Shown in pieces: positions 1 to 64,000 of a stretch of DNA of 64,000 bases. Position 1 is the first letter of the stretch; each line of letters starts with the position of its first letter. A program made the translations under genes and the position numbers. Below the pieces are notes generated by a model that was not told the DNA's origin, did no database searches, and was given only the letters and a program-made list of their open reading frames with translations. The stretch comes from Methylomarinovum caldicuralii (GTDB taxonomy: Bacteria > Pseudomonadota > Gammaproteobacteria > Methylococcales > Methylothermaceae): NCBI RefSeq assembly GCF_033126985.1, contig NZ_AP024714.1, positions 1,690,990-1,754,989 on the forward strand, in the 5' to 3' direction.

Positions 1-1617
1 ACCGGCGCCATCGAGGTGGTTGCGCGGGAGACCGTGGAACCCTCCCCCCTGGCGGCGGAAATGGTGGGGGCGCGGGTGTACGCCTTCCTCGACGGCGCCC
101 CGCTGGAGGAACGCCGGGTGCGGGCCGTCTCCCAGCGGCGCTGGCTCGACCCGGCCGAGGCCGGCGATCTGGCCCGCCTCGATCCCAAGGCCATCGAACG
201 GGTCCGCGCCGAGGCCCGGCCCCAGCCCCGCGACGCCGAGGAGCTGCTCGACGCCCTCCTGGCCTGCGGCTACCTGCTGGATACGGAGATCGAGCCCGGC
301 TGGCACCCCTGGCTGACGGAACTCCAAGCCGCCGGGCGCGCCTGCCGCCTGGGACCGCGCTGGATCGCCGCCGAGCACTGGCCCCGCTGGCGGTCGATCT
401 CTGCGGAACCCCCCCGGCCGCTTCCGGCACTGCCGCCGGAGCTGGCGGCCGAAACCTGGGAAGCGGAGGAAGCCCTGACCGCCATCGTCCGCGCCCGCCT
501 CGGCATCAGCGGTCCGGTCACCGCCGCCGAACTGGCCGCCGCAACCGGCGTCGGGGCGGCCGCCGTGGAACAGGCCCTGCTGCGGCTGGAACAGGAAGGC
601 AGCGTGCTTCAGGGCGACTACGGCTGGTGCGAGCGGGGGCTGCTGGCCCGCATCCACCGCCTCACCCTGCAGAAGCTGCGGGCCGAGATCGAGCCGGTGT
701 CGTCCGCCCGCTTCCTGGCCTTTTTTCTGCAGCGCTGGCAGCACCTTCATCCCGACACCCGGCTGCGCGGCCCCGACGCCCTCAAGGCCGTCCTGGAACA
801 GCTGGAAGGCTTCGAGGCGCCGGCACCGGTATGGGAACGGGCGCTCCTGCCGGCCCGCCTGCCGGACTACGACCCGGCCTGGCTCGACCGCCTGTGCCAG
901 TCGGGCCGTTTCGTCTGGGCCCGTCTGACCCCGAGCGGCAGACGCACCCCGGTGCGCAGGCTGCCCGTCGCCTTCCTGCCGCGCCGCCGCCTGCCCCTGT
1001 GGCTCGACCCCGACCGCCCCGCCTCCCAGTCGCCATCCGCCCTGCGGGTGCTGGAAACCCTGGCCCGGGAGGGCGCCCTGTTCTTCGACGAACTCCAGGA
1101 ACTGACCCGGCTGCTGCCGAGCCAGCTGGAGGACGCCCTGGCGGAACTGGCCGCCCAGGGGCAGGTCAGCTGCGACAGCTTCGAGGGTCTGCGGGCGCTG
1201 CTGCTGCCGGAGTCCAAAAAACGCCGTTATCGCCGCCTGCTTTCCGGCCTGGAAAACGCCGGCCGCTGGCAGCGATTGCGGCCGGCCGGGACGGATGCCG
1301 ACGCGGTGGAGCACCGCGCCCGGGTTCTGCTGCGCCGTTACGGCATCGTCTTCCGTGCCCTGGCCGCCAGGGAGGCCGCCATGCCGCCGTGGCTGGAGCT
1401 GGTCCGGGTCTACCGCCGTCTGGAGGCGCAGGGGGAAATCCGCGGCGGCCGTTTCGTCGCCGGCCAGTTCGGGGAACAGTTCGCCCTGCCGGAGGCGGTG
1501 ACGCTGCTGCGCCGGACAGCGACAGACGAACCGCCCGCCGCGCCCGGCAGCGGCGATCCCCTCGCTCTGGTCACCGGCATCCTGCCCGGGCTGGACCGCA
1601 CCGGCGAGCCGGCCTAG
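1..1617 (+). CDS. lhr: Lhr-type DEAD/DEAH helicase, C-terminal part (5' truncated by window)
   Basis: The frame is open from base 1, so this is the C-terminal 538 residues of a larger protein. The segment EPSPLAAEMVGARVYAFLDG followed by APLEERR is the hallmark of the Lhr family DEAD/H-associated region, which lies just after the two RecA domains. The remainder, with repeated helix-rich blocks, matches the long C-terminal extension of bacterial Lhr helicases, which are ATP-dependent 3'-5' nucleic acid translocases linked to DNA repair. The helicase motifs themselves lie outside the window. The GTG at 16 is an internal codon, not a start. It converges with the permease gene by a 4-bp overlap. 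The family is clear; the exact role in this host is inferred. Confidence 0.85.
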   Translation, partial: TGAIEVVARETVEPSPLAAEMVGARVYAFLDGAPLEERRVRAVSQRRWLDPAEAGDLARLDPKAIERVRAEARPQPRDAEELLDALLACGYLLDTEIEPGWHPWLTELQAAGRACRLGPRWIAAEHWPRWRSISAEPPRPLPALPPELAAETWEAEEALTAIVRARLGISGPVTAAELAAATGVGAAAVEQALLRLEQEGSVLQGDYGWCERGLLARIHRLTLQKLRAEIEPVSSARFLAFFLQRWQHLHPDTRLRGPDALKAVLEQLEGFEAPAPVWERALLPARLPDYDPAWLDRLCQSGRFVWARLTPSGRRTPVRRLPVAFLPRRRLPLWLDPDRPASQSPSALRVLETLAREGALFFDELQELTRLLPSQLEDALAELAAQGQVSCDSFEGLRALLLPESKKRRYRRLLSGLENAGRWQRLRPAGTDADAVEHRARVLLRRYGIVFRALAAREAAMPPWLELVRVYRRLEAQGEIRGGRFVAGQFGEQFALPEAVTLLRRTATDEPPAAPGSGDPLALVTGILPGLDRTGEPA

Positions 1618-2588
1618 CCGCCCGCCCCCTCGAACAGCAGCGGGATCAGCCCCGAAGTCAGCGCCACGACCACGGCGATACCGACCAGGTTCAGCAGCAG
1701 GCCGGTCTTCACCATGTCGCCGATGGCCAGCCGCCCGCTGGCGAAGACGATGGCGTTGGGGGGCGTGGCCACCGGAAACATGAAGGCGCAGGAGGCCGAC
1801 AGGGCCGCCGGCAGCATCAGCCACACCGGATCCAGGTGCAGCACGGGGGCGAGGGAGGCCAGCAGCGGCAGCACCAGCTGGGTGGTGGCGGTGTTGGAGG
1901 TCAGTTCGGTGAGGAAGGTCATGCCGGCGGCCACCAGGGTCACCGCCCCGAGGCGGCCGATCCCGGCGACATCCCCCAGACGCGCCGCCAGCCAGGCCGA
2001 CAGGCCGCTGTCGACGAAACCGGACGCCAGGGCGAAGCCGCCGCCGAACAGGATCACCACCCCCCAGGGCAGACGGGCGAAGACAGCGGCATCGAGCAGC
2101 GTGGTGCGGCCGCCGTCCTCCCGGCGGGCCGGCAGCAGAAACAGCAGCACCGCCAAAGCGATGGGCAGCATCACCAGGGTCGAGGCGGTGTTGGAGATCC
2201 ACATGGACAGGAAGGCGGTGGCGCAGACGAAGCCGGCCAGCACCGCCGCCGGCCTGCCGCCGAACACCCCCAGCACGCCCAGGGCGATGCGGCGGTGCAG
2301 CTGCCAGCGCTCCAGCGCCTGGGCGATGAGAAAGCCGCCCAGAAGCAGGAACACGGTGGCGTTCATGTATTTGGCCGCCACCGCCTTGGTGGGGGCGATT
2401 CCCAGCAGCGGAAACAGCACCAGCGGCAGCAGCGCGGTGACCGCCAGGGGGATGGCCTCGGTGAGCCACAGGCAGGCCATCAGCCCGGCCACCGCCGCCA
2501 TCGCCCCGGTTTCGGGACGGTCCAGATCCACCCCCCACCACAGGGTGAAGAAAACCGCGGCGGACAGCAGCAGCCGGTAAGGCTTCAC
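1614..2588 (-). CDS. SLC13/DASS-family permease, internally shortened
   Basis: The protein has 324 residues, many hydrophobic segments, two SNT motifs (SNTAST, SNTATT) and one TPPN motif ([13 protein letters not shown]), the signature of divalent anion:sodium symporters (dicarboxylate, citrate or sulfate). Family members usually have about 450-500 residues with an SNT plus a TPN-type motif in each half. Here the first SNT block ([19 protein letters not shown]) is followed after about 30 residues by the start of the second half ([18 protein letters not shown]), so the stretch that would carry the first TPN motif is missing. The start overlaps the hemE stop (ATGA), so it is probably the last gene of the aroK-hemE run. 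Because the core is incomplete, activity is doubtful. Confidence 0.75.
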
Positions 2589-3643
2589 CGGTGCCAGGCG
2601 GGACTCAGTTCGTGGACCGCCTCGACCATCGCGGTGACATGGTCCGGGTTCACGTCCGGCAGAATGCCGTGCCCCAGATTGAAGACGTGGCCGCTGCCCG
2701 GCCCGTAATTTTCGAGGATGCGGCCGACCCGCTCCCGGATGGCGGCTGGCGAGGCGTACAGGGTGACGGGATCGAGGTTGCCCTGCAGGGCGACCCGGTC
2801 ACCGACCCGGCGGCGGGCCTGGCCGATGTCGCAGGTCCAGTCCAGCCCCAGGGCGTCGAAGCCGGTTTCGGCCTGCAGCTCCAGCCACTGTCCGCCGCCC
2901 TTGGTGAAGAGAATCGCCGGAATGCGGCTTTCCCCCGCGCCCAGCTGCAGGCGCTCACGCACCTTGCGGGCCGCCGCCAGGGAGAAGTCGCGGTAGTCCT
3001 CGGTAGGCAGCACCCCACCCCAGGTGTCGAACAGCATCACCGCCTGGACGCCGGCGGCGATCTGGGCATTGAGATAGTCGGCCACCGCCTCCGCGAGCTT
3101 GTCCAGCAGCCGGGTCATGAGATCGGGACGGTCGTAGAGCAGGGTCTTGACCTGCCTGAAGTCGCGGCTTCCCCGCCCCTCCACCATGTAGGTGGCCAGG
3201 GTCCAGGGACTGCCGGAAAAGCCGATCAGCGGCGCCCTGCCGTTCAGTTCCCGGCGGATCAGGCGCACCGCCTCCATGACGTACCTCAGGTCGGTTTCCG
3301 GATCGATGCGGGGCAGGCGCTCGATGTCGGCCTCGCTGCGAACGGGATGGGCGAAGCGCGGCCCCTCCCCCTCGGCGAAGGACAGCCCCAGCCCCATGGC
3401 GTCGGGAATGGTGAGGATGTCGGAAAACAGGATCGCCGCATCGAGACGGAAACGGCGCAGCGGCTGCAGGGTAACCTCGCAGGCCAGTTCCGGATTGGTG
3501 CACAGATTCATGAAACTGCCGGCCCGCTCGCGCACTTTGCGGTATTCCGGCAGATAGCGGCCGGCCTGGCGCATGAACCAGACCGGGGTGCGGGGCACGG
3601 GACGACGCAGCAGGGCGTCGATGAAGATGAAGGATTCAGGCAT
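2585..3643 (-). CDS. hemE: Uroporphyrinogen decarboxylase
   Basis: The 352-residue protein starts with the substrate-binding signature [18 protein letters not shown] at residues 18-35, diagnostic of UROD, and has the second family block [20 protein letters not shown] around residue 141. The length is typical. The enzyme removes four acetate carboxyl groups from uroporphyrinogen III to give coproporphyrinogen III in cytosolic heme synthesis. It lies 26 bp after damX on the same strand, a gene order seen in many gammaproteobacteria, and its TGA overlaps the permease start. Identification is secure. Confidence 0.97.
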
Positions 3644-3669
3644 GGACAGTCCTTGATGCTGGGTTTAAT

Positions 3670-5040
3670 TTAAGGAGATTGGAGAGCGCGGATTTCCTTC
3701 TGCACCGAACGCAGGCGCCGCAGCCAGGGCTTCCTGAGACCCGGCGGCAGTTTCGTCTGGGCCTGACGGGCGGCTTCCAGAGTCGGGAACACGCCGTAGA
3801 GCAGCGGATACCAGGCACGCCCCCGGCGCTGTTTGCGGTAATATGCCAGCGGCTGCAAGGCTGAATGTTCGCGCACGAAGCCGGCAAGCTCCTCCAGTTT
3901 GTCGAAGGCGGCGATCTGCAAGGTGAAATATTGCCCGGGCTGCTGCAGCAGCCAGTCGCTCGTGTGGACGCCGAGGCTGACGAGGATTTCCGCCGGTGTC
4001 AGCGGCTGCGCCTCGGCCGCGGCGGTCTCCGCCACCGGTTCCGCTGCGGGCGCTGCATCCAGCGCGGGGCTTTCGGCCACCGGTTCTGTCACCGCCTCCT
4101 CCGGAGAAGGCGGCGGCGCCGGGGGCTGCGGTGCAAGTTCGGAAACCTGCGGTTCGGTTGCGCCGGCGACAAGCTGGGGTTCTGCAGCCACCGGCGGCGG
4201 TTTTGCAACGGGTTCGACCGCCACGGCGGCCGACGCATCCGCCTGCGTCTTTGCCCCGCCTGAACGCTGCTGCCAGTAGGTCAGGGCGGCGGCCACGGCG
4301 ATGAGCAGCGCCAGGGCGATGTAAACCGGCTTGGCCAGTGCCTGATGCCAGCGCAACGGCGGCTTGCCGATATGCGCCTGGGTTTGCTCGCGGATGCGGG
4401 CGGGAATGCCGTGACTGCGGTGGTAGATCTCCCGGACCAGGGCCTCGTCCACCGTCCCCTGCCCGGCACGGGCTCCCAGGGCCAGGACGTAGTCCCGCGT
4501 CCGGGGCAGGTCCAGCGGCGGCAGTTCGATCACCTGCCCTTCCTCGATGGCCCAGGCGTCGGTGACGGTCTTGACGTGCAGATCGTCCGGCCGCAGGGTG
4601 ACGACGACCCGCAAGGCTGGATGGTGTACCGCCAGCCGGCAGACGGCGTCGAGCACGCCGGGCAACAGATCGCCGCCATCGTCGATGGCGAGGATGACCA
4701 GCTCCCCGCCGGCCTCGCGCTGCGCCAGGGCCCGGTCCAGTTCACCGGCATTCGCCAGCCCCAGGCACTCGGCCAGCTGCCGCTGCACTCCTTCGAAACT
4801 CAGATCCTCCCCGCCTTGCAGGCGGCAGATCCGCCATCCATCCTGCGTGGCCTGCTGCAACAACCGCAAAAAAGTGGATTTGCCGATCCCTTCGGGCCCG
4901 GACACCAGCAGCGGGCGCGGCAGATTGGCCAGCAGGTGCAGCAGCAGATCGAACTTCTGCTGCCGTTCGGAAGACAGGAAATCGAACCCTGTCCGGGAGC
5001 GCTCGGGAGCCGTTTCAAGCACCGCTTCTGCCGTACTCAT
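3670..5040 (-). CDS. damX: DamX-like AAA ATPase with transmembrane segment and SPOR domain
   Basis: The 456 residues show an N-terminal P-loop domain (GPEGIGKST at 48-56, Walker B-like [11 protein letters not shown] at 114-124), one transmembrane helix at about 237-256, a Pro/Ala/Glu-rich linker, and a C-terminal SPOR domain from about 370 ([14 protein letters not shown] onward). SPOR domains bind denuded septal peptidoglycan. E. coli DamX is a cell-division SPOR protein encoded directly downstream of aroB, as here; the fused ATPase head is the longer form found in many other gammaproteobacteria. The linker would cross the periplasm. The 5' end overlaps aroB by 26 bp, so the two are co-transcribed. 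The N-terminal ATPase role is unknown. Confidence 0.88.
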
Positions 5041-6103
5041 GCAAAGTCGCTTCCAGTGATTCCCGGGGGACCGGACGGGGAAGGGTGGCGCGACCGATTT
5101 CCTCCAGCAGAATCAGACGGATTTGGCCGTCGCGGTTCTTCTTGTCCACCGCCATGTGGCGCAGAAACGCCTCTGCGTCCATCGCCGCGGGCGGTACGGT
5201 GGGAAGCCCCGCCCGCGCCAGCAGGGACTCGATCCGCTGCACGTCGCGGCGGGACAGCAGGCCGAGGCGGGCGGACAGATCCGCCGCCTGGCACATGCCG
5301 ATGGCGACCGCCTCCCCGTGCAGGTAACGCCCGTACCCCATCCCCGCCTCGATGGCATGGCCGAAGGTATGACCGAAATTGAGAATGGCCCTGAGACCCC
5401 CTTCACGCTCATCGGCCGCCACCACTTCCGCCTTGTTGCGGCAGGAACGCTCGACCGCATAGGCCAGGGCATCGGGATCGCGTTGCCGCAGCGCCTCGAT
5501 GTGCGCCTCCAGCCAGGCGAAGAACGGGGCGTCACGGATCAGACCGTATTTGATCACTTCGGCGATCCCGGCCTGAAGTTCCCGCTCGGGCAGGGTGTCG
5601 AGGGTGGCGATGTCGGCGATGACCGCCCGGGGCTGGTGAAAGGCCCCGATCATGTTCTTTCCCAGCGGGTGGTTGACACCGGTCTTGCCGCCGACGGAGG
5701 AATCCACCTGGGCCAGCAGGGTGGTCGGCACCTGGATGAAGTCGATTCCGCGCTGATAACAGGCGGCGGCGAAACCGACGATGTCGCCGATCACCCCGCC
5801 CCCCAGGGCGACCAGGGTGGCGTTGCGGCTGTAGCGACGCTCCAGCAGGGCATCGAAGATGCGGTTGACGGTTTCCAGGGTCTTGCAGCGTTCCCCGTCG
5901 GGCAGCACCAGGGCGGCTTCGTCCGGCAACCCGAGCGTGGCGAGCAACCGCTCCAGATACAGGGGACCGACGACGTCGTTGGTCACCACCATGACCTGCT
6001 CGCCGCCGATATGCGGGGTGAACAGATCCCACTGGGAAAGCAGGCCGGTGCCGATGTGTATGGGATAGCCGCGTTCCCCCAGATCGATGGTCAGCGTTTT
6101 CAT
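5015..6103 (-). CDS. aroB: 3-dehydroquinate synthase
   Basis: The 362-residue protein converts DAHP to 3-dehydroquinate in the shikimate pathway using NAD and a divalent metal. Family blocks are obvious: [20 protein letters not shown] (nucleotide binding), [18 protein letters not shown] (substrate and metal site) and [13 protein letters not shown] with the metal-binding histidines. I chose the ATG at 6103 because the preceding residues of the longer frame lie inside aroK and the ATG overlaps the aroK stop codon as ATGA. It is flanked by aroK and damX in the usual gammaproteobacterial order. Confidence 0.97.
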
Positions 6104-6621
6104 GAATTCCTGTAAGCCTGGATGATTTTCTTGACCGCCTGACGGCTGGCGCATTCGCCGGTGTTGATGGTGTAATCGGCGATGGATTCGTACAGCGGCG
6201 CCCGCACCGCCAGCAGCTCCGTCAGGCGTTTTTTCGGATCCGCGGTCTGCAGCAGCGGCCGGTGGGTGTCACGGGCGGTGCGTTCCACCTGCTTTGCCAC
6301 CGGGCAATACAAGTAAACGACGAAACCGTGATCCCGCAACAGCCGCCGGTTTTCCTCGCGCAGGATAATCCCCCCGCCGGTGGCCAGCACGATGTCTTCC
6401 AACGCCACCAAATCGTGCAGCACCTCCGCTTCCCGGCGCCTGAAGCCTTCCTCGCCTTCGTATTCGAAAATGGTCGGAATGTCCACGCCGGTGCGGGTTT
6501 CGATCTCCCGGTCGCTGTCATAAAACTGTTTTTCCAGCTCCCGCGCCAGCAAACGGCCGACGGTGGTCTTGCCGGCCCCCATCGGACCGACCAGATAAAT
6601 GTTGCTGAACTGGCTGTTCAT
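6100..6621 (-). CDS. aroK: Shikimate kinase
   Basis: The 173-residue protein has the Walker A motif GPMGAGKTT at 12-20, the shikimate-binding [11 protein letters not shown] segment with D36 and the conserved arginines, and [13 protein letters not shown] as the second substrate loop. It phosphorylates shikimate to shikimate 3-phosphate using ATP. It is the first gene of the aroK-aroB-damX-hemE run. A terminator-like hairpin with a T-rich tail ends only about 7 bases before its start codon, which is unusual and may mean read-through or attenuation controls the operon. Confidence 0.96.
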
Positions 6622-6627
6622 GGACCC

Positions 6628-6660
6628 AACAAAAACAACGAGGCCGGGCAGATCCCGGCC
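6628..6660 (-). terminator. Rho-independent terminator or attenuator upstream of aroK
   Basis: Read on the minus strand there is a GC-rich stem (GGCCGGG/CCCGGCC, bases 6642-6660) followed by a T-rich run (6628-6638). It would end transcription of the gene at 6705-7154. Its position directly before the aroK start leaves no room for a promoter between the two. Confidence 0.6.
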
Positions 6661-6704
6661 GTTAAACCCTAACCCCCATCGGGGGACAGGTCAATGCCCG
6701 GCGC

Positions 6705-7154
6705 TTACGGCTGTTTCACGTCGTTCAGCGCCAGCCCCGTCAGCTTCCAGTTATCCTGGTCCGCCAGGTCGCCGCCGGTGTGCTTGATCTCGCATACGTA
6801 GTTCTTGCGCACCATCGCCTCACCCGGCTCGGTCACATCCACGCTGGATTTGACCAGGAAACGGCCGAAGCCGATGTCCCAGGAATGGTAATCCTTGTTT
6901 TCGAAGGTCAAATCGGCCTTGTCGTCGAAGCGCTCGCGGACGTAGCGGTTGCACTGCAACAGCGCCATGGCGGTACGGTTGTCGTGCACTTCGGTCACCT
7001 GCCCCGATTTGGAGGGATCGCCGGTGAAAAAGTCCGCCTCGAGCGTCTTGAAGACGAACGGCACGATGGCCTTGTTCAGGATGACGTAAAGGGCGACGAT
7101 ATAGATCGCCAGCAACAACATCGAGTATTTGTTGCGCACCAGTTTCTCGAACAT
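6705..7154 (-). CDS. Membrane-anchored periplasmic protein of unknown function
   Basis: The 149 residues begin with a short cytoplasmic tail and one hydrophobic segment (about 12-34, MLLLAIYIVALYVILNKAI). The rest is a soluble, mixed-charge domain, presumably periplasmic. Two cysteines (in LLQCNRY and YVCEIKHTGG) could form a disulfide in the oxidising periplasm. I do not recognise the family. It stands alone between aroK and a divergently transcribed membrane protein and is followed by a clear terminator, so it is probably monocistronic. Confidence 0.6.
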   Translation of the reverse strand: MFEKLVRNKYSMLLLAIYIVALYVILNKAIVPFVFKTLEADFFTGDPSKSGQVTEVHDNRTAMALLQCNRYVRERFDDKADLTFENKDYHSWDIGFGRFLVKSSVDVTEPGEAMVRKNYVCEIKHTGGDLADQDNWKLTGLALNDVKQP

Positions 7155-7333
7155 GATTCCTCACTCCAGTCTTCGACCTTATCTTTATTTCGACGCCGGC
7201 CGTGGCGGCAAGTTTCTCTCCCCTTGGGAAGAGGGAAGGATACCGCCTCGCCGTTGCCTTGGCCAGCAGGGCTTGAGCCCGGCCCGATTCCGGTGTAGTT
7301 TACTTTGGATCCGAGCAACGCGCGGGAGAACCG

Positions 7334-8107
7334 ATGTTTCTTCAGGCCGCCAGAAACAGCATCCACGACCTCATCATCACCGCCATCACTTTCGCCGGCA
7401 TTGCCGGCTGTCTCTATCTGGATTCGTTTCACGACCTCGAGCTGCAGAACGCCCTAGGAAAATGCGCCTGGGTCGTCCTCATCGGCCTGCTGCTGTGGGA
7501 AAGCAATCTGGTGCGGCTGCAGGTGCTGATCGCGGTCGCCTTCGCCACCGCCGGCGAACACTTCGCCTCCGGCATGATGCACGGCTACATTTACTACTTC
7601 CACAACATCCCCGCATACATTCCCCCGGGGCACGGCATGGTCTATCTGACCGCCGTGGCCATGGCCCGCTCCCCGCTGTTCCAGCTGTGGCAGAAACCGG
7701 TCACCTGGGGAGTGCTGCTGGTCATGGGGTTGTGGTCGTTGTGGGGGGTGACCTTCGCCGAACGGGGCGACTGGGTCGGCATGCTGCTGTTTCTGGTCTA
7801 TGTTCCCTGTGTGCTGTGGGGCCGGGCGCCGCTGGTCTACCTGGCGGCTTTCTTCGTCACCACCCATCTGGAGCTGATCGGCACCGCCCTGAAAACCTGG
7901 ACCTGGGTGCCCATCGATCCGGTGCTGTCGCTGCCCCAGGGAAACCCGCCCAGCGGCGTCGCCGCCTGGTACTGTCTGGTGGATGCGGTGGCCCTGTTCG
8001 GCGCCGGCTGGCTGCTTCTGCAATGGCAGCGCCTGCAGACCCTGCCGGCCGCCCTCAGACAATGGCTCTCGGCCCCGGAATGGGTGCACGTGGCAGCGGA
8101 AGACTGA
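7334..8107 (+). CDS. Polytopic membrane protein of unknown function
   Basis: The 257 residues contain roughly seven hydrophobic segments, starting with ITAITFAGIAGCLYL and LGKCAWVVLIGLLLW. Conserved-looking polar residues sit near segment ends (GEHFASGMMHGYIYYFHN, TTHLELIGTALKTW), and the His-rich loops could bind a ligand or metal. I do not recognise the family. The ATG has a good Shine-Dalgarno sequence (GGGAG) and is followed by a strong terminator, so the gene forms its own unit. The 179 bp before it hold the divergent promoters for this gene and the 6705-7154 gene; nothing else is visible there. Confidence 0.65.
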   Translation: MFLQAARNSIHDLIITAITFAGIAGCLYLDSFHDLELQNALGKCAWVVLIGLLLWESNLVRLQVLIAVAFATAGEHFASGMMHGYIYYFHNIPAYIPPGHGMVYLTAVAMARSPLFQLWQKPVTWGVLLVMGLWSLWGVTFAERGDWVGMLLFLVYVPCVLWGRAPLVYLAAFFVTTHLELIGTALKTWTWVPIDPVLSLPQGNPPSGVAAWYCLVDAVALFGAGWLLLQWQRLQTLPAALRQWLSAPEWVHVAAED

Positions 8108-8108
8108 C

Positions 8109-8133
8109 AAAGGGGGCGATGCCCCCTTTTCTT
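8109..8133 (+). terminator. Rho-independent terminator
   Basis: The stem AAAGGGGGC/GCCCCCTTT with a 3-base GAT loop is followed by T-rich sequence, two bases after the stop codon of the preceding membrane protein gene. Confidence 0.85.
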
Positions 8134-8137
8134 TTGC

Positions 8138-8173
8138 TTGTGTTTCGAGACGACCGGTCGTATTATTTTCCCC
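8138..8173 (+). promoter_or_regulatory. TetR-gene promoter with embedded palindromic operator
   Basis: TTGTGT (8138-8143) and TATTAT (8161-8166) are spaced by 17 bases. The spacer ends in a perfect 12-bp palindrome ACGACCGGTCGT (8150-8161) that touches the -10 box, the layout of an autorepressed TetR operator. The predicted start of transcription falls within a few bases of the ATG at 8174 and no Shine-Dalgarno is present, so the mRNA may be leaderless. Confidence 0.7.
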
Positions 8174-8818
8174 ATGAAGGCGACAACGCACAAAGAGGCC
8201 AAAAAACGCCAACTGCTCGACGAAGGCCTGCGGCTGCTGCTGGCCCGGGGCTATCACGGCACCGGCCTGCAGGAGATCCTCTCCCGGGCCGGGATTCCCA
8301 AAGGCTCCTTCTACAACTATTTTCCCAGCAAGGAGGCCTTCAGCGCGGCGGTGATCGAACATTACATCGAGCCTTTCATCCAGCAACTGGATCACCACCT
8401 CGGCCAGAACGCGGCCACGCCGCTCCAGGCGCTGCAAGACTACTTCCGCGCCCTGATCGAAGAACTCCAGGGCAACGATTTCAAAGGCGGTTGCCTGCTG
8501 GGCAATCTGATGGGGGAGGTGGGAGACACCAGTGAGCTGTGCCGCCAGGCGCTGCGGCGCGCCCTCCACCGTTACCGCGACAAGATCGCCGCGATGCTGG
8601 CCCAGGCCCAGGCGGCCGGCTTCGTCCGCCGGGACCGGACGGCGGAGGAACTGGCCGACTGCATCGTCGACAACTGGCAGGGGGCGTTGCTGCGGATGAA
8701 GGTCGAACGCAGCAACGCCCCCCTGGAACGCTTCATGAATCAGATTTTCCGGGAACTGTTGCCCGGAGAGGCGGCCGGTCCGAGGACCGGCCTTCACCCT
8801 GCGTCAAGTGAAACCTGA
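8174..8818 (+). CDS. TetR/AcrR-family transcriptional repressor
   Basis: The 214-residue protein has the TetR N-terminal helix-turn-helix (GLQEILSRAGIPKGSFYNYF at about 34-53), including the family-typical KGSFYNYF recognition helix, and an all-helical ligand domain. It most likely binds the palindrome over its own promoter and represses the operon with the DUF4242 and ferredoxin genes that follow after 13 and 3 bp. The start at 8174 was chosen because the longer frame begins upstream of the promoter. The inducer is unknown; related regulators often sense reactive electrophiles or quinones. Confidence 0.92.
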   Translation: MKATTHKEAKKRQLLDEGLRLLLARGYHGTGLQEILSRAGIPKGSFYNYFPSKEAFSAAVIEHYIEPFIQQLDHHLGQNAATPLQALQDYFRALIEELQGNDFKGGCLLGNLMGEVGDTSELCRQALRRALHRYRDKIAAMLAQAQAAGFVRRDRTAEELADCIVDNWQGALLRMKVERSNAPLERFMNQIFRELLPGEAAGPRTGLHPASSET

Positions 8819-8831
8819 AAGGAGAAGCACC

Positions 8832-9107
8832 ATGCCCAAGTACGTCATCGAACGGGAGATCCCCGGCGCCGGCAACCTGTCGCCGGAGGAGCTGACCGCC
8901 ATCTCGCAGAAGTCCTGCGGCATCCTGCGGGAAATGGGACCCCAGATCCAATGGGTGGAAAGCTATGTCACCCAGGACAAGATCTATTGCGTCTATATCG
9001 CTCCCAATGAAGAAGCCGTGCGCGAGCACGCGGCCAAGGGCGGCTTTCCCGCCGACCGCATCAGCGAGGTGAAGACGAAGATCGACCCCACCACGGCGGA
9101 GGGCTGA
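8832..9107 (+). CDS. DUF4242 (nickel-binding-like) protein
   Basis: The 91-residue protein starts with MPKYVIEREIPGAGNLSPEE, the usual opening of DUF4242 proteins, which are small ferredoxin-like-fold proteins; one structurally known relative (SCO4226) binds nickel. The start has a strong AGGAG 11 bases upstream. It sits between the TetR regulator and the small ferredoxin with very short gaps, so the three form one operon. Its biochemical role is unknown. Confidence 0.8.
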   Translation: MPKYVIEREIPGAGNLSPEELTAISQKSCGILREMGPQIQWVESYVTQDKIYCVYIAPNEEAVREHAAKGGFPADRISEVKTKIDPTTAEG

Positions 9108-9110
9108 GCC

Positions 9111-9293
9111 ATGAAGATCCACTGGGACGAGGAACGCTGCTGCCACGCCGGCATCTGCGTGAAGGAACTGCCACAGGTGTTCAAGGTCGAGGACGGCCAG
9201 TTCAAGATCGACGCCGAGGCCGCCGCGGAGGCGGAAATCCGCCGGGTGGTCAGCCTGTGCCCCTCCGGCGCACTTGCCATCGAAGAAAAATAA
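9111..9293 (+). CDS. YjdI-like single-cluster ferredoxin
   Basis: The 60-residue protein has cysteines in RCCHAGICVKELPQVF and a final VSLCPSGAL, the pattern of the divergent 4Fe-4S mono-cluster family (Fer4_19, E. coli YjdI type), with acidic sequence between. It would be a cytosolic electron carrier or sensor-associated protein. It is 3 bp after the DUF4242 gene and shares its TetR-controlled promoter. It is followed by a GGGCGGG/CCCGCCC hairpin (9300-9318) without a T-tract, which may mark the transcript end or separate it from the next gene. Confidence 0.85.
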   Translation: MKIHWDEERCCHAGICVKELPQVFKVEDGQFKIDAEAAAEAEIRRVVSLCPSGALAIEEK

Positions 9294-9334
9294 CTATCGG
9301 GCGGGCACTGCCCGCCCTCTCGAAGAGGTATGCC

Positions 9335-10627
9335 ATGATCCGAATGTTACTGCTGAGCCTGAGCCTTCTGGCCGCCGCCCTCCCCGCCAGCGCCGATGAA
9401 ACGCCGCTGTCCCCCTACATGCCCAAGATCGTCGGCCAAGAGGATTTCATCTACGTCTGGACCCTGGGCATCGAGGGGCTGGGAGACGGCTCGGACAAGC
9501 TCGTCACCATCGACGCCAATCCCAAATCCAAGACCTTCGGCAAGGTCATCCACACCGTCTCCGTGGGCGGCCGTCACGAGGCCCACCACTCCGGCTTCAC
9601 CGACGACCGCAATTATTTGTGGGCCGGCGGCCTGGACACCAGCAAGATCTTCATCTTCGACGTCCATACCAATCCCGCCAGGCCGAAGCTGGTTAAGGTG
9701 ATCGACGACTTCGTGGAGAAAAGCGGCGGCGTGGTCGGCCCCCACACCACCTACGCCCTGCCTGGCCGCATGATCATCAGCGGGCTGTCCAACGACAAGG
9801 ATTACGGCGGCCGCACCGCCCTGGTGGAATACACCAACGACGGCCAGTACGTCGCCACCTACTGGATGCCCACCGACGACAACCTGCAGGGCGCCGTCAA
9901 GACCGGCAAGTATGCCGACGGCTACGGCTACGACGTCCGCGCCCTGCCCCGCCTCGACATCATGCTGACCTCCTCATTCACCGGTCACCGCAACTACATG
10001 CGCGATCTGGGGGAGCTGATGCAGGACAAGCAGGCGATGCAGGAATTCGGCAAAACCATGGTGCTGTGGGATCTGCACGACCGCAAACCGAAGCTGATCT
10101 TCGACGTACCGGGTTCCCCCCTGGAAATCCGCTGCGCCTGGGAGCCGAACCACAACTACTGCTTCACCAGCACCGCCCTGACCGCCAAGATCTGGCTGGT
10201 GTATCTGGACGACCAGGGGAAATGGCACGCCCAGGCGGTGGCGGACATCGGCGATCCCGCCAAGATCCCCCTGCCGGTGGACATTTCCATCGAAAGCGAT
10301 GACCGGCGCCTGTGGGTGACCACCTTCATGGACGGCAACGCCCGCCTGTTCGACATCTCCGACCCCTTCCACCCCAAGCAGATCTATCAGAAAAAGATCG
10401 GCAGCCAGGTGAACATGGTGTCCCAGAGCTGGGACGGCAAGCGGGTCTATTTCAGCTCATCGCTGCTGTCGAAGTGGGACAAGAAAGGCAAGGACAACGA
10501 ACAGTTCGTCAAAGCCTACCGCTGGGACGGCAAGGAATTGACCCCCCTGTTCCAGATCGACTTCCTCAAGGAGAAACTGGGTCGCCCCCATCAGATGCGT
10601 TTCGGCGCCTACGCGCTCTATCGATGA
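9335..10627 (+). CDS. Secreted SBP56 / methanethiol-oxidase-like protein
   Basis: The 430-residue protein begins with a signal peptide (about 1-20, cleavage after ASA) and continues as a SBP56 (selenium-binding protein) beta-propeller: GGRHEAHHSGFTDDRNYLWA, HTTYALPGRMIISGLSND and the C-terminal GRPHQMRFGAYALYR are family blocks. Bacterial relatives are methanethiol oxidases, periplasmic enzymes that turn methanethiol into formaldehyde, sulfide and hydrogen peroxide. A His-rich surface would fit a metal site. I chose the ATG at 9335 (AAGAGG 6 bases upstream) over the ATG at 9330, which opens only a 2-codon frame. Substrate is inferred from the family. Confidence 0.8.
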   Translation: MIRMLLLSLSLLAAALPASADETPLSPYMPKIVGQEDFIYVWTLGIEGLGDGSDKLVTIDANPKSKTFGKVIHTVSVGGRHEAHHSGFTDDRNYLWAGGLDTSKIFIFDVHTNPARPKLVKVIDDFVEKSGGVVGPHTTYALPGRMIISGLSNDKDYGGRTALVEYTNDGQYVATYWMPTDDNLQGAVKTGKYADGYGYDVRALPRLDIMLTSSFTGHRNYMRDLGELMQDKQAMQEFGKTMVLWDLHDRKPKLIFDVPGSPLEIRCAWEPNHNYCFTSTALTAKIWLVYLDDQGKWHAQAVADIGDPAKIPLPVDISIESDDRRLWVTTFMDGNARLFDISDPFHPKQIYQKKIGSQVNMVSQSWDGKRVYFSSSLLSKWDKKGKDNEQFVKAYRWDGKELTPLFQIDFLKEKLGRPHQMRFGAYALYR

Positions 10628-10649
10628 CACTCCAAGGCCAGGGACGGCC

Positions 10650-11075
10650 TCATCCCAGCCACCAGACCAAAGCCGCATACCGCACCCCCTTGCCGACGGC
10701 GATCAGTATCAGACCGGGCAGCCACGGCAGACGCAGCCAGCCGGCCGCAAGGCACAGCCCGTCACCGATCAGTGGCAGCCACGACAACAACAGCACCGGC
10801 AGGCCGTAACGACGCACCTTTACCAATGCCGCTTCCGGCACCTTGCGGGCCAGAAGCCGCTGCGGCGACCATCCCCTCGCCAGCATCCAGCCCAACCACC
10901 AGGTCGTCATCGCCCCCAACGTGTTTCCCAGGGTCGCGCTGAACCACAACGGCAGCGCCGCTTCCGGCGTCTGCAGCACCCACCAGGCCAGCAACGCCTC
11001 CGAGCCGCCCGGCGCCAGCGTGGCCGACACGAAGGCGCTGGCGAACAGCGCCAACAGGGGAAAGGATTCGATCAT
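10650..11075 (-). CDS. YqaA-family membrane protein
   Basis: The 141-residue protein has four hydrophobic segments and the YqaA/DedA-like features SATLAPGGSEALLAWW near the start and GNTLGAMTTWWLG in the second segment. Relatives are small SNARE-associated/VTT-type inner-membrane proteins of uncertain function, possibly lipid-related. It is transcribed towards the SBP56 gene and separated from the copper operon by a strong terminator, so it is probably transcribed alone. Confidence 0.8.
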   Translation of the reverse strand: MIESFPLLALFASAFVSATLAPGGSEALLAWWVLQTPEAALPLWFSATLGNTLGAMTTWWLGWMLARGWSPQRLLARKVPEAALVKVRRYGLPVLLLSWLPLIGDGLCLAAGWLRLPWLPGLILIAVGKGVRYAALVWWLG

Positions 11076-11086
11076 GCGCCCGTCAA

Positions 11087-11114
11087 AAAAGCCCTCGCAG
11101 AGGAGGGCTTTTGT
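11087..11114 (-). terminator. Bidirectional Rho-independent terminator
   Basis: The inverted repeat AAAAGCCCTC/GAGGGCTTTT with a 6-base loop has T-rich tails on both strands. It ends the copper operon on the minus strand, just upstream of the YqaA gene. Confidence 0.85.
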
Positions 11115-11137
11115 TTCACCGTCCGGAAGAGAAAGGT

Positions 11138-11965
11138 TCAGCTGGTCGAACCTGCGGCCGTCAACGACCGGATCAGCCTGATCAACCGGCAGAAGAGCGC
11201 CATGATCCGTTCGAACAGATAGGCGTTCAGCTCCCGGCCGCTCATGCCGAAGAAACGCCGTCCCACCCAGTCGAACAGATAGGGGGCGCCGAGCATCGCC
11301 AGCACCAAACCGAGAACCAGCAGGCCCGACAGCAGGGGGCGGCGGCCGGACTCCGGCGTCGGTGCCCCAGCGTCCGCCGCCACCGGCCCGCCCGCCTCGC
11401 CATGATCCGGATAGACGACCGCCGGCGGAGTGATGCCGGCGATTCCGGGCAGGTCACCACTGCCCTCACCGACCACCAGCTCGGCCTTCATGCCTTTCTC
11501 GGTGTGTTGGGTGATGTCGCAATGGACCAGATAGGTCCGGTCTTCAGCCGGGGCGATGAAGGTTCCGGTCACCTCGCCGGGACCGGTCACCTCCAGGTGG
11601 AACATGCCGCGGGGATAGACTTCCTCGGGCAGGCCGTGGAGCATCCACTGATGGCGGATATGGTCCTCGTTGACCAGGGTGACGGTGACCCGGGCGCAGG
11701 GCTCGACCTGCCACTTGCGCCGGTCGTAACCGAACATGGTGCCGGGGAAGTCGCGCGAATACTTGTGGCCGGCATGGACGGTCAGTTTCACGTCCTCCGA
11801 AATCCGGCGGCAACCCGGCGGCAGCTGGTCGGTGTTCTGCCCCATCACCATCTTGCCGCCCATGTCCATGAGCATGCGGCCGTGGTTCATCATCGGCATC
11901 TTCGCCGCCCAAGCGGGCAGAGACAGCAGCACCCCCCACAAGATCCAGAGGCCAGTCCGTTTCAT
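11138..11965 (-). CDS. Membrane-anchored cupredoxin-domain protein
   Basis: The 275-residue protein has a signal peptide (about 1-20), a Met-rich segment (MPMMNHGRMLMDMGGKMVMG), a cupredoxin fold and a C-terminal transmembrane helix (about 214-234). Likely type 1 copper ligands are His in HIRHQWMLHGLP and Cys/His/Met in VHCDITQHTEKGM. The Met-rich stretch resembles copper-acquisition motifs. It starts 1 bp after the multicopper oxidase stop, so the two are translated together, and it could pass electrons to or from that oxidase in the periplasm. The longer upstream frame overlaps the oxidase and was rejected. Confidence 0.75.
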   Translation of the reverse strand: MKRTGLWILWGVLLSLPAWAAKMPMMNHGRMLMDMGGKMVMGQNTDQLPPGCRRISEDVKLTVHAGHKYSRDFPGTMFGYDRRKWQVEPCARVTVTLVNEDHIRHQWMLHGLPEEVYPRGMFHLEVTGPGEVTGTFIAPAEDRTYLVHCDITQHTEKGMKAELVVGEGSGDLPGIAGITPPAVVYPDHGEAGGPVAADAGAPTPESGRRPLLSGLLVLGLVLAMLGAPYLFDWVGRRFFGMSGRELNAYLFERIMALFCRLIRLIRSLTAAGSTS

Positions 11966-11966
11966 C

Positions 11967-13670
11967 TTATGATTTCTCCAGAACATAGCGGCAGAACAGC
12001 TCACGGGCACGTTCGCGATTGGAAAACAGCACGTAGGCGAGAAGGCCGATCAACAGGCCGATCCAAAAACGCCCCCACGGAGAGGCTTCCTCCCCGGCCT
12101 CCGGTGGTTGGGCCGTTTCCTGACTGCGGGCTTCGGGATCGCCCAGGCTGTCCCACGCGTCGATGTTCTGCCAAACCGGCAGTTTGCGCTGGTGGAAGGC
12201 TTCAGTGAAATAGCGGCTGAGATCGACGCCCTGCACCTTGGGAACGTCTCCCGGCCCCAGATAGGATTTGTAAACGATGGCGCTGATGTTGCCGCCGGGG
12301 TTCATGCCGTCGGTGGTGATGCCGCGCTCGACGTGGTCGTGGAACACCCAGATTCCCTGACCGTAATTGTGCAGGCCGTCGTCGGTGGTGGTGAGCCTGA
12401 GATCGACGCGCTGGGCTGGGGCGAGATCGAAGATGTCCCGCGTGATCCGGGCCTGGGGATTGACGGCGACGCCGTCGTAATGGGTGATGGTCGCCTTGTG
12501 GCCGTGGGTATGCACCGCCAGAAGCTCGCCCTGGGCGTTGAGCATGCGGAGTTTGATGTTCTGATCCGGCTCGACCACCAGCAGGGATTCCCTCAAGGTG
12601 TAGGGGAAGGAACGGCCGTTGAGCAGGAAGTAGTCCTCGGTGGCGTCGGTCAAGTCATATTCGCGGTTCATGCGCTTGGCGATGACCCGCGGGTCGTTAG
12701 AGGACTGCACGATCCCGTGCAACTCCTTGTCCACCGCCTGATAGACCAGATCGTATTCCTGATCGTATTCCTCCCGCACCGCCTTGGAAGGATGGCGGAC
12801 CTTGCCGGCGCCGACATTCAGGGTCTGCACCCAGTTGTCGGGGCGGTTCTCTTCCACCACCACCATGCCGATCAGCCCCATCGCCAGGTGGGTGTGGGTC
12901 TGGACGTGACAGTGATAGATGAAGGTACCCGGCTGGCGCGGGGTGATGTCGTAGGTCCGTGCCTGCCCTGGAATGACGAACCCTTCGCTGGTCTGGGGCA
13001 CACCGTCGTTGCCTTCCCCCTTGGCGTCGACGTAGGGATGATCCACACCGTGGAGGTGGATGGTGTGGGGAAAGTAATGGGTGTTCTCGAGCACGATCTT
13101 GATCGTGTCCCCCTGCTCCACGCGGATCGTCGGCGACGGGGGGCGCAACAACGGATTGGCCTCGATACTGTGGGCGTCCTTGGTCGCCATGCCGCGCACC
13201 TTGGGCGCGAAGACCCAGAAGGCCGGCTTGATCCCGGGGGCGATGGCGAAGCTGTGAACCGGCTCGGTGGTATCGGGGGAGGCGCCGTTGAGTTCGGCGA
13301 CCTCCAGCTTGATGATGATCTCGTCCGGATCCCCGTCCCCGTCGCGGTCGTTGCGCTTGATGACGCTGTCGGCCGCCAGCCGGGTCTTCATCAGGGTCGG
13401 CATGGAGATGTTGTTGGTTCCCTTGACGAAAGCAGCGATGTCATAGGGATTGTCCGGCAGACAGACGCGCTCTTCCTCGATTTCCACCCCGTCGATCTTC
13501 TGGGCGTCACGCCACTGCACGGGGCGTTCGGGAGGACAGAAGGGTTCCGGTGCCGCCGCCTGGGCGGGTTTGGCATGGGCGTCCGGCATCGATGAGACGT
13601 CCGCCGTCACGGCAAAAGAGAAGCAGAGGGCGAAAACGCCCCCTGCCAAAGTCATACTGTATCGCTGCAT
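11967..13670 (-). CDS. Membrane-anchored multicopper oxidase
   Basis: The 567-residue exported protein has copper motifs HTIHLHG (about 202-208), YHCHVQTHTHLAMG (252-265), VHTHGHK (386-392) and FHDHVERG (443-450), and ends in a transmembrane helix near 535-555. The Cys-containing HCHxxxHxxxxM motif, which carries the type 1 site, lies in the middle of the protein rather than at the C-terminus as in three-domain laccases. A calcium-loop-like DRDGDGDPDE lies at 108-117. The start at 13670 gives a plausible signal peptide. The operon order is the unknown anchored protein, then this oxidase, then the cupredoxin. The substrate is not evident. Confidence 0.85.
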   Translation of the reverse strand: MQRYSMTLAGGVFALCFSFAVTADVSSMPDAHAKPAQAAAPEPFCPPERPVQWRDAQKIDGVEIEEERVCLPDNPYDIAAFVKGTNNISMPTLMKTRLAADSVIKRNDRDGDGDPDEIIIKLEVAELNGASPDTTEPVHSFAIAPGIKPAFWVFAPKVRGMATKDAHSIEANPLLRPPSPTIRVEQGDTIKIVLENTHYFPHTIHLHGVDHPYVDAKGEGNDGVPQTSEGFVIPGQARTYDITPRQPGTFIYHCHVQTHTHLAMGLIGMVVVEENRPDNWVQTLNVGAGKVRHPSKAVREEYDQEYDLVYQAVDKELHGIVQSSNDPRVIAKRMNREYDLTDATEDYFLLNGRSFPYTLRESLLVVEPDQNIKLRMLNAQGELLAVHTHGHKATITHYDGVAVNPQARITRDIFDLAPAQRVDLRLTTTDDGLHNYGQGIWVFHDHVERGITTDGMNPGGNISAIVYKSYLGPGDVPKVQGVDLSRYFTEAFHQRKLPVWQNIDAWDSLGDPEARSQETAQPPEAGEEASPWGRFWIGLLIGLLAYVLFSNRERARELFCRYVLEKS

Positions 13671-13689
13671 GGAGTTGTTGGTTTTATCG

Positions 13690-14304
13690 TCAGAAGTTCT
13701 TGAACTTGCCCAATACCACATCCACTTTGGCGCGGAAACCGGCGTGGGACAGGTACAGGATGTAAACGAGCGCCAGCAGCACGACGCCGACGATCATGTA
13801 AAGGCGCATCTGGGAACCGCTGTCGACGCCCACGAGCAATTCCAGATGGTTTTCGTATTCCTTGCCGTTGGGATCGACCAGCTTGACCTCGACCTCATAG
13901 TTTCCCGGCTGCTCGAAATCCACCACGGTTTCCACGATGCCGCCGCGCATCTTTTTCGGCGGCACCTCGGCGATCACCGTCCCGTCGGACTCGCGAACCA
14001 CCTTGAAGGTCAGCTTCATTTCCTTGATCTTCTGATCCAGCGCCCGCGTCGCACCGACGGAGGTGGTCCCTTCCTTGGATTCATAGTCGAACACCAGGTT
14101 GGTGCGGCCCAGGCCGGGCAGCTGGGTACAATACTTCCGGTCGCCGGTCAGCTGGGGTTGATAGGCGGAAAACATCAGGGTGAAGTCACCGACAAGAACG
14201 CGGCAGAAATCACCGCCACCGCCGCCACCACCATCGGCGAAAGCCGGCGTCAGGGAAGCGAATCCCAGCATCAGGGCAACGAAAAATTGGAATAAACTGC
14301 GCAT
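13690..14304 (-). CDS. Exported, membrane-anchored protein of unknown function (copper operon)
   Basis: The 204 residues show a signal peptide (cleavage near AFADG), a poly-Gly run (GGGGGGG), two cysteines (DFCRVLV and KYCTQLP) that may pair, a beta-rich region resembling an immunoglobulin-like or bacterial surface fold (GNYEVEVKLVDPNGKEYENH), and a transmembrane helix at about 171-190. I do not recognise the family. The start at 14304 has a strong GGAGGAG and begins the signal peptide. It is the first gene of the operon with the multicopper oxidase and cupredoxin, so it is probably a subunit or accessory of that periplasmic system. Confidence 0.65.
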   Translation of the reverse strand: MRSLFQFFVALMLGFASLTPAFADGGGGGGGDFCRVLVGDFTLMFSAYQPQLTGDRKYCTQLPGLGRTNLVFDYESKEGTTSVGATRALDQKIKEMKLTFKVVRESDGTVIAEVPPKKMRGGIVETVVDFEQPGNYEVEVKLVDPNGKEYENHLELLVGVDSGSQMRLYMIVGVVLLALVYILYLSHAGFRAKVDVVLGKFKNF

Positions 14305-14478
14305 AGCTCCTCCACTCTCTAGGTTGTTATGGAATACGGGCTCTTCGTATTGTGCCAAATCAGGTACGACAAATGAAGGCCGCCCCCCACTTTACCAAAT
14401 CACGGCGTGGAAAAGTTAGCATAAGAAAATGTTTATATGAGGACGCCGACGGCGCGGAGAGGGACAAGAAAGGGAGAG

Positions 14479-14552
14479 TGGCTACGGGTGGACTCGAACC
14501 ACCGACCCCAGCATTATGAGTGCTGTGCTCTAACCAGCTGAGCTACGTAGCC
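14479..14552 (-). tRNA. tRNA-Met (anticodon CAT)
   Basis: On the minus strand a cloverleaf starts GGCTACGTAGCTCAG and ends CGTAGCCA; the acceptor arms GGCTACG/CGTAGCC pair fully, the anticodon loop reads CTCATAA, and the T-arm carries GGTTCGAGTCC. The body looks like elongator tRNA-Met because the acceptor ends are fully paired. CCA is not encoded. Confidence 0.93.
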
Positions 14553-14604
14553 GTCGCAAGGAAGCGCATATTATTCCCGGAGCGGTTTTCACTGTCAAGC
14601 CCTG

Positions 14605-15429
14605 CTACCGGTCCAGCACGATCAGGGCGCTGGGATGGCGAACCAGAATCGCGTACTGGCGCCCCCGCCTGGACGGCCAGCCGCGCACTTCGACCCGGTG
14701 GCCGAGATAGGATTCCAGGGGCGGAAACCAGCGCAAATTGGCCCGGGGGATGGTCACATAGAGATCGGCGGCGAACAACAATCGGACATACTTGCGCCCC
14801 GGCTTCACAGCCTTGGGCACCCCCACCAGCCGCTGCCAGCCGTGCAACCGCTTGCGGCGCAGGACCTCGATCGGCTTGGGCGCATAGGCCGCCATCCCCC
14901 AGATTCCCCGCCGGGCCTGCTCCGCTTGCTGCTGATCTTCGAGAATCGCAGCGGCGTACTTGAGGTTGGGCGGATGGATGTTGGCGATCGCCCATCCCAG
15001 GGCGACCAGCCTCAGGTTCACATGCAGACCATCGCGGCGAAACAGATAGGCCAGGGTCCGCCCGTATTTGTCGCGCCGTTCCACGTCATACTCCAGCCGC
15101 ACCTGCTGCCCCTCGAGCAGGGCCTCCAGCTGCCGCTTCGCCTCCTCCCCGCCCGGCTCGCCGCGCTTGCGCTCGGTTTCGATCTCCGGGGTGTTGATAT
15201 TGAGGAGGCGTACCTTGCGCCCGTCGGCAAGACGGACGGTATCGCCATCGTAAATGTGGGCGACCCGGTGATAACGGGGGAGGCGCTCCAACTGCAGCGC
15301 CTTGGCGTCCGCCGCCAGGGGGCGGTCGCTGAAATGGTAATGCCCCTGGGAATCACGCCATTGAAAAACGGCCGCCGTAGCGGCCGTCATCAGGAGCAGG
15401 AAAACTGCGGCGAGAAAACCGCGGATCAT
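14605..15429 (-). CDS. Exported thermonuclease-family protein with DUF4124-like N-terminus
   Basis: The 274-residue protein has a signal peptide, a short DUF4124-type block (VFQWRDSQGHYHFSDRPLA), then a staphylococcal-nuclease domain: IYDGDTVRLADGRKVRLLNI, NTPEIE, and RRDKYGRTLAYLFRRDG carry the calcium and catalytic Asp/Arg/Glu pattern. It would cut extracellular or periplasmic nucleic acid. About 100 C-terminal residues follow the nuclease domain and end in a beta-rich segment. The start at 15429 gives the signal peptide. It follows a small membrane protein by 4 bp and is probably co-transcribed. Confidence 0.85.
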   Translation of the reverse strand: MIRGFLAAVFLLLMTAATAAVFQWRDSQGHYHFSDRPLAADAKALQLERLPRYHRVAHIYDGDTVRLADGRKVRLLNINTPEIETERKRGEPGGEEAKRQLEALLEGQQVRLEYDVERRDKYGRTLAYLFRRDGLHVNLRLVALGWAIANIHPPNLKYAAAILEDQQQAEQARRGIWGMAAYAPKPIEVLRRKRLHGWQRLVGVPKAVKPGRKYVRLLFAADLYVTIPRANLRWFPPLESYLGHRVEVRGWPSRRGRQYAILVRHPSALIVLDR

Positions 15430-15433
15430 GACC

Positions 15434-15787
15434 TCAAGCTGCCGCCGAAGCCCCGGCCGGCTTGCCGTTGATCTGGGCAGCGACCGCCTCGAGCTGACGC
15501 AGCTGGGCATAGCCCGCATTGGTCAGCTCCATGCCGCCTTTCAGTACGGTCTGGACCAGACCGGGCAGGCGATAGACCAGATAACACAGATACGCCGTCA
15601 CCGCGACGGCGACCGGTAGGCTCGCCAGCGCCGGCAACCCTACCAGCCCCAACGCCCTGACCAGCAAAGTCACCGCGTCCAGCGGCAACAGCAGGAAAGC
15701 GCTGAAATAAGTCAGGACGAAGAAGGAATACAGCAGCAAAGTGATGAATTCGAACAGACGGATCAAACCGAGATTAAGCCATTTCAT
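15434..15787 (-). CDS. Small two-helix membrane protein of unknown function
   Basis: The 117 residues contain hydrophobic segments at about 10-38 and 45-75 and end in a soluble tail with a coiled-coil-like RQLEAVAAQ. No family is recognised. It lies 4 bp upstream of the thermonuclease gene and is divergent from the GGDEF/EAL gene; the 164-bp gap between them must hold both promoters. Confidence 0.55.
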   Translation of the reverse strand: MKWLNLGLIRLFEFITLLLYSFFVLTYFSAFLLLPLDAVTLLVRALGLVGLPALASLPVAVAVTAYLCYLVYRLPGLVQTVLKGGMELTNAGYAQLRQLEAVAAQINGKPAGASAAA

Positions 15788-15951
15788 GGTCGTTGCTTAT
15801 CCTCACATGCGGTTGGCGACACACCGGAATCCCCGGACCCAAGATTCAAGCTGGCGATTATAGCATCCCGATCTCCCCGGGCCGGCGGTTTTGTCCCCCC
15901 TGAATCTGCCTGCTGGATTAGAATGGGGTTCCCGATACGGCAGAGGCATTC

Positions 15952-17451
15952 ATGGGAGTCCGCCTTTCGTCCCACCAGCTCGCCCGCTTGGCCACCGCGC
16001 TGGACATCGCGATCGTCGGGCTGTTGTCGGTACTGGCGCCGCTTTTCTGGCGTCACGCCGATCCTTTGCCCACCGCCTTGCTCGTCCTGCTCTGCCTGGC
16101 CTCGCTGGCGCGCGCGATGCTGACGCATCTGACCCTGCGAAGGCTCGAGTGGCAGGCCCATCACGATCCCGTCACCGGCCTGCCGAACCGGCGCCTCTTC
16201 TATCACCGGACCGGCCCGATGCTCCAAGGGCGGCGGCAGACCGCCATCCTGTTGCTTCAGATCGACCGTTTCCGCCTGTTCCTCGGCAATCTGGGGCACT
16301 CGGCCTGCGACCGCCTGCTCAGGGCCGTCGCGAACCGTCTGGCGGCGGCGGTTCCGGAAAAGAACGCCTGTCTTTACCAGCTGGAAACCGATACCTTCGC
16401 GCTGGTGCTCCATGAAGGCGCCACCGCCACCCAGACCGCCCGCCGCCTGATCGAGGCGCTCCACCGCCCCGTCCATGTCGATCACCGGGAATTCTGGCTT
16501 TCGGTCAGCATCGGCATCAGCTGCTATCCCGCTGACGGCCAAACCCTGCCCGCCCTGATACGGGCGGCAGAACTGGCGCTGCGCCAGGCCCAGCGCCGTG
16601 GCGGCGGCACCTGCTGTCGCTACCGCCCGCAACTGGAACCCGCCCTTGGCCAGCCGCTGGCGCTGGAAGGCTATCTGCGTCACGCCGTCGAATACGACGA
16701 GCTGGAACTGTACTTCCAGCCCCAGGTCCGCCTCGATGACGGCGGCCTCCTGGGGGCCGAAATCACCCTGCGCTGGCATCATCCCCAACACGGGCTGCTG
16801 CCCCCGGAGCGGTTCATTCCCCTGGCCGAGGAAACCGGTCTCATCGGCCCGATCACCCAATGGCTGCTGGAACAGGCGCTGTGCCAACTGGAACGCTGGC
16901 GGGAAAGCGAATTCGCCCGGCTGCGCCTGGCGATCAACATTTCCGCCTACCAGTTCCATCAGCAGCGCCTGCCGGAACTGCTGCAGGCCGCCCTGAAGCG
17001 CCATCCGGTCGATCCGGGAAAACTGGAACTGGAAATCACCGAAACCGCCGCCATGTTCGATGTGGACCATACGATCCGCATCCTGCGGCAGCTGAAGGAC
17101 CTCGGCATCCGCCTTGCCCTCGACGACTTCGGCACCGGCTACTCGTCCCTGAACCACCTGCGCCGTTTTCCCCTCGACACTCTCAAGATCGACCAGAGTT
17201 TCGTCCGCCCCATGCCGGAAGATGCCGGCAGCAAGGCCATCGTCCACGGGATCATCCAGCTGGGCCACAGCCTCGGCCTGACCACGCTGGCAGAAGGCAT
17301 CGAAACCCGAAGCCAGTGGGAAAGCCTGCGCCGGTTCGGCTGCGACGAAGGCCAGGGTTACCTGTTCGGCAGGCCGCTGCCGCTGGCGCAGTTCGAAGCC
17401 AGGTACCGCCAGGCGCGTGATACGGTCAAGCCCCGAACGCCAGCCCCATGA
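15952..17451 (+). CDS. Membrane protein with degenerate GGDEF and intact-looking EAL domain
   Basis: The 499 residues have two N-terminal transmembrane helices (about 15-55), a GGDEF domain whose signature is replaced ([10 protein letters not shown] where GGDEF should stand), and an EAL domain retaining the key acids: E of GAEITLRW (EAL is EIT), N of INISAYQF, E of EITET, DD of [17 protein letters not shown] of TLKIDQSF, E of AEGIET, and QGYLFGRPL. It should therefore hydrolyse cyclic di-GMP rather than make it, with the GGDEF part perhaps binding GTP as a regulator. It converges with fabI and overlaps it by 26 bp. Confidence 0.88.
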
Positions 17452-18211
17452 TGTTGTAACCGGCATCGACATACACCACCTCACCCGTGATCCCGGAGGC
17501 CAGATCGGAACACAGGAAGGCGGCGGCGTTGCCGACCTCCTCGATGGTGACGTTGCGGCGCAGCGGCGAGGCGTTTTCGGCCTTGCTGAGCATCTCCCGG
17601 AAATTGCTGATGCCGGAAGCCGCCAGGGTCCGGATAGGCCCTGCGGAGACGGCATTGACCCGCACTCCCTGTGGCCCCAGGGAGGCGGCCATGTAGCGTA
17701 CGTTCGCCTCCAGGCTGGCCTTGGCGACTCCCATGACGTTGTAATTGGGAATCACCCGTTCGGCCCCCAGGTAGCTCAGGGTCAGCAGCGCGCCGCCGGA
17801 ACGCAGCATGGCGCGGCCGGCCTTGGCCAGGGCGGCGAAGCTGTAGGAACTGATGTCGTGGGCGATGCCAAAGGCCTCCCGGTCCACCGACTCCAGGTAA
17901 TCCCCTTCGAGTGCGCGGCGGGGGGCGTAGGCCACCGAATGGACGATGATGTCGAGGCCGTCCTCCCAGTGGGGCTTGAGATATTCGAACACCCCCTGAA
18001 TCTGCTCGTCGCTGCTCACATCACAGGCAACGGTGAGATCGGAACCGCATTCCCCCGCCAGCTTTTCCACCCGCTCCTTGAGCTTGTCGTTCTGATAGGT
18101 GAAGGCCAGCTCCGCTCCCTCCCGGTGCATGGCCTGGGCGATGCCCCAGGCGATGGAACGGTTGCTGGCCAATCCCACGATCAATGCACGCTTGCCTTGC
18201 AAAAAACCCAT
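17426..18211 (-). CDS. fabI: Enoyl-[acyl-carrier-protein] reductase (NADH)
   Basis: The 261-residue SDR protein has the FabI opening [20 protein letters not shown] and the catalytic Tyr and Lys spaced as YNVMGVAK (Y-x6-K). The [12 protein letters not shown] substrate-loop sequence is also diagnostic. It performs the last reduction step of each fatty-acid elongation cycle and is the target of triclosan-type inhibitors. The start at 18211 was chosen because the sequence upstream lacks family residues and a typical MGFLQGKR start is present. It is probably monocistronic. Confidence 0.96.
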
Positions 18212-18326
18212 GTGATTCCTCCCATTTTTCGTTATCGGTCTGCAAACCAGACTATTATCTTGTACCCGAGCGGCCGATGCCAGCGACACACGGACTTGAA
18301 GGGCGCAGCTTATCCCGTTGCTTAGA

Positions 18327-18608
18327 TCAGGGACTCGTGCGGCACGATTGGGTCAGTTTCTCCAGCCGCTGCAGCCTGACAAGCGCCTCGGCGCGGCTTT
18401 CCCCGCAGGTTTCCGGTTCGGCCTGAAACCGTTCGCACACCGCCGGCCGCTCGGGCCGGCCGAACAGGCGGCAGCGGTCATCTTCGCCTAGATGGATACA
18501 GCGGACACCGGCGGGCTTGCCATCGGGCATGCCGGGAATGGGGGAAGTGATGGAGGGGGCGATGCAGCAGGCCCCGCAGCCGGGACGGCAAATCATGGTG
18601 TCAGGCAT
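18327..18608 (-). CDS. YkgJ-family cysteine-cluster protein
   Basis: The 93-residue protein has an N-terminal CRPGCGACC cluster, then C in GVRCIHL and DRCRLFG, and C in AVCERF: the CxxxCxxCC...C...C...C arrangement of YkgJ-type zinc- or iron-binding proteins. The function is unknown across the family. It lies 47 bp from, and divergent to, the RNA ligase gene. Confidence 0.8.
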
Positions 18609-18655
18609 CGGACAAGGCTACAATCATCGCTCCCCCATGACAAATCCGGATTCCC

Positions 18656-19774
18656 ATGAGCCAGGTTCCCAACCCCGTCACGGTCATCGACCAGCTGCCC
18701 GAGGCGTTGCAGCAGCGTAAGGCCCTGGAGCGCCGCTTCAAGGACATCGACTATCGTCACTACCGTGACGCCTGGCGCCACATACCCCGGGGCACGGCGG
18801 TCTTCGGCGACACGGTGATCTACGGCTACCCCCACATCGGCCGGGTCCTGGCACTCGAGGCCGGGCTCAAGGCCCATTTCCAGGCACCCTTCTGGGCCGA
18901 GGAAAAGATCAACGGCTTCAACGTCCGCATCGCCCGCATCGGCGACCAGGTTCTGGCCCTTTCCCGCGGCGGCTTCGTCTGCCCCTTCACCACCGACCGG
19001 CTGCCCGACCTGATGCCGCTGGAGATCTTCGCGCGGCACCCGGATCTGATCGTCTGCGCCGAGGTGGCCGGCCCGGACAACCCTTATCTGGAAAGCAGCC
19101 CTCCTTTCGTCAAGGAGGACGTGGAACTGTTCGTCTTCGACCTGATGCGGAAGAACCAGGCCGGCTTTCTGCCCTACCGCGACAAGCAGCGGCTGATCGA
19201 GACCTTCAACCTGCCGCCGGTGCCTTTGCATGGTTATTTCCATCCCCACGAGGTCGGGCGCATCCGCCAGATCATGCTGCGTCTGCACGAGGAATGGCGC
19301 GAGGGACTGGTGTTCAAGGAGGACTCGCCACGCGACCACCGGGCCAAGTACGTCACCGGCAACATCAACATCGACGACCTGCGCGCGGCGGCCGACAACC
19401 TACTCGACCTGCCGGCGGAATACGTCACCAACCGCCTGCTGCGCCTGAGCCTGTTCGTGGAGGAACACGGCCTGCCCGTGGATGCGGAGCTGGAACGCGC
19501 CCTGGGGGCGGCCCTGCTCGAGGGGCTGCATCAGGCGGTCGCCAAATTCCGCCGCGAACACCGCGTCTATACCACTTTCCGCTGCCGGTTCCGGGAGCGG
19601 GAAAACGCCGAACTGATGTTCGAGCACCTCAGGCGAGCCAGCCACCAGGTTCAGATCCGCCGGCGTGAACTGCGCCGCGAGGGCGATCACTGGCTGCTGG
19701 CGTTCGACCGCATCTACCCGTCGCTGACCGGCATGCTCGGGGATCTACTGGCGGGCCGGCTGGTCTTCGACTGA
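18656..19774 (+). CDS. ATP-dependent RNA ligase, Rnl3 (archaeal/thermophile) type
   Basis: The 372-residue protein has the nucleotidyltransferase motif I at K84 (EEKINGFNVRI), motif III-type ELFVFDLM, motif IV REGLVFKED and a motif V lysine in RAKYVTG, followed by a family-specific helical C-terminal domain. These features and the length fit the homodimeric RNA ligases first described in archaea. They adenylate and join RNA 5'-phosphate to 3'-OH ends, and can circularise RNA. It is back-to-back, tail to tail, with a PIN-domain gene long known as its genomic partner, so the pair is likely a functional RNA-processing module. Confidence 0.88.
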   Translation: MSQVPNPVTVIDQLPEALQQRKALERRFKDIDYRHYRDAWRHIPRGTAVFGDTVIYGYPHIGRVLALEAGLKAHFQAPFWAEEKINGFNVRIARIGDQVLALSRGGFVCPFTTDRLPDLMPLEIFARHPDLIVCAEVAGPDNPYLESSPPFVKEDVELFVFDLMRKNQAGFLPYRDKQRLIETFNLPPVPLHGYFHPHEVGRIRQIMLRLHEEWREGLVFKEDSPRDHRAKYVTGNINIDDLRAAADNLLDLPAEYVTNRLLRLSLFVEEHGLPVDAELERALGAALLEGLHQAVAKFRREHRVYTTFRCRFRERENAELMFEHLRRASHQVQIRRRELRREGDHWLLAFDRIYPSLTGMLGDLLAGRLVFD

Positions 19775-19775
19775 C

Positions 19776-20366
19776 TCAGCTTTCGCGGTATTCCACCAGC
19801 TTTTCCAGCACCGGCATCAGATGCTCCGGGCGGACAATCATCACCCCCACCTTGTCGGCCCACGTCCGCAGCCCCGCGTCCGCCGACAGCAACACCGCGT
19901 CCAGTTCGTAGGCCAGAAGCAGCACGTCCATGTCCTCGCGGCTGTCGATGATGCCCTGGCGCAGCGCCTCCCGGTAGCGCCCCCGCAGCCGGTTGATGAC
20001 CTTGCCGACCGCTTCCTGCTCGGCCCCGTCCTTGACCAGCTTGGCGTGTTCCTCGGCGATCCGCAGCCCCCGGTCGATGCGCAGACGCACCTCGTCGATG
20101 AATTCGTAGAGAATCCCCGCCGGAATCGTCAGATTGAAGCGCCGCGGCGAGCGGATCCGCACCACCGCCTCGAATTCCGGCGGGACCCCGATCTTCTCCC
20201 GCATCAGCTGCAGCTCGCCAAACACCGAAGTCGGCATGTAGAATCTGGCGCCGGTGCGCCTGGCCAGGCTGAGGAAGGCGAGCATCGCCACATCCGGCTC
20301 TTCACCGAACTGGCTGTAAACGTCCGGATTGGTGAAAATGCTGGTGTCGAGCACGAAACGCTCCAT
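19776..20366 (-). CDS. PIN-domain RNA-ligase partner protein
   Basis: The 196-residue protein has the PIN-fold acids D7 (RFVLDTSIF), a later D in [15 protein letters not shown] and the final [12 protein letters not shown] block. PIN domains are metal-dependent ribonucleases. Families of this exact length adjacent to Rnl3 RNA ligases are annotated as RNA ligase partners. Its stop codon is 1 bp from the ligase stop, in convergent orientation. A reasonable hypothesis is that it cleaves RNA and the ligase rejoins or circularises it. Catalytic activity has to be assumed. Confidence 0.85.
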
Positions 20367-20379
20367 TCCCCTCTCCTGA

Positions 20380-20427
20380 TTGGGTTATCGTATTCGGTCG
20401 TCTATACTTGGAAGCAAGGAGGACATC
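20380..20427 (+). promoter_or_regulatory. Sigma70-type promoter and Shine-Dalgarno for the FmdB-like/ugd unit
   Basis: TTGGGT (20380-20385) and TATACT (20403-20408) are spaced by 17 bases, and AAGGAGG (20416-20422) sits 5 bases before the ATG at 20428. The 61-bp gap to the divergent PIN gene contains nothing else visible. Confidence 0.7.
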
Positions 20428-20691
20428 ATGCCCACTTACGATTACCTTTGCAAAACCAACGGCAAGGTCGTGGAAGTGCGCCATCCGATGGCCAAAACCG
20501 TGCGCACCTGGGGCGAGCTGTGCCAACTGGCCGGCATCGACCCCGGCGACACCCCGGGTGATGCGCCCGTGGAACGGCTGATCACCGGCGGCCACGTGGT
20601 TTCCAGCGCCAGTCTGAAGAATCCGGAGCCCTGCGGCGGCGGCACCTGTGGCATGCCCGCCTGCGGCGGCGGAACCTGCATGATGGAGTAA
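20428..20691 (+). CDS. Small FmdB-like zinc-ribbon protein, atypical
   Basis: The 87-residue protein starts [20 protein letters not shown] like FmdB-type zinc ribbons (MPTYEYxCxxCG), but the second cysteine of the first pair is replaced (CKTN). Its C-terminus is Gly/Cys-rich with repeated CGGGTC and CGMPAC. So either the zinc site is rebuilt from the C-terminal cysteines or it no longer binds zinc. Its function is unknown. It is 4 bp upstream of ugd and shares its promoter, an association with sugar-nucleotide supply that may be incidental. Confidence 0.65.
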
Positions 20692-20695
20692 GGCT

Positions 20696-22015
20696 TTGAA
20701 AATCACCATTTTCGGCACCGGCTACGTGGGCCTGGTCACCGGCGCCTGTCTGGCGGAAGTCGGCAACGAAGTCCTGTGCATGGACGTGGACCGGGACAAG
20801 ATCGACCGCCTCAAACGCGGGGAGATCCCCATCTACGAGCCGGATCTGGACAAGCTGGTGGCGCGCAATGCCGCCGCCGGACGCCTGTCCTTCACCACCG
20901 ATCCGGCCGAGGCCGTGTCCCACGGGCTGTTCCAGTTCATCGCCGTCGGCACCCCGCCGGACGAGGATGGCTCCGCCGACCTGCGCCACGTGCTGGCGGT
21001 GGCCGCCACCATCGCTGAGCACATGGACGACTACCGCATCGTGGTGAACAAGTCCACCGTGCCGGTGGGCACCGCCGACCGGGTCCGCGACCGGATCCAG
21101 GAAATTCTGGCCCGGCGGGGCAAGGTGCTGGAATTCGATGTGGTGTCCAATCCCGAATTCCTCAAGGAAGGGGCCGCTATCGACGACTTCATGAAGCCGG
21201 ACCGCATCATCGTCGGCACCGACAACCCCCGCACCGCCGAGCTGCTGCGGGTGCTGTACGCCCCCTTCAACCGCAACCACGACCGCCTCATCGCCATGGA
21301 CGTGCGCTCGGCGGAGCTGACCAAGTACGCCGCCAACGCCATGCTGGCCACCAAGATCAGCTTCATGAACGAACTGGCCAATCTGGCGGAGAAGCTCGAT
21401 GCCGACATCGAGAAGGTCCGCGTCGGCATCGGCTCCGATCCCCGCATAGGCTACCACTTCATCTATCCCGGCTGCGGTTACGGCGGCTCCTGCTTTCCCA
21501 AGGACGTCAAAGCCCTGGAACGCACCGCCCGGGAAGCCGGCTACGAGGCCTGCCTGCTGCAGGCGGTGGAGCAGGTCAACGAGCGCCAGAAACGCCGGCT
21601 GTTCGAGAAGATCTGCGACCACTTCAACGGCGATTTGGCGGGCAGGACCATCGCCCTCTGGGGCCTGGCCTTCAAGCCCAACACCGACGACATGCGCGAG
21701 GCCCCGAGCCGGGTGCTGATGGAGCAGCTATGGCAGGCGGGTGCCCGGGTGCAGGCCCACGACCCGGTGGCCATGAACGAGGCCCGCCGCATCTACGGCG
21801 AACGCGAGGATCTGGTGCTGGCCGACTCCCCCATGGAGGCGGTGCAAGGGGCCGACGCCCTGGCGGTGGTGACCGAGTGGCGCGTCTTCCGCAGCCCCGA
21901 TTTCCCCGCCCTGCGGGAAAAGCTGAAACAGCCGGTGCTCTTCGACGGCAGGAACATCTACGACCCGGCCATCCTGCGGGGGATGGGGTTCCACTACTAC
22001 GGGATCGGGCGGTGA
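20696..22015 (+). CDS. ugd: UDP-glucose 6-dehydrogenase
   Basis: The 439-residue protein has the Rossmann start [20 protein letters not shown], the [14 protein letters not shown] active-site block with the catalytic cysteine, and the [15 protein letters not shown]-terminal nucleotide-binding block. It oxidises UDP-glucose twice to UDP-glucuronate using NAD, and would feed uronic acid to the polysaccharide locus that follows. A GDP-mannose dehydrogenase is a less likely alternative. The start appears to be TTG at 20696, with GGAG upstream overlapping the preceding gene's end. Placement just before the glycan locus fits its role. Confidence 0.9.
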
Positions 22016-22021
22016 GACTGG

Positions 22022-22092
22022 AGCGGGTGAGGGGAATCGAACCCCCGTCATCAGCTTGGGAAGCTGAGGTTCTACCATTGAACTACACCCGC
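22022..22092 (-). tRNA. tRNA-Gly (anticodon CCC)
   Basis: On the minus strand the cloverleaf begins GCGGGTG and ends CACCCGC; the anticodon stem TCAGC/GCTGA encloses the loop TTCCCAA, giving anticodon CCC. The T-arm has GGGTTCGATTCCC. It marks the boundary between core genome and the polysaccharide locus. Confidence 0.92.
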
Positions 22093-22159
22093 TGCGGGAG
22101 TGTATTGTATAGGCTACTGCTCGACGAAGACAAGTAACGGATAACGGATAACAGAACCG

Positions 22160-23068
22160 ATGCTTTACCGACTCAAGACGACCGCAGGACGCACCCACTT
22201 TGCCTGGGCGTGCCGGAAAATTTATGCCACCCCTCCCCTGGACACCCGTAATGCCCTGCCGGTGACCGTGGTCACCCAACTCCGTCACTGCGACGTCATT
22301 CTGTATCTGGTCGCCATCAAGTCGTTTGCCAGCCGGGTCCCGTTTCGCGAGGCAATCATATTGGATGACGGCAGCCTTACCCCCCGAGACCGTCAAACCA
22401 TCGGCCACCATATCCCCCATTCCCGGACAATTCCCATCACCCGCTTCCGGGATCCCGCCTGTCCCGCGGGAGGAGCCTGGGAGCGGCTGCTGGCAATTGC
22501 CGAATTCAGCAGGGACCGCTATGTGATCCAACTGGACAGCGACACCCTGACCCGGGCGCCTCTGGAGGAGGTTTGCAACCACATTGACAGCAACACCGCT
22601 TTTGTCATCGGCACCTGGGACCGGCAGGGGATTGAGACGATGCGCGCCTGCTCCGAACGGGTGCAGCAGCGGGTCTCCAGCCTTGAGTGCGCCCACGTGC
22701 AGCTGGCAGCCGAGGCCGCCTTCATCCGCCTGCCCCGTGTCGACGAACTCAACTATGTGCGTGGTTGCGCCGGCTTCGCCGGATTTCCTGCCGGATCGAT
22801 CGAACGCGGCTTCATCTCCGAATTCTCCCAGGCAATGGAAAGCCTGCTCGGGTCCAAGTGGCACGAATGGGGCAGTGAGCAGGTGATGTCCAACGTGGTC
22901 ATTGCCAACCTTCCCGAAGCCCGGGTTCTGCCCCACCCAAAATACACCGACTGCAGCAAAATGACCCCGGACACCCATTTCATCCATTTCGTGGGCAGCT
23001 GCCGCTTCAAAAACGGCCGGTATGCCCGACTGGGCGCTGAAACCATCCGGAACCTCCGGAACTCCTGA
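22160..23068 (+). CDS. Putative GT-A-type glycosyltransferase
   Basis: The 302-residue protein has a DxD-like motif in YVIQLDSDTLTRAP preceded by a beta-alpha region (VTVVTQLRHCDVILYLVAIK, AIILDDGSL), typical of GT-A folds that bind nucleotide sugar through a metal. No specific family is recognised and the C-terminal half is unfamiliar. It is the first gene of the glycan locus, 6 bp before the adenylating-enzyme gene. No clear Shine-Dalgarno is present, and a short TAACGGATAACGGATAAC tandem lies just upstream. Confidence 0.6.
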   Translation: MLYRLKTTAGRTHFAWACRKIYATPPLDTRNALPVTVVTQLRHCDVILYLVAIKSFASRVPFREAIILDDGSLTPRDRQTIGHHIPHSRTIPITRFRDPACPAGGAWERLLAIAEFSRDRYVIQLDSDTLTRAPLEEVCNHIDSNTAFVIGTWDRQGIETMRACSERVQQRVSSLECAHVQLAAEAAFIRLPRVDELNYVRGCAGFAGFPAGSIERGFISEFSQAMESLLGSKWHEWGSEQVMSNVVIANLPEARVLPHPKYTDCSKMTPDTHFIHFVGSCRFKNGRYARLGAETIRNLRNS

Positions 23069-23073
23069 AAGCC

Positions 23074-24450
23074 ATGGTCAGCCTGCCGCCTCCACTGTCG
23101 AGAACTCTGTACCGCCTCCAGGAGCAAGCCCTGAAAAGACCGACTTTTGCCTATCTTGGCGACCTGGAACACAACCAATGGCTTGCCAGAGAGGAACTGG
23201 AATCGCTCCAGCTGCAGAAACTGCGGGCGCTGCTGGCCATATGCCTGGCCCACTGTCCCTGGCACGCCCGCCGCATTCGCAACAGCGGCATTGATCCGGA
23301 AAACCTCACCTGGGAGGATTTCCGCCGCCTGCCGACCATGACCCGGGAGGATGCCAGCCGCCACGGGGATGAGATGGTCTGGCGGGAGGCACCGGGCGGC
23401 ATTTACCGCTACAACACCGGCGGCTCCTCGGGCGAGCCGCTGATCTTCTACTTCGGCCGCAAACGCCAGGCCGCCGACGCCGCCTGCCGCATCCGGGCCC
23501 GGCGCTGGTGGGGCGTGGAGCCGGGGGACCGGGAAGTGCTGCTCTGGGGCGCACCGGTGGAACTGAACCGCACCGACCGGCTCAAAACGCTGCGCGACCG
23601 GCTGTGCAACCAGCTGCTCCTCAACGCCTTCGAGATGTCCGAGGCCCGCATGGACGCCTACCTGGATCAGGTGGAGGCTTACCAGCCCAAAGTGATCTAC
23701 GGCTATGCCAGCAGTCTGGCCCTCCTGGCCGAGCATGCGGAAAAACGCAACCGCGTCCCACACCTGCCCCAGCTCAAGGTTGTCTATGCCACCGGCGAAC
23801 CCCTCTACCCCCACCAGAAGGAAATCATCGCCCGGGTGTTCGCCGCTCCCGTAGCCCGGGAATACGGCGCCCGCGATGCCGGACTGATCGCCCTGGAATC
23901 CCCGGCAGGCCAGCTTTTGGTCAACTCCGAGTGGCTCATCGTCGAAATTCTGGACGATAAGGGAAACCCGGTCCCCGACGGGGAAAGCGGGGAAGTGGTG
24001 ATCACCAACCTGGCTTCCGAGGCCCAGCCCTTCATCCGCTACCGCACCGGCGACCGGGCCCGCCGCAGCGCTACACCCTGCCGCCAGGGGCGCGGCCTCG
24101 AGGTACTGGAGGAGGTTGAGGGAAGGTCCACCGACTTCATCGTCTCTCCGGACGGTACCGTCATGCATGCTCTGGCGCTCATTTATATTTTGCGGGAAAT
24201 CCCGGGCGTCCGCCGGTTCAAAATCATCCAGCAGCGGCCGACCCAGGTGGAGGTGCTCATCGTTCCCGAACCCGATCTATGGCAGGATGCGAATCTCGAC
24301 ACCATCCGTCGGGGACTGCGGCAGCGCCTGGGGCAGGAGGTCGCCATAAACATCGACCTAGTAGGACACATTCCTGCCGAAAAATCCGGCAAATATCGTT
24401 ACGTCGTCAGCGAAATCCAGGGAACACCCCATGTTGAAACAAATCGTTAA
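23074..24450 (+). CDS. CapK/PaaK-type AMP-forming adenylate enzyme
   Basis: The 458-residue protein has the AMP-binding P-loop YNTGGSSGEPLIFYF, the REYGARDAG A5-type motif, and IRYRTGDRA, as in phenylacetate-CoA ligase-like proteins found in capsule and O-antigen loci (CapK family). These activate a carboxylic acid with ATP; the acid and acceptor here are unknown, perhaps an amino acid or uronic acid linked to the glycan. The stop overlaps the following methyltransferase start by 20 bp, so the genes are translationally coupled. Confidence 0.8.
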   Translation: MVSLPPPLSRTLYRLQEQALKRPTFAYLGDLEHNQWLAREELESLQLQKLRALLAICLAHCPWHARRIRNSGIDPENLTWEDFRRLPTMTREDASRHGDEMVWREAPGGIYRYNTGGSSGEPLIFYFGRKRQAADAACRIRARRWWGVEPGDREVLLWGAPVELNRTDRLKTLRDRLCNQLLLNAFEMSEARMDAYLDQVEAYQPKVIYGYASSLALLAEHAEKRNRVPHLPQLKVVYATGEPLYPHQKEIIARVFAAPVAREYGARDAGLIALESPAGQLLVNSEWLIVEILDDKGNPVPDGESGEVVITNLASEAQPFIRYRTGDRARRSATPCRQGRGLEVLEEVEGRSTDFIVSPDGTVMHALALIYILREIPGVRRFKIIQQRPTQVEVLIVPEPDLWQDANLDTIRRGLRQRLGQEVAINIDLVGHIPAEKSGKYRYVVSEIQGTPHVETNR

Positions 24451-25141
24451 GAAATCTTTCCGCACCCTCGGCCTCAAGGTCGAACGTCTGGATCCTCTGG
24501 AAGAATCCATCCCAGCAGACTACAACCGTTCCCCCTTTCTGCCCCGGATATACCGCGGCGCCCTGGATCGCTACTTGTACTTCCTGGATCAGCTGGAGAA
24601 GGTCAGGGAGATAGACGGTGACATCGTCGAATGCGGCGTTTCCATCGGCCACGGCGCCCTGCTGTTCACCTTGATGAACGAATACCTGGGGAAGATGCGC
24701 CACTATTATGGCTTCGATTCTTTCGAGGGTTTTCCTGACCCCATCGACAAGGATGAAACCACACCGATCAAAGGCAAGGGATTCTGGGCCAGCCCACCGG
24801 AAACCGTGATGAAAGTCCTGCGGGACGGCCGCCTCCCGGAACAGGTCATCCGGGAATACATCCATTTGGTCAAGGGCTGGTTCCAGGACACCCTCCCGCA
24901 ATACCAAGGCACCATCGCCCTGCTCCATCTCGACTGCGATCTATACGAATCCTATAAGATCGCCCTGGAGACTTTATACGACAAGGCGGCCCCGGGCGGC
25001 ATCGTTATGTTCGACGAATACGGTGACCAACGCTGGCCCGGAGCGACCAAGGCGATCGATGAATTCTTTGCCGACAAACCAGAAAAACCCCAACCCCACG
25101 AAAAATGCACCTGGAAATACTATATTCGAAAGCCGAGATAA
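24431..25141 (+). CDS. TylF/MycF-type O-methyltransferase
   Basis: The 236-residue protein shows the class I SAM-binding start DIVECGVSIGHGALLF and the TylF family block LLHLDCDLYESYKIAL with the metal-binding aspartates, then GGIVMFDEYGDQRWPGA. Such enzymes methylate sugar hydroxyls in macrolides and are also common in polysaccharide loci, where they cap or decorate glycans. The start at 24431 lies inside the preceding gene. The natural substrate is inferred as a sugar of the locus. Confidence 0.85.
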   Translation: MLKQIVKKSFRTLGLKVERLDPLEESIPADYNRSPFLPRIYRGALDRYLYFLDQLEKVREIDGDIVECGVSIGHGALLFTLMNEYLGKMRHYYGFDSFEGFPDPIDKDETTPIKGKGFWASPPETVMKVLRDGRLPEQVIREYIHLVKGWFQDTLPQYQGTIALLHLDCDLYESYKIALETLYDKAAPGGIVMFDEYGDQRWPGATKAIDEFFADKPEKPQPHEKCTWKYYIRKPR

Positions 25142-25749
25142 AACTGGCCACCGTCCTGCTGGCAGCTCTGTCCCTTGTTCCACTCCAATCCCAAGCCCTG
25201 CCTCCCTGGCCGGAAGCACTGCGCGGTTATTGGAAGGAAATACGCACCCCGGAACCGGTGCCGGTATTCTGCGAGCATACCCTCAGCCCGAAAAGCGGAC
25301 CGGGTTGGCGGGGACCAGGGCTTTCCGGCGTGAACCATTATTGTGACTCAAAGGTAAAACACCATATTTGCCTCAGGTATTCTGGCAAGGATCGCAGGGC
25401 CTGTTTGGTCGCCCTGGCAAAAGGGATCAATGATTTGATCGCCAACGCAAAACAAAAAAAGCTCAATAACCACCCTATGTTGCCTTATCTCTATACCGAA
25501 TATGGCAACTTCTTCAATGAGGCTGGCGATTATTTCCGGGCGATTCAGGAATATCTGACCGCAATCCGCAAGAACCGCAAATATCTGCCTGCCTACATCC
25601 GCCTTGCCGATGCCTTTATCAGAACCAAACAATACGACAAGGCCGAAAAGACGCTGAAATATGCCCTCAAAATTCAAAAGAATCCGCGCCATGAAGCCTA
25701 CATAAAGAAAAAACTGGCAAGAATCAAAAAACTGAAATCAAAATCGTAA
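25105..25749 (+). CDS. Exported protein with TPR-like helices, unknown function
   Basis: The 214 residues have an N-terminal hydrophobic segment (about 14-31, LATVLLAALSLVPLQSQA) that may be a signal peptide, cysteines in FCEHTL, YCDSK, ICLRYS and ACLVAL that could form two disulfides, and a C-terminal tetratricopeptide-like region (GDYFRAIQEYLTAIRKNRKY, QYDKAEKTLKYALKIQKNP). TPRs mediate protein contacts, so it may tether export or assembly proteins. The start overlaps the methyltransferase gene by 37 bp. The tail is Lys-rich. A later start near 25120 is possible. Confidence 0.55.
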   Translation: MHLEILYSKAEIKLATVLLAALSLVPLQSQALPPWPEALRGYWKEIRTPEPVPVFCEHTLSPKSGPGWRGPGLSGVNHYCDSKVKHHICLRYSGKDRRACLVALAKGINDLIANAKQKKLNNHPMLPYLYTEYGNFFNEAGDYFRAIQEYLTAIRKNRKYLPAYIRLADAFIRTKQYDKAEKTLKYALKIQKNPRHEAYIKKKLARIKKLKSKS

Positions 25750-25772
25750 CATCAATCAATGCTGATGCTGAC

Positions 25773-26591
25773 ATGCTCCAAGTCGCCAAAAACCTCTACA
25801 CCTACCGCGAACTGATCGCCGCCCTGGCCTGGAAAAACATCATCGTCCGCTACAAGCAGGCCTATCTCGGCATCCTCTGGTCGGTGCTCAAGCCGGTGAT
25901 GCTGATGCTGATCTTCACCCTGGTGCGCAGCTTCGTCGGCATCGACACTGGTAACATCCCCTACCCGGTGCTCACCTTCGCCGCCCTGATGCCCTGGATC
26001 TTCTTTCAGGAATCGGCGGCGGAGGGAGTCAACAGCGTCACCAGCAACGCGGCCCTGATCCGCAAGATCTATTTCCCCCGCGAGGTCTTTCCCCTCACCG
26101 CCATGGTCACCAAGACCGTGGAACTGGGGATCAACTTCCTGATCCTGGCCGGGCTGATGTACTACTACCGCATGGTGCCGACCGTCCATGCCGTCTGGGT
26201 GCCGGCCATCATCCTTTACACCATGGTGGTGGCCCTGACCGTCAGCTTCTTCGGCGCCGCCCTCAACGTCTATTACCGCGACGTGGCCCAGATGCTGCCG
26301 GTGGCCCTGTCGCTGCTGATGTACGCCTCCCCCATCATCTATCCCCTCGACCTGGTCAAGCAGAAGCTGCTGGTGGAACAGGCCGCCGGCGTTTGGTCGG
26401 AACGGCTCTACACCCTGTACCTGTGCAACCCCCTGGCCGGCATCATCGACGCCTTCCAGCGGGTCCTGCTCAAGGGCCTGCCGCCGGACTGGGACACCCT
26501 GATTCCCGGCGCCATCGTCACCGCGGTGATGCTGCCTTTCAGTTATCTGTTCTTCAAACGGGCGGAAAGCTGGTTCGCCGATGTGATCTGA
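25773..26591 (+). CDS. wzm: ABC-2 polysaccharide export permease
   Basis: The 272-residue protein has six predicted membrane segments and the ABC-2 family blocks WSVLKPVMLMLIFTLV and YYRDVAQMLP; the start ALAWKNIIVRYKQAYLGILW is typical of Wzm-like O-antigen/capsule exporters. It would form the membrane channel for a lipid-linked glycan with the Wzt ATPase, whose gene normally follows directly but here lies about 5 kb away, separated by mobile DNA. Identification as an export permease is firm; the substrate is unknown. Confidence 0.9.
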   Translation: MLQVAKNLYTYRELIAALAWKNIIVRYKQAYLGILWSVLKPVMLMLIFTLVRSFVGIDTGNIPYPVLTFAALMPWIFFQESAAEGVNSVTSNAALIRKIYFPREVFPLTAMVTKTVELGINFLILAGLMYYYRMVPTVHAVWVPAIILYTMVVALTVSFFGAALNVYYRDVAQMLPVALSLLMYASPIIYPLDLVKQKLLVEQAAGVWSERLYTLYLCNPLAGIIDAFQRVLLKGLPPDWDTLIPGAIVTAVMLPFSYLFFKRAESWFADVI

Positions 26592-26637
26592 GGCAGACGC
26601 GGTATACTGACGCTCAGGATCGACAGACAAACGCATC

Positions 26638-26887
26638 ATGCCGGTGACAGAAGACGACAATCACGTCCGCGAACTGGTGGAACGGATCGTGGAGGAGAAG
26701 CTTCGCGCCTTCGTGGCCGAACGCGACATCGAGCTGCGCGAGCGCCTCGTGCGGGTGGAGGAGGCCATCCGCCATCAGGGCGAGCTGATGGAACAGGGCT
26801 TCCGCCTGATGGAGAAGCGTTTCGAGCAGGTGGACAAACGCTTCGAGCAAATCGACAAGCGCTTTGAAATGCTCATCGCCCAGATGG
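26638..26887 (+). pseudogene. Coiled-coil protein gene cut by IS66 copy A
   Basis: Only the first 83 residues remain before the IS66 right end at 26888. They are very rich in Glu/Lys/Arg with heptad-like repeats (RFEQVDKRFEQIDKRFEML), so a coiled-coil or DNA-binding-associated helix is likely; the missing C-terminus would have held any catalytic domain. I do not recognise the family. The continuous frame that runs on to 27120 is a fusion with IS66 sequence and is not a real protein. The 3' half is not seen anywhere in the window. Confidence 0.6.
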
Positions 26888-26895
26888 GTTACCGT

Positions 26896-28356
26896 TCACG
26901 GGCTTGCCACTGGAAGTGGTTGAGGTTCCGGCAGGGGCAGGCGGAAGGTGACCTCGCCCTCTGCCATGCCCTGGGCGCAGATGGTCCGCAGGGTCTGATA
27001 GACGCCGATCTTGAGGCGCTTGCAGGTTTCGACCAGCGACAGGATCATGGGTCGGAAGCAATCACCGCGATGCGACTGGCTGAAGAAACTGGTCTTGCGC
27101 CAGATGACATAGGGGCGTAGGGCACGCTCTGCCGTGTTGTTGGTCATCGGTACCCCGGGATGGTCCAGGAAGGTCCAGAACCTGGGAAAATCGTCCAACA
27201 ACTTGCGGCAGCTGCGACCGGTTTTGTTGTCGCCATGTCTTTGGGCGGCCTGTTCCAGTTCGCGCCGGAAGAGGGCTTTGAGGCGTTCCAATCGCCTTCG
27301 GTAGCGGTCGGATGGGTAATGGCTCTGTTGCCAGAGCTTGCCGCAGTGAACCGTCAGGCGGGCGGCCCGGAGCAGGCGTTCGCCATCTTCGCCGGCCTGT
27401 CCCTTGCGCCCGGCGATCCGTTCCAGGTTGCGGATGAGATGCGCCCAGCAGTATTGGTGTGAGTCCTGGGGATGGTCGTTGTAGGCCCCGTGGCGGTCGG
27501 TCACCAGGATCCCCTGGAAATCCCCCAACAGCTCACCGGCCGCACCCTTGCCGCGGGAATAATGGGTCAGGAAATACGCCATCTGATCGGTCGTCAGCGC
27601 CCACAGCCAATAGATGCTGCGGCCCCGGTAGGGGCGGGTCTCGTCGGCATGGGCGATCAGCGCTTTTCTGACCGCTTCGCCAATCTGGTTGTAGACCGGA
27701 CCCAGCCACGCCTGCAGCGGGATCTGGCTCTGGCTGATCGCCCCCAGGCTGAATCTCAGACCCCATTGTTCTTCCAGCAGCGCTTCGACTTCCCGCAGCG
27801 ACAGGTGATAGCGCCCCGTCATCAAGCCAATCCACGCCACCAGCCCAGGTCCCATCTGGCCGCGGGGCACCTCATCCGGTAGCCGCCCCTGGTGCTTCTG
27901 ACCACAACACCCACAGCGGCCTTCATACACCCGGTGTTCGACCACCCGGTAACGAATCTCGGGCAGGTCGAACACCTGATGGGGACGGAATCCCCGCACC
28001 GCCACCGACCCACCGCACTCACAGCGGCCATGGGGAAAGTAATGCCGGACCTCGTCCACTGCTTCTGCCGGAACCAGAGCCCGCTCGTGCCTGGGATGTC
28101 CCACCTGCGCCCCTTTCTTGCGTCCCGTCGGTCGCTTGCCCTTGCGCTCGGCGCGCTTCTTCGGGCTGTCCTGGGAAGGTGGTTGGGAGGAATTGTCGGA
28201 CCCCAAGGCCAACTGTTCCTCCAGTTCTTCCACTCGCGCCTGGATCTGCTGAAATTCTCCCAGCGCCCGCCAAAGCGCTTCGATCACCCGGTGGCATTCC
28301 TCCACCGTCCCGGGCAAGGGAGGTGGGCGGCTCAGGTCCAGATCAAGTCTTTCCAT
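26896..28356 (-). CDS. IS66-family transposase (copy A)
   Basis: The 486-residue transposase has an N-terminal coiled-coil/linker, a basic KKRAERKGKRPTGRKKGAQ block, a Cys-rich zinc-binding region (CECGG, CGCCGQKH), and an RNase-H core: IAHADETRPYRGRSIYW with the first D, GILVTDRHGAYND with the second D, and the C-terminal NNTAERALRPYVIWRKTS with the glutamate. As no TnpA or TnpB homologue lies beside it, the element belongs to the single-ORF (ISBst12-like) subgroup. The true start is the second ATG of ATGCGGGCCATGGAA: in copy B a 1-bp deletion puts the first ATG out of frame. Catalytic acids look intact. Confidence 0.9.
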   Translation of the reverse strand: MERLDLDLSRPPPLPGTVEECHRVIEALWRALGEFQQIQARVEELEEQLALGSDNSSQPPSQDSPKKRAERKGKRPTGRKKGAQVGHPRHERALVPAEAVDEVRHYFPHGRCECGGSVAVRGFRPHQVFDLPEIRYRVVEHRVYEGRCGCCGQKHQGRLPDEVPRGQMGPGLVAWIGLMTGRYHLSLREVEALLEEQWGLRFSLGAISQSQIPLQAWLGPVYNQIGEAVRKALIAHADETRPYRGRSIYWLWALTTDQMAYFLTHYSRGKGAAGELLGDFQGILVTDRHGAYNDHPQDSHQYCWAHLIRNLERIAGRKGQAGEDGERLLRAARLTVHCGKLWQQSHYPSDRYRRRLERLKALFRRELEQAAQRHGDNKTGRSCRKLLDDFPRFWTFLDHPGVPMTNNTAERALRPYVIWRKTSFFSQSHRGDCFRPMILSLVETCKRLKIGVYQTLRTICAQGMAEGEVTFRLPLPEPQPLPVASP

Positions 28357-28397
28357 GGCCCGCATTCTCCTGAATCTTCAGGCACTTGGCAAGACCG

Positions 28398-30384
28398 GCC
28401 GGGTGACCGCGGGCGATTGCTCACCCGCGGTTCCCACAGATCCGGACGTGCCCGATTAAGGCATCCGGCTCCTCGGACTATGGCGTCGCTACGCAACGGG
28501 AAATTCCGTGAACCACGCGCGGTGGGGGGAGTGGGTATCGTTTGTACAGCCGCCCAAAATGGTCCCGGTTCATCCGTTCCCGGTTGCGGCGGGACAACCA
28601 TTTGTACCAGCGCCGTCTGACCTCGTACAGGAAGCGGGCCAGCGATTGGCTGTTGCCGACGATCCCATAGTAGGCATAATGCCCCTTGAGTTTGCGGCTC
28701 AGGGCCGCTTGTTGGTCTGCAACCGGCCAGTGGCGGTGCATCCGGCACCAGTGGTTGATCGCCTGCAGGGAGCGGCTGAGCCGGGCTTGGGCGGTCTTGC
28801 GTTTGACGACCCAACGCCCTTTCCCTGAGCGTCCCCAGTAGTGGGTGAATCCCAGGTATTGGAAGCTCTGGCCTTTCCGTCCGGGTTTTCTGAAGTCGAG
28901 CAGGCGGGTTTTGTCCGGGTGCAGGCGCAGGCCGTATTTGGCCAGGCGCTTGCCCGGAACGGCCAATACCCGCCGGGCGTCTTCTTCCCGTTCGAACACC
29001 AGGACCGCATCGTCGGCGAACCGGACTTCGAAGGCGCTGCCTTGCAGTCGCGGTTTGACCGTCTGCTCGAACCACAGGTCGAGCACGTGATGCAGGTAGA
29101 GGTTGGCCAGCAGCGGGGAGATCACCCCACCTTGCGGTGTCCCTTGTTCGGGGTAGTGAAGCTGTCCGCTCTCCATGACGCCGGCATTCAGCCATTTACC
29201 GATCACGCGGCAGATCACGCCGTCGCGCACCCTCTGCCCCAGAAAGTTCCGCAGCCGGTCCCGGTCCACATCGTCGAAGAAGTTTTGGATGTCCAGGTCG
29301 ATGACCCAGCCACCGCCCATGGCCATCAGCCCGCCCCATAGCCTCTCCAGGGCCTGGTGGGCACTGCGTCCGGGCCGGAACCCGTAGGCGCAGTCGAGAA
29401 AGTCCTGCTCGAAGATGGGTTCCAGCGCCATCAGCACCGCCCGTTGCAGCACCTTGTCTTCCAGCGTGGGAATGCCGATCGGGCGGGTCTTTCCCGTTCC
29501 CGGCTTGGGCAGGTGGACGCGCCGTACCGCAGGCGCCCGATACCGGCCGGTCTTGAACCGTTCCAGCAGGCGCGTCAGGTTCTCCTCTAAGTCGGCTGCG
29601 TATTGGGATGCAGTCACGCCGTCCACCCCGGCGGCCCCGTCCTTGCGGGTGCGCCGCCAGGCTTCTTCCAGCCACACCACGTCGATGTGGTGGGCAATCG
29701 TGGTCAGTTCCAGCTTCGGTTCGATCCGGGCCAGTTCCGCTAGCTTCCGTTGTCGTGTTGAGATGTTCTCCTGGCTCGATGTCCCGGCCATCTGTCCCTC
29801 CGAAAGCCCCATCGTCCGACCTGCCGCTTCCCTCCATCGGGTCCCTTGGGGCAGGTTCCCCGACTTCCCAGGTACTATCGGCAGGCTCCGATTGCTCGAT
29901 CACCTTCCCAGCGCGCTTCGTCGCCTTCGCGCGCCGGTACCCTGCTTCGTGTCCCGTTCGCTCCCATCGGCCGGACACCGCTCCGATGGGCCTGGGCCTT
30001 TTCTCACACGGCGCCCGCACCGCTCTTCCCGCAAGGAGTGATCGAGCCCTCCCAGGTTCCTGGGCGACCCTTGCCCTGCATGCCCCGCTCTTCGACCCCG
30101 GCGGAGGGATGATGCCAGGCCAGTACAGCACCACCCCTGTTGCCTTCCGTCCGTTCAACAACGTCGGCTCCGCATTCCGTACTTTCGAGGCTCCATCACG
30201 CGGCCTACAGGCCCCCTGTGTACGCTTCGCAGTCGGGATCGCTCCTCGACCACGCAACACTCGGTTCCGGCTGGTGGCCAGCCTTGGCCGGACAGGACTT
30301 GCACCTGTCAGGTCGCTCTGAAGGTTTCAGCGATGTCTTTCCTTCTACATAACTTCCTCCTTCTCCAGGCTTGGCCTGGCGCAA
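28398..30384 (-). mobile_element. Group II intron, copy 1 (1,987 bp)
   Basis: The 5' end (minus strand) begins TTGCGCCAGGCCAAGCC; the 3' end shows a group II domain V (GAGCCGGATGCC...GGGCACGTCCGGAT, about 28433-28462) and a domain VI hairpin (ACCGCGGG/CCCGCGGT) with a bulged A. A reverse-transcriptase ORF lies in domain IV. The region 29813-30384 holds the ribozyme domains I-III and no gene. The intron interrupts the IS66 terminal repeat between CGTTCA and CGGTC. A candidate EBS1, TGAACG, is at intron nucleotides 228-233. The first base is T rather than the usual G. Confidence 0.9.
28478..29812 (-). CDS. Group II intron reverse transcriptase/maturase (copy 1)
   Basis: The 444-residue protein has RT blocks including [65 protein letters not shown] and the catalytic [10 protein letters not shown] (FADD). 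A C-terminal maturase X-like helical domain follows, but no HNH endonuclease domain is visible; such introns usually enter single-stranded DNA or replication forks. It is intact and could support splicing and retrohoming of both copies in the window. It differs from copy 2 by only a few residues (for example E/K after LVF, P/L in LAVPGK). Confidence 0.93.
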
Positions 30385-30395
30385 TGAACGGGTAC

Positions 30396-30867
30396 GTTCG
30401 GACTCGACCACGGCAAAGCAGGCCAGATCCGGCCAGCGCTGGGGCCGGTCCAGGCCGTCGAGCTGGTCGAACACATAGCAGCGGCGCACTTCCAGGCGAC
30501 CATGCGCCTTGTCGACCGTCTCGCATTGCTGATGTGGGGTTTTGTCCGGCGCGTCCTGGAAGGCTTGGAAGAAATCCCGGATCGATTCGGCCAGACCTTT
30601 CTGGTTGTCCTTGACCGCCAGTACATAGTCGGCCCCCCGGTCACGGATGGCCTTGGCAATCTTGGGATCGGTCCCCATGGCATCGAGGGTCACCACGCAT
30701 CCTTTCAAGGCCAGGGTCTCCAGCAGGGCGGGAATGGCCGTCTTCTCGTTGGATTTGTCGGCCACCGCCTCTTGACCGACCACCAACCGGTACTGAGCCG
30801 CAAAGGCACTGACCAGATGCAGGGGATCCTGCCCCTTGGACCGGCTACGCCGACTGTGAGGCGACAT
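30396..30867 (-). pseudogene. ISAs1-family transposase fragment (middle part)
   Basis: Residues equivalent to about 120-280 of an ISAs1 transposase are present: HSRRSRSKGQDPLHLVSAF, VVGQEAVADKSNEKTAIP, VVTLDAMGTDPKIAKAI and VVESERT, including the DDE-type aspartate of TLDAMG. Both ends are missing: the 3' side is cut by the IS66 left end at 30395, and the N-terminal part is replaced by the REP-containing segment. The frame that continues into the intron (to 30205) is not a real fusion protein. It cannot be active. Confidence 0.85.
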
Positions 30868-30891
30868 GCAAAAATGCCCCTATAACGACAC

Positions 30892-31111
30892 CAGGGCAAT
30901 CGCATGAACAGGGTCGAAAATGCGGGTCACCGGCCGGTACCGGTTCGTAGGCCGGATAAGGCGCGTCAAGCGCTGCATCCGGCATGCCTGGAGGACGCAT
31001 CGTGCCGGATGCGCTACGCTTATCCGGCCTACGGCGCGCTTGTTAGCCTTGTAACCCTATGATCTTTGAGTGGGCGTTCATTCATGCGATTGCCCTGATG
31101 CGATTGCCCTG
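30892..31111. repeat. Pair of ISAs1-type terminal repeats flanking a REP-bearing segment
   Basis: CAGGGCAATCGCATGAA (30892-30908) and its exact inverse TTCATGCGATTGCCCTG (31081-31097) bracket 206 bp, and most of the latter is repeated in tandem (31098-31111). The same repeat ends the ISAs1 remnant at 48847-48863. This is either a MITE-like derivative of the ISAs1 element or a hybrid left end. No gene is present between 30868 and 31180. Confidence 0.6.
30947..31032. repeat. REP/BIME-like palindromic pair
   Basis: Two inverted REP-like hairpins: GTAGGCCGGATAAGGCGCGT...GCATCCGGCA, then TGCCGGATGCGC...GCTTATCCGGCCTAC. Each has the GTAG foot and the CCGGAT/ATCCGG stem of enterobacterial REP sequences. 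No REP-associated (RAYT) transposase is visible in the window. Confidence 0.75.
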
Positions 31112-31121
31112 TTGGGTGGAC

Positions 31122-31149
31122 TTGAACCGCACATCGGCTACACTATAAG
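31122..31149 (+). promoter_or_regulatory. Likely promoter for the HepT-like/wzt unit
   Basis: TTGAAC (31122-31127) and TATAAG (31144-31149) are spaced by 16 bases, 32 bp before the ATG at 31181, directly after the ISAs1-type terminal repeats. It may restore transcription to wzt after mobile DNA separated it from wzm. Confidence 0.45.
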
Positions 31150-31180
31150 GAAGAAGCCCTGAAGGAAGGCTAGGTGATTT

Positions 31181-31564
31181 ATGAAGCCTGAAAGAATTCT
31201 GGATGATTTCGAGCGCGCACTGGGCCAACTTGCCGCAGCCCTGGAAACGCCGGCGGACACCGACCTCATCAAGGCCGGCTGTATCAAGTACTTCGAATTC
31301 TGCTTCGAACCGGTCTGGAAGGCGATCAAGGCTGTCGCCGCCGAACTCGGCCTGGAATGCAATTCGCCCAAGGCCTGTCTGAAACTTGCCTTCCAACAGG
31401 GCTGGATCGACGACGAGAACCTTTGGATGGAAATGCTGACGGCCAGAAACCGCATGTCCCACACTTATCACGCCGAAAACGCCCTGGCCATCTACGAACA
31501 GCTGCCGGCTTTCCATCAGGCCATGCGACAACTGGCTACCCAACTTAGAAACGTGGAAATTTGA
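31181..31564 (+). CDS. HepT-like (HEPN) nucleotidyltransferase-substrate-binding protein, orphan
   Basis: The 127-residue protein is an all-helical HI0074/HEPN-type protein. Its motif RNRMSHTY is the R-x4-H-x-Y signature of HepT toxins, where R and H cut RNA and the tyrosine is modified by the MntA nucleotidyltransferase antitoxin. Normally the MntA gene lies next to it; here the upstream side is mobile DNA and the downstream neighbour is wzt (7 bp away), so the partner is absent. It may be inactive or have been recruited for another role. A second, truncated relative lies at 51966-52139. Confidence 0.8.
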   Translation: MKPERILDDFERALGQLAAALETPADTDLIKAGCIKYFEFCFEPVWKAIKAVAAELGLECNSPKACLKLAFQQGWIDDENLWMEMLTARNRMSHTYHAENALAIYEQLPAFHQAMRQLATQLRNVEI

Positions 31565-31571
31565 AGCGGTC

Positions 31572-32834
31572 ATGCCCATCATCGAAGTCGAACACCTCAC
31601 CAAGGAATACCGCCTGGGAACCCTCACCAGCCTCAGGGACAGTCTTACCAACCTGGGCCGGCGCCTGACCGGCCGCCCTCCCCTCGAGCGCGAGCGTTTC
31701 AAGGCTTTGGACGACGTCAGCTTCAGCGTCGAGGAGGGCGAGGTGGTCGGCATCATCGGCCACAACGGCGCCGGAAAGTCCACCCTGCTCAAGATTCTGG
31801 CCAAGGTCACCACCCCCACCAAGGGACGGGTGTACGTGGGCGGCTCGGTCGCCCCCCTGATTGAGGTTGGCGCCGGCATCAACCCGGAGCTGACCGGCCG
31901 CGAGAACATCTACCTCAACGCCTCGATCCTCGGCATCCCCAAGAAGATCATCCGCCGCAAGATCGACGAGATCATCGAGTTCTCGGAGCTGGAGCAGTTC
32001 ATCGACACCCCGGTGAAGCGCTACAGCTCCGGGATGCAGGTGAAGCTGGGCTTTGCCATCGCCACCAGCCTGGATGCGGAGATTTTGATCATCGACGAGG
32101 TGCTGGCGGTGGGGGATCTGGCGTTTCAGCGGAAGTGTTTTGACCGGATGGAGGAACTAATTAAGCGCCGGGGGAAGACTGTTCTAGTAGTAAGCCATAA
32201 CCTCAGGCAGATACAGAGGTTATCTACCCGTGTAATTCTCCTTGACCACGGCAAAATAATTCAAGATGGAAATCCAGAACCAACTTGCAACATGTTTTAT
32301 GAGTTAAGCGAGAAAAGGATCCAGACAAACAGGGCTGGCGCGACCACGAAAATTCAATCAACAGAGGAAGTCCATCTACTGAATATTCAATTAACAGACG
32401 GCTGTGGCATCCCTGTTGATGTAATCAACTATGGAGAAGACGCCTTCGTCAAAATTCAAATACAAATTAAAAAACCCTTGTTTCATCCAAAAATAGCATT
32501 AGGAATTCATACCACAGACTTCTTATATTTAGCTACGGAGGGAACAAGCATTAGATCTATACTAGAACCTGGAGTTTATACTGTCTTGTGTAAAATTCGC
32601 AACTTTCCCTTCATCCCACGCTTATATTCATTGCGGGTAAGTATTGATGCTGGAGTATACAGCAGCACTGTCTTCTATGGTGAAAATCTAAAGCATTTTC
32701 AAGTAACTCATCCAAAATTCAATAAAGATATAGAAGGTTTCGTTAGAATGAATTGTGAATGGTGGATCGACGAAGTTAAGACCCCAGAAAAGGTGGATTA
32801 TGAAAGCTCTTCCCAACCCGAAGAAATGGAATGA
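31572..32834 (+). CDS. wzt: ABC-type polysaccharide exporter ATPase with C-terminal glycan-binding domain
   Basis: The 420-residue protein has Walker A GHNGAGKST, the signature YSSGMQVKLGFA, and Walker B ILIIDEVLAVGD, then after about residue 245 a separate beta-rich C-terminal domain as in Wzt of O8/O9-type exporters, which reads the terminal modification of the finished chain before export. It should work with the Wzm permease 5 kb upstream. The codons after about 32150 turn abruptly AT-rich, so the substrate-reading domain appears to come from elsewhere while the ATPase half matches the host. Confidence 0.9.
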   Translation: MPIIEVEHLTKEYRLGTLTSLRDSLTNLGRRLTGRPPLERERFKALDDVSFSVEEGEVVGIIGHNGAGKSTLLKILAKVTTPTKGRVYVGGSVAPLIEVGAGINPELTGRENIYLNASILGIPKKIIRRKIDEIIEFSELEQFIDTPVKRYSSGMQVKLGFAIATSLDAEILIIDEVLAVGDLAFQRKCFDRMEELIKRRGKTVLVVSHNLRQIQRLSTRVILLDHGKIIQDGNPEPTCNMFYELSEKRIQTNRAGATTKIQSTEEVHLLNIQLTDGCGIPVDVINYGEDAFVKIQIQIKKPLFHPKIALGIHTTDFLYLATEGTSIRSILEPGVYTVLCKIRNFPFIPRLYSLRVSIDAGVYSSTVFYGENLKHFQVTHPKFNKDIEGFVRMNCEWWIDEVKTPEKVDYESSSQPEEME

Positions 32835-32970
32835 TACTTACCAGTCCGCTAATGTTTTGATCTATTAGAGTGATAAGAAACATTTAATATAATGTATGAT
32901 ACCAAAACAATCTATCTTCAATCAGCGTGGTGAGGCCTACCATCTAGCCATGATTAAGTTCCCTAAAGCC
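32835..32970. other. AT-rich intergenic stretch after wzt
   Basis: No gene or clear terminator is visible here. The last ten bases, CCCTAAAGCC, are duplicated on the other side of the IS4-family element (34427-34436). Confidence 0.6.
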
Positions 32971-34426
32971 CACCCTATTACCCGTATCTTCCCCCTTCTC
33001 ATAGGAATCAATGTCTTATCCGTTTTCTCTGAGGGAACTTGATCTCGGCCGCCCAGATGGCGGTCACGGCCTCCACGTAGGCGCTCAGTTTGGTCATGCC
33101 CTGCCACAGGGCTTTGGGACCGGGCGGGGGATCGTTCTTGCGCCCCAGCCAGCCGCCAAAGCCGGCCACGATGCGGACGATGGTGCCCAAATCCGGCGGC
33201 GTCGCGGGCGGCGGGGTGCGATGGTGGATGGCCCAGGCGGTCTGCCATTCTTCGACAGAGAACACCACTTCACAGCACCACTCGGGATGTTCCCGCCCGA
33301 GCGTCATCAGCATCAGGATGCGCCAGGCGACGATCAGATACAGCACCAGGGCCCGTTCCAGGCGTTCCCGGGTGCGAAGTTGCAGGGCTTCGATGCGGCA
33401 GCCGCTTTTGAGGATGCGGAAGTAGACCTCGATCCACCACCGTTTGCGGTACCATTCGATGCGCGCTCTGGCCTGTTCCAGGGTGGTGATTTCTTCGTTG
33501 GTGATCAGGCACCATTCGACCGCTTCCTGGCCTTCGGGGGGCGCCTCTTCCCGGGCCAGGATGACGGTGACTTGGGGACCCGGGCCGCTTCGGGTCTTCA
33601 GTTCGAGCCGGGCGAGCCGGATTGTTTGTGTGACCTGCCGGGCCGGGCGGTTGCCGCCGGCCGGCAGGTCAAAGGCGATCGTCCCCAACACCGGCTGGGC
33701 TTCGACCGCGGCCCGCAGTTTGCCATCGAGGGGGTCATTGAGCTTACGGTCGTGCTGCACCCGGATCAGGTAATCGGCGGCAAAGCCCAGCTGTTCGGCC
33801 CGGTCGATCAGGGCCCGAAGGTCACCTTCGCGGTCGGCGACATACACCAGCCGGGTCTCGGGCGCCAGGGCGGCCATCTCGGCCACCCGCTCATAACCTT
33901 CCACCCAACGCAGGCTTTCGGCCAGGTCCGGTTCCCCCTTGGGCAAACGCGCCCAGTGCCAGCAGTCGGTCACCCCCAGGGCCACGCCCGCCTCACTGAT
34001 CACCAGCGTCGGATGCAGGTACAACCCCTGACGCTGCTCGTAATTCAGCCGTCCCAACCCCGCCATCGACGGCCGCCCGGAATAATCCAGCTCGGTGGTG
34101 TCCTGCAGGCACAGCACCCGCGACTGCTGCCGGATCCGTTCCAGGGTCGGCACACTGTGGGCCCGCAACACCTCCCGAAAATCCAGCCTGGCATTGTCCA
34201 GCAGCCGGTAGGCCGCCTTGGTCTCCGCCCAGCCACCCCCGCAAACGTTGGGAACGCTCGCCATCGGATCGTTTGCCATCGCTTCTATCACCCGGCACAG
34301 CCGCCGGTTCAGGCGGGCATCGCCCAGCGCCAGGGAAAAAATTCTTGTTCAGCCCAGCTCATGTCAACGCCTATCCAAAGAAATCAATATCTTACTACAG
34401 GGGCGAGAGATGTGGGTAATAGGGTG
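32971..34426 (-). mobile_element. IS4-family element, complete copy (1,456 bp)
   Basis: Ends are inverted CACCCTATTACCC (32971-32983) and GGGTAATAGGGTG (34414-34426), flanked by a 10-bp direct repeat CCCTAAAGCC. It inserted exactly at the edge of an older copy of the same IS, whose first base overlaps the right target duplication. Confidence 0.88.
33008..34291 (-). CDS. IS4-family (Tn5-like) transposase, 5' end frameshifted
   Basis: The 427-residue frame carries the DDE core: LQDTTELDYSG (first D), YVADREGDLRAL (second D) and the YREK-like block YRKRWWIEVYFRILKSGCRIE with the glutamate. Tn5-like proteins normally start earlier. An ATG at 34362 opens MSWAEQEFF, and the family-typical SLALGDARLNRRLCRVIEAM follows only after a -1 shift at a TTTTTT run. 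So either one base was lost and the copy is defective, or the protein is made by frameshifting. Without it translation would have to begin at an internal codon such as 34291 or the GTG just upstream. Confidence 0.8.
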   Translation of the reverse strand: MIEAMANDPMASVPNVCGGGWAETKAAYRLLDNARLDFREVLRAHSVPTLERIRQQSRVLCLQDTTELDYSGRPSMAGLGRLNYEQRQGLYLHPTLVISEAGVALGVTDCWHWARLPKGEPDLAESLRWVEGYERVAEMAALAPETRLVYVADREGDLRALIDRAEQLGFAADYLIRVQHDRKLNDPLDGKLRAAVEAQPVLGTIAFDLPAGGNRPARQVTQTIRLARLELKTRSGPGPQVTVILAREEAPPEGQEAVEWCLITNEEITTLEQARARIEWYRKRWWIEVYFRILKSGCRIEALQLRTRERLERALVLYLIVAWRILMLMTLGREHPEWCCEVVFSVEEWQTAWAIHHRTPPPATPPDLGTIVRIVAGFGGWLGRKNDPPPGPKALWQGMTKLSAYVEAVTAIWAAEIKFPQRKRIRH

Positions 34427-34435
34427 CCCTAAAGC

Positions 34436-34673
34436 CACCCTATTACCCACATCTTCCCCCTTTTCATAGGAATCAATGTCTTATCCGTTTTCTCTGAGGG
34501 AACTTGATCTCGGCCGCCCGGATGGCGGTCACGGCCTCCACGTAGGCGCTCAGTTTGGTCATGCCCTGCCACAGGGCTTTGGGGCCGGGTGGGGGATCGT
34601 TTTTGCGCCCCAGCCAGCCGCCAAAGCCGGCCACAATGCGGACGATGGCGCCCAAATCCGGCGGCGTCGCGGG
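34436..34673 (-). pseudogene. IS4-family copy 2, transposase C-terminus only
   Basis: The left end (CACCCTATTACCC) and the last 66 or so codons (to RKRIRH) match the complete copy nearly base for base, with small differences (GAIVRI for GTIVRI, AIRAAEI for AIWAAEI). It is cut at 34673 by IS66 copy B. It cannot produce an active transposase. Confidence 0.9.
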
Positions 34674-36193
34674 GTACCCGTTCACGGTCTTGCCAAGTGC
34701 CTGAAGATTCAGGAGAATGCGGGCATGGAAAGACTTGATCTGGACCTGAGCCGCCCACCTCCCTTGCCCGGGACGGTGGAGGAATGCCACCGGGTGATCG
34801 AAGCGCTTTGGCGGGCGCTGGGAGAATTTCAGCAGCTCAAGGCGCGGGTGGAAGAACTGGAGGAACAGGTGGCCTTGGGGTCCGACAATTCCTCCCAACC
34901 ACCTTCCCGGGACAGCCCGAAGAAGCGCGCCGAGCGCAAGGGCAAGCGACCGACGGGACGCAAGAAAGGGGCGCAGGTGGGACATCCCAGGCACGAGCGG
35001 GCTCTGGTTCCGGCAGAAGCAGTGGACGAGGTCCGGCATTACTTTCCCCATGGCCGCTGCGAGTGCGGTGGGTCGGTGGCGGTGCGGGGATTCCGTCCCC
35101 ATCAGGTGTTCGACCTGCCCGAGATTCGTTACCGGGTGGTCGAACACCGGGTGTATGAAGGCCGCTGTGGGTGTTGTGGTGAGAAGCACCAGGGGCGGCT
35201 ACCGGATGAGGTGCCCCGCGGCCAGATGGGACCTGGGCTGGTGGCGTGGATTGGCTTGATGACGGGGCGCTATCACCTGTCGCTGCGGGAAGTCGAAGCG
35301 CTGCTGGAAGAACAATGGGGTCTGAAATTCAGCCTGGGGGCGATCAGCCAGAGCCAGATCCCGCTGCAGGCGTGGCTGGGTCCGGTCTACAACCAGATTG
35401 GCGAGGCGGCCAGAAAAGCGCTGATCGCCCATGCCGACGAGACCCGCCACTACCGGGGCCGCAGCATCTATTGGCTGTGGGCGCTGACGACCGATCAGAT
35501 GGCGTATTTCCTGACCCATTATTCCCGCGGCAAGGGTGCGGCCGGTGAGCGGTTGGGGGATTTCCAGGGGATCCTGGTGACCGACCGCCACGGGGCCTAC
35601 AACGACCATCCCCAGGACTCACACCAATACTGCTGGGCGCATCTCATCCGCAACCTGGAACGGATCGCCGGGCGCAAGGGACAGGCCGGCGAAGATGGCG
35701 AACGCCTGCTCCGGGCCGCCCGCCTGACGGTTCACTGCGGCAAGCTCTGGCAACAGAGCCATTACCCATCCGACCGCTACCGAAGGCGATTGGAACGCCT
35801 CAAAGCCCTCTTCCGGCGCGAACTGGAACAGGCCGCCCAAAGACATGGCGACAACAAAACCGGTCGCAGCTGCCGCAAGTTGTTGGACGATTTTCCCAGG
35901 TTCTGGACCTTCCTGGACCATCCCGGGGTACCGATGACCAACAACACGGCAGAGCGTGCCCTACGCCCCTATGTCATCTGGCGCAAGACCAGTTTCTTCA
36001 GCCAGTCGCATCGCGGTGACTGCTTCCGGCCCATGATCCTGTCGCTGGTCGAAACCTGCAAGCGCCTCAAGATCGGCGTCTATCAGACCCTGCGGACCAT
36101 CTGCGCCCAGGGCATGGCAGAGGGCGAGGTCACCTTCCGCCTGCCCCTGCCGGAACCTCAACCACTTCCAGTGGCAAGCCCGTGAACGGTAAC
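34674..36193 (+). mobile_element. IS66-family copy B (1,520 bp)
   Basis: It runs from GTACCCGTTCACGG to CGTGAACGGTAAC, both ends intact and no intron. It differs from copy D by a 1-bp deletion before the transposase start. No 8-bp target duplication is seen: the flanks are IS4 sequence in opposite orientations, indicating rearrangement after insertion. Confidence 0.92.
34725..36185 (+). CDS. IS66-family transposase (copy B)
   Basis: The 486-residue protein is almost identical to copy A, with small changes such as QQLKARVEELEEQ and DFQGILVTDRHGAYND preserved. All catalytic blocks (HADETRHYRGR, VTDRHGAYND, NNTAERALRP) are intact, as are both terminal repeats, so this is a candidate for an active copy. 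Here the upstream ATG is out of frame because one C is missing from GGGCCATGG, which fixes the start at 34725. The longer frame from 34476 is a chance fusion with IS4 sequence. Confidence 0.93.
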   Translation: MERLDLDLSRPPPLPGTVEECHRVIEALWRALGEFQQLKARVEELEEQVALGSDNSSQPPSRDSPKKRAERKGKRPTGRKKGAQVGHPRHERALVPAEAVDEVRHYFPHGRCECGGSVAVRGFRPHQVFDLPEIRYRVVEHRVYEGRCGCCGEKHQGRLPDEVPRGQMGPGLVAWIGLMTGRYHLSLREVEALLEEQWGLKFSLGAISQSQIPLQAWLGPVYNQIGEAARKALIAHADETRHYRGRSIYWLWALTTDQMAYFLTHYSRGKGAAGERLGDFQGILVTDRHGAYNDHPQDSHQYCWAHLIRNLERIAGRKGQAGEDGERLLRAARLTVHCGKLWQQSHYPSDRYRRRLERLKALFRRELEQAAQRHGDNKTGRSCRKLLDDFPRFWTFLDHPGVPMTNNTAERALRPYVIWRKTSFFSQSHRGDCFRPMILSLVETCKRLKIGVYQTLRTICAQGMAEGEVTFRLPLPEPQPLPVASP

Positions 36194-36264
36194 CAAGTTC
36201 CCTCAGAGAAAACGGATAAGACATTGATTCCTATGAGAAGGGGGAAGATGTGGGTAATAGGGTG
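36194..36264 (+). repeat. Inverted terminal fragment of the IS4-family element
   Basis: These 71 bp are the reverse complement of the left (3'-transposase) end of the IS4 copies at 32971 and 34436, ending GGGTAATAGGGTG. The orientation is opposite to the copy on the other side of IS66 copy B. Confidence 0.9.
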
Positions 36265-36317
36265 GCGTAATACCTTATTCAAATTATTGTGGCCAGTTTG
36301 GAGATCCTGGATGACTC

Positions 36318-37595
36318 GTGAATCCATCAAAGAAGAGTTCAAAAAATTACTGGTTCGTCGAATATAAAATGTTTAGCATCTCTGCCAAGTTACATTATCA
36401 CTTTGCATTGTGCCGACTACGGCGCAGCATGCGGCATCCCGGCTTTGCCGCACTCATACTTCCACCGGCACCTCCCGGCAGTCTTGGAGATGAAGCAATG
36501 TTGCTAGCTACATTGCACATGCTCAAGCAGCATGGTGTTCACAAGATTGGCATCCTTACTTACAATATTTCTGATAAATATACACTTGATCCAAATATCA
36601 CGCATTACCAAATGAGGGACTTTTTTAGGTTCAAATCGGAAGAGGGACTATTGCGTTTTGTCGCACATGCTCAAAAGCACACGCACTTTTACTTGATAGG
36701 CGCAGATGTAATGGACGGGTATTATTCGCGCGCAGAGACAATCGCAAAAATAGAACTCGCCAGAGTGGCAGCCCTATGCGGACTTAAAACGACCTTATTA
36801 GGATTTAGCTTTAACGCCAATCCAGACGAGGCGTGCGTTAATGCATTAAAAACCTTTCCGGATCATGTTAATGTTAATGCGCGCGACCCAGTATCTCATC
36901 GCCGCCTTTCAAAGCATCTTGGCCGTAACATTCTATTCAGTGCAGACTTGGCCTTTCTCCTTCCACCAGATACGAGCCGATCAGCAGTAAGAAATTTAGT
37001 AGATCAGCTGCTTAGCCTTAAACGCGAAGGCCGTATCTTAGTCGGCATTAATGTGTCTTATCTGATATTGGGGAAAGCTCCTACACTGGCTAATATAGAT
37101 TCCTTGCTTGCTCAAGTCAGGAGCACGCTTCTTGAGATAGCAACTCTAAAACAAAACATCAGTTTCGTATTAATTCCGCATGATTTACGTGGCCCGATGA
37201 ATGACCGGGTTTTATCTGAAAGACTGGCAGCAGGCCTAGAGGGACAATTAGGTAAAAATCAAATCGTACATTTGGCAGAACCCCTCAATAGCGCTGAAAC
37301 AAAGGCAGTTTGCGCTCAGTTGGATGCCGCATTCACCTGCCGCATGCATTTTGGCATTGCCTGTCTTTCCCAAGGCGTACCAATCGCCGCTATTGGTTAC
37401 CAAGGTAAATTCGAAGGCTTAATGGAACTTTTCGGATTGGAGGGCTTGTTGTTACCGGATGCAATCCGCCTTGATCTAGATGCCTTTTCAACAGTTCTTC
37501 GTCGACTGATCGAGAACCGGCTGGAACTGCAGACCATCGTACGAAGTAAGCTGGATGCAGTTTATCGGTTAGCAGCGAACAATTTTTCTTCATGA
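36318..37595 (+). CDS. Polysaccharide pyruvyl transferase family protein
   Basis: The 425-residue protein has the family opening GSLGDEAMLLATLHMLKQHG and the C-terminal core FTCRMHFGIACLSQGVPIAAIGY, where the H of TCRMHF is characteristic. Such enzymes add pyruvate ketals from phosphoenolpyruvate to sugars, giving the glycan a negative charge. Codons are AT-rich, unlike the core genome. The start is uncertain: GTG at 36318 or ATG at 36369, neither with a good Shine-Dalgarno. It overlaps the next glycosyltransferase start by 4 bp (ATGA). Confidence 0.8.
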   Translation: MNPSKKSSKNYWFVEYKMFSISAKLHYHFALCRLRRSMRHPGFAALILPPAPPGSLGDEAMLLATLHMLKQHGVHKIGILTYNISDKYTLDPNITHYQMRDFFRFKSEEGLLRFVAHAQKHTHFYLIGADVMDGYYSRAETIAKIELARVAALCGLKTTLLGFSFNANPDEACVNALKTFPDHVNVNARDPVSHRRLSKHLGRNILFSADLAFLLPPDTSRSAVRNLVDQLLSLKREGRILVGINVSYLILGKAPTLANIDSLLAQVRSTLLEIATLKQNISFVLIPHDLRGPMNDRVLSERLAAGLEGQLGKNQIVHLAEPLNSAETKAVCAQLDAAFTCRMHFGIACLSQGVPIAAIGYQGKFEGLMELFGLEGLLLPDAIRLDLDAFSTVLRRLIENRLELQTIVRSKLDAVYRLAANNFSS

Positions 37596-38803
37596 ATTTT
37601 TTTATGACAAGAACCTTATTTATTTCTGAAAAGCTCCCCCTACCCGACCATGCCTCCGGTGACCTCAGGTTTTTCTCCCTATTAAACATCCTAACAGCAA
37701 CCAGCGAAGTCCATCTTGCTGTTTTTGGCTGGCCCGCACAAAAAGCAAAGCTCGGAGAAACAAGATTCGATCACTACCAATCGCTGCTTTCTAAGCATGG
37801 AATCCATCTCCACTTAGGACATGTGCCTGCTCTCTTGCGCTCGGGAGATTGGGAAATCATCGCATTTGAATTCTACCATGCTGCCCGGCCCGAATGGATC
37901 ATCGAAGCCAGATACCATAACCCCAAGGCCAAGCTTGTTATAGATTCCGTCGATGTCCATTTCAAGCGCCTGCATGAAAAGGCCAAAATCACCGGCGAAC
38001 GAAAGGACTTTGAGCAAGCTGAAAAAACCCGCAGAGGAGAGCTTTTAGCTTACAATCGCGCCGATTTTATCCTTGCCGTCACGGAAACGGATCAACAGCA
38101 CATTAACCATTATCTTCCCAAAGCAAAAACAGCCCTCGTCCCCAATATTCACCAAATCCACTCACCGGAGCTCAACTCCCCGGAAAACACCTGTCGCCTG
38201 GTATTTGTAGGCGGTTTTCAGCATGATCCTAATATCGACGCGGTGCTGTACTTTTGCCGCGATGTGCTCCCCCGAATAGCAGCCCGGATTCCAGTTGAGG
38301 TTTATATAATTGGCTCATCCCCTCCGCCGCAACTGTGCAAGCTAAATAGCAACTCGATTTTTGTCACCGGGCACGTCGAAGACACTCTACCGTATTTGAA
38401 ACGCAGCCACATTTCCATCGCGCCTTTGCGTTACGGCGCGGGCATGAAAGGCAAGATCGGCGAGGCTATGGCTGCAGGTCTCCCGGTGGTCACCACGTCC
38501 GTTGGCGCAGAAGGCTTTGGATGCACCCCAGGCGAGCATATCTTGGTCGGCGATACGCCTGAAGTCTTTGCCGAGCACATCGTCAGCTTATGTAAAGATC
38601 CAATCCTCTACGAAAAAATCCGGCTTGCCGGCTGGGACTTCATCCGTGAACATTATTCTGAAGAATCCTTGAGACATCAGGTGTTGGAGACCTTTGAAAA
38701 CATCCTGGCTAGTCAACCGAAACCTTTACCCTGGCGGGAACGCCTGACCAAATCTCTGCAAATCGAATACGAGCGCCACTTAGCGTGGCGCTTTAGGACA
38801 TGA
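37592..38803 (+). CDS. GT4-family glycosyltransferase
   Basis: The 403-residue protein has the GT-B C-terminal blocks FVGGFQHDPNIDAVLYF and PLRYGAGMKGKIGEAMAAGLPVVTTSVGAEG, in which the conserved acid of GEAM lies near the nucleotide-sugar site. It would transfer a sugar to the growing glycan at the cytosolic membrane face. Codon use is AT-rich like the gene before it. It is coupled to both neighbours by 4-bp overlaps. The sugar is unknown. Confidence 0.88.
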   Translation: MNFFMTRTLFISEKLPLPDHASGDLRFFSLLNILTATSEVHLAVFGWPAQKAKLGETRFDHYQSLLSKHGIHLHLGHVPALLRSGDWEIIAFEFYHAARPEWIIEARYHNPKAKLVIDSVDVHFKRLHEKAKITGERKDFEQAEKTRRGELLAYNRADFILAVTETDQQHINHYLPKAKTALVPNIHQIHSPELNSPENTCRLVFVGGFQHDPNIDAVLYFCRDVLPRIAARIPVEVYIIGSSPPPQLCKLNSNSIFVTGHVEDTLPYLKRSHISIAPLRYGAGMKGKIGEAMAAGLPVVTTSVGAEGFGCTPGEHILVGDTPEVFAEHIVSLCKDPILYEKIRLAGWDFIREHYSEESLRHQVLETFENILASQPKPLPWRERLTKSLQIEYERHLAWRFRT

Positions 38804-40389
38804 TCAGATTGCTGTTTTTTCTGCTCGTCATTATTGCTGACGCTGAAGCACGCACTGCTATCCAGTGGCACCCCACCGAACTCCAGTTCGAAGTTAACCG
38901 ATCTATCCCACACCCGCTAGGCGTCAAATTCGGCGCAGTTTTCCGAGGGCCGGAGCAATCCCGGCTGACCGTTCCCGGATTCTGGGACGGCGGCCGAACT
39001 TTCAAGATCCGCTTTACCCCCACCCTGCCAGGCACCTGGACTTACCGGACCTATGCCTCGGAAGCTAGTCTCAAGGGGAAAGAGGGAACCTTCAAGGTGG
39101 AGACCTCCCACTCCACCAACCCCCTGTTTCGACACGGCGGCTTTCTCCAAGTCTCGGCAAACCGGCACTATCTCACCTATACTGATGGAACCCCCTTTTT
39201 CTGGCTGGGCGACACCTGGTGGTTCTGCCCCGGACGCCGATGCCCAATCAATCGATTATCAAATCCTAAAATTGGTTCCATGTACAAGCACATGGTGGAT
39301 GTGCGGGCGGAGCAGGGATATACGACGGCGCTGATGCTTTTTGCCGGCCATAGTCCCACATTCCTGTACCCGGGCCAGTGGGACGAAAGCTATCTGCGCA
39401 ATTGGCGTTTTGTCGACTCTTATATTTCCTATGCCAATCAAAAAGGACTGATCCCGGTTTTGGGCACTGGCTTTCACAAAGCCCTGGACAAGGTTCCCTT
39501 ATCCCAGCTGAAATTGTTGTGGCGCTATCTCATCGCCCGCTACGGGGCATATGCGGTCGGCTGGCTGATCGTGGGGGAATACAATTTTCAAAACGACGGC
39601 CGACGCGTCGCCAAGGTCGATGAACTTGGAGAGTACATCAAAAAACTCGACCCCTACAAACGGGCGATGAGCGTTCACCCTTGGCTTTACACCAAGGAAA
39701 AGCGCCAGCTCTGGGACAGGCCCTGGTACGACTTCATCATGGTTCAGGGAGGGCACGGCTATCCACCGCCGATAAAATATTACCTTTCGATCTTCAACCG
39801 TCCTCCCGCCAAACCCTTCCTGGAGACCGAAGCCCGCTACGAGGGCATCTTCAACGCCGGACCGGACGATGTGCGCCACGCCGCCTACCGGGCCATCCAG
39901 ACCGGAAGCTTCGGCTATACTTACGGCAGCCACGGCTTATGGCTGCCGCTGCTGTATCCGGATGAGAAAATCCCTTCATTGGAGGCATGGGGGAAGGCAT
40001 TGCCCTGGTGGCAGGCCCTCAAACGCCCAGGCGCAGAGCAGATGGGTTATCTGCGCCGGTTCTATGAGTCCCTGTCGTGGTGGAATATGGCTCCCCGGCC
40101 GGGGCAGGTGATCGATAACATCGGCGATGATGACAAAAGGCGCGTGCTGGTAAAAAGCGATGGTGTTCGGTGGTGGGCGGTCTATTTTCCCCGCTATCTG
40201 GATGCCAGCCACCCGGTCCGGTTGCAGGAGATGCCGCAGGGCGTCTATGCCGGCAAGTGGTTCGATCCGCGCCTGGGGGTGTTCGCCTCCCTGCCGAAGG
40301 CGCTCTCCCCCGCCAGCGGGGGATACCTCACCCTGCCGGCAAGGCCTGCCGGCTCCGACTGGCTGTTGGTGCTTGAAAAAGTTCGATGA
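38800..40389 (+). CDS. Exported DUF5060/DUF4038 apiosidase-like glycoside hydrolase
   Basis: The 529-residue protein has a signal peptide (about 1-17), a beta-sandwich N-terminal DUF5060-like domain (ELQFEVNRSIPHPLG, WTYRTYASEASLKGKEGTFK) and a DUF4038 TIM-barrel (YTDGTPFFWLGDTWW, PFLETEARYEG). The DTWW and ETEARY motifs hold likely catalytic acids. Family members cleave plant or bacterial polysaccharide side chains such as apiose. Secreted hydrolases in glycan loci often trim or release the product. It lies in the middle of the glycosyltransferase operon with 4-bp overlaps on both sides. Confidence 0.8.
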   Translation: MIRLLFFLLVIIADAEARTAIQWHPTELQFEVNRSIPHPLGVKFGAVFRGPEQSRLTVPGFWDGGRTFKIRFTPTLPGTWTYRTYASEASLKGKEGTFKVETSHSTNPLFRHGGFLQVSANRHYLTYTDGTPFFWLGDTWWFCPGRRCPINRLSNPKIGSMYKHMVDVRAEQGYTTALMLFAGHSPTFLYPGQWDESYLRNWRFVDSYISYANQKGLIPVLGTGFHKALDKVPLSQLKLLWRYLIARYGAYAVGWLIVGEYNFQNDGRRVAKVDELGEYIKKLDPYKRAMSVHPWLYTKEKRQLWDRPWYDFIMVQGGHGYPPPIKYYLSIFNRPPAKPFLETEARYEGIFNAGPDDVRHAAYRAIQTGSFGYTYGSHGLWLPLLYPDEKIPSLEAWGKALPWWQALKRPGAEQMGYLRRFYESLSWWNMAPRPGQVIDNIGDDDKRRVLVKSDGVRWWAVYFPRYLDASHPVRLQEMPQGVYAGKWFDPRLGVFASLPKALSPASGGYLTLPARPAGSDWLLVLEKVR

Positions 40390-41171
40390 ACGATCTTACC
40401 GTAAGAATCCGGCGTAAAATCGGCCGCCTCCTCCGGCGCGCCAATCCTGCGCGACTAGGCTGTCCCAGGGTGCTGGTCGCCGGCGTCTATCTTGCCGACC
40501 GGAAAAACCTCATCCGCCACATCGTGCAGGAGTTGGGCGAAAGCCGCCTGTTCCGGGTCACCCAGCGCTGGGCCGCCGTCGGCGGCCCGCCTCCCGCCCC
40601 GCATGTGACCAGGGCGACTGCCTTAAGACCTGACCGGAAAATTCCGAAATTCCAGTTGCTCAACCGCCTGCTGGCCGGCATCCCCCTGGAAAAATACGCG
40701 TTCGTGCTGGTATGCGACGACGACATCCAGCTTCCTGCCGGATTCTTGGACGAATTTCTCACCCTCCAGCAGCGCTACGACTTCGCCCTCGCCCAGCCGG
40801 CACGCACCCCCAACAGCCACCTCGACCACGCCATCGTCCGCCAGGTTCCGGGCATGATCGCCAGGCAGACCCGGTTCGTGGAGATCGGCCCACTGTTCAG
40901 TATCCGGCAGGATGCCCTTCCCTTACTTCTGCCTTTTCCCGACACCAGTCCAATGGGGTGGGGGCTGGATTTCGTCTGGCCGGTGATTTTGGAGCGGCAA
41001 GGTCTGCGCCTGGGCATCGTCGACCAGACCCCGGTACGGCATTCGCTGCGCCCACCGGCCAAAGCCTATCGTGAAGATGCGGCGTTTCGGGAAATGGAAT
41101 CTTTCCTTGCGGCCACCCCCCACTTGAGCCGGGAGGAAGCCTTGCAGGTCATCGCCGAGTACAAAGCATGA
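40386..41171 (+). CDS. Putative glycosyltransferase (GT-A-like, DDD motif)
   Basis: The 261-residue protein has FVLVCDDDIQLPAGFLDEF at about residue 105, a metal-binding DDD motif as in GT-A enzymes, and a late acidic/aromatic stretch (MGWGLDFVWPVILERQGL) seen in some uncharacterised sugar transferases. The family is not recognised with confidence; DUF707-like proteins are an alternative. The gene is coupled by 4 bp to both the hydrolase upstream and the GT2 gene downstream. Confidence 0.6.
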   Translation: MNDLTVRIRRKIGRLLRRANPARLGCPRVLVAGVYLADRKNLIRHIVQELGESRLFRVTQRWAAVGGPPPAPHVTRATALRPDRKIPKFQLLNRLLAGIPLEKYAFVLVCDDDIQLPAGFLDEFLTLQQRYDFALAQPARTPNSHLDHAIVRQVPGMIARQTRFVEIGPLFSIRQDALPLLLPFPDTSPMGWGLDFVWPVILERQGLRLGIVDQTPVRHSLRPPAKAYREDAAFREMESFLAATPHLSREEALQVIAEYKA

Positions 41172-42133
41172 TCAGTGTGATCATCTGCACCCACAACCGG
41201 GGAGATATTCTAGGCGATACGCTGGCAAGCCTGGTGCCTGCCGTGGGGGAAGCAGAGGCAAACGGCGTTGCAGTGGAACTGATCCTCGTCGACAACCATT
41301 CAAGCGACGCGACCGGAGAAATCGGCAAATGTTTTGCCGCCGGCCATGCGTGGGCGCGCTATGTGTTTGAACCCGAAACCGGACTGTCCTATGCGCGAAA
41401 CCGCGGCATCCAGGAAGCGCGTGGTGACATCCTGGCGTTCGCTGACGACGACGTCTTTTTTGACAACGCCTGGCTGAAAGCCTTGGCCGAAGCGTTTCGT
41501 ATCCATCCCGACGCAGGTTGTGTGGGCGGCAAGACCATTCCTCTGTTCGAAAGTGGAGAACCGCCTTGGCTACATGAGCAACTGCTTTATATGTATGGCG
41601 CCACCAATTCGGGAGATGCGATCTGCTGGTTTGATCCTCCCAAGCATCCTTACGGGGTAAATATGGCTTTTCGTCGGCAGGTCTTCGAGCGAGTCGGATT
41701 GTTTGACCCCAGGCTGGGCAGGATTGGCAAATCACTGCTTTCCGGCGAAGAGGCCGATTTTTTCAAGCGAGTGTACGCTGCAGGCTATCAAGTCCTCTAT
41801 ACTCCTTTTGCCGTGCTTTGGCACCGGATCCCGGCAGCGCGCACCGAAAAATCCTGGGTGCTCAGGCGCAGCTATTGGCAAGGGATTTCAGATGTCGTTC
41901 ACCGGCAAATCGATTCTCCCTTGAGCCGGGGGTCCCTGGTATCCCAGGCAGCCAGAGAAACGCGCGATTTGTTCCACAGGCTCAAAGGACCCTCCTGGAA
42001 TCCCAGAAAAATCCTTTGGCACATCCGCGGATTGCCTTTTTACGCCCGTGCTTGGCACATGGCGAAACTGGGGTTCATCCTCCAAAGCCTGCGCGAGGCC
42101 GTTAGATTGCGCCCGATAAGAGTCTCATCATGA
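41168..42133 (+). CDS. GT2-family glycosyltransferase
   Basis: The 321-residue protein begins MISVIICTHNRGDILGDTLA, with DNHSSDATG and the ILAFADDDVFFD DxD motif and a WL...EA core, all standard for GT2 (inverting) transferases. It would add one sugar from a nucleotide donor. The gene is overlapped by 4 bp at both ends, placing it in the same operon as the neighbouring transferases. Sugar and linkage are unknown. Confidence 0.9.
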   Translation: MISVIICTHNRGDILGDTLASLVPAVGEAEANGVAVELILVDNHSSDATGEIGKCFAAGHAWARYVFEPETGLSYARNRGIQEARGDILAFADDDVFFDNAWLKALAEAFRIHPDAGCVGGKTIPLFESGEPPWLHEQLLYMYGATNSGDAICWFDPPKHPYGVNMAFRRQVFERVGLFDPRLGRIGKSLLSGEEADFFKRVYAAGYQVLYTPFAVLWHRIPAARTEKSWVLRRSYWQGISDVVHRQIDSPLSRGSLVSQAARETRDLFHRLKGPSWNPRKILWHIRGLPFYARAWHMAKLGFILQSLREAVRLRPIRVSS

Positions 42134-43491
42134 ACACCATCCTCTACATCGCCAGCCGCTCCGACATCGCCGGCGGGGAAATTTATCTGCGGGATGTGTT
42201 CCAGCATATGGATCGCTCCCGCTTTCGCCCCCTGGTGGTCCTGCCCGACGACGGCGCGTTTCGTGCCCTTCTCGAAGAGATGGGTATCGAATGGGTAATC
42301 CAGGAAGTCAATTACGGCTGGCTCAAGCCCCCCCTGCCCTGGTACTCCTTTCTGGCGAATCTGCCGCAGCGGGTGCGCAATCTCGTCCGCCTGATCAAGA
42401 AAGAACAAGCCGCGCTCGTCCACACCAATTCCAATCAGATCCTGGAAGGCGCCTTGGCGGCCAGGCTGGCCGGCGTTCACCACCTCATCGTGGTGCACAT
42501 TCCCTTCCAGAGTAATCTTCCCCTCTACCAGCGTTTCCCCCTCCATCCACACAGCTTCGCCGAACTGATCGGCGATCTTTCCACCCGCATCATCGCCGTG
42601 GCCGAATCGGTCGCCCGCTCGCTCTCCCCGCCCATTCCGTGGGAGAAAATCCGGGTCATTCACAATGGGATCGAGCTGGAACGTTTTCAAAACTTGCGCC
42701 AGTTTGAGCAGCCGAGTATCCGGCAGGAACTTGGCATACCACAGAATGCCCCCCTGATCACCGGCGTCGGCCGCCTCCATCCGGACAAGGGGTTTGAATA
42801 CTTCGTGGAGGCTGCCGGCAAAGTGGCCCGGGAATTCCCCGAAGCCCATTTCGCCATCGTGGGGAGCACCGATTCCCCAAATTACCAGGCCAAGCTGAAA
42901 GCCCGGATTCAGACGTTGGGGATTGATCGGTGCTTTCATTTTTTGGGCTTTCGCCAGGACATCCCCACCATCCTTACCCAGTCGGACGTTTTCCTGTTGA
43001 CCTCGCGCTCGGAAGGCGGGCCTTATGTGCTGCTCGAGGCAATGGCCTGCGACTGCGCCTGCGTGGCCAGCTGCTGCGGCGGATTCGTCGAGTACGTCAT
43101 TCGCCCCGGCCAGACAGGCTTCTTGGTGGAGTACGGCGATCCCGAATCGGCAGCGGATGCGCTACGGGAATTGCTGCAAAACCCTGGACTGAGACAGAAA
43201 ATCGCAAAGCAAGGACGGGAATTCATATTGACCTGCGGCGAGTTCGATGTTCGCAATTCGGTGCAGAGTCTGATGGACGTGTATGAAGAAATCCTTTCCT
43301 CTCCTGCCCCTTCCCCCGGAAACTATGCGATAGACTTATTGCTCCAGGGAGCTACGGAAATAGGTTATCTGGGCCAGAAGGTCACCACCCTGGAAGAAAG
43401 AATGAAAAAGGCGGAACGGGCCGCCGCCCTGCTATTGGACAATCCGATTTCACGGATGGCCCGCACTCTCAAAAACAAGGTGAAGTCATGA
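42130..43491 (+). CDS. GT4-family glycosyltransferase
   Basis: The 453-residue protein begins MNTILYIASRSDIAGGEIYL and has RLHPDKGFEYFVEAAGKV and SRSEGGPYVLLEAMACDCAC, the E-x7-E-type donor-binding block of GT4 retaining enzymes. The last 50 residues are a coiled-coil-like extension with EERMKKAERAAALL. It is the last gene before the mobile cluster at 43.5 kb; the IS66/intron remnant starts 2 bp after its stop, so genes downstream may have lost their promoter. Confidence 0.9.
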   Translation: MNTILYIASRSDIAGGEIYLRDVFQHMDRSRFRPLVVLPDDGAFRALLEEMGIEWVIQEVNYGWLKPPLPWYSFLANLPQRVRNLVRLIKKEQAALVHTNSNQILEGALAARLAGVHHLIVVHIPFQSNLPLYQRFPLHPHSFAELIGDLSTRIIAVAESVARSLSPPIPWEKIRVIHNGIELERFQNLRQFEQPSIRQELGIPQNAPLITGVGRLHPDKGFEYFVEAAGKVAREFPEAHFAIVGSTDSPNYQAKLKARIQTLGIDRCFHFLGFRQDIPTILTQSDVFLLTSRSEGGPYVLLEAMACDCACVASCCGGFVEYVIRPGQTGFLVEYGDPESAADALRELLQNPGLRQKIAKQGREFILTCGEFDVRNSVQSLMDVYEEILSSPAPSPGNYAIDLLLQGATEIGYLGQKVTTLEERMKKAERAAALLLDNPISRMARTLKNKVKS

Positions 43492-43492
43492 C

Positions 43493-43583
43493 GTAACCGT
43501 TCATTGCGCCAGGCCAAGCCTGGAGAAGGAGGAAGTATGTAGAAGGAAAGACATCGCTGAAACCTTCAGAGCGACCTGACAGG
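43493..43583 (+). mobile_element. IS66 end fragment carrying a truncated group II intron (11 bp + 80 bp)
   Basis: Bases 43493-43503 (GTAACCGTTCA) are an IS66 terminal-repeat tip, followed by the first 80 bp of the group II intron (43504-43583, TTGCGCCAGGCC onward, with one base deleted in AAGTTATG). IS66 copy C cuts the intron at 43584. The exon junction CGTTCA/TTGCG is the same as in the full introns. Confidence 0.85.
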
Positions 43584-43635
43584 GTACCCGTTCACGGTCT
43601 TGCCAAGTGCCTGAAGATTCAGGAGAATGCGGGCC

Positions 43636-44456
43636 ATGGAAAGACTTGATCTGGACCTGAGCCGCCCACCTCCCTTGCCCGGGACGGTGGAGGAATGCCA
43701 CCGGGTGATCGAAGCGCTTTGGCGGGCGCTGGGAGAATTTCAGCAGATCCAGGCGCGAGTGGAAGAACTGGAGGAACAGTTGGCCTTGGGGTCCGACAAT
43801 TCCTCCCAACCACCTTCCCAGGACAGCACGAAGAAGCGCGCCGAGCGCAAGGGCAAGCGACCGACGGGACGCAAGAAAGGGGCGCAGGTGGGACATCCCA
43901 GGCACGAGCGGGCTCTGGTTCCGGCAGAAGCAGTGGACGAGGTCCGGCATTACTTTCCCCATGGCCGCTGCGAGTGCGGTGGGTCGGTGGCGGTGCGGGG
44001 ATTCCGTCCCCATCAGGTGTTCGACCTGCCCGAGATTCGTTACCGGGTGGTCGAACACCGGGTGTATGAAGGCCGCTGTGGGTGGTGTGGTCAGAAGCAC
44101 CAGGGGCGGCTACCGGATGAGGTTCCCCGCGGCCAGATGGGACCTGGGCTGGTGGCGTGGATTGGCTTGATGACGGGGCGCTATCACCTGTCGCTGCGGG
44201 AAGTCGAAGCGCTGCTGGAAGAACAATGGGGTCTGAAATTCAGCCTGGGGGCGATCAGCCAGAGCCAGATCCCGCTGCAGGCGTGGCTGGGTCCGGTCTA
44301 CAACCAGATTGGCGAGGCGGTCAGAAAAGCGCTGATCGCCCATGCCGACGAGACCCGCCACTACCGGGGCCGCAGCATCTATTGGCTGTGGGCGCTGACG
44401 ACCGATCAGATGGCGTATTTCCTGACCCATTATTCCCGCGGCAAGGGTGCGGCCGG
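43636..44456 (+). pseudogene. IS66 transposase copy C, N-terminal part
   Basis: About 273 codons from MERLDLDLSRPPPLPG to YSRGKGAAG match the other copies, including HADETRHYRGR. The frame is cut by IS66 copy D after the GCGGCCGG target. The C-terminal part resumes at 45986. Removing copy D and one target copy restores a full transposase frame. The frame that runs on to 44520 is read-through into copy D. Confidence 0.92.
44449..44456. repeat. Target-site duplication of IS66 copy D (left)
   Basis: GCGGCCGG here is repeated at 45978-45985, an 8-bp duplication as expected for IS66-family insertion. It fixes the element ends at 44457 and 45977. Confidence 0.95.
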
Positions 44457-45977
44457 GTTACCGTTCACGGGCTTGCCACTGGAAGTGGTTGAGGTTCCGG
44501 CAGGGGCAGGCGGAAGGTGACCTCGCCCTCTGCCATGCCCTGGGCGCAGATGGTCCGCAGGGTCTGATAGACGCCGATCTTGAGGCGCTTGCAGGTTTCG
44601 ACCAGCGACAGGATCATGGGTCGGAAGCAGTCACCGCGATGCGACTGGCTGAAGAAACTGGTCTTGCGCCAGATGACATAGGGGCGTAGGGCACGCTCTG
44701 CCGTGTTGTTGGTCATCGGTACCCCGGGATGGTCCAGGAAGGTCCAGAACCTGGGAAAATCGTCCAACAACTTGCGGCAGCTGCGACCGGTTTTGTTGTC
44801 GCCATGTCTTTGGGCGGCCTGTTCCAGTTCGCGCCGGAAGAGGGCTTTGAGGCGTTCCAATCGCCTTCGGTAGCGGTCGGATGGGTAATGGCTCTGTTGC
44901 CAGAGCTTGCCGTAGTGAACCGTCAGGCGGGCGGCCCGGAGCAGGCGTTCGCCATCTTCGCCGGCCTGTCCCTTGCGCCCGGCGATCCGTTCCAGGTTGC
45001 GGATGAGATGCGCCCAGCAGTATTGGTGTGAGTCCTGGGGATGGTCGTTGTAGGCCCCGTGGCGGTCGGTCACCAGGATCCCCTGGAAATCCCCCAACAG
45101 CTCACCGGCCGCACCCTTGCCGCGGGAATAATGGGTCAGGAAATACGCCATCTGATCGGTCGTCAGCGCCCACAGCCAATAGATGCTGCGGCCCCGGTAG
45201 TGGCGGGTCTCGTCGGCATGGGCGATCAGCGCTTTTCTGACCGCCTCGCCAATCTGGTTGTAGACCGGACCCAGCCACGCCTGCAGCGGGATCTGGCTCT
45301 GGCTGATCGCCCCCAGGCTGAATTTCAGACCCCATTGTTCTTCCAGCAGCGCTTCGACTTCCCGCAGCGACAGGTGATAGCGCCCCGTCATCAAGCCAAT
45401 CCACGCCACCAGCCCAGGTCCCATCTGGCCGCGGGGAACCTCATCCGGTAGCCGCCCCTGGTGCTTCTCACCACAACACCCACAGCGGCCTTCATACACC
45501 CGGTGTTCGACCACCCGGTAACGAATCTCGGGCAGGTCGAACACCTGATGGGGACGGAATCCCCGCACCGCCACCGACCCACCGCACTCGCAGCGGCCAT
45601 GGGGAAAGTAATGCCGGACCTCGTCCACTGCTTCTGCCGGAACCAGAGCCCGCTCGTGCCTGGGATGTCCCACCTGCGCCCCTTTCTTGCGTCCCGTCGG
45701 TCGCTTGCCCTTGCGCTCGGCGCGCTTCTTCGTGCTGTCCTGGGAAGGTGGTTGGGAGGAATTGTCGGACCCCAAGGCCAACTGTTCCTCCAGTTCTTCC
45801 ACTCGCGCCTGGATCTGCTGAAATTCTCCCAGCGCCCGCCAAAGCGCTTCGATCACCCGGTGGCATTCCTCCACCGTCCCGGGCAAGGGAGGTGGGCGGC
45901 TCAGGTCCAGATCAAGTCTTTCCATGGCCCGCATTCTCCTGAATCTTCAGGCACTTGGCAAGACCGTGAACGGGTAC
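44457..45977 (-). mobile_element. IS66-family copy D (1,521 bp), inserted into copy C
   Basis: This complete element has both terminal repeats (GTTACCGTTCACGGGCTTGCCA and GTACCCGTTCACGGTCTTGCCA, in inverted orientation) and an 8-bp target duplication GCGGCCGG. It is the most recent IS66 insertion in the window, in the opposite orientation to its host copy C, and the only copy with a verifiable single-event insertion. Confidence 0.95.
44465..45925 (-). CDS. IS66-family transposase (copy D)
   Basis: The 486-residue protein has all catalytic blocks (HADETRHYRGR, VTDRHGAYND, NNTAERALRP) and the zinc-binding CECGG/CGCCGEKH pairs. It differs from copy A at a few positions only (for example ELLGDFQG, LTVHYGKL, DSTKKRAER). 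Because its ends are intact it may be the active source copy. The start was set at the second ATG as for the other copies. Confidence 0.95.
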   Translation of the reverse strand: MERLDLDLSRPPPLPGTVEECHRVIEALWRALGEFQQIQARVEELEEQLALGSDNSSQPPSQDSTKKRAERKGKRPTGRKKGAQVGHPRHERALVPAEAVDEVRHYFPHGRCECGGSVAVRGFRPHQVFDLPEIRYRVVEHRVYEGRCGCCGEKHQGRLPDEVPRGQMGPGLVAWIGLMTGRYHLSLREVEALLEEQWGLKFSLGAISQSQIPLQAWLGPVYNQIGEAVRKALIAHADETRHYRGRSIYWLWALTTDQMAYFLTHYSRGKGAAGELLGDFQGILVTDRHGAYNDHPQDSHQYCWAHLIRNLERIAGRKGQAGEDGERLLRAARLTVHYGKLWQQSHYPSDRYRRRLERLKALFRRELEQAAQRHGDNKTGRSCRKLLDDFPRFWTFLDHPGVPMTNNTAERALRPYVIWRKTSFFSQSHRGDCFRPMILSLVETCKRLKIGVYQTLRTICAQGMAEGEVTFRLPLPEPQPLPVASP

Positions 45978-45985
45978 GCGGCCGG
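45978..45985. repeat. Target-site duplication of IS66 copy D (right)
   Basis: GCGGCCGG, the partner of the copy at 44449-44456. Confidence 0.95.
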
Positions 45986-46631
45986 TGAGCTGTTGGGGGA
46001 TTTCCAGGGAATCCTGGTGACCGACCGCCACGGGGCCTACAACGACCATCCCCAGGACTCACACCAATACTGCTGGGCGCATCTCATCCGCAACCTGGAA
46101 CGGATCGCCGGGCGCAAGGGACAGGCCGGCGAAGATGGCGAACGCCTGCTCCGGGCCGCCCGCCTGACGGTTCACTACGGCAAGCTCTGGCAACAGAGCC
46201 ATTACCCATCCGACCGCTACCGAAGGCGATTGGAACGCCTCAAAGCCCTCTTCCGGCGCGAACTGGAACAGGCCGCCCAAAGACATGGCGACAACAAAAC
46301 CGGTCGCAGCTGCCGCAAGTTGTTGGACGATTTTCCCAGGTTCTGGACCTTCCTGGACCATCCCGGCGTACCGATGACCAACAACACGGCAGAGCGTGCC
46401 CTACGCCCCTATGTCATCTGGCGCAAGACCAGTTTCTTCAGCCAGTCGCATCGCGGTGACTGCTTCCGACCCATGATCCTGTCGCTGGTCGAAACCTGCA
46501 AGCGCCTCAAGATCGGCGTCTATCAGACCCTGCGGACCATCTGCGCCCAGGGCATGGCAGAGGGCGAGGTCACCTTCCGCCTGCCCCTGCCGGAACCTCA
46601 ACCACTTCCAGTGGCAAGCCCGGCCGGGTGA
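45986..46631 (+). pseudogene. IS66 transposase copy C, C-terminal part
   Basis: The frame from ELLGDFQG to LPVASP continues copy C after the nested insertion, with VTDRHGAYND and NNTAERALRP intact. The group II intron entered immediately before the stop codon: the normal CCG TGA becomes CCG GCC GGG TGA, so the intron's 3' end supplies a new stop two codons later. Confidence 0.9.
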
Positions 46632-48609
46632 CCGCGGGCGATTGCTCACCCGCGGTTCCCACAGATCCGGACGTGCCCGATTAAGGCATCCGGCTCCTCG
46701 GACTATGGCGTCGCTACGCAACGGGCAATTCCGTGAACCACGCGCGGTGGGGGGAGTGGGTATCGTTTGTACAGCCGCCCAAAATGGTCCCAGTTCATCC
46801 GTTCCCGGTTGCGGCGGGACAACCATTTGTACCAGCGCCGTCTGACCTCGTACAGGAAGCGGGCCAGCGATTGGCTGTTGCCGACGATCCCATAGTAGGC
46901 ATAATGCCCCTTGAGTTTGCGGCTCAGGGCCGCTTGTTGGTCTGCAACCGGCCAGTGGCGGTGCATCCGGCACCAGTGGTTGATCGCCTGCAGGGAGCGG
47001 CTGAGCCGGGCTTGGGCGGTCTTGCGTTTGACGACCCAACGCCCTTTCCTTGAGCGTCCCCAGTAGTGGGTGAATCCCAGGTATTGGAAGCTCTGGCCTT
47101 TCCGTCCGGGTTTTCTGAAGTCGAGCAGGCGGGTTTTGTCCGGGTGCAGGCGCAGGCCGTATTTGGCCAGGCGCTTGCCCAGAACGGCCAATACCCGCCG
47201 GGCGTCTTCTTCCCGTTTGAACACCAGGACCGCATCGTCGGCGAACCGGACTTCGAAGGCGCTGCCTTGCAGTCGCGGTTTGACCGTCTGCTCGAACCAC
47301 AGGTCGAGCACGTGATGCAGGTAGAGGTTGGCCAGCAGTGGGGAGATCACCCCACCTTGCGGTGTCCCTTGTTCGGGGTAGTGAAGCTGTCCGCCTTCCA
47401 TGACACCGGCATTCAGCCATTTACCGATCACGCGGCAGATCACGCCGTCGCGCACCCTCTGCCCCAGAAAGTTCCGCAGCCGGTCCCGGTCCACATCGTC
47501 GAAGAAGTTTTGGATGTCCAGGTCGATGACCCAGCCACCGCCCATGGCCATCAGCCCGCCCCATAGCCTCTCCAGGGCCTGGTGGGCACTGCGTCCGGGC
47601 CGGAACCCGTAGGCGCAGTCGAGAAAGTCCTGCTCGAAGATGGGTTCCAGCGCCATCAGCACCGCCCGTTGCAGCACCTTGTCTTCCAGCGTGGGAATGC
47701 CGATCGGGCGGGTCTTTCCCGTTCCCGGCTTGGGCAGGTGGACGCGCCGTACCGCAGGCGCCCGATACCGGCCGGTCTTGAACCGTTCCAGCAGGCGCGT
47801 CAGGTTCTCCTCTAAGTCGGCTGCGTATTGGGATGCAGTCACGCCGTCCACCCCGGCGGCCCCGTCCTTGCGGGTGCGCCGCCAGGCTTCTTCCAGCCAC
47901 ACCACGTCGATGTGGTGGGCAATCGTGGTCAGTTCCAGCTTCGGTTCGATCCGGGCCAGTTCCGCTAGCTTCCGTTGTCGTGTTGAGATGTTCTCCTGGC
48001 TCGATGTCCCGGCCATCTGTCCCTCCGAAAGCCCCATCGTCCGACCTGCCGCTTCCCTCCATCGGGTCCCTTGGGGCAGGTTCCCCGACTTCCCAGGTAC
48101 TATCGGCAGGCTCCGATTGCTCGATCACCTTCCCAGCGCGCTTCGTCGCCTTCGCGCGCCGGTACCCTGCTTCGTGTCCCGTTCGCTCCCATCGGCCGGA
48201 CACCGCTCCGATGGGCCTGGGCCTTTTCTCACACGGCGCCCGCACCGCTCTTCCCGCAAGGAGTGATCGAGCCCTCCCAGGTTCCTGGGCGACCCTTGCC
48301 CTGCATGCCCCGCTCTTCGACCCCGGCGGAGGGATGATGCCAGGCCAGTACAGCACCACCCCTGTTGCCTTCCGTCCGTTCAACAACGTCGGCTCCGCAT
48401 TCCGTACTTTCGAGGCTCCATCACGCGGCCTACAGGCCCCCTGTGTACGCTTCGCAGTCGGGATCGCTCCTCGACCACGCAACACTCGGTTCCGGCTGGT
48501 GGCCAGCCTTGGCCGGACAGGACTTGCACCTGTCAGGTCGCTCTGAAGGTTTCAGCGATGTCTTTCCTTCTACATAACTTCCTCCTTCTCCAGGCTTGGC
48601 CTGGCGCAA
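46623..48609 (-). mobile_element. Group II intron, copy 2 (1,987 bp)
   Basis: Same length, ends and domains V and VI as copy 1. It sits in the right terminal repeat of IS66 copy C at the same position (CGTTCA / CGGGC) as copy 1 in the left repeat of copy A. Candidate EBS1 TGAACG is at 48377-48382. The region 48038-48609 is ribozyme RNA with no gene. Confidence 0.92.
46703..48037 (-). CDS. Group II intron reverse transcriptase/maturase (copy 2)
   Basis: The 444-residue protein is nearly identical to copy 1, with the RT FADD motif in [10 protein letters not shown], the [17 protein letters not shown] block and no HNH endonuclease domain. Differences from copy 1 include GGQLHY for SGQLHY, FKREED for FEREED and LAVLGK for LAVPGK. 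Both copies look intact, so either could provide the protein for the other in trans. Confidence 0.93.
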   Translation of the reverse strand: MGLSEGQMAGTSSQENISTRQRKLAELARIEPKLELTTIAHHIDVVWLEEAWRRTRKDGAAGVDGVTASQYAADLEENLTRLLERFKTGRYRAPAVRRVHLPKPGTGKTRPIGIPTLEDKVLQRAVLMALEPIFEQDFLDCAYGFRPGRSAHQALERLWGGLMAMGGGWVIDLDIQNFFDDVDRDRLRNFLGQRVRDGVICRVIGKWLNAGVMEGGQLHYPEQGTPQGGVISPLLANLYLHHVLDLWFEQTVKPRLQGSAFEVRFADDAVLVFKREEDARRVLAVLGKRLAKYGLRLHPDKTRLLDFRKPGRKGQSFQYLGFTHYWGRSRKGRWVVKRKTAQARLSRSLQAINHWCRMHRHWPVADQQAALSRKLKGHYAYYGIVGNSQSLARFLYEVRRRWYKWLSRRNRERMNWDHFGRLYKRYPLPPPRVVHGIARCVATP

Positions 48610-48620
48610 TGAACGGTAAC

Positions 48621-48752
48621 ATCCGCACCGCAGATCACCGCGCACACCACAACCACCAGCACTTCCACCAGATCGTAAGTTACCTTCGATGATTGTCGCG
48701 GGTCCGGAATCGATACGAACACCTCGCTCAGCGCCAGGGGCTTTTCCAACAT
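48621..48752 (-). pseudogene. ISAs1-family transposase, N-terminal fragment
   Basis: About 44 codons beginning MLEKPLALSEVFVSIPDP and running to VVVVCAVICGADV, a typical ISAs1 N-terminus, are cut by the right end of IS66 copy C. GGGAGG 7 bases before the ATG supports this start. The element's outer end, TTCATGCGATTGCCCTG, is at 48847-48863. The protein is far too short to act. Confidence 0.85.
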
Positions 48753-48863
48753 CTGTGCCTCCCACAAAAAGCATGCTCCTCAGAGAAGAGGTCTCTAATC
48801 TGCTGCAAGTCATCGAATCTTAAACCATCGTCTTCGTGGGGTGTATTCATGCGATTGCCCTGC

Positions 48864-48977
48864 CCTGGAGGGTTGACTCAGAACTTTTTCGTATGGTAGG
48901 TTCGACCATGGAGGTGATGGTAGAGGATTAGGCGGAATCTGTCTAGTCTTGATGAGATGGATTCTGTCTATTTTACT
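48864..48977. other. Unassigned sequence before the first cassette
   Basis: These 114 bp lie between the ISAs1 end and the first cassette boundary. If the integron once had an attI site it would be here, but I see no integrase gene or recognisable attI motif. Confidence 0.4.
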
Positions 48978-49248
48978 GATAAGCGGACCCGTCCTGGGCC
49001 CGCTTATCGCGGAGCTGAGCGACGGGAAGGATTCAGGGAAGGAAAATGGTGGATTGAAGGGAATGAAGGGGGGTTCTTTGACGGCGGAGCCTTTTGACAA
49101 TCGAAGCCAAGGTGGCACCGATGAAAAAATATACACTGCCAAGAATCAACGGAACAATGCAGGGCTCCGCCTATCAAGGCGCTAGAGTCGAACATCCGTC
49201 CTGCCGGCCCATCCAGGGCCGACAGAACGGAAGTCGCTCAGCTCCGCG
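48978..49248 (+). repeat. 271-bp unit, copy 1 (possible ORF-poor gene cassette)
   Basis: An exact copy recurs at 50054-50324. It opens with GATAAGCGG...CCGCTTATC, contains a perfect 15-bp inverted pair GCGGAGCTGAGCGAC/GTCGCTCAGCTCCGC (49009-49023, 49233-49247), and ends at an integron core GTTAGCC. A 43-codon frame (49121-49252, MKKYTLPRING start) ends in that core. It may be a cassette with a variant GATAAGC core or a MITE-like insert. Confidence 0.65.
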
Positions 49249-49289
49249 TTAGCCGTATCAACAGAGCCCAAGAAAAGTCAGAGACCTTG

Positions 49290-49979
49290 ATGAATATAAA
49301 CAAACTGGAAGATGGTTCAGAATTATTCGATGTGTCGGTGCGGAAGGGTAAAGATTATGCCCCGGAGGTGCTTTTTGCGGTTGGTGCGGGCGGAAACCCT
49401 GAGCGTCACGTTACGCTTTTGGATGCACTGGTCGAGGCAGGTTGTACTGTTATTGCCCCACATTTCCCGCGACTTGCTTCGCCAAGGCCCACGGAGGCTG
49501 AATTGACAACCCGTGCAAGGAGGCTGTGCCTTGCGCTTGATGCTTTCGGCCAGTCTGGCGCGACTGTTTCTGGCGTGGGCCACTCAATAGGCGCAGCCAC
49601 ACTTATCGCACTTGCCGGTGGGCAAATGTGGTTAGGGCCTGGTCAACGGGTCGACATCTCAGCAGATGCACGGTTAAGTCGTCTTGCTCTCCTTGCTCCA
49701 CCAACTGGATTCTTTAAAGCACCGGGTGCACTTGATTCGGTGCGGGTCCCCATTTTAACGTGGGTAGGTTCCGAAGATAATATCATACCTCCTTCACAGA
49801 TTAGGTGGTTGGCTCGGGCAATGCCTAATTCACAGAACCTTGATGTTCGTGTTACTGATGGCGCAGGCCATTTCTCGTTCATGGATCAAATACCGCCTCA
49901 CGTTGTTGAACCATTGAAAGACAAACAATCATTTCTTCGTGAATACTCGAGCGAGGTTTGTGAATTTGTGTGCGGCTAA
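49290..49979 (+). CDS. Cassette-borne alpha/beta-hydrolase-fold protein
   Basis: The 229-residue protein has the nucleophile elbow GVGHSIGAATLIAL (GHSIG) and a late HFSFMDQ histidine, with an aspartate in WVGSEDNIIPP: a complete Ser-His-Asp triad as in esterase-like hydrolases. It lacks the signal peptide of secreted lipases. Codon use is unlike the surrounding GC-rich genes. The stop codon lies inside the attC R-double-prime core (GGCTAAC), a common cassette layout. Substrate is unknown; such cassette genes often detoxify. Confidence 0.7.
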   Translation: MNINKLEDGSELFDVSVRKGKDYAPEVLFAVGAGGNPERHVTLLDALVEAGCTVIAPHFPRLASPRPTEAELTTRARRLCLALDAFGQSGATVSGVGHSIGAATLIALAGGQMWLGPGQRVDISADARLSRLALLAPPTGFFKAPGALDSVRVPILTWVGSEDNIIPPSQIRWLARAMPNSQNLDVRVTDGAGHFSFMDQIPPHVVEPLKDKQSFLREYSSEVCEFVCG

Positions 49980-50054
49980 CAAACACATGCACTCGGACAG
50001 CAAAAAGCGCCGCTCGTTCCTCGCTCTGCTTTTTGCTGCCGGTGATGTGAGGCG
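49974..50054 (+). other. attC recombination site of cassette 1
   Basis: R-double-prime GGCTAAC (49974-49980) is followed by arms CACATGCACTCGGACAGCAAAAAGC (bases 49984-50008) and GCTTTTTGCTGCCGGTGATGTG (to 50049) that pair imperfectly with extra bases on the left arm, then GAGGC and the cut G at 50054. Extrahelical bases on one arm are expected of attC sites. Confidence 0.8.
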
Positions 50055-50324
50055 ATAAGCGGACCCGTCCTGGGCCCGCTTATCGCGGAGCTGAGCGACG
50101 GGAAGGATTCAGGGAAGGAAAATGGTGGATTGAAGGGAATGAAGGGGGGTTCTTTGACGGCGGAGCCTTTTGACAATCGAAGCCAAGGTGGCACCGATGA
50201 AAAAATATACACTGCCAAGAATCAACGGAACAATGCAGGGCTCCGCCTATCAAGGCGCTAGAGTCGAACATCCGTCCTGCCGGCCCATCCAGGGCCGACA
50301 GAACGGAAGTCGCTCAGCTCCGCG
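50054..50324 (+). repeat. 271-bp unit, copy 2
   Basis: Identical to 48978-49248. It is placed exactly at the recombination point of the cassette 1 attC and ends at GTTAGGC, the entry core of cassette 2. Confidence 0.65.
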
Positions 50325-50798
50325 TTAGGCTGAATTCTACACAAACACAATTTTCAATTGAGGAGATCAAACATGAGCGAAAATGAAATTACAGCACTAT
50401 TCGATGAATGGAATAGTGCACTCCAAACTGGAGATCCAAAAAGAGTTGTTGCTCTCTATGAAAGCAATGCCATTCTGCTTCCGACCGTATCCAATAAGGT
50501 TCGCCACAACCACGAAGAAATCGAGGACTATTTTGTCCATTTTATTGCCAAAGGGCCGGTGGGGAAAATCGATGAGGCAAATATACGCATCTTCGGCCAG
50601 CTTGCCATCAACTCAGGCATCTATACCTTCACATTCAAAGATGGTGCCGTCGTGCCTGCACGTTTCACTTTCGTATACCGCTGGAATGGTGAACGCTGGA
50701 TGATTATCGAGCACCATTCTTCACAGATGCCTGAATGACCAACATTCTTTAATTTCGAGTTTATGTTCATCTATCAATAACAAAACAGAGAGCCTAAC
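50325..50798 (+). mobile_element. Integron gene cassette 2 (truncated attC)
   Basis: It begins TTAGGC (after G50324) and ends with R-double-prime GCCTAAC (50792-50798), the complement of its own GTTAGGC; the rest of attC is lost to the IS481-family insertion at 50799. Confidence 0.72.
50373..50738 (+). CDS. Cassette-borne SnoaL/DUF4440-like protein
   Basis: The 121-residue protein has the nuclear-transport-factor-2-like fold of the SgcJ/CaMKII-association family: FDEWNSALQTGDPKRVVALY, ILLPTVSNKVR and FTFVYRWNGERWMIIEHHSS. Members are common in integron cassettes and may bind small ligands or act as isomerases, but most are uncharacterised. ATG at 50373 follows GAGGAG. It is short, AT-rich and without a promoter of its own, as expected for a cassette gene. 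Function here is unknown. Confidence 0.8.
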   Translation: MSENEITALFDEWNSALQTGDPKRVVALYESNAILLPTVSNKVRHNHEEIEDYFVHFIAKGPVGKIDEANIRIFGQLAINSGIYTFTFKDGAVVPARFTFVYRWNGERWMIIEHHSSQMPE

Positions 50799-51855
50799 TG
50801 TCAAGCCCCGTGAGATTGTATACACGTTTTTTGAAGAGCTCCGGCCGCTTCTTCTGCCAGTCTTTGAGGGCCTGTACCGGTGATATGTGTCCCAGGGCCT
50901 TCTGGGGGATCTGATGGTTGTAGACACTGGCATACTGCATCAAGGTCCGTTCCAGATCCTGGCTGCTGCGGAAGCGGGTGGTTTTGAGGATCTCGGCGAT
51001 CCGACCGTTGAAACGTTCTACCATCCCATTGGTCTGCGGATGTTTGGGTGGGATGAGGCGGTGCTCGATGCCATGGCGTTGGCAGGCCTGGTCGAAAAGG
51101 TGACGGCCGGTCGGTTCGCGTTCCCCGGTGGCGCAGAAGCGGTCAGTGAATTGCTCACCCCATCCCTGGGGTTCGCCCCTTCGGGGCCCGCTGCGCGGTC
51201 CAAATCCGCTCCCGGCGGATTTGTCTTTGCCGTTGTCGGTCAGGACCTTGGTGATTTTGAAGGGAGCCTTGGCGATCAGGCGGTCGAGGAAGCCGGCGGC
51301 GACCTGGGCTTCCTTGGTGGGATGGATTTCCAGGCAGACCCAGCGACTGGCCCGGTCGATGGCGACGAAGAGGTAACGGCCCCGAGTCTCATCGGGCATC
51401 TTGGGCAGGTACTTGATGTCGATGTGGACAAACCCGGGCTCGTAGTCCTTGAAGCCTTTCTTTTTGGCCTTGGCGGGGGCGTTCTCCCCTTCCTTGGCAG
51501 CGATCAGTTCCTTGAGATTGGAGACCCCATGGCGGCGCAGCAGCCGGTCCAGAGCCGAGCGGGACATCTTGGGATGGATGAAGCGGTGAACGACCGCCAG
51601 CAGGTCGTCCAGGGGCAGCAGCAGGGTTTCGCGCAGACAGACGACGATCGCTTCCTGCTGCGGGGTCAGGGTGGCATGGATGCGATGGGGCCGGTGCGAG
51701 GCGTCCTCGACCGAATCGCGCTGGCGCCACTTGCGGATGGTATGACGATGAACGCCGTATTTCCTGGCCAGGACCGTGGCCGGCAGATCGGAGTTCTGGA
51801 TCTCCCGGCGGATCTCAGGGGTGGTGCGGGCTTTCTTGTGAAGACGGATGACCAT
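50794..51855 (-). CDS. IS481-family transposase with a 24-residue insertion
   Basis: The 353-residue protein has an N-terminal helix-turn-helix (YGVHRHTIRKW) and an integrase core: FVHIDIKYLP (D), VLTDNGK (second D) and HPQTNGMVERFNGRI (E). Between NGK and QFTD, bases 51154-51225 add 24 residues not expected in the family (DKSAGSGFGPRSGPRRGEPQ then GWGE), two palindromic blocks in frame. The insertion is directly after the second catalytic aspartate, so activity is doubtful. The stop codon comes from the flanking attC core (TAG of GTTAGGC). Confidence 0.85.
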   Translation of the reverse strand: MVIRLHKKARTTPEIRREIQNSDLPATVLARKYGVHRHTIRKWRQRDSVEDASHRPHRIHATLTPQQEAIVVCLRETLLLPLDDLLAVVHRFIHPKMSRSALDRLLRRHGVSNLKELIAAKEGENAPAKAKKKGFKDYEPGFVHIDIKYLPKMPDETRGRYLFVAIDRASRWVCLEIHPTKEAQVAAGFLDRLIAKAPFKITKVLTDNGKDKSAGSGFGPRSGPRRGEPQGWGEQFTDRFCATGEREPTGRHLFDQACQRHGIEHRLIPPKHPQTNGMVERFNGRIAEILKTTRFRSSQDLERTLMQYASVYNHQIPQKALGHISPVQALKDWQKKRPELFKKRVYNLTGLDS

Positions 51856-51884
51856 GGCTTCCTCCTCGTCCGTCAGGCTTGAGT
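50799..51884 (-). mobile_element. IS481-family element (about 1.09 kb)
   Basis: The element's right boundary in cassette 2 begins TGTCAAGCCCCG (50799). The other end is near GGCTTGAGT (about 51884), whose inverse ACTCAAGCC partly matches TGTCAAGCC. That end is only approximate and no target duplication was identified. Confidence 0.7.
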
Positions 51885-51965
51885 CGTCTTTCTGGCCTGG
51901 GCCTCTGCCATCAGCTCGCTCAGAACATCCCAGGCACGGAACAAAGGATAGCTCCTTTTGGGAAT

Positions 51966-52139
51966 ATGATCACACGGGACCCAACACCCTGGGAAACCCG
52001 CCTGGCGCTGGCCATGGTCGATCACCGCAATCTCACCGCCCACACCTACAATGTGGCCCTGGCGGAAGAAATCTTCGCCGCCCTGCCAGCTTACCGGAGG
52101 CTCCTGCGCACCTGGTTGAGCCGTCTTGAGAAAGCATGA
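51966..52139 (+). pseudogene. HepT-like (HEPN) protein, C-terminal remnant
   Basis: The last 57 codons of a HI0074-type protein: ITRDPTPWETRLALAMVDHR then NLTAHTYNVALAEEIF, with the R-x4-H-x-Y motif RNLTAHTY kept. The N-terminal half is absent; the sequence before it to 51884 adjoins the IS481 end. It is a separate gene from the complete relative at 31181. The exact 5' break cannot be set. Confidence 0.7.
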
Positions 52140-52164
52140 GCCAGATCGTTGAAATGAAGCACTC

Positions 52165-53988
52165 ATGACTCCAAAGAATCCACAAGTCCCTACCGCCATT
52201 CGGGAGACCATTTCCGCCTCCCATACGGAAAAGCTGACCGACCGCCTGGAAGAGGCTGAATGCCTTTTTCTGCGCTTTCGGGGGCCGGCTGACCATACCC
52301 TGCCCGGCGTCTCCCGGATGCGGGCCTGTCCGGCCGGGGGCTGGTTGCTGGAGGGGAAAGAAAACTTCTGGATTCCCCGCCTGCCGGTGGCAAGACGGCT
52401 GGACGACCAGGGGCATATCCTGGAGGAGACCGCCGCACCGGTTTCCGGCCTGGCGCTGGACGGCTCCGGGTTGACCCTGTCCCTTGCGCCGCCTGAGGGT
52501 TTTGTGGCCGATCTTGCGGTCTGGCGGCTGACGCCGCAGCTGCAGCAGGAACTGACCGATCTCACCCCCATCGAAATCCAGCCCTATTTCCTGTGGGGTT
52601 CCCACACCCGCTACAGCCGCCCGGCCGATCTGTATCTGCACCTGATCCACGGCTGGGTGTACGAGAACCGCGCCAGCTGGCCAAAGTACTGGAAAATCTG
52701 CTCGGAAAACGACGCCCACGCCCTGTACGTCCTGTTCTCCGGGCTGGCGCGGACCACCGGCAAGATCCTCTACCAGCTGTTCAAGCGTCAGCTGCTCCTG
52801 GCGGTTCTCGGCCGTCAGGCCGACGACGGCGGCTGGTATCACGGCGAGTGGACCGACGGGATGGAGTCCCACTTCCGTCTTCACACCAGTGCCCTGCATT
52901 TGCTGCTGGATGCTTATCAGGAAACCCCCGATGCCGCCATCGCCAAAGGTTTGCAACGGGGCACCGAGTTTTTGCTCCAGCGGGCCGACCGCCTCGACTG
53001 CGGCCTGTGGTTCCTGCACGACTCCCTGGAGCTGACGGATGCGTCGATGCACCAAAGTCCGTTCCAGTGGCTGCCCTGCCGGGCCTTCGGCAAATCCGTG
53101 GGCAACATGCTGGTGCTCAACTCCCACTGGGACACCACCGTCGCCGTGGACCGGGGCGCGGGACTGCTGGAGGAAGCCGCCTGGCGGGAGGCGGCAGCCG
53201 AGGCCAACCGGGCCACGGAAACGGTCCTCGCGGCCACTCCGGCCAATTGGCTGTACCGTCTGGTCTTCGGCCTGATCGCCCTGAGCTTTCTGCCCACCGA
53301 ACAGGCCGCCACCCTGCCGCTGTGGCGAAGGGCCCTGAAACGGCTGGGCTGGAAATATCTGATTCCCCGCTTCCACCGGTTGAAATGCCGTTTTCCCCGC
53401 CTGGTGATGCCGGGCGGCTACCTGGACCGCGCCCTGTGTCTCAAGGGGATTTCCACCGCCTACCAGGCTATCAATGTCATGGACTTGGTCAGGCTCCAGG
53501 CGCGCTTTCCACAATTGAAGCTGCGTTCCTACATCGACGACGCCGTGGCGTTCACCTACCGCAGCGGCCTGTGGCAGCGCTGGTCCGAGGACGAAAGAAC
53601 CCGCTACGCCTACGGCTTCTGGGCCGAGGTCCTGCACCGCCTGTGTCTGCTCGATCCGGATCCGGCGCTGCGGAGCTGGCTGGCTGGGACGATGGCGAAG
53701 CTGGAAGAACTGGAGCTGGGTCAGCCACCTGGGCTTCTGGGGGGCGATCGGGAGCGGGGGATTACCGGCCCTTCAAACCTGGATCTGCACAAACTTCCAC
53801 CTGGCATCCGCATCGCCGATCTTTCCACACCCGCCGGGGTGGAATACCTGCTGCTGGGTGTGGGCAAGGAACCGGTGCGCCTGAATGCTGAGGTGCTGGG
53901 GACGGAACTTGCCTGGACCGATCCCGAAGGCAGGCCCCGGGGCCCTGAGTTTTCCCTGCAACCCGGCCAGTGGGTGGTGGGACGGTGA
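52165..53988 (+). CDS. Large alpha-helical protein of unknown function in the glycan operon
   Basis: The 607 residues contain repeated helix pairs with aromatic and Gly-containing turns (DGGWYHGEWTDGMESHFRLH, WHQPFQ-like, YGFWAEVLHRLCLLDP), which suggests an alpha/alpha-toroid like those of glycan lyases, epimerases or unsaturated hydrolases. No signal peptide or Walker motif is present and no family is recognised. The stop overlaps the next glycosyltransferase (GTGA at 53985), so it is translated with glycan-synthesis genes. A role in chain modification is only a guess. Confidence 0.6.
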   Translation: MTPKNPQVPTAIRETISASHTEKLTDRLEEAECLFLRFRGPADHTLPGVSRMRACPAGGWLLEGKENFWIPRLPVARRLDDQGHILEETAAPVSGLALDGSGLTLSLAPPEGFVADLAVWRLTPQLQQELTDLTPIEIQPYFLWGSHTRYSRPADLYLHLIHGWVYENRASWPKYWKICSENDAHALYVLFSGLARTTGKILYQLFKRQLLLAVLGRQADDGGWYHGEWTDGMESHFRLHTSALHLLLDAYQETPDAAIAKGLQRGTEFLLQRADRLDCGLWFLHDSLELTDASMHQSPFQWLPCRAFGKSVGNMLVLNSHWDTTVAVDRGAGLLEEAAWREAAAEANRATETVLAATPANWLYRLVFGLIALSFLPTEQAATLPLWRRALKRLGWKYLIPRFHRLKCRFPRLVMPGGYLDRALCLKGISTAYQAINVMDLVRLQARFPQLKLRSYIDDAVAFTYRSGLWQRWSEDERTRYAYGFWAEVLHRLCLLDPDPALRSWLAGTMAKLEELELGQPPGLLGGDRERGITGPSNLDLHKLPPGIRIADLSTPAGVEYLLLGVGKEPVRLNAEVLGTELAWTDPEGRPRGPEFSLQPGQWVVGR

Positions 53989-55136
53989 GCCTGCCCCGCG
54001 TCGGTATCGTCTCCCCGGAATTCCCCCCGGACATCGGCGGGGTGGAAAACTATGCCCTGGGTTACGTCCGCGCGCTTGCCGGGATGGGCTATCCGGTGAC
54101 GGTGTTCACCTGCCGCCATCCGAAAGGGGAGATCGATCTTCCCGGCGTTGACATCCGCCCGGTCCTCAAGCTGCGCCGGGTGCTGGACCGGAAGCTCCTG
54201 GAGACGCCGGGAATCGACGCCTGGCACGCCATGAACGCCGCCTATGCCTGGATCGCCGAAGAAACCGAAAAACCGGTGGTGGTTTCAGTCCACGGCAACG
54301 ACTTCCTGCGCGCCTATCAGCCGGTCACCGCCCCGGCCCTGGACCGCTTCGGCCCCCTGTGGCGCTTTGAAAGCCGGCTGCGCCCCCTGGAACGGGCCTG
54401 GCGCGGCCATACCACCCGCAAGCTCCAGAAATGGCTGCCGAAAGCCACAGCTATCCTCACCAACAGCCGCTACACCGAGCGCGTGCTGCTGGGGAAGATT
54501 CCCGCCTGCCGCGGCAGGACGATTCCGGCCCTGGTGGGGGGTGATCCGTTCTTCCTGGAACTGCCTTTGGCTGGCGGGGAGCGTCACAGTCCAGTTCGTC
54601 TCGCGACCGTCGCCCGATTGTCGGAACCGCGCAAGAACATCCATCTGGTACTCGAGGCGTTGGCCCGGCTGCAGGATCGTTACGATTTCCGCTACACCGT
54701 CGTCGGTGACGGCCACCTGCGCCCGGAACTGGAAGGGCTGGCGCAGAAGTTGAGGCTGGCGGACCGGGTCAAATTCGCCGGCAGCCTGGAGCGGGAAACC
54801 CTGCGCAGGATGCTGCTGGAATCGGACCTGTTCGTCCTCACCCCATCGGTCCTGCCCCATAGCCACGAGGGTTTCGGTCTGGTGTACCTGGAAGCGGCCG
54901 CCTGCGGAGTGCCGTCCCTGGCCGCCCGCCTCGCCGGAGCCGCCGAGGCGGTGGCGGAAGGAGAAAGCGGTTTTTTCGTCGAGAAGCCGGAAACGGAAGC
55001 GATCGCTTCCGCCCTCGGCGCTTTCCTGGAAGGGAGGATCCGCTACTCCCGCCGGCGCTGCCGGGAATTCGCCAAGCGCTTTACCTGGGAGAAAGTTGTA
55101 CAGAAGGCGCTTCCGTTCTATGCTGAAAAACGATGA
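53985..55136 (+). CDS. GT4-family glycosyltransferase
   Basis: The 383-residue protein starts at GTG 53985 (SLPRVGIVSPEFPPDIGGVE) and has the GT-B nucleotide-sugar block ATVARLSEPRKNIHLVLEAL and HSHEGFGLVYLEAAACGVPSL, with the conserved E-x7-E pattern. It would add a sugar to the lipid-linked glycan at the membrane. Overlaps with the genes on both sides (4 bp) show tight translational coupling. Donor and linkage are not predictable. Confidence 0.92.
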   Translation: MSLPRVGIVSPEFPPDIGGVENYALGYVRALAGMGYPVTVFTCRHPKGEIDLPGVDIRPVLKLRRVLDRKLLETPGIDAWHAMNAAYAWIAEETEKPVVVSVHGNDFLRAYQPVTAPALDRFGPLWRFESRLRPLERAWRGHTTRKLQKWLPKATAILTNSRYTERVLLGKIPACRGRTIPALVGGDPFFLELPLAGGERHSPVRLATVARLSEPRKNIHLVLEALARLQDRYDFRYTVVGDGHLRPELEGLAQKLRLADRVKFAGSLERETLRRMLLESDLFVLTPSVLPHSHEGFGLVYLEAAACGVPSLAARLAGAAEAVAEGESGFFVEKPETEAIASALGAFLEGRIRYSRRRCREFAKRFTWEKVVQKALPFYAEKR

Positions 55137-56080
55137 ACCAAAATACCGCATCCCAAATCTCTGTCATCATGCCCTGCCACAACGCCGCCACCTACATAGC
55201 GGAGGCGATCGGCAGCGTGCGCAACCAAACGTTCCGGAACTGGGAGCTGATCGTCGTCGATGACGGTTCCAGCGACGACAGTCCTGAAATCGTCACCCGG
55301 CTGGCCCAAGAAGACGGGCGGATCCGGCTGCTGCGTCAGGAGAACCAGGGCCCCTACCCGGCCCGCAATCTCGGCCTGCGCCACGCCCAAGGGGAATACG
55401 TCGCTTTTCTTGATGCCGACGACTGGTGGGATCCGACGTTTCTGGAGAAAATGCACCGTGCCGTCGGGGAAACCGGTGCCGATCTGGCCTACTGCGGCTG
55501 GCAGAATGTGGTCGAGGACGGCGAGAACCGCCCACCCTATGTCCCTCCCGATTATCTGCAGGAGGACCTGTTCGCCCGCCTGCTCAAAAGCTGCCCCTGG
55601 CCCATTCACGCCGCCCTAACCCACCGTAAGGCATTGGAAGCTGTCGGCGGTTTTTCCACCCGCTGTTTCAGCAGCATGGACTATGATCTGTGGCTCAGGA
55701 GCGCCGCCCATACCCGAAAGTGGGTGCGCGTGCCGGAAGTCCTGGCCTACTACCGCTGGCACGACAAGGGCCAGATCTCGGCGGTCAAGTGGCGGCAGGT
55801 GCTGGAGGCCTGGCGGGTGCGGCGTGATTTCGTCGCTCGGCATCCCGATCTGGTGGCCCATCTGTCCCGGCCCCAGGTACGCCAGCTGATCGACGATCCT
55901 ATACGGGAGCAGGCTTATCAGGCCCTGTGGCGGCGGGACCTCAAATCGGCTCAGAAACTGTTCCGCACAACCCTGCGACATCATGTTTGGCAGTGGCGAG
56001 ACCTCAAATATCTGCTTCCCAGCCTGTTGCCAGCGCCTCTGTTTGAAAATCTGATCCACAGACGGGATTCTGCGGCATGA
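55133..56080 (+). CDS. GT2-family glycosyltransferase
   Basis: The 315-residue protein begins SQISVIMPCHNAATYIAEAI and has VVDDGSSDDS and FLDADDWWDP (DxD) with a downstream ED-type acidic block, standard for GT2. The conserved RKALEAVGGF and CFSSMDYDLW motifs are typical for capsule and O-antigen transferases. It is overlapped by 4 bp with the genes on either side, so it belongs to the same transcript. Confidence 0.92.
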   Translation: MNQNTASQISVIMPCHNAATYIAEAIGSVRNQTFRNWELIVVDDGSSDDSPEIVTRLAQEDGRIRLLRQENQGPYPARNLGLRHAQGEYVAFLDADDWWDPTFLEKMHRAVGETGADLAYCGWQNVVEDGENRPPYVPPDYLQEDLFARLLKSCPWPIHAALTHRKALEAVGGFSTRCFSSMDYDLWLRSAAHTRKWVRVPEVLAYYRWHDKGQISAVKWRQVLEAWRVRRDFVARHPDLVAHLSRPQVRQLIDDPIREQAYQALWRRDLKSAQKLFRTTLRHHVWQWRDLKYLLPSLLPAPLFENLIHRRDSAA

Positions 56081-56844
56081 AGCGCTTTCTGATCCTCATG
56101 TACCATATGGTCCGGGAGCCGGAAACCCGCAGCGAGGCCCGCTATGCCTGCCCGCCGGCACGTTTTAGCAACCACCTTCGGGCATTGCGCCGCTGGGGCT
56201 GGCAGCCGGTCTCCCTGGCCCGGATCCGGGATCATATGAATGCAGGGGGCTCGCTGCCGGACAGGGCGGTGGCCATCACCCTGGATGACGGTTTCGAGGA
56301 CAATTATCAGAATGCCTTTCCGATTTTGCAGGAGCTGGACATCCCGGCCACCATCTTTCTGGCCACCGGCCATCTGGGCGGGACCAACGCCTGGATGGGG
56401 GACTGGCCCCAGCACCCCATGCTGACCTGGGAACAGATCGGGGAAATGCACCGCCACGGCGTGGTTTTCGGCGGCCACACCGTCAGCCACTGTCATCTGA
56501 ACCAGGTTCCGGAAACCCAGGCCCGGGAGGAAATCAGCGCCTGCAAGAAAACCATCGAGGACCGGCTGGGCACGGACTGCGACCTTTTCGCCTATCCTTA
56601 CGGCCATTTCAACGACACCACGGTGGACCTCGTCCGCCAGGCCGGCTATCGGCTCGCCTGTTCCACCCGCCCGGGCTTCAATCACCGGAACCGCGATCCC
56701 TTCATTCTCCACCGCATCGAGGTGCGCGGCGACGATCCTTTGTGGAAGCTGAAACAGAAACTCACTTTCGGCACCAACGAGTCCGGCCTGACCCTGCCCC
56801 TGCGCTACTACGCCGGCCGCCTGTCCGCACGCTTGCGAGCCTGA
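56077..56844 (+). CDS. Polysaccharide deacetylase (NodB-like)
   Basis: The 255-residue protein has all NodB motifs: AITLDDGFEDN (catalytic DD), HTVSHCHL (zinc-binding H-x3-H), and FAYPYGHFND. It removes acetyl or N-acetyl groups from sugars, which makes the glycan positively charged or changes its recognition. No signal peptide is obvious, so it may act on the precursor in the cytosol or be membrane associated. The gene lies between two glycosyltransferases; its stop is 2 bp before the next start. Confidence 0.92.
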   Translation: MKRFLILMYHMVREPETRSEARYACPPARFSNHLRALRRWGWQPVSLARIRDHMNAGGSLPDRAVAITLDDGFEDNYQNAFPILQELDIPATIFLATGHLGGTNAWMGDWPQHPMLTWEQIGEMHRHGVVFGGHTVSHCHLNQVPETQAREEISACKKTIEDRLGTDCDLFAYPYGHFNDTTVDLVRQAGYRLACSTRPGFNHRNRDPFILHRIEVRGDDPLWKLKQKLTFGTNESGLTLPLRYYAGRLSARLRA

Positions 56845-56846
56845 CC

Positions 56847-57785
56847 ATGGATCTTTCCGTCATCATCTGTACTTACAACCGCTGTCATAATCTTGCCGAG
56901 TGCTTCCGGCATTTGGAAGCACAACAGCTTGACGGCGGGCTGGACTGGGAGGTACTACTGGTGGACAACAACTCCACCGATGCCACCCGGGATTTCGTCC
57001 AGGATTTCGCCCGTAACACGCCATTGAATCTGCACTACACCTTCTGCGGGGAGCAGGGACTGTCCCATGCCCGCAACCACGGCATCGCCGAGGCGCGGGG
57101 ACGCCGGCTGGTCTTCATCGACGACGACATTCAGGTCACCCCGGGCTGGCTCCAAGCCATCCATGACACTTTCGAGGAACACGACTGCGACGCGGTGGGC
57201 GGACGGATTCATCTGGAAATTTCCCTGGAACAGCTGCCCAAGTGGATCCGGCCGGACATGTACGGCTTTCTGGGTTATCAGGATTTCGGCGACCGTCCCT
57301 ACCGGCTCGACGGTTTCCGCGAATTTCCCTTTGGCGGCAACATGGCCATTCACCGGCGGGTGTTCGACAAGATCGGCCTGTTCGACACCGGCATGGGCCG
57401 CAAGGGGGCGGGAACCCGCAAGGCGGAGCTGTTCAAGGGAGAGGAAACCGACTTTTTCCACCGCCTGGCGGAGAACGGCGGTGTCATCTGGTACCAGCCC
57501 AGCGCCCTGGTGCACCACAAGGTGCTGCCTCACCAGCTCCGGCGGCGCTTCTTTCTGACCCTGCATCACAACGCCGGGATTCTCAAAGCCTGCCGGGACC
57601 CGACATCCTATCCCAACACCATCGCTGGCGTTCCCCGTTTTCTCTATCTCCAGTTGCTGCGGGCGATCTGGCGTTATCTGGGTTTGGCCGTCGGCCAAGG
57701 GCCGGATTATGCTTTCCGCCAACTGATGAACGTGGCCTACTTTCTGGGAATGATTCAAGGATATTATCGTAGGAAGACCCCATGA
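56847..57785 (+). CDS. GT2-family glycosyltransferase
   Basis: The 312-residue protein starts MDLSVIICTYNRCHNLAECF and has LVDNNSTDAT and LVFIDDDIQVTPGWL (DDD motif) typical of GT2. I chose the ATG at 56847 because it begins the family core; the longer frame runs inside the deacetylase. Like its paralogue at 41168 it has an FGGNMAIHRRVFDKIG-like acceptor motif, so the two may be recent duplicates. The 4-bp overlap with the sulfotransferase gene couples them. Confidence 0.9.
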   Translation: MDLSVIICTYNRCHNLAECFRHLEAQQLDGGLDWEVLLVDNNSTDATRDFVQDFARNTPLNLHYTFCGEQGLSHARNHGIAEARGRRLVFIDDDIQVTPGWLQAIHDTFEEHDCDAVGGRIHLEISLEQLPKWIRPDMYGFLGYQDFGDRPYRLDGFREFPFGGNMAIHRRVFDKIGLFDTGMGRKGAGTRKAELFKGEETDFFHRLAENGGVIWYQPSALVHHKVLPHQLRRRFFLTLHHNAGILKACRDPTSYPNTIAGVPRFLYLQLLRAIWRYLGLAVGQGPDYAFRQLMNVAYFLGMIQGYYRRKTP

Positions 57786-58714
57786 CCGCCTGTTTTGGAC
57801 AGCCGATTTTCATCGTCGGCGCACCCCGCTCCGGCACCACCCTGCTTCAGTACATGCTGCGTTCCCATCCCAATATTTCCCTGCCCACCGGAGAATCGCA
57901 CTTCTTTATACCTCTGTATAGTAACCGCCATACCTTCGGGGACCTGAGCCAGAAGGAAAACATCCGCAGGGTGCTGGAGGCCATGTACCATCAGAGCAGC
58001 GAGTTCCTCGATACCGATCTGCACGGCCTGTGTTTCGACATCGATTCCCTTGCTGACGAATTCCAGCACCAGGGACGCGACACCATCCCCGCCATCATTG
58101 CCGGTCTCTACGAAAAAAACGCTGCCGGCGAAGGGAAAAACCGCTGGGGTGACAAGACCCCTTATTATGTCCTCCACATGCCCACTATCCTGGAAATGTT
58201 CCCGGACGCCCAGTTCATCCATCTTATCCGGGATGGGCGCGACGTTCTGCTTTCCCTGTTCGGCCGCTGCCACGATTTTGGCGTTTATAACAGTTATTAC
58301 GGGGCCCGTTATTGGGAACAGTATGTGGCCACCGGCCAGCACCTCGGCCGCCAGCTGGCGCCGGATCAGTACCTGGAGGTCCGCTATGAGGACCTGTTGG
58401 CCTTCCCCGAACGGACCGTGCGCCATATCCTGAATTTTCTTGGAGAGCCTTTTGACCCGGCTGTGATCCATTTCCGCAAGGCCGGCGAAGCGGGCAAAAC
58501 CCCCTTGGTACAGCGGGATCTGCAGCCGAAAAACATCGCCAAATGGCGTCAACGCCTCAAACCATGGCAGCTGTGGCTGTTTGAAGGGGCGGTGGGATCC
58601 CTGCTCTACAGCAACGGTTACCCTCTCGCCACCAAGGCCAGGCCACTTCCATTGCCGGTCAGGCTCCTGGGACGGCTGCACAACAACTGGAAGCGCCGAT
58701 GGCGGAAAAACTGA
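57782..58714 (+). CDS. PAPS-dependent sulfotransferase family protein
   Basis: The 310-residue protein has the 5'-phosphosulfate-binding loop FIVGAPRSGTTLLQYML near its start and the 3'-phosphate-binding block LIRDGRDVLLSLFGRC, as in carbohydrate and lipid sulfotransferases. It transfers sulfate from PAPS to a hydroxyl, most likely on the exported glycan. It overlaps the preceding gene by 4 bp and the following GT2 by 16 bp. Substrate is inferred from context; a PAPS-synthesis gene is not in this window. Confidence 0.9.
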   Translation: MTACFGQPIFIVGAPRSGTTLLQYMLRSHPNISLPTGESHFFIPLYSNRHTFGDLSQKENIRRVLEAMYHQSSEFLDTDLHGLCFDIDSLADEFQHQGRDTIPAIIAGLYEKNAAGEGKNRWGDKTPYYVLHMPTILEMFPDAQFIHLIRDGRDVLLSLFGRCHDFGVYNSYYGARYWEQYVATGQHLGRQLAPDQYLEVRYEDLLAFPERTVRHILNFLGEPFDPAVIHFRKAGEAGKTPLVQRDLQPKNIAKWRQRLKPWQLWLFEGAVGSLLYSNGYPLATKARPLPLPVRLLGRLHNNWKRRWRKN

Positions 58715-59604
58715 CCCTCCTCATCTGCACCCACAACCGCGCCGCCCTTCTGGCCCGCACCTTGGCTTATCTGAGTCAGGCCCGATTTCCGCCGGATGCT
58801 GAAATTTTGGTGGTGGCCAATGCCTGCAGCGACGCCACTCCTGCCACCGTGCGCGCCGCCCGGGACAAGCTGCCGGTACCGCTGCGGCTGCTGGAGGAAC
58901 CGCAACCGGGAAAGTCCCATGCCCTCAACACCGGTCTGGCCGCCATCGATTCCGGCCTGGTCGCCTTCGTGGACGACGACCACCGGGTGGATCGGGATTA
59001 CCCCCTGGCCGTGGCCAACGCCTTTGAGGCCGAACCCCAGGCGGACCTGGTCTGTGGCCGCATCCTGCCGGACTGGACCGGAGAGGAGCCGGGCTGGGTC
59101 CACAATGACACCTTTTATCCCGTCTATCCGCTTCCGGTGCCACGCTACGACCAGGGGATGGAAGGGCGCTGGATCGGCCTGGAGGGGCCTCTTCCCGGCG
59201 GCGGCAACCTGGCGCTGCGCAAGGAAGTCTTCGACCAGATCGGCGGCTTCTCCACCGAACTGGGCCCCCGGGGTCACAATCTGAGCGGCAGCGAGGACAG
59301 CGAGTTCGTCCTCCGGGCGCTGCGGGCCGGGAAAAGACTGCGTTACCACCCGGAAATGCTGCAGCACCATTACGTGGACCTGGAGCGCCTGACCCTCTGG
59401 TACATCATGCAGAAGGCCTACAAACGCTCCCAGACCGTGGTCCGTTACCGTCGCAGCCGCCGCCGCTTTCCGCCGCGCTATCTGTACCGCAAGGCGGCCG
59501 AACACAGCTTCAGGGCCCTGGTATCCCTCTACTGGCCGGAAAAGCGCTTCTGGCTGGTGCGCACCGCCGCCGCCTTCGGAGAGCTGAGCGCCTATTGGAC
59601 ATGA
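58699..59604 (+). CDS. GT2-family glycosyltransferase
   Basis: The 301-residue protein begins MAEKLTLLICTHNRAALLAR and contains LVAFVDDDHRVDRDYPLA (DDD motif) and PGGGNLALRKEVFDQIGGF, the GT2 acceptor-binding motif, followed by an SGSEDSEF block. It overlaps the sulfotransferase by 16 bp and the sulfatase-fold gene by 4 bp (ATGA), so all are made from one mRNA. Sugar and acceptor are unknown. Confidence 0.92.
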   Translation: MAEKLTLLICTHNRAALLARTLAYLSQARFPPDAEILVVANACSDATPATVRAARDKLPVPLRLLEEPQPGKSHALNTGLAAIDSGLVAFVDDDHRVDRDYPLAVANAFEAEPQADLVCGRILPDWTGEEPGWVHNDTFYPVYPLPVPRYDQGMEGRWIGLEGPLPGGGNLALRKEVFDQIGGFSTELGPRGHNLSGSEDSEFVLRALRAGKRLRYHPEMLQHHYVDLERLTLWYIMQKAYKRSQTVVRYRRSRRRFPPRYLYRKAAEHSFRALVSLYWPEKRFWLVRTAAAFGELSAYWT

Positions 59605-61640
59605 ACAGCTTCTGGAACTTGCTGTCCCAGTCCCTCACCGTCAACGCCCTGCCCGCCCTTGTCGCCAGCCTGGCGCTGCTGGGGATGTCGCTGCTCCATT
59701 TCAGCCGCACCGGTCCCAGGATCCGGGAGGAAATCATCCTCCACTACCGTGCCTATACCGCCGGCTGCGTGCTGCGACAGGCGCTCTGGGCGTTTCTGAT
59801 CCTGTTCTGGCTGGGGGGATTTGGCCAGCTGGGTTATCTGGCGCTGGTGGCGGGAGGAAGGTTGGCTTTCTCCTGGCCCGGATCGCTGCTGGCCGGTTCC
59901 ATCGCCATCGCGATCCTCGCCGGCTTCCAGTTCCTGCGCCACCTGCTCCACATTCCAGCCGCTTTGATGATGTCCTGGCCCTACGACATCCGCCGGCTTT
60001 ATCCCCTGTGGCGGCGGCTGACGGTCACCCGGCTGCGCTGGCTGGGGCTGGCCTTGGCCGGCGGCTGGCTGGGGCTCTTGGTTTGGGGACTTGAGGCGGC
60101 GGATGCCGCGGCCCGGAACGGCCTGCTTGCGGCACTGGGCCTGTGGCTGCTCCCTGTGCTGATGACCCTGGAATTTCCGGCCCTTCCGCGCCGTCACAGG
60201 CGCGCCGGAAAGCGGCCGAACCTGCTCCTGATCGGCTGCGACACCCTCCGGGCCGACCGGATATCGGCGGACTATCCCCGCAACGTGGCCCCGTTCCTGA
60301 AAACCCTGGCGCAGCGCGGCACCCTGTTCACCCGTTGCTACACCCCCATCGCCCGCACCGCTCCCAGCCTGGCCACCCTGCTCACAGGCACCGACCCTCA
60401 GAAACACGGGGTCGTTTTCAATTTCATGGGCGACGACAGCACCACCCTGCCGGTCAAGGCCCTGCCCCGGATACTGGCCGAACATGGCTACCATACCGAA
60501 GCCATCTCCGACTGGTCCGGCAGCGATCTGGGCAAGTTCTCCTTCGGCTTCCACAAAACGTTGATGCCTGCCGACCAGTGGAACTTCCGCTATCTGCTTC
60601 GTCAGGGGCCCAAGGAACTGCGCCTGTTTCTGGGCTTGTTCAGCCACAACTGCCTCGGCCGTTGGTTGCTGCCGGAACTGTACTACCTCGCCGGCGCCCC
60701 CCTGACCGGCCAGCTGGGACGCCTGGCCAGAAAGCGCCTGTCGGCTCTGGGACGGCACAAGCAGCCCTTCTGCCTGACCCTGTTCCTGGGAACCTGTCAT
60801 CCGCCCTTCGGCAGCGAATATCCCTACTACCGCTTCTTCGCCGACCCGAACTACCGGGGCGCTTCCCTGTTCGCCATGGCCCGGCTCACCGATCCCATGG
60901 AAATCCTGCGCAGCCAGCAGGAGCCGCGCGAGGCCTTCGATCTGGATCAGATCATCGATCTTTACGACGGCTGCGTGCGCCGTTTCGACGACGAAGTGAG
61001 GGCCATCTGCCACCATCTGCAACGCTGCGGCCTGGACCGCGACACCATTGTGGTCGTCTTCAGCGACCATGGCATGGAACTGTTCGAGCACGGCACCTGG
61101 GGCCAGGGCAACAGCGCCATCGGGGAACAGAGCAACCGGATCCCGGTTCTGATCTTCGATCCCCGTCAGCCGGGACGGGGCCGCATCGACGGAGCCGTCC
61201 GCGCCACCGACCTGGTCCCCACACTGCTGGATCTGATAGACATCTCCCCCCCTTCCCACCTGGACGGCGTTTCCCTGAAAACCGTCCTGTCGGGACAGGA
61301 ACCCTTGCCCGAGCTGGCCGCCACCTTCCGCACCGGTCTGTGGCTGACCCGCCACCCCGGCATGTCACCCAGCCATTTGGCCTATCCGGATCTGGTGGAA
61401 CTGCTGCACATCCCGGACCGGCGCAGCGGCACTCTGGCCATCCAGCCCCAATACCGGCAGCGGATCGAAAAGGCCCGGGACGTGGCCGTGTGCCGGGGAC
61501 GCTGGAAGCTGGTCCGCCTGGCCCTTAACCCCCACCCCCGCTATCTGCTGTTCGATCTGGAAACCGACCCCGGCTGCCACGAGGATGTCAGCGACCGTCA
61601 TCCGGACATCGTCGCGGCGCTGAAGTCCTATCTCGACTGA
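59601..61640 (+). CDS. Membrane sulfatase-fold enzyme with Thr at the usual FGly position
   Basis: The 679-residue protein has about five hydrophobic segments in the first 190 residues, then an alkaline-phosphatase/sulfatase fold: LLIGCDTLRADRIS, the nucleophile region ARTAPSLATLLTG, VVVFSDHGMELFEHGTWGQG with metal ligands, and TDLVPTLLDL. Ordinary sulfatases have C/S-x-P-x-R, converted to formylglycine; here the position is Thr (TAPSL), as in LtaS and phosphoethanolamine transferases. It may therefore move phosphate-linked groups rather than hydrolyse sulfate. The start ATG overlaps the GT2 stop; the end overlaps a convergent glycosyltransferase. Confidence 0.82.
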   Translation: MNSFWNLLSQSLTVNALPALVASLALLGMSLLHFSRTGPRIREEIILHYRAYTAGCVLRQALWAFLILFWLGGFGQLGYLALVAGGRLAFSWPGSLLAGSIAIAILAGFQFLRHLLHIPAALMMSWPYDIRRLYPLWRRLTVTRLRWLGLALAGGWLGLLVWGLEAADAAARNGLLAALGLWLLPVLMTLEFPALPRRHRRAGKRPNLLLIGCDTLRADRISADYPRNVAPFLKTLAQRGTLFTRCYTPIARTAPSLATLLTGTDPQKHGVVFNFMGDDSTTLPVKALPRILAEHGYHTEAISDWSGSDLGKFSFGFHKTLMPADQWNFRYLLRQGPKELRLFLGLFSHNCLGRWLLPELYYLAGAPLTGQLGRLARKRLSALGRHKQPFCLTLFLGTCHPPFGSEYPYYRFFADPNYRGASLFAMARLTDPMEILRSQQEPREAFDLDQIIDLYDGCVRRFDDEVRAICHHLQRCGLDRDTIVVVFSDHGMELFEHGTWGQGNSAIGEQSNRIPVLIFDPRQPGRGRIDGAVRATDLVPTLLDLIDISPPSHLDGVSLKTVLSGQEPLPELAATFRTGLWLTRHPGMSPSHLAYPDLVELLHIPDRRSGTLAIQPQYRQRIEKARDVAVCRGRWKLVRLALNPHPRYLLFDLETDPGCHEDVSDRHPDIVAALKSYLD

Positions 61641-62770
61641 ACCTGCGGCAGTTTTCGGGTCCGGTCCGCCACCTGTTCCCAACTGTGGCGGCTGCGGATG
61701 TATTCGCTGATGTCGGCGCGGGGCGGGCGGGTCAGCAGCAGGACCAGGCCTTCGGCGACGGCGGCGACCGAGCTTCCGTCCACCCGCAGACCGGTGATTC
61801 CCTCGGCCACCGCATCCCCGGTGCCGCCGGCAATACCGGCCAGGGAGGGCCTGCCGCAGGCACCCGCCTCCAGAAACACCATGCCGAAGCCCTCGTTGTC
61901 GCCATTGATCTCCCGGTTGGGCATGGCGAAGACCGAGCAGGCGTTGTACCAGCGCGGCAGTTCCGCCATGAACACATGGCCGAGGAAATGAACCCGTTCG
62001 CTTACCCGGCACTCCTGGGCCAGGTTTTTGAGCCGGGCCTCGTCCCCGCCGATGCCGATGACGGCGTAATGCGCTGCGGGAATCCGCTCCAACACGCGGG
62101 GCAAAGCCCGGATCACCTGATCGAAACCCTTGCGGGGCGACAGTCTGCCCACGGAAAGGATCAGGGGCGTGTCCGGCGGGATGTTCAGGCGCTGGAACAG
62201 ATCCCGGGTCGGCAGCCCGGGACGGAAGCGCGCCACATCCACCCCGGGGGAGATTTTCACGATACGCTGTTCCGGCACCCCGATCTTCAGCAACTCGCGC
62301 CGGGTGAAATCGCTGTTGGCGATCACGGTGTCGGCATGGCGGTAGGTAAAGACCATGGCCCGGAACTTCGCCGGCTGGCGCCAGCCGGTGATCTCCTCGC
62401 CGTGGGCATAGACCACCAAGGGTTTGCCGCACAGGCGGGCCACGATCAGGCCCACCAGTCCTTCCGGCAGCACTCTGCCGGCGTGGACCGCGGCGATGGG
62501 GTGGCGCAGCGTGACGGCCAGGGATCTGGCCAGGAATTTGGCATACATGGCCAGGGATTCGGGCCTGAGCCACCAGTGGCGTTGCAGCCGCAGGCGGTGG
62601 ACCGTGTTGGGATGGTCGCGGTCGTGGGTCTCACAATCAGGCACCCGGGCGGTGACGATGTGGATCTCCTTGCCGCCGAGACGGCGGTAGACCTCGTCGA
62701 ACCAGACCGCCGTCCCTCCCTTGGTGGGCAGGAACAGTTCCGTGATCACCAAAAGACCGTTTTTGCTCAT
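61628..62770 (-). CDS. GT4-family glycosyltransferase
   Basis: The 380-residue protein starts MSKNGLLVITELFLPTKGGT at 62770 and has SVGRLSPRKGFDQVIRAL and NREINGDNEGFGMVFLEAGA, the donor-binding E block of GT4. The long upstream frame lies inside the GT2 gene and was rejected. The start overlaps the GT2 stop (ATGA), and the gene converges with the sulfatase-fold gene by 13 bp. So a second, minus-strand operon of glycan genes begins here. Confidence 0.92.
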   Translation of the reverse strand: MSKNGLLVITELFLPTKGGTAVWFDEVYRRLGGKEIHIVTARVPDCETHDRDHPNTVHRLRLQRHWWLRPESLAMYAKFLARSLAVTLRHPIAAVHAGRVLPEGLVGLIVARLCGKPLVVYAHGEEITGWRQPAKFRAMVFTYRHADTVIANSDFTRRELLKIGVPEQRIVKISPGVDVARFRPGLPTRDLFQRLNIPPDTPLILSVGRLSPRKGFDQVIRALPRVLERIPAAHYAVIGIGGDEARLKNLAQECRVSERVHFLGHVFMAELPRWYNACSVFAMPNREINGDNEGFGMVFLEAGACGRPSLAGIAGGTGDAVAEGITGLRVDGSSVAAVAEGLVLLLTRPPRADISEYIRSRHSWEQVADRTRKLPQVQSR

Positions 62771-63690
62771 CCTTTCACCACCGATGCCAGGATTCTGAGG
62801 CTGTTGAGGGAGGGCGCTTCGTGCAGCAGCGGCAGGACCGCCTGCACCGCCTCCCAGCGGCTGCCGGCACGCAACAGAGCCACCGCCAGATTGTAGCGGG
62901 CGCGGGCCAGACCCCGGCGGTAGCCGGCCCGCAGGGGGGCGGACGCCTGCGCCAGCAACGGCTTCAGCGACCGCCACGCGGCCACCGTCTGGCGCTGGGC
63001 CCTGAGGGAATCGCTGCGGGTGGCACTGTTCGGATGGATCACGTAGGCGGCCACCGGTTGGGCGACCACCGCTGCATGCTGGCTGGCCAGACACAGACGG
63101 ATGAGGAAATGCACATCCTCACAAACCGCAAAGCCTTCAGGATAGCCGCCCAGCCGCAGGAAGGTCTCCCGCGGCAGGGTCAGGGTGTGGGTATCACCGA
63201 AATGATCCTCGATGAAAACGCCGAAGTCCCGGGATTCCATGAGTACGAAGGGGCTGTTCTCCTGCAGCAGGCGCGCTCCCAGGACGGTGGATTCCAGGGA
63301 ACGGCGCAGCAGATTGCCGCCCTCGTCGCGGTAATCGAAATCGGCGGTGACGAAATCCGCATCCGGAAAACGCCGGACGGCCTCGGCGGCGAGCTCCAAA
63401 CGCCGGGGATAGTAATAATCATCGGCATCGAGGAAGGCGATCCAGTTTCCCCGGGCTGCCGCCACCCCGGCGTTGCGGGCCGCTGCCGCCCCCCGGTTTT
63501 GCTGGCGCAGCACCCGAACCGGCGCCCCGTAGCCAGCGGCGATTTCGGCGCTGGCGTCGGTGGAGCCGTCATCGACTACGATGACCTCCCGGGGCGGCAG
63601 GGTCTGAGCGAGGATGGAATCGATGGCCCGTTTCAGGGTCCGCTCCCCATTGTGGACGGCGATGACGACGGAGAAATCGATCGGGCTCAT
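62767..63690 (-). CDS. GT2-family glycosyltransferase
   Basis: The 307-residue protein begins MSPIDFSVVIAVHNGERTLK and has VVDDGSTDAS and IAFLDADDYYYPRRLE (DADD), the GT2 core. The C-terminal 120 residues are helix-rich and may contact the acceptor or membrane. The ATG at 63690 was chosen because it starts the fold; the longer frame upstream lies in the neighbouring gene. It overlaps the upstream deacetylase-like gene by 4 bp. Confidence 0.92.
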   Translation of the reverse strand: MSPIDFSVVIAVHNGERTLKRAIDSILAQTLPPREVIVVDDGSTDASAEIAAGYGAPVRVLRQQNRGAAAARNAGVAAARGNWIAFLDADDYYYPRRLELAAEAVRRFPDADFVTADFDYRDEGGNLLRRSLESTVLGARLLQENSPFVLMESRDFGVFIEDHFGDTHTLTLPRETFLRLGGYPEGFAVCEDVHFLIRLCLASQHAAVVAQPVAAYVIHPNSATRSDSLRAQRQTVAAWRSLKPLLAQASAPLRAGYRRGLARARYNLAVALLRAGSRWEAVQAVLPLLHEAPSLNSLRILASVVKG

Positions 63691-64000
63691 CGGCGCAGTC
63701 GCCTCCAGGCGCTCTGTAGCCGCGCCGGCAGAGGCGCGGCCGTCGGCGCTTCCATGGCCAGCTGACGGGAAGAAAGAAACCGGACTTCGGGAAGGTATTC
63801 CAAAACCCCGCGCAGCAGCCGTTCCAAAGCGGCCAGCGAGTCCTCCAGATTGTCGTCGAGGAAGTTGAAGCGGTGGGTCTCCAGCAGCGCCGGCTCGCGT
63901 CGGGACCACTTGCGCGCTATGGCTTCCAATACCGCTTCGGGATCATGGCCCAAGGCCGGCTCGAAATAAACGTCGCGCACCAGCGCCTTGAGGCCACAGG
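63687..64000 (-). CDS. Polysaccharide deacetylase-like protein, C-terminus (continues beyond window)
   Basis: The frame is open to the window edge, so the 5' part is missing. The last about 100 residues (KWSRREPALLETHRFNFLDD, LAALERLLRGVLEYLPEVRF, LSSRQLAMEA) resemble the end of large bacterial polysaccharide deacetylase-type proteins, where a THR-x-N block precedes a PDVEFLSS-like end. No catalytic motif lies in the part seen. It is the first of the minus-strand genes in view and overlaps the GT2 start by 4 bp. Confidence 0.45.
   Translation of the reverse strand, partial: CGLKALVRDVYFEPALGHDPEAVLEAIARKWSRREPALLETHRFNFLDDNLEDSLAALERLLRGVLEYLPEVRFLSSRQLAMEAPTAAPLPARLQSAWRRLRR

Follow-up and report, generated by a model that had tools for sequence, protein, structure and literature searches.

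A REP doublet between ISAs1-type ends in Methylomarinovum caldicuralii: probably a small mobile unit, now a single-copy relic

Can an insertion sequence carry REPs and, by its own transposition, spread them? The question is raised by an interval of 220 nt (30892-31111) within the 64,000-nt stretch of the Methylomarinovum caldicuralii genome analysed here (the window). A preliminary description read this interval as an E. coli-like REP pair inside ISAs1-type ends and proposed a non-autonomous element that spreads REPs through ISAs1 transposition. The arrangement itself is real: at 30892-31097, perfect 17-bp ISAs1-type ends enclose a GTAG-footed REP doublet (REPIN) in a unit of 206 bp, with CAGGGCAATCGCATGAA on the left (30892-30908, +) and, on the right, its perfect reverse complement (31081-31097). 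The interval contains three ISAs1 ends rather than two, the third being partial (14 nt, 31098-31111), and the window holds four matches to CAGGGCAATCGCATGAA at up to three mismatches against 0.30 expected, a count reached in none of 100 shuffles. The unit and its left-hand neighbours comprise:

30391-30856 (-, transposase strand): older ISAs1 fragment, IS positions 335-800, 98.7% identical over 466 nt; NF033564, 175.5 bits
30855-30891 (+): end of an IS21-like element, 36 of 37 nt common to locus L008, where it adjoins an IstA-like ORF
30892-30908 (+): left 17-bp ISAs1-type terminal inverted repeat, exact; 18 nt equal the left end of the 1,262-bp IS
30917-30946 (-): relic of the zapA 3' end (last codons), adjoining the REP1 foot; 22 of 30 nt agree with the zapA tail at locus A of M. 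tepidoasis
30947-30984 (+): REP1, GTAG-footed palindrome, of which about 36 nt are cleanly missing at locus A
31003-31032 (-): REP2, inverted partner of REP1 with a CTAC foot, forming a REPIN-like doublet with it
31033-31080 (+): 48-nt stretch from REP2 to the right end, common to two M. tepidoasis loci
31081-31097 (-): right 17-bp ISAs1-type terminal inverted repeat, exact; homology with M. tepidoasis ends at its outer edge
31098-31111 (-): 14-bp ISAs1 end piece, comparable to a 13-bp extra end beside IS copy L002

REP1 and REP2 stand head to head, with outer 15-nt arms that are 100% complementary; 38 nt of sequence lead from the left end to REP1, and a spacer of 18 nt parts the two REPs. Folded as DNA, the 220 nt reach -66.4 kcal/mol (z = -7.05), a stability equalled in 0 of 200 shuffles. 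With its GTAG foot, palindromic stem and inverted arrangement around a hairpin, the doublet is built like a REPIN.

The ends are those of a resident family. An exact search of the genome (one contig of 2,694,844 bases) gives 34 matches to the 17-mer and 0 to the reversed control pattern, and these ends bound complete elements of 1,253-1,262 bp (13 examined). Flanks match at 9-10 of 10 positions, as 10-bp duplications, in nine of the 13; at a further copy, L002 (C1:1840969-1842243), the duplication is visible only beyond a 13-bp extra piece of right end. The 10-bp duplication encloses that extra piece, which would fit transposition by way of the outer one of two tandem ends. The transposase at L009 matches NF033564 (ISAs1 family) with 412 bits against a cut-off of 70. 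Judged from its sequence, an intact-looking ISAs1 family, which we take to be of the DDE type, is present and could act in trans. Short paired-end units were also examined in other genomes of the genus (n = 15; 14 of 96-188 bp and one of 709 bp): in eight, the flanks agree at no fewer than 8 of 10 positions, compared with none of 870 control pairs pooled from these 15 units, the 13 full IS copies and two pairings in the window, and on this evidence short units with ISAs1 ends are mobile in the genus.

The window unit is likewise short and without a transposase gene. Its match to the resident 1,262-bp IS is confined to 18 nt on the left and 28 nt on the right, which led us to reject a simple internal deletion of that element, and the genome-wide count suggested in the preliminary description gives a single copy, which led us to reject a multi-copy MITE. 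The 8-10-bp target duplication also suggested there was not found at the unit: 3 of 10 flank positions agree whether or not the extra 14 bp are included, and a duplication hidden beyond these 14 bp was checked for and is absent. Among the features of an ISAs1 MITE, the unit thus shows ends identical to those of the autonomous element, small size and the lack of a transposase gene, and lacks a target duplication and several genomic copies; because of these last two it is a MITE-like relic, not a MITE member, and acts like a small ISAs1-mobilised passenger. The miniature ISAs1 elements of the genus, with 17-bp ends 96-188 bp apart and no transposase gene, are similar to it, but the window unit differs from them in having no duplication, no further two-ended copy, and a cargo of REP doublet plus zapA relic instead of a triplex-type repeat.

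Part of this cargo recurs in the sister species Methylomarinovum tepidoasis (G005, with plasmid NZ_AP024719.1). At locus A (L134, C1:743692-743800), similarity of 88% extends over 112 nt, starting shortly ahead of REP2 and running to the ISAs1 terminus, and thus covers window positions 31033-31080; about 36 nt of REP1 are cleanly missing, an indel bordered by the GTAG foot and almost exactly the size of one REP. The two sites are unrelated, with agreement at only 12 of 60 nt between locus A and the window outside the terminus. A third right end in the same genome (C1:853412-853453) has 42 nt in common at 95%, including part of the 48-nt stretch, and another flank again (22 of 60 nt versus the window, 15 of 60 versus locus A); its other half was not found in about 4.9 kb upstream. 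At all three sites the homology breaks off at the ISAs1 terminus, the pattern that moving ends leave behind. No left ISAs1 end was found at locus A, and the left inverted repeat is not common to the two loci; a unit with both ends and this cargo is known from the window alone.

The host-derived part of the cargo can be traced to zapA. At locus A, codons reading NLNRIVTRILQEDAS, the zapA 3' end, directly adjoin the REP foot and are followed by 6S RNA and an EVE-like gene (EVE, rpiA and cmoA being names that we presume from the ORFs). The intact zapA of M. caldicuralii (C1:655973) is likewise followed by 6S RNA and has no REP at its 3' end. The 30 nt beside REP1 in the window agree with the locus A zapA tail at 22 positions ungapped (73%), and the match of 17 of 25 observed at fixed register was reached by 2 of 200,000 shuffles. 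This match implies that host DNA, picked up at a zapA locus or close to one, is part of the window unit. The REP-zapA-tail junction is common to the window and locus A, and the same combination of end, REP and zapA-tail junction thus sits at a second, unrelated site in the sister species.

The zapA body of M. tepidoasis adjoins a 126-bp ISAs1 mini-element at locus B (L133, C1:937237-937362), whose outer flank, in reverse complement, equals the flank beside the locus A end (ccggcatcga). Such flanks would be expected had an inversion between A and B parted the two copies of a single 10-bp duplication. Together, the split duplication and the separation of zapA from 6S RNA suggest that about 193 kb of chromosome, bounded by two ISAs1-type elements, has been inverted. 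In one reading of locus A, a window-like unit (end, REPIN, zapA tail, end) would have recombined with the native zapA tail.

In the window, the unit lies in a graveyard of insertion sequences. Its left terminus abuts the 37-nt IS21-like end (a name we presume from the IstA-like ORF beside L008) without a spare base, and the ISAs1 fragment at 30391-30856 is cut on its left by a group II intron. The intron, with a reverse transcriptase/maturase, occupies 28478-30390 and is inserted in that fragment. Two near-identical transposase ORFs, presumably IS66-like, lie in opposite orientation at 26896-28365 and 34476-36185, the latter fused to another transposase tail, and a further ISAs1 remnant at 48621-48862 retains the last 253 IS positions at 92.9%. 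The 14-bp piece at 31098-31111 probably remains from an older ISAs1 copy that served as target. Adjacent deletions and recombination between insertion sequences are named as frequent causes of missing duplications in a passage of PMC11708052, and the missing duplication here would be explained most simply if the unit had inserted into an older ISAs1 copy, within its right end, and a deletion on the left side had followed.

We therefore favour, with a probability of roughly 0.55, the reading of 30892-31097 as a single-copy, non-autonomous ISAs1-ended relic, with the REPIN and the last codons of zapA as cargo, that moved as a unit and then probably decayed in the IS graveyard. A REPIN like those dispersed through this order would have joined a zapA 3' end and become enclosed by two ISAs1-type ends; the resident transposase, acting in trans on the 17-bp ends, would have moved the unit, which would have inserted 14 bp deep into the right end of an earlier ISAs1 copy; and a later deletion would have fused its left terminus to the IS21-like end, with loss of the left target duplication. 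The anatomy, the resident family with its 10-bp duplications and the homologous REP-plus-end unit in the sister species are observed; transposition as one unit, the target and the deletion are the parts that we infer. This reading draws on the exact ends of a resident ISAs1, the duplications at nine of 13 IS copies plus L002, the M. tepidoasis homology ending at the terminus, the common REP-zapA-tail junction, the A and B flanks resembling one split duplication, and the transposition of short ISAs1-ended units in the genus. It is weakened by the missing duplication, the single copy in M. caldicuralii, the lack of a left end at locus A, a left inverted repeat not common to the two loci, and a zapA similarity of 73% over 30 nt.

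The strongest competitor, to which we give a smaller but substantial weight, is coincidence: a chromosomal REPIN beside a rearranged zapA tail would have come to lie between two independent ISAs1 end relics, the segment having arrived by recombination and deletion and never moved as one unit. The missing duplication agrees with such a history, as do the pile of IS and intron pieces in the region, the lack of a left end at locus A and the evidence there that recombination at ISAs1 elements reshaped the segment. It accounts less well for homology that stops at the terminus in the window, at locus A and at the third M. tepidoasis site, with differing outer flanks, or for two complete termini in the window that meet unrelated DNA exactly.

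The origin of the REP doublet bears on the remaining alternatives. Its stem motif GTAGGCCGGATAAG occurs exactly twice in the M. caldicuralii genome, both times inside the unit, and no dispersed REP population was found there, with 21 matches at up to two mismatches against 20 for the control. Nor did a search of this genome with PF01797, following the earlier suggestion to look for RAYT genes, find a Y1 transposase (0 matches). The doublet thus has REPIN structure but neither a population nor a RAYT. Y1 transposases (PF01797) are present in 257 of 301 genomes of the order-level set, and this abundance is compatible with a second alternative, in which the doublet entered a pre-existing ISAs1 mini-element by RAYT-driven insertion before the mini-element moved or decayed. 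The indel between the window and locus A, about one REP in size with its edge at the GTAG foot, would suit such an insertion; simple deletion of REP1 at locus A accounts for it equally. Against it also stand the lack of a Y1 gene in M. caldicuralii and the zapA tail adjoining the REP foot at both loci, by which REP and zapA were joined before the copies parted, and we regard it as improbable. Flanks of Y1 genes in genus mates, scanned for GTAG hairpins at seven loci, were little informative, a convincing Y1 frame being seen only at L150 and L153.

At E <= 1e-4 the REP query matches 35 of the 301 order-level genomes, mostly via REP2; the 34 besides M. caldicuralii reach up to 97% over 31 nt, and the best match of the REP unit lies in the same genus (88% over 112 nt). 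Horizontal transfer from enterobacteria is therefore very improbable and an E. coli origin was rejected, even though 5,375 of 5,426 E. coli genomes match the query, with best rows of 75-83% over 40-45% of its length and none among the 5,426 over 80% of it. The label "E. coli-like" stands at family level, the nearest relatives being in the same order. Phage and plasmid collections gave partial REP matches only, none over 80% of the query, and a contig scan pairing the unit with its neighbouring gene returned one distant, uninformative locus.

Whether ISAs1 ends accompany REPs elsewhere was surveyed at up to four mismatches. At order level (30 loci of 63 listed matches), the window unit has both ends and its M. 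tepidoasis homologue one; the other 28 loci have no paired ISAs1 ends, and three of them have a lone 4-mismatch resemblance to an end more than 300 bp away. Within the genus, stem matches at up to one mismatch number 10 in 10 genomes, of which two belong to the unit itself and one to the M. tepidoasis homologue; no ISAs1 end was found at the other seven, some of which are chance matches because a control pattern gave nine matches in the same search. By eye, L158 (G022), L160 (G034), L161 (G042), and L164 and L165 (both in M. tepidoasis) look like REP hairpins, and L163 and L159 do not. REPs are, on this survey, rare in Methylomarinovum and not usually linked to ISAs1. The proposal that ISAs1 transposition spreads REPs is not supported: the survey, which takes up the refuting condition given in the preliminary description, speaks largely against it, the unit is single-copy, the only other case is the homologous M. 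tepidoasis copy, and there is no sign of amplification of REPs by this route. The REP gives the impression of having been carried by accident in a small, now dead transposon.

Other palindromes also lie between ISAs1 ends. The motifs CCCTCTCCC or GGGAGAGGG occur at up to one mismatch in 12 of the 15 short units. They form the palindrome inside mini-elements of 96-188 bp, many with 10-bp duplications, at L085-L092, L095 and L102-L104 (G030, G012, G034). Across 17 distinct palindrome places (30 loci of 88 listed matches), an ISAs1 end was seen on both sides at six, on one side at six and on neither at five, one of the last lying at a contig edge; the paired cases include weak ones (L178, five mismatches at each end; L174 and L189, four at one end). 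At least one end thus accompanies 12 of the 17, with 0.11 end-like matches expected per 520 bp. The motif resembles the intrastrand triplex repeats treated in part of PMC4666352, a passage of which reports that no mobility functions were found near such repeats in E. coli. We suggest only tentatively that the ISAs1-type ends of Methylomarinovum may be a general vehicle for structure-forming palindromes, with a GTAG REPIN and host DNA as cargo here and triplex-type repeats carried and multiplied in the sister genomes.

The window doublet resembles the GTAG-type REPs and REPINs described in passages of PMC3733652 and PMC3116915 in its foot, its stem and its head-to-head hairpin arrangement; it differs in being single-copy, without a RAYT and enclosed by IS ends. 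A passage of PMC3733652 places Escherichia REPs in GTAG-3 and mentions that some REP dimers lie inside longer palindromes; from that text and the E. coli REP matches, the window doublet may belong to GTAG-3 as well. A keyword search of the open-licence PMC literature found no paper on GTAG REPs inside ISAs1 ends. A physical link between IS and REP is also reportedly seen in Pseudomonas putida, where ISPpu9 is inserted in REPs (PMC8450116); there the IS lies inside the REP, whereas here the REP lies inside IS ends. The locus provides a worked case of how an unrelated insertion sequence can capture and carry a RAYT-type repeat, and warns against taking every REP between IS ends for a REP-spreading element. 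The triplex-type repeats inside ISAs1 mini-elements with duplicated flanks bear on the dispersal of these widespread repeats, which, if the vehicle idea is true, would gain a transposition route.
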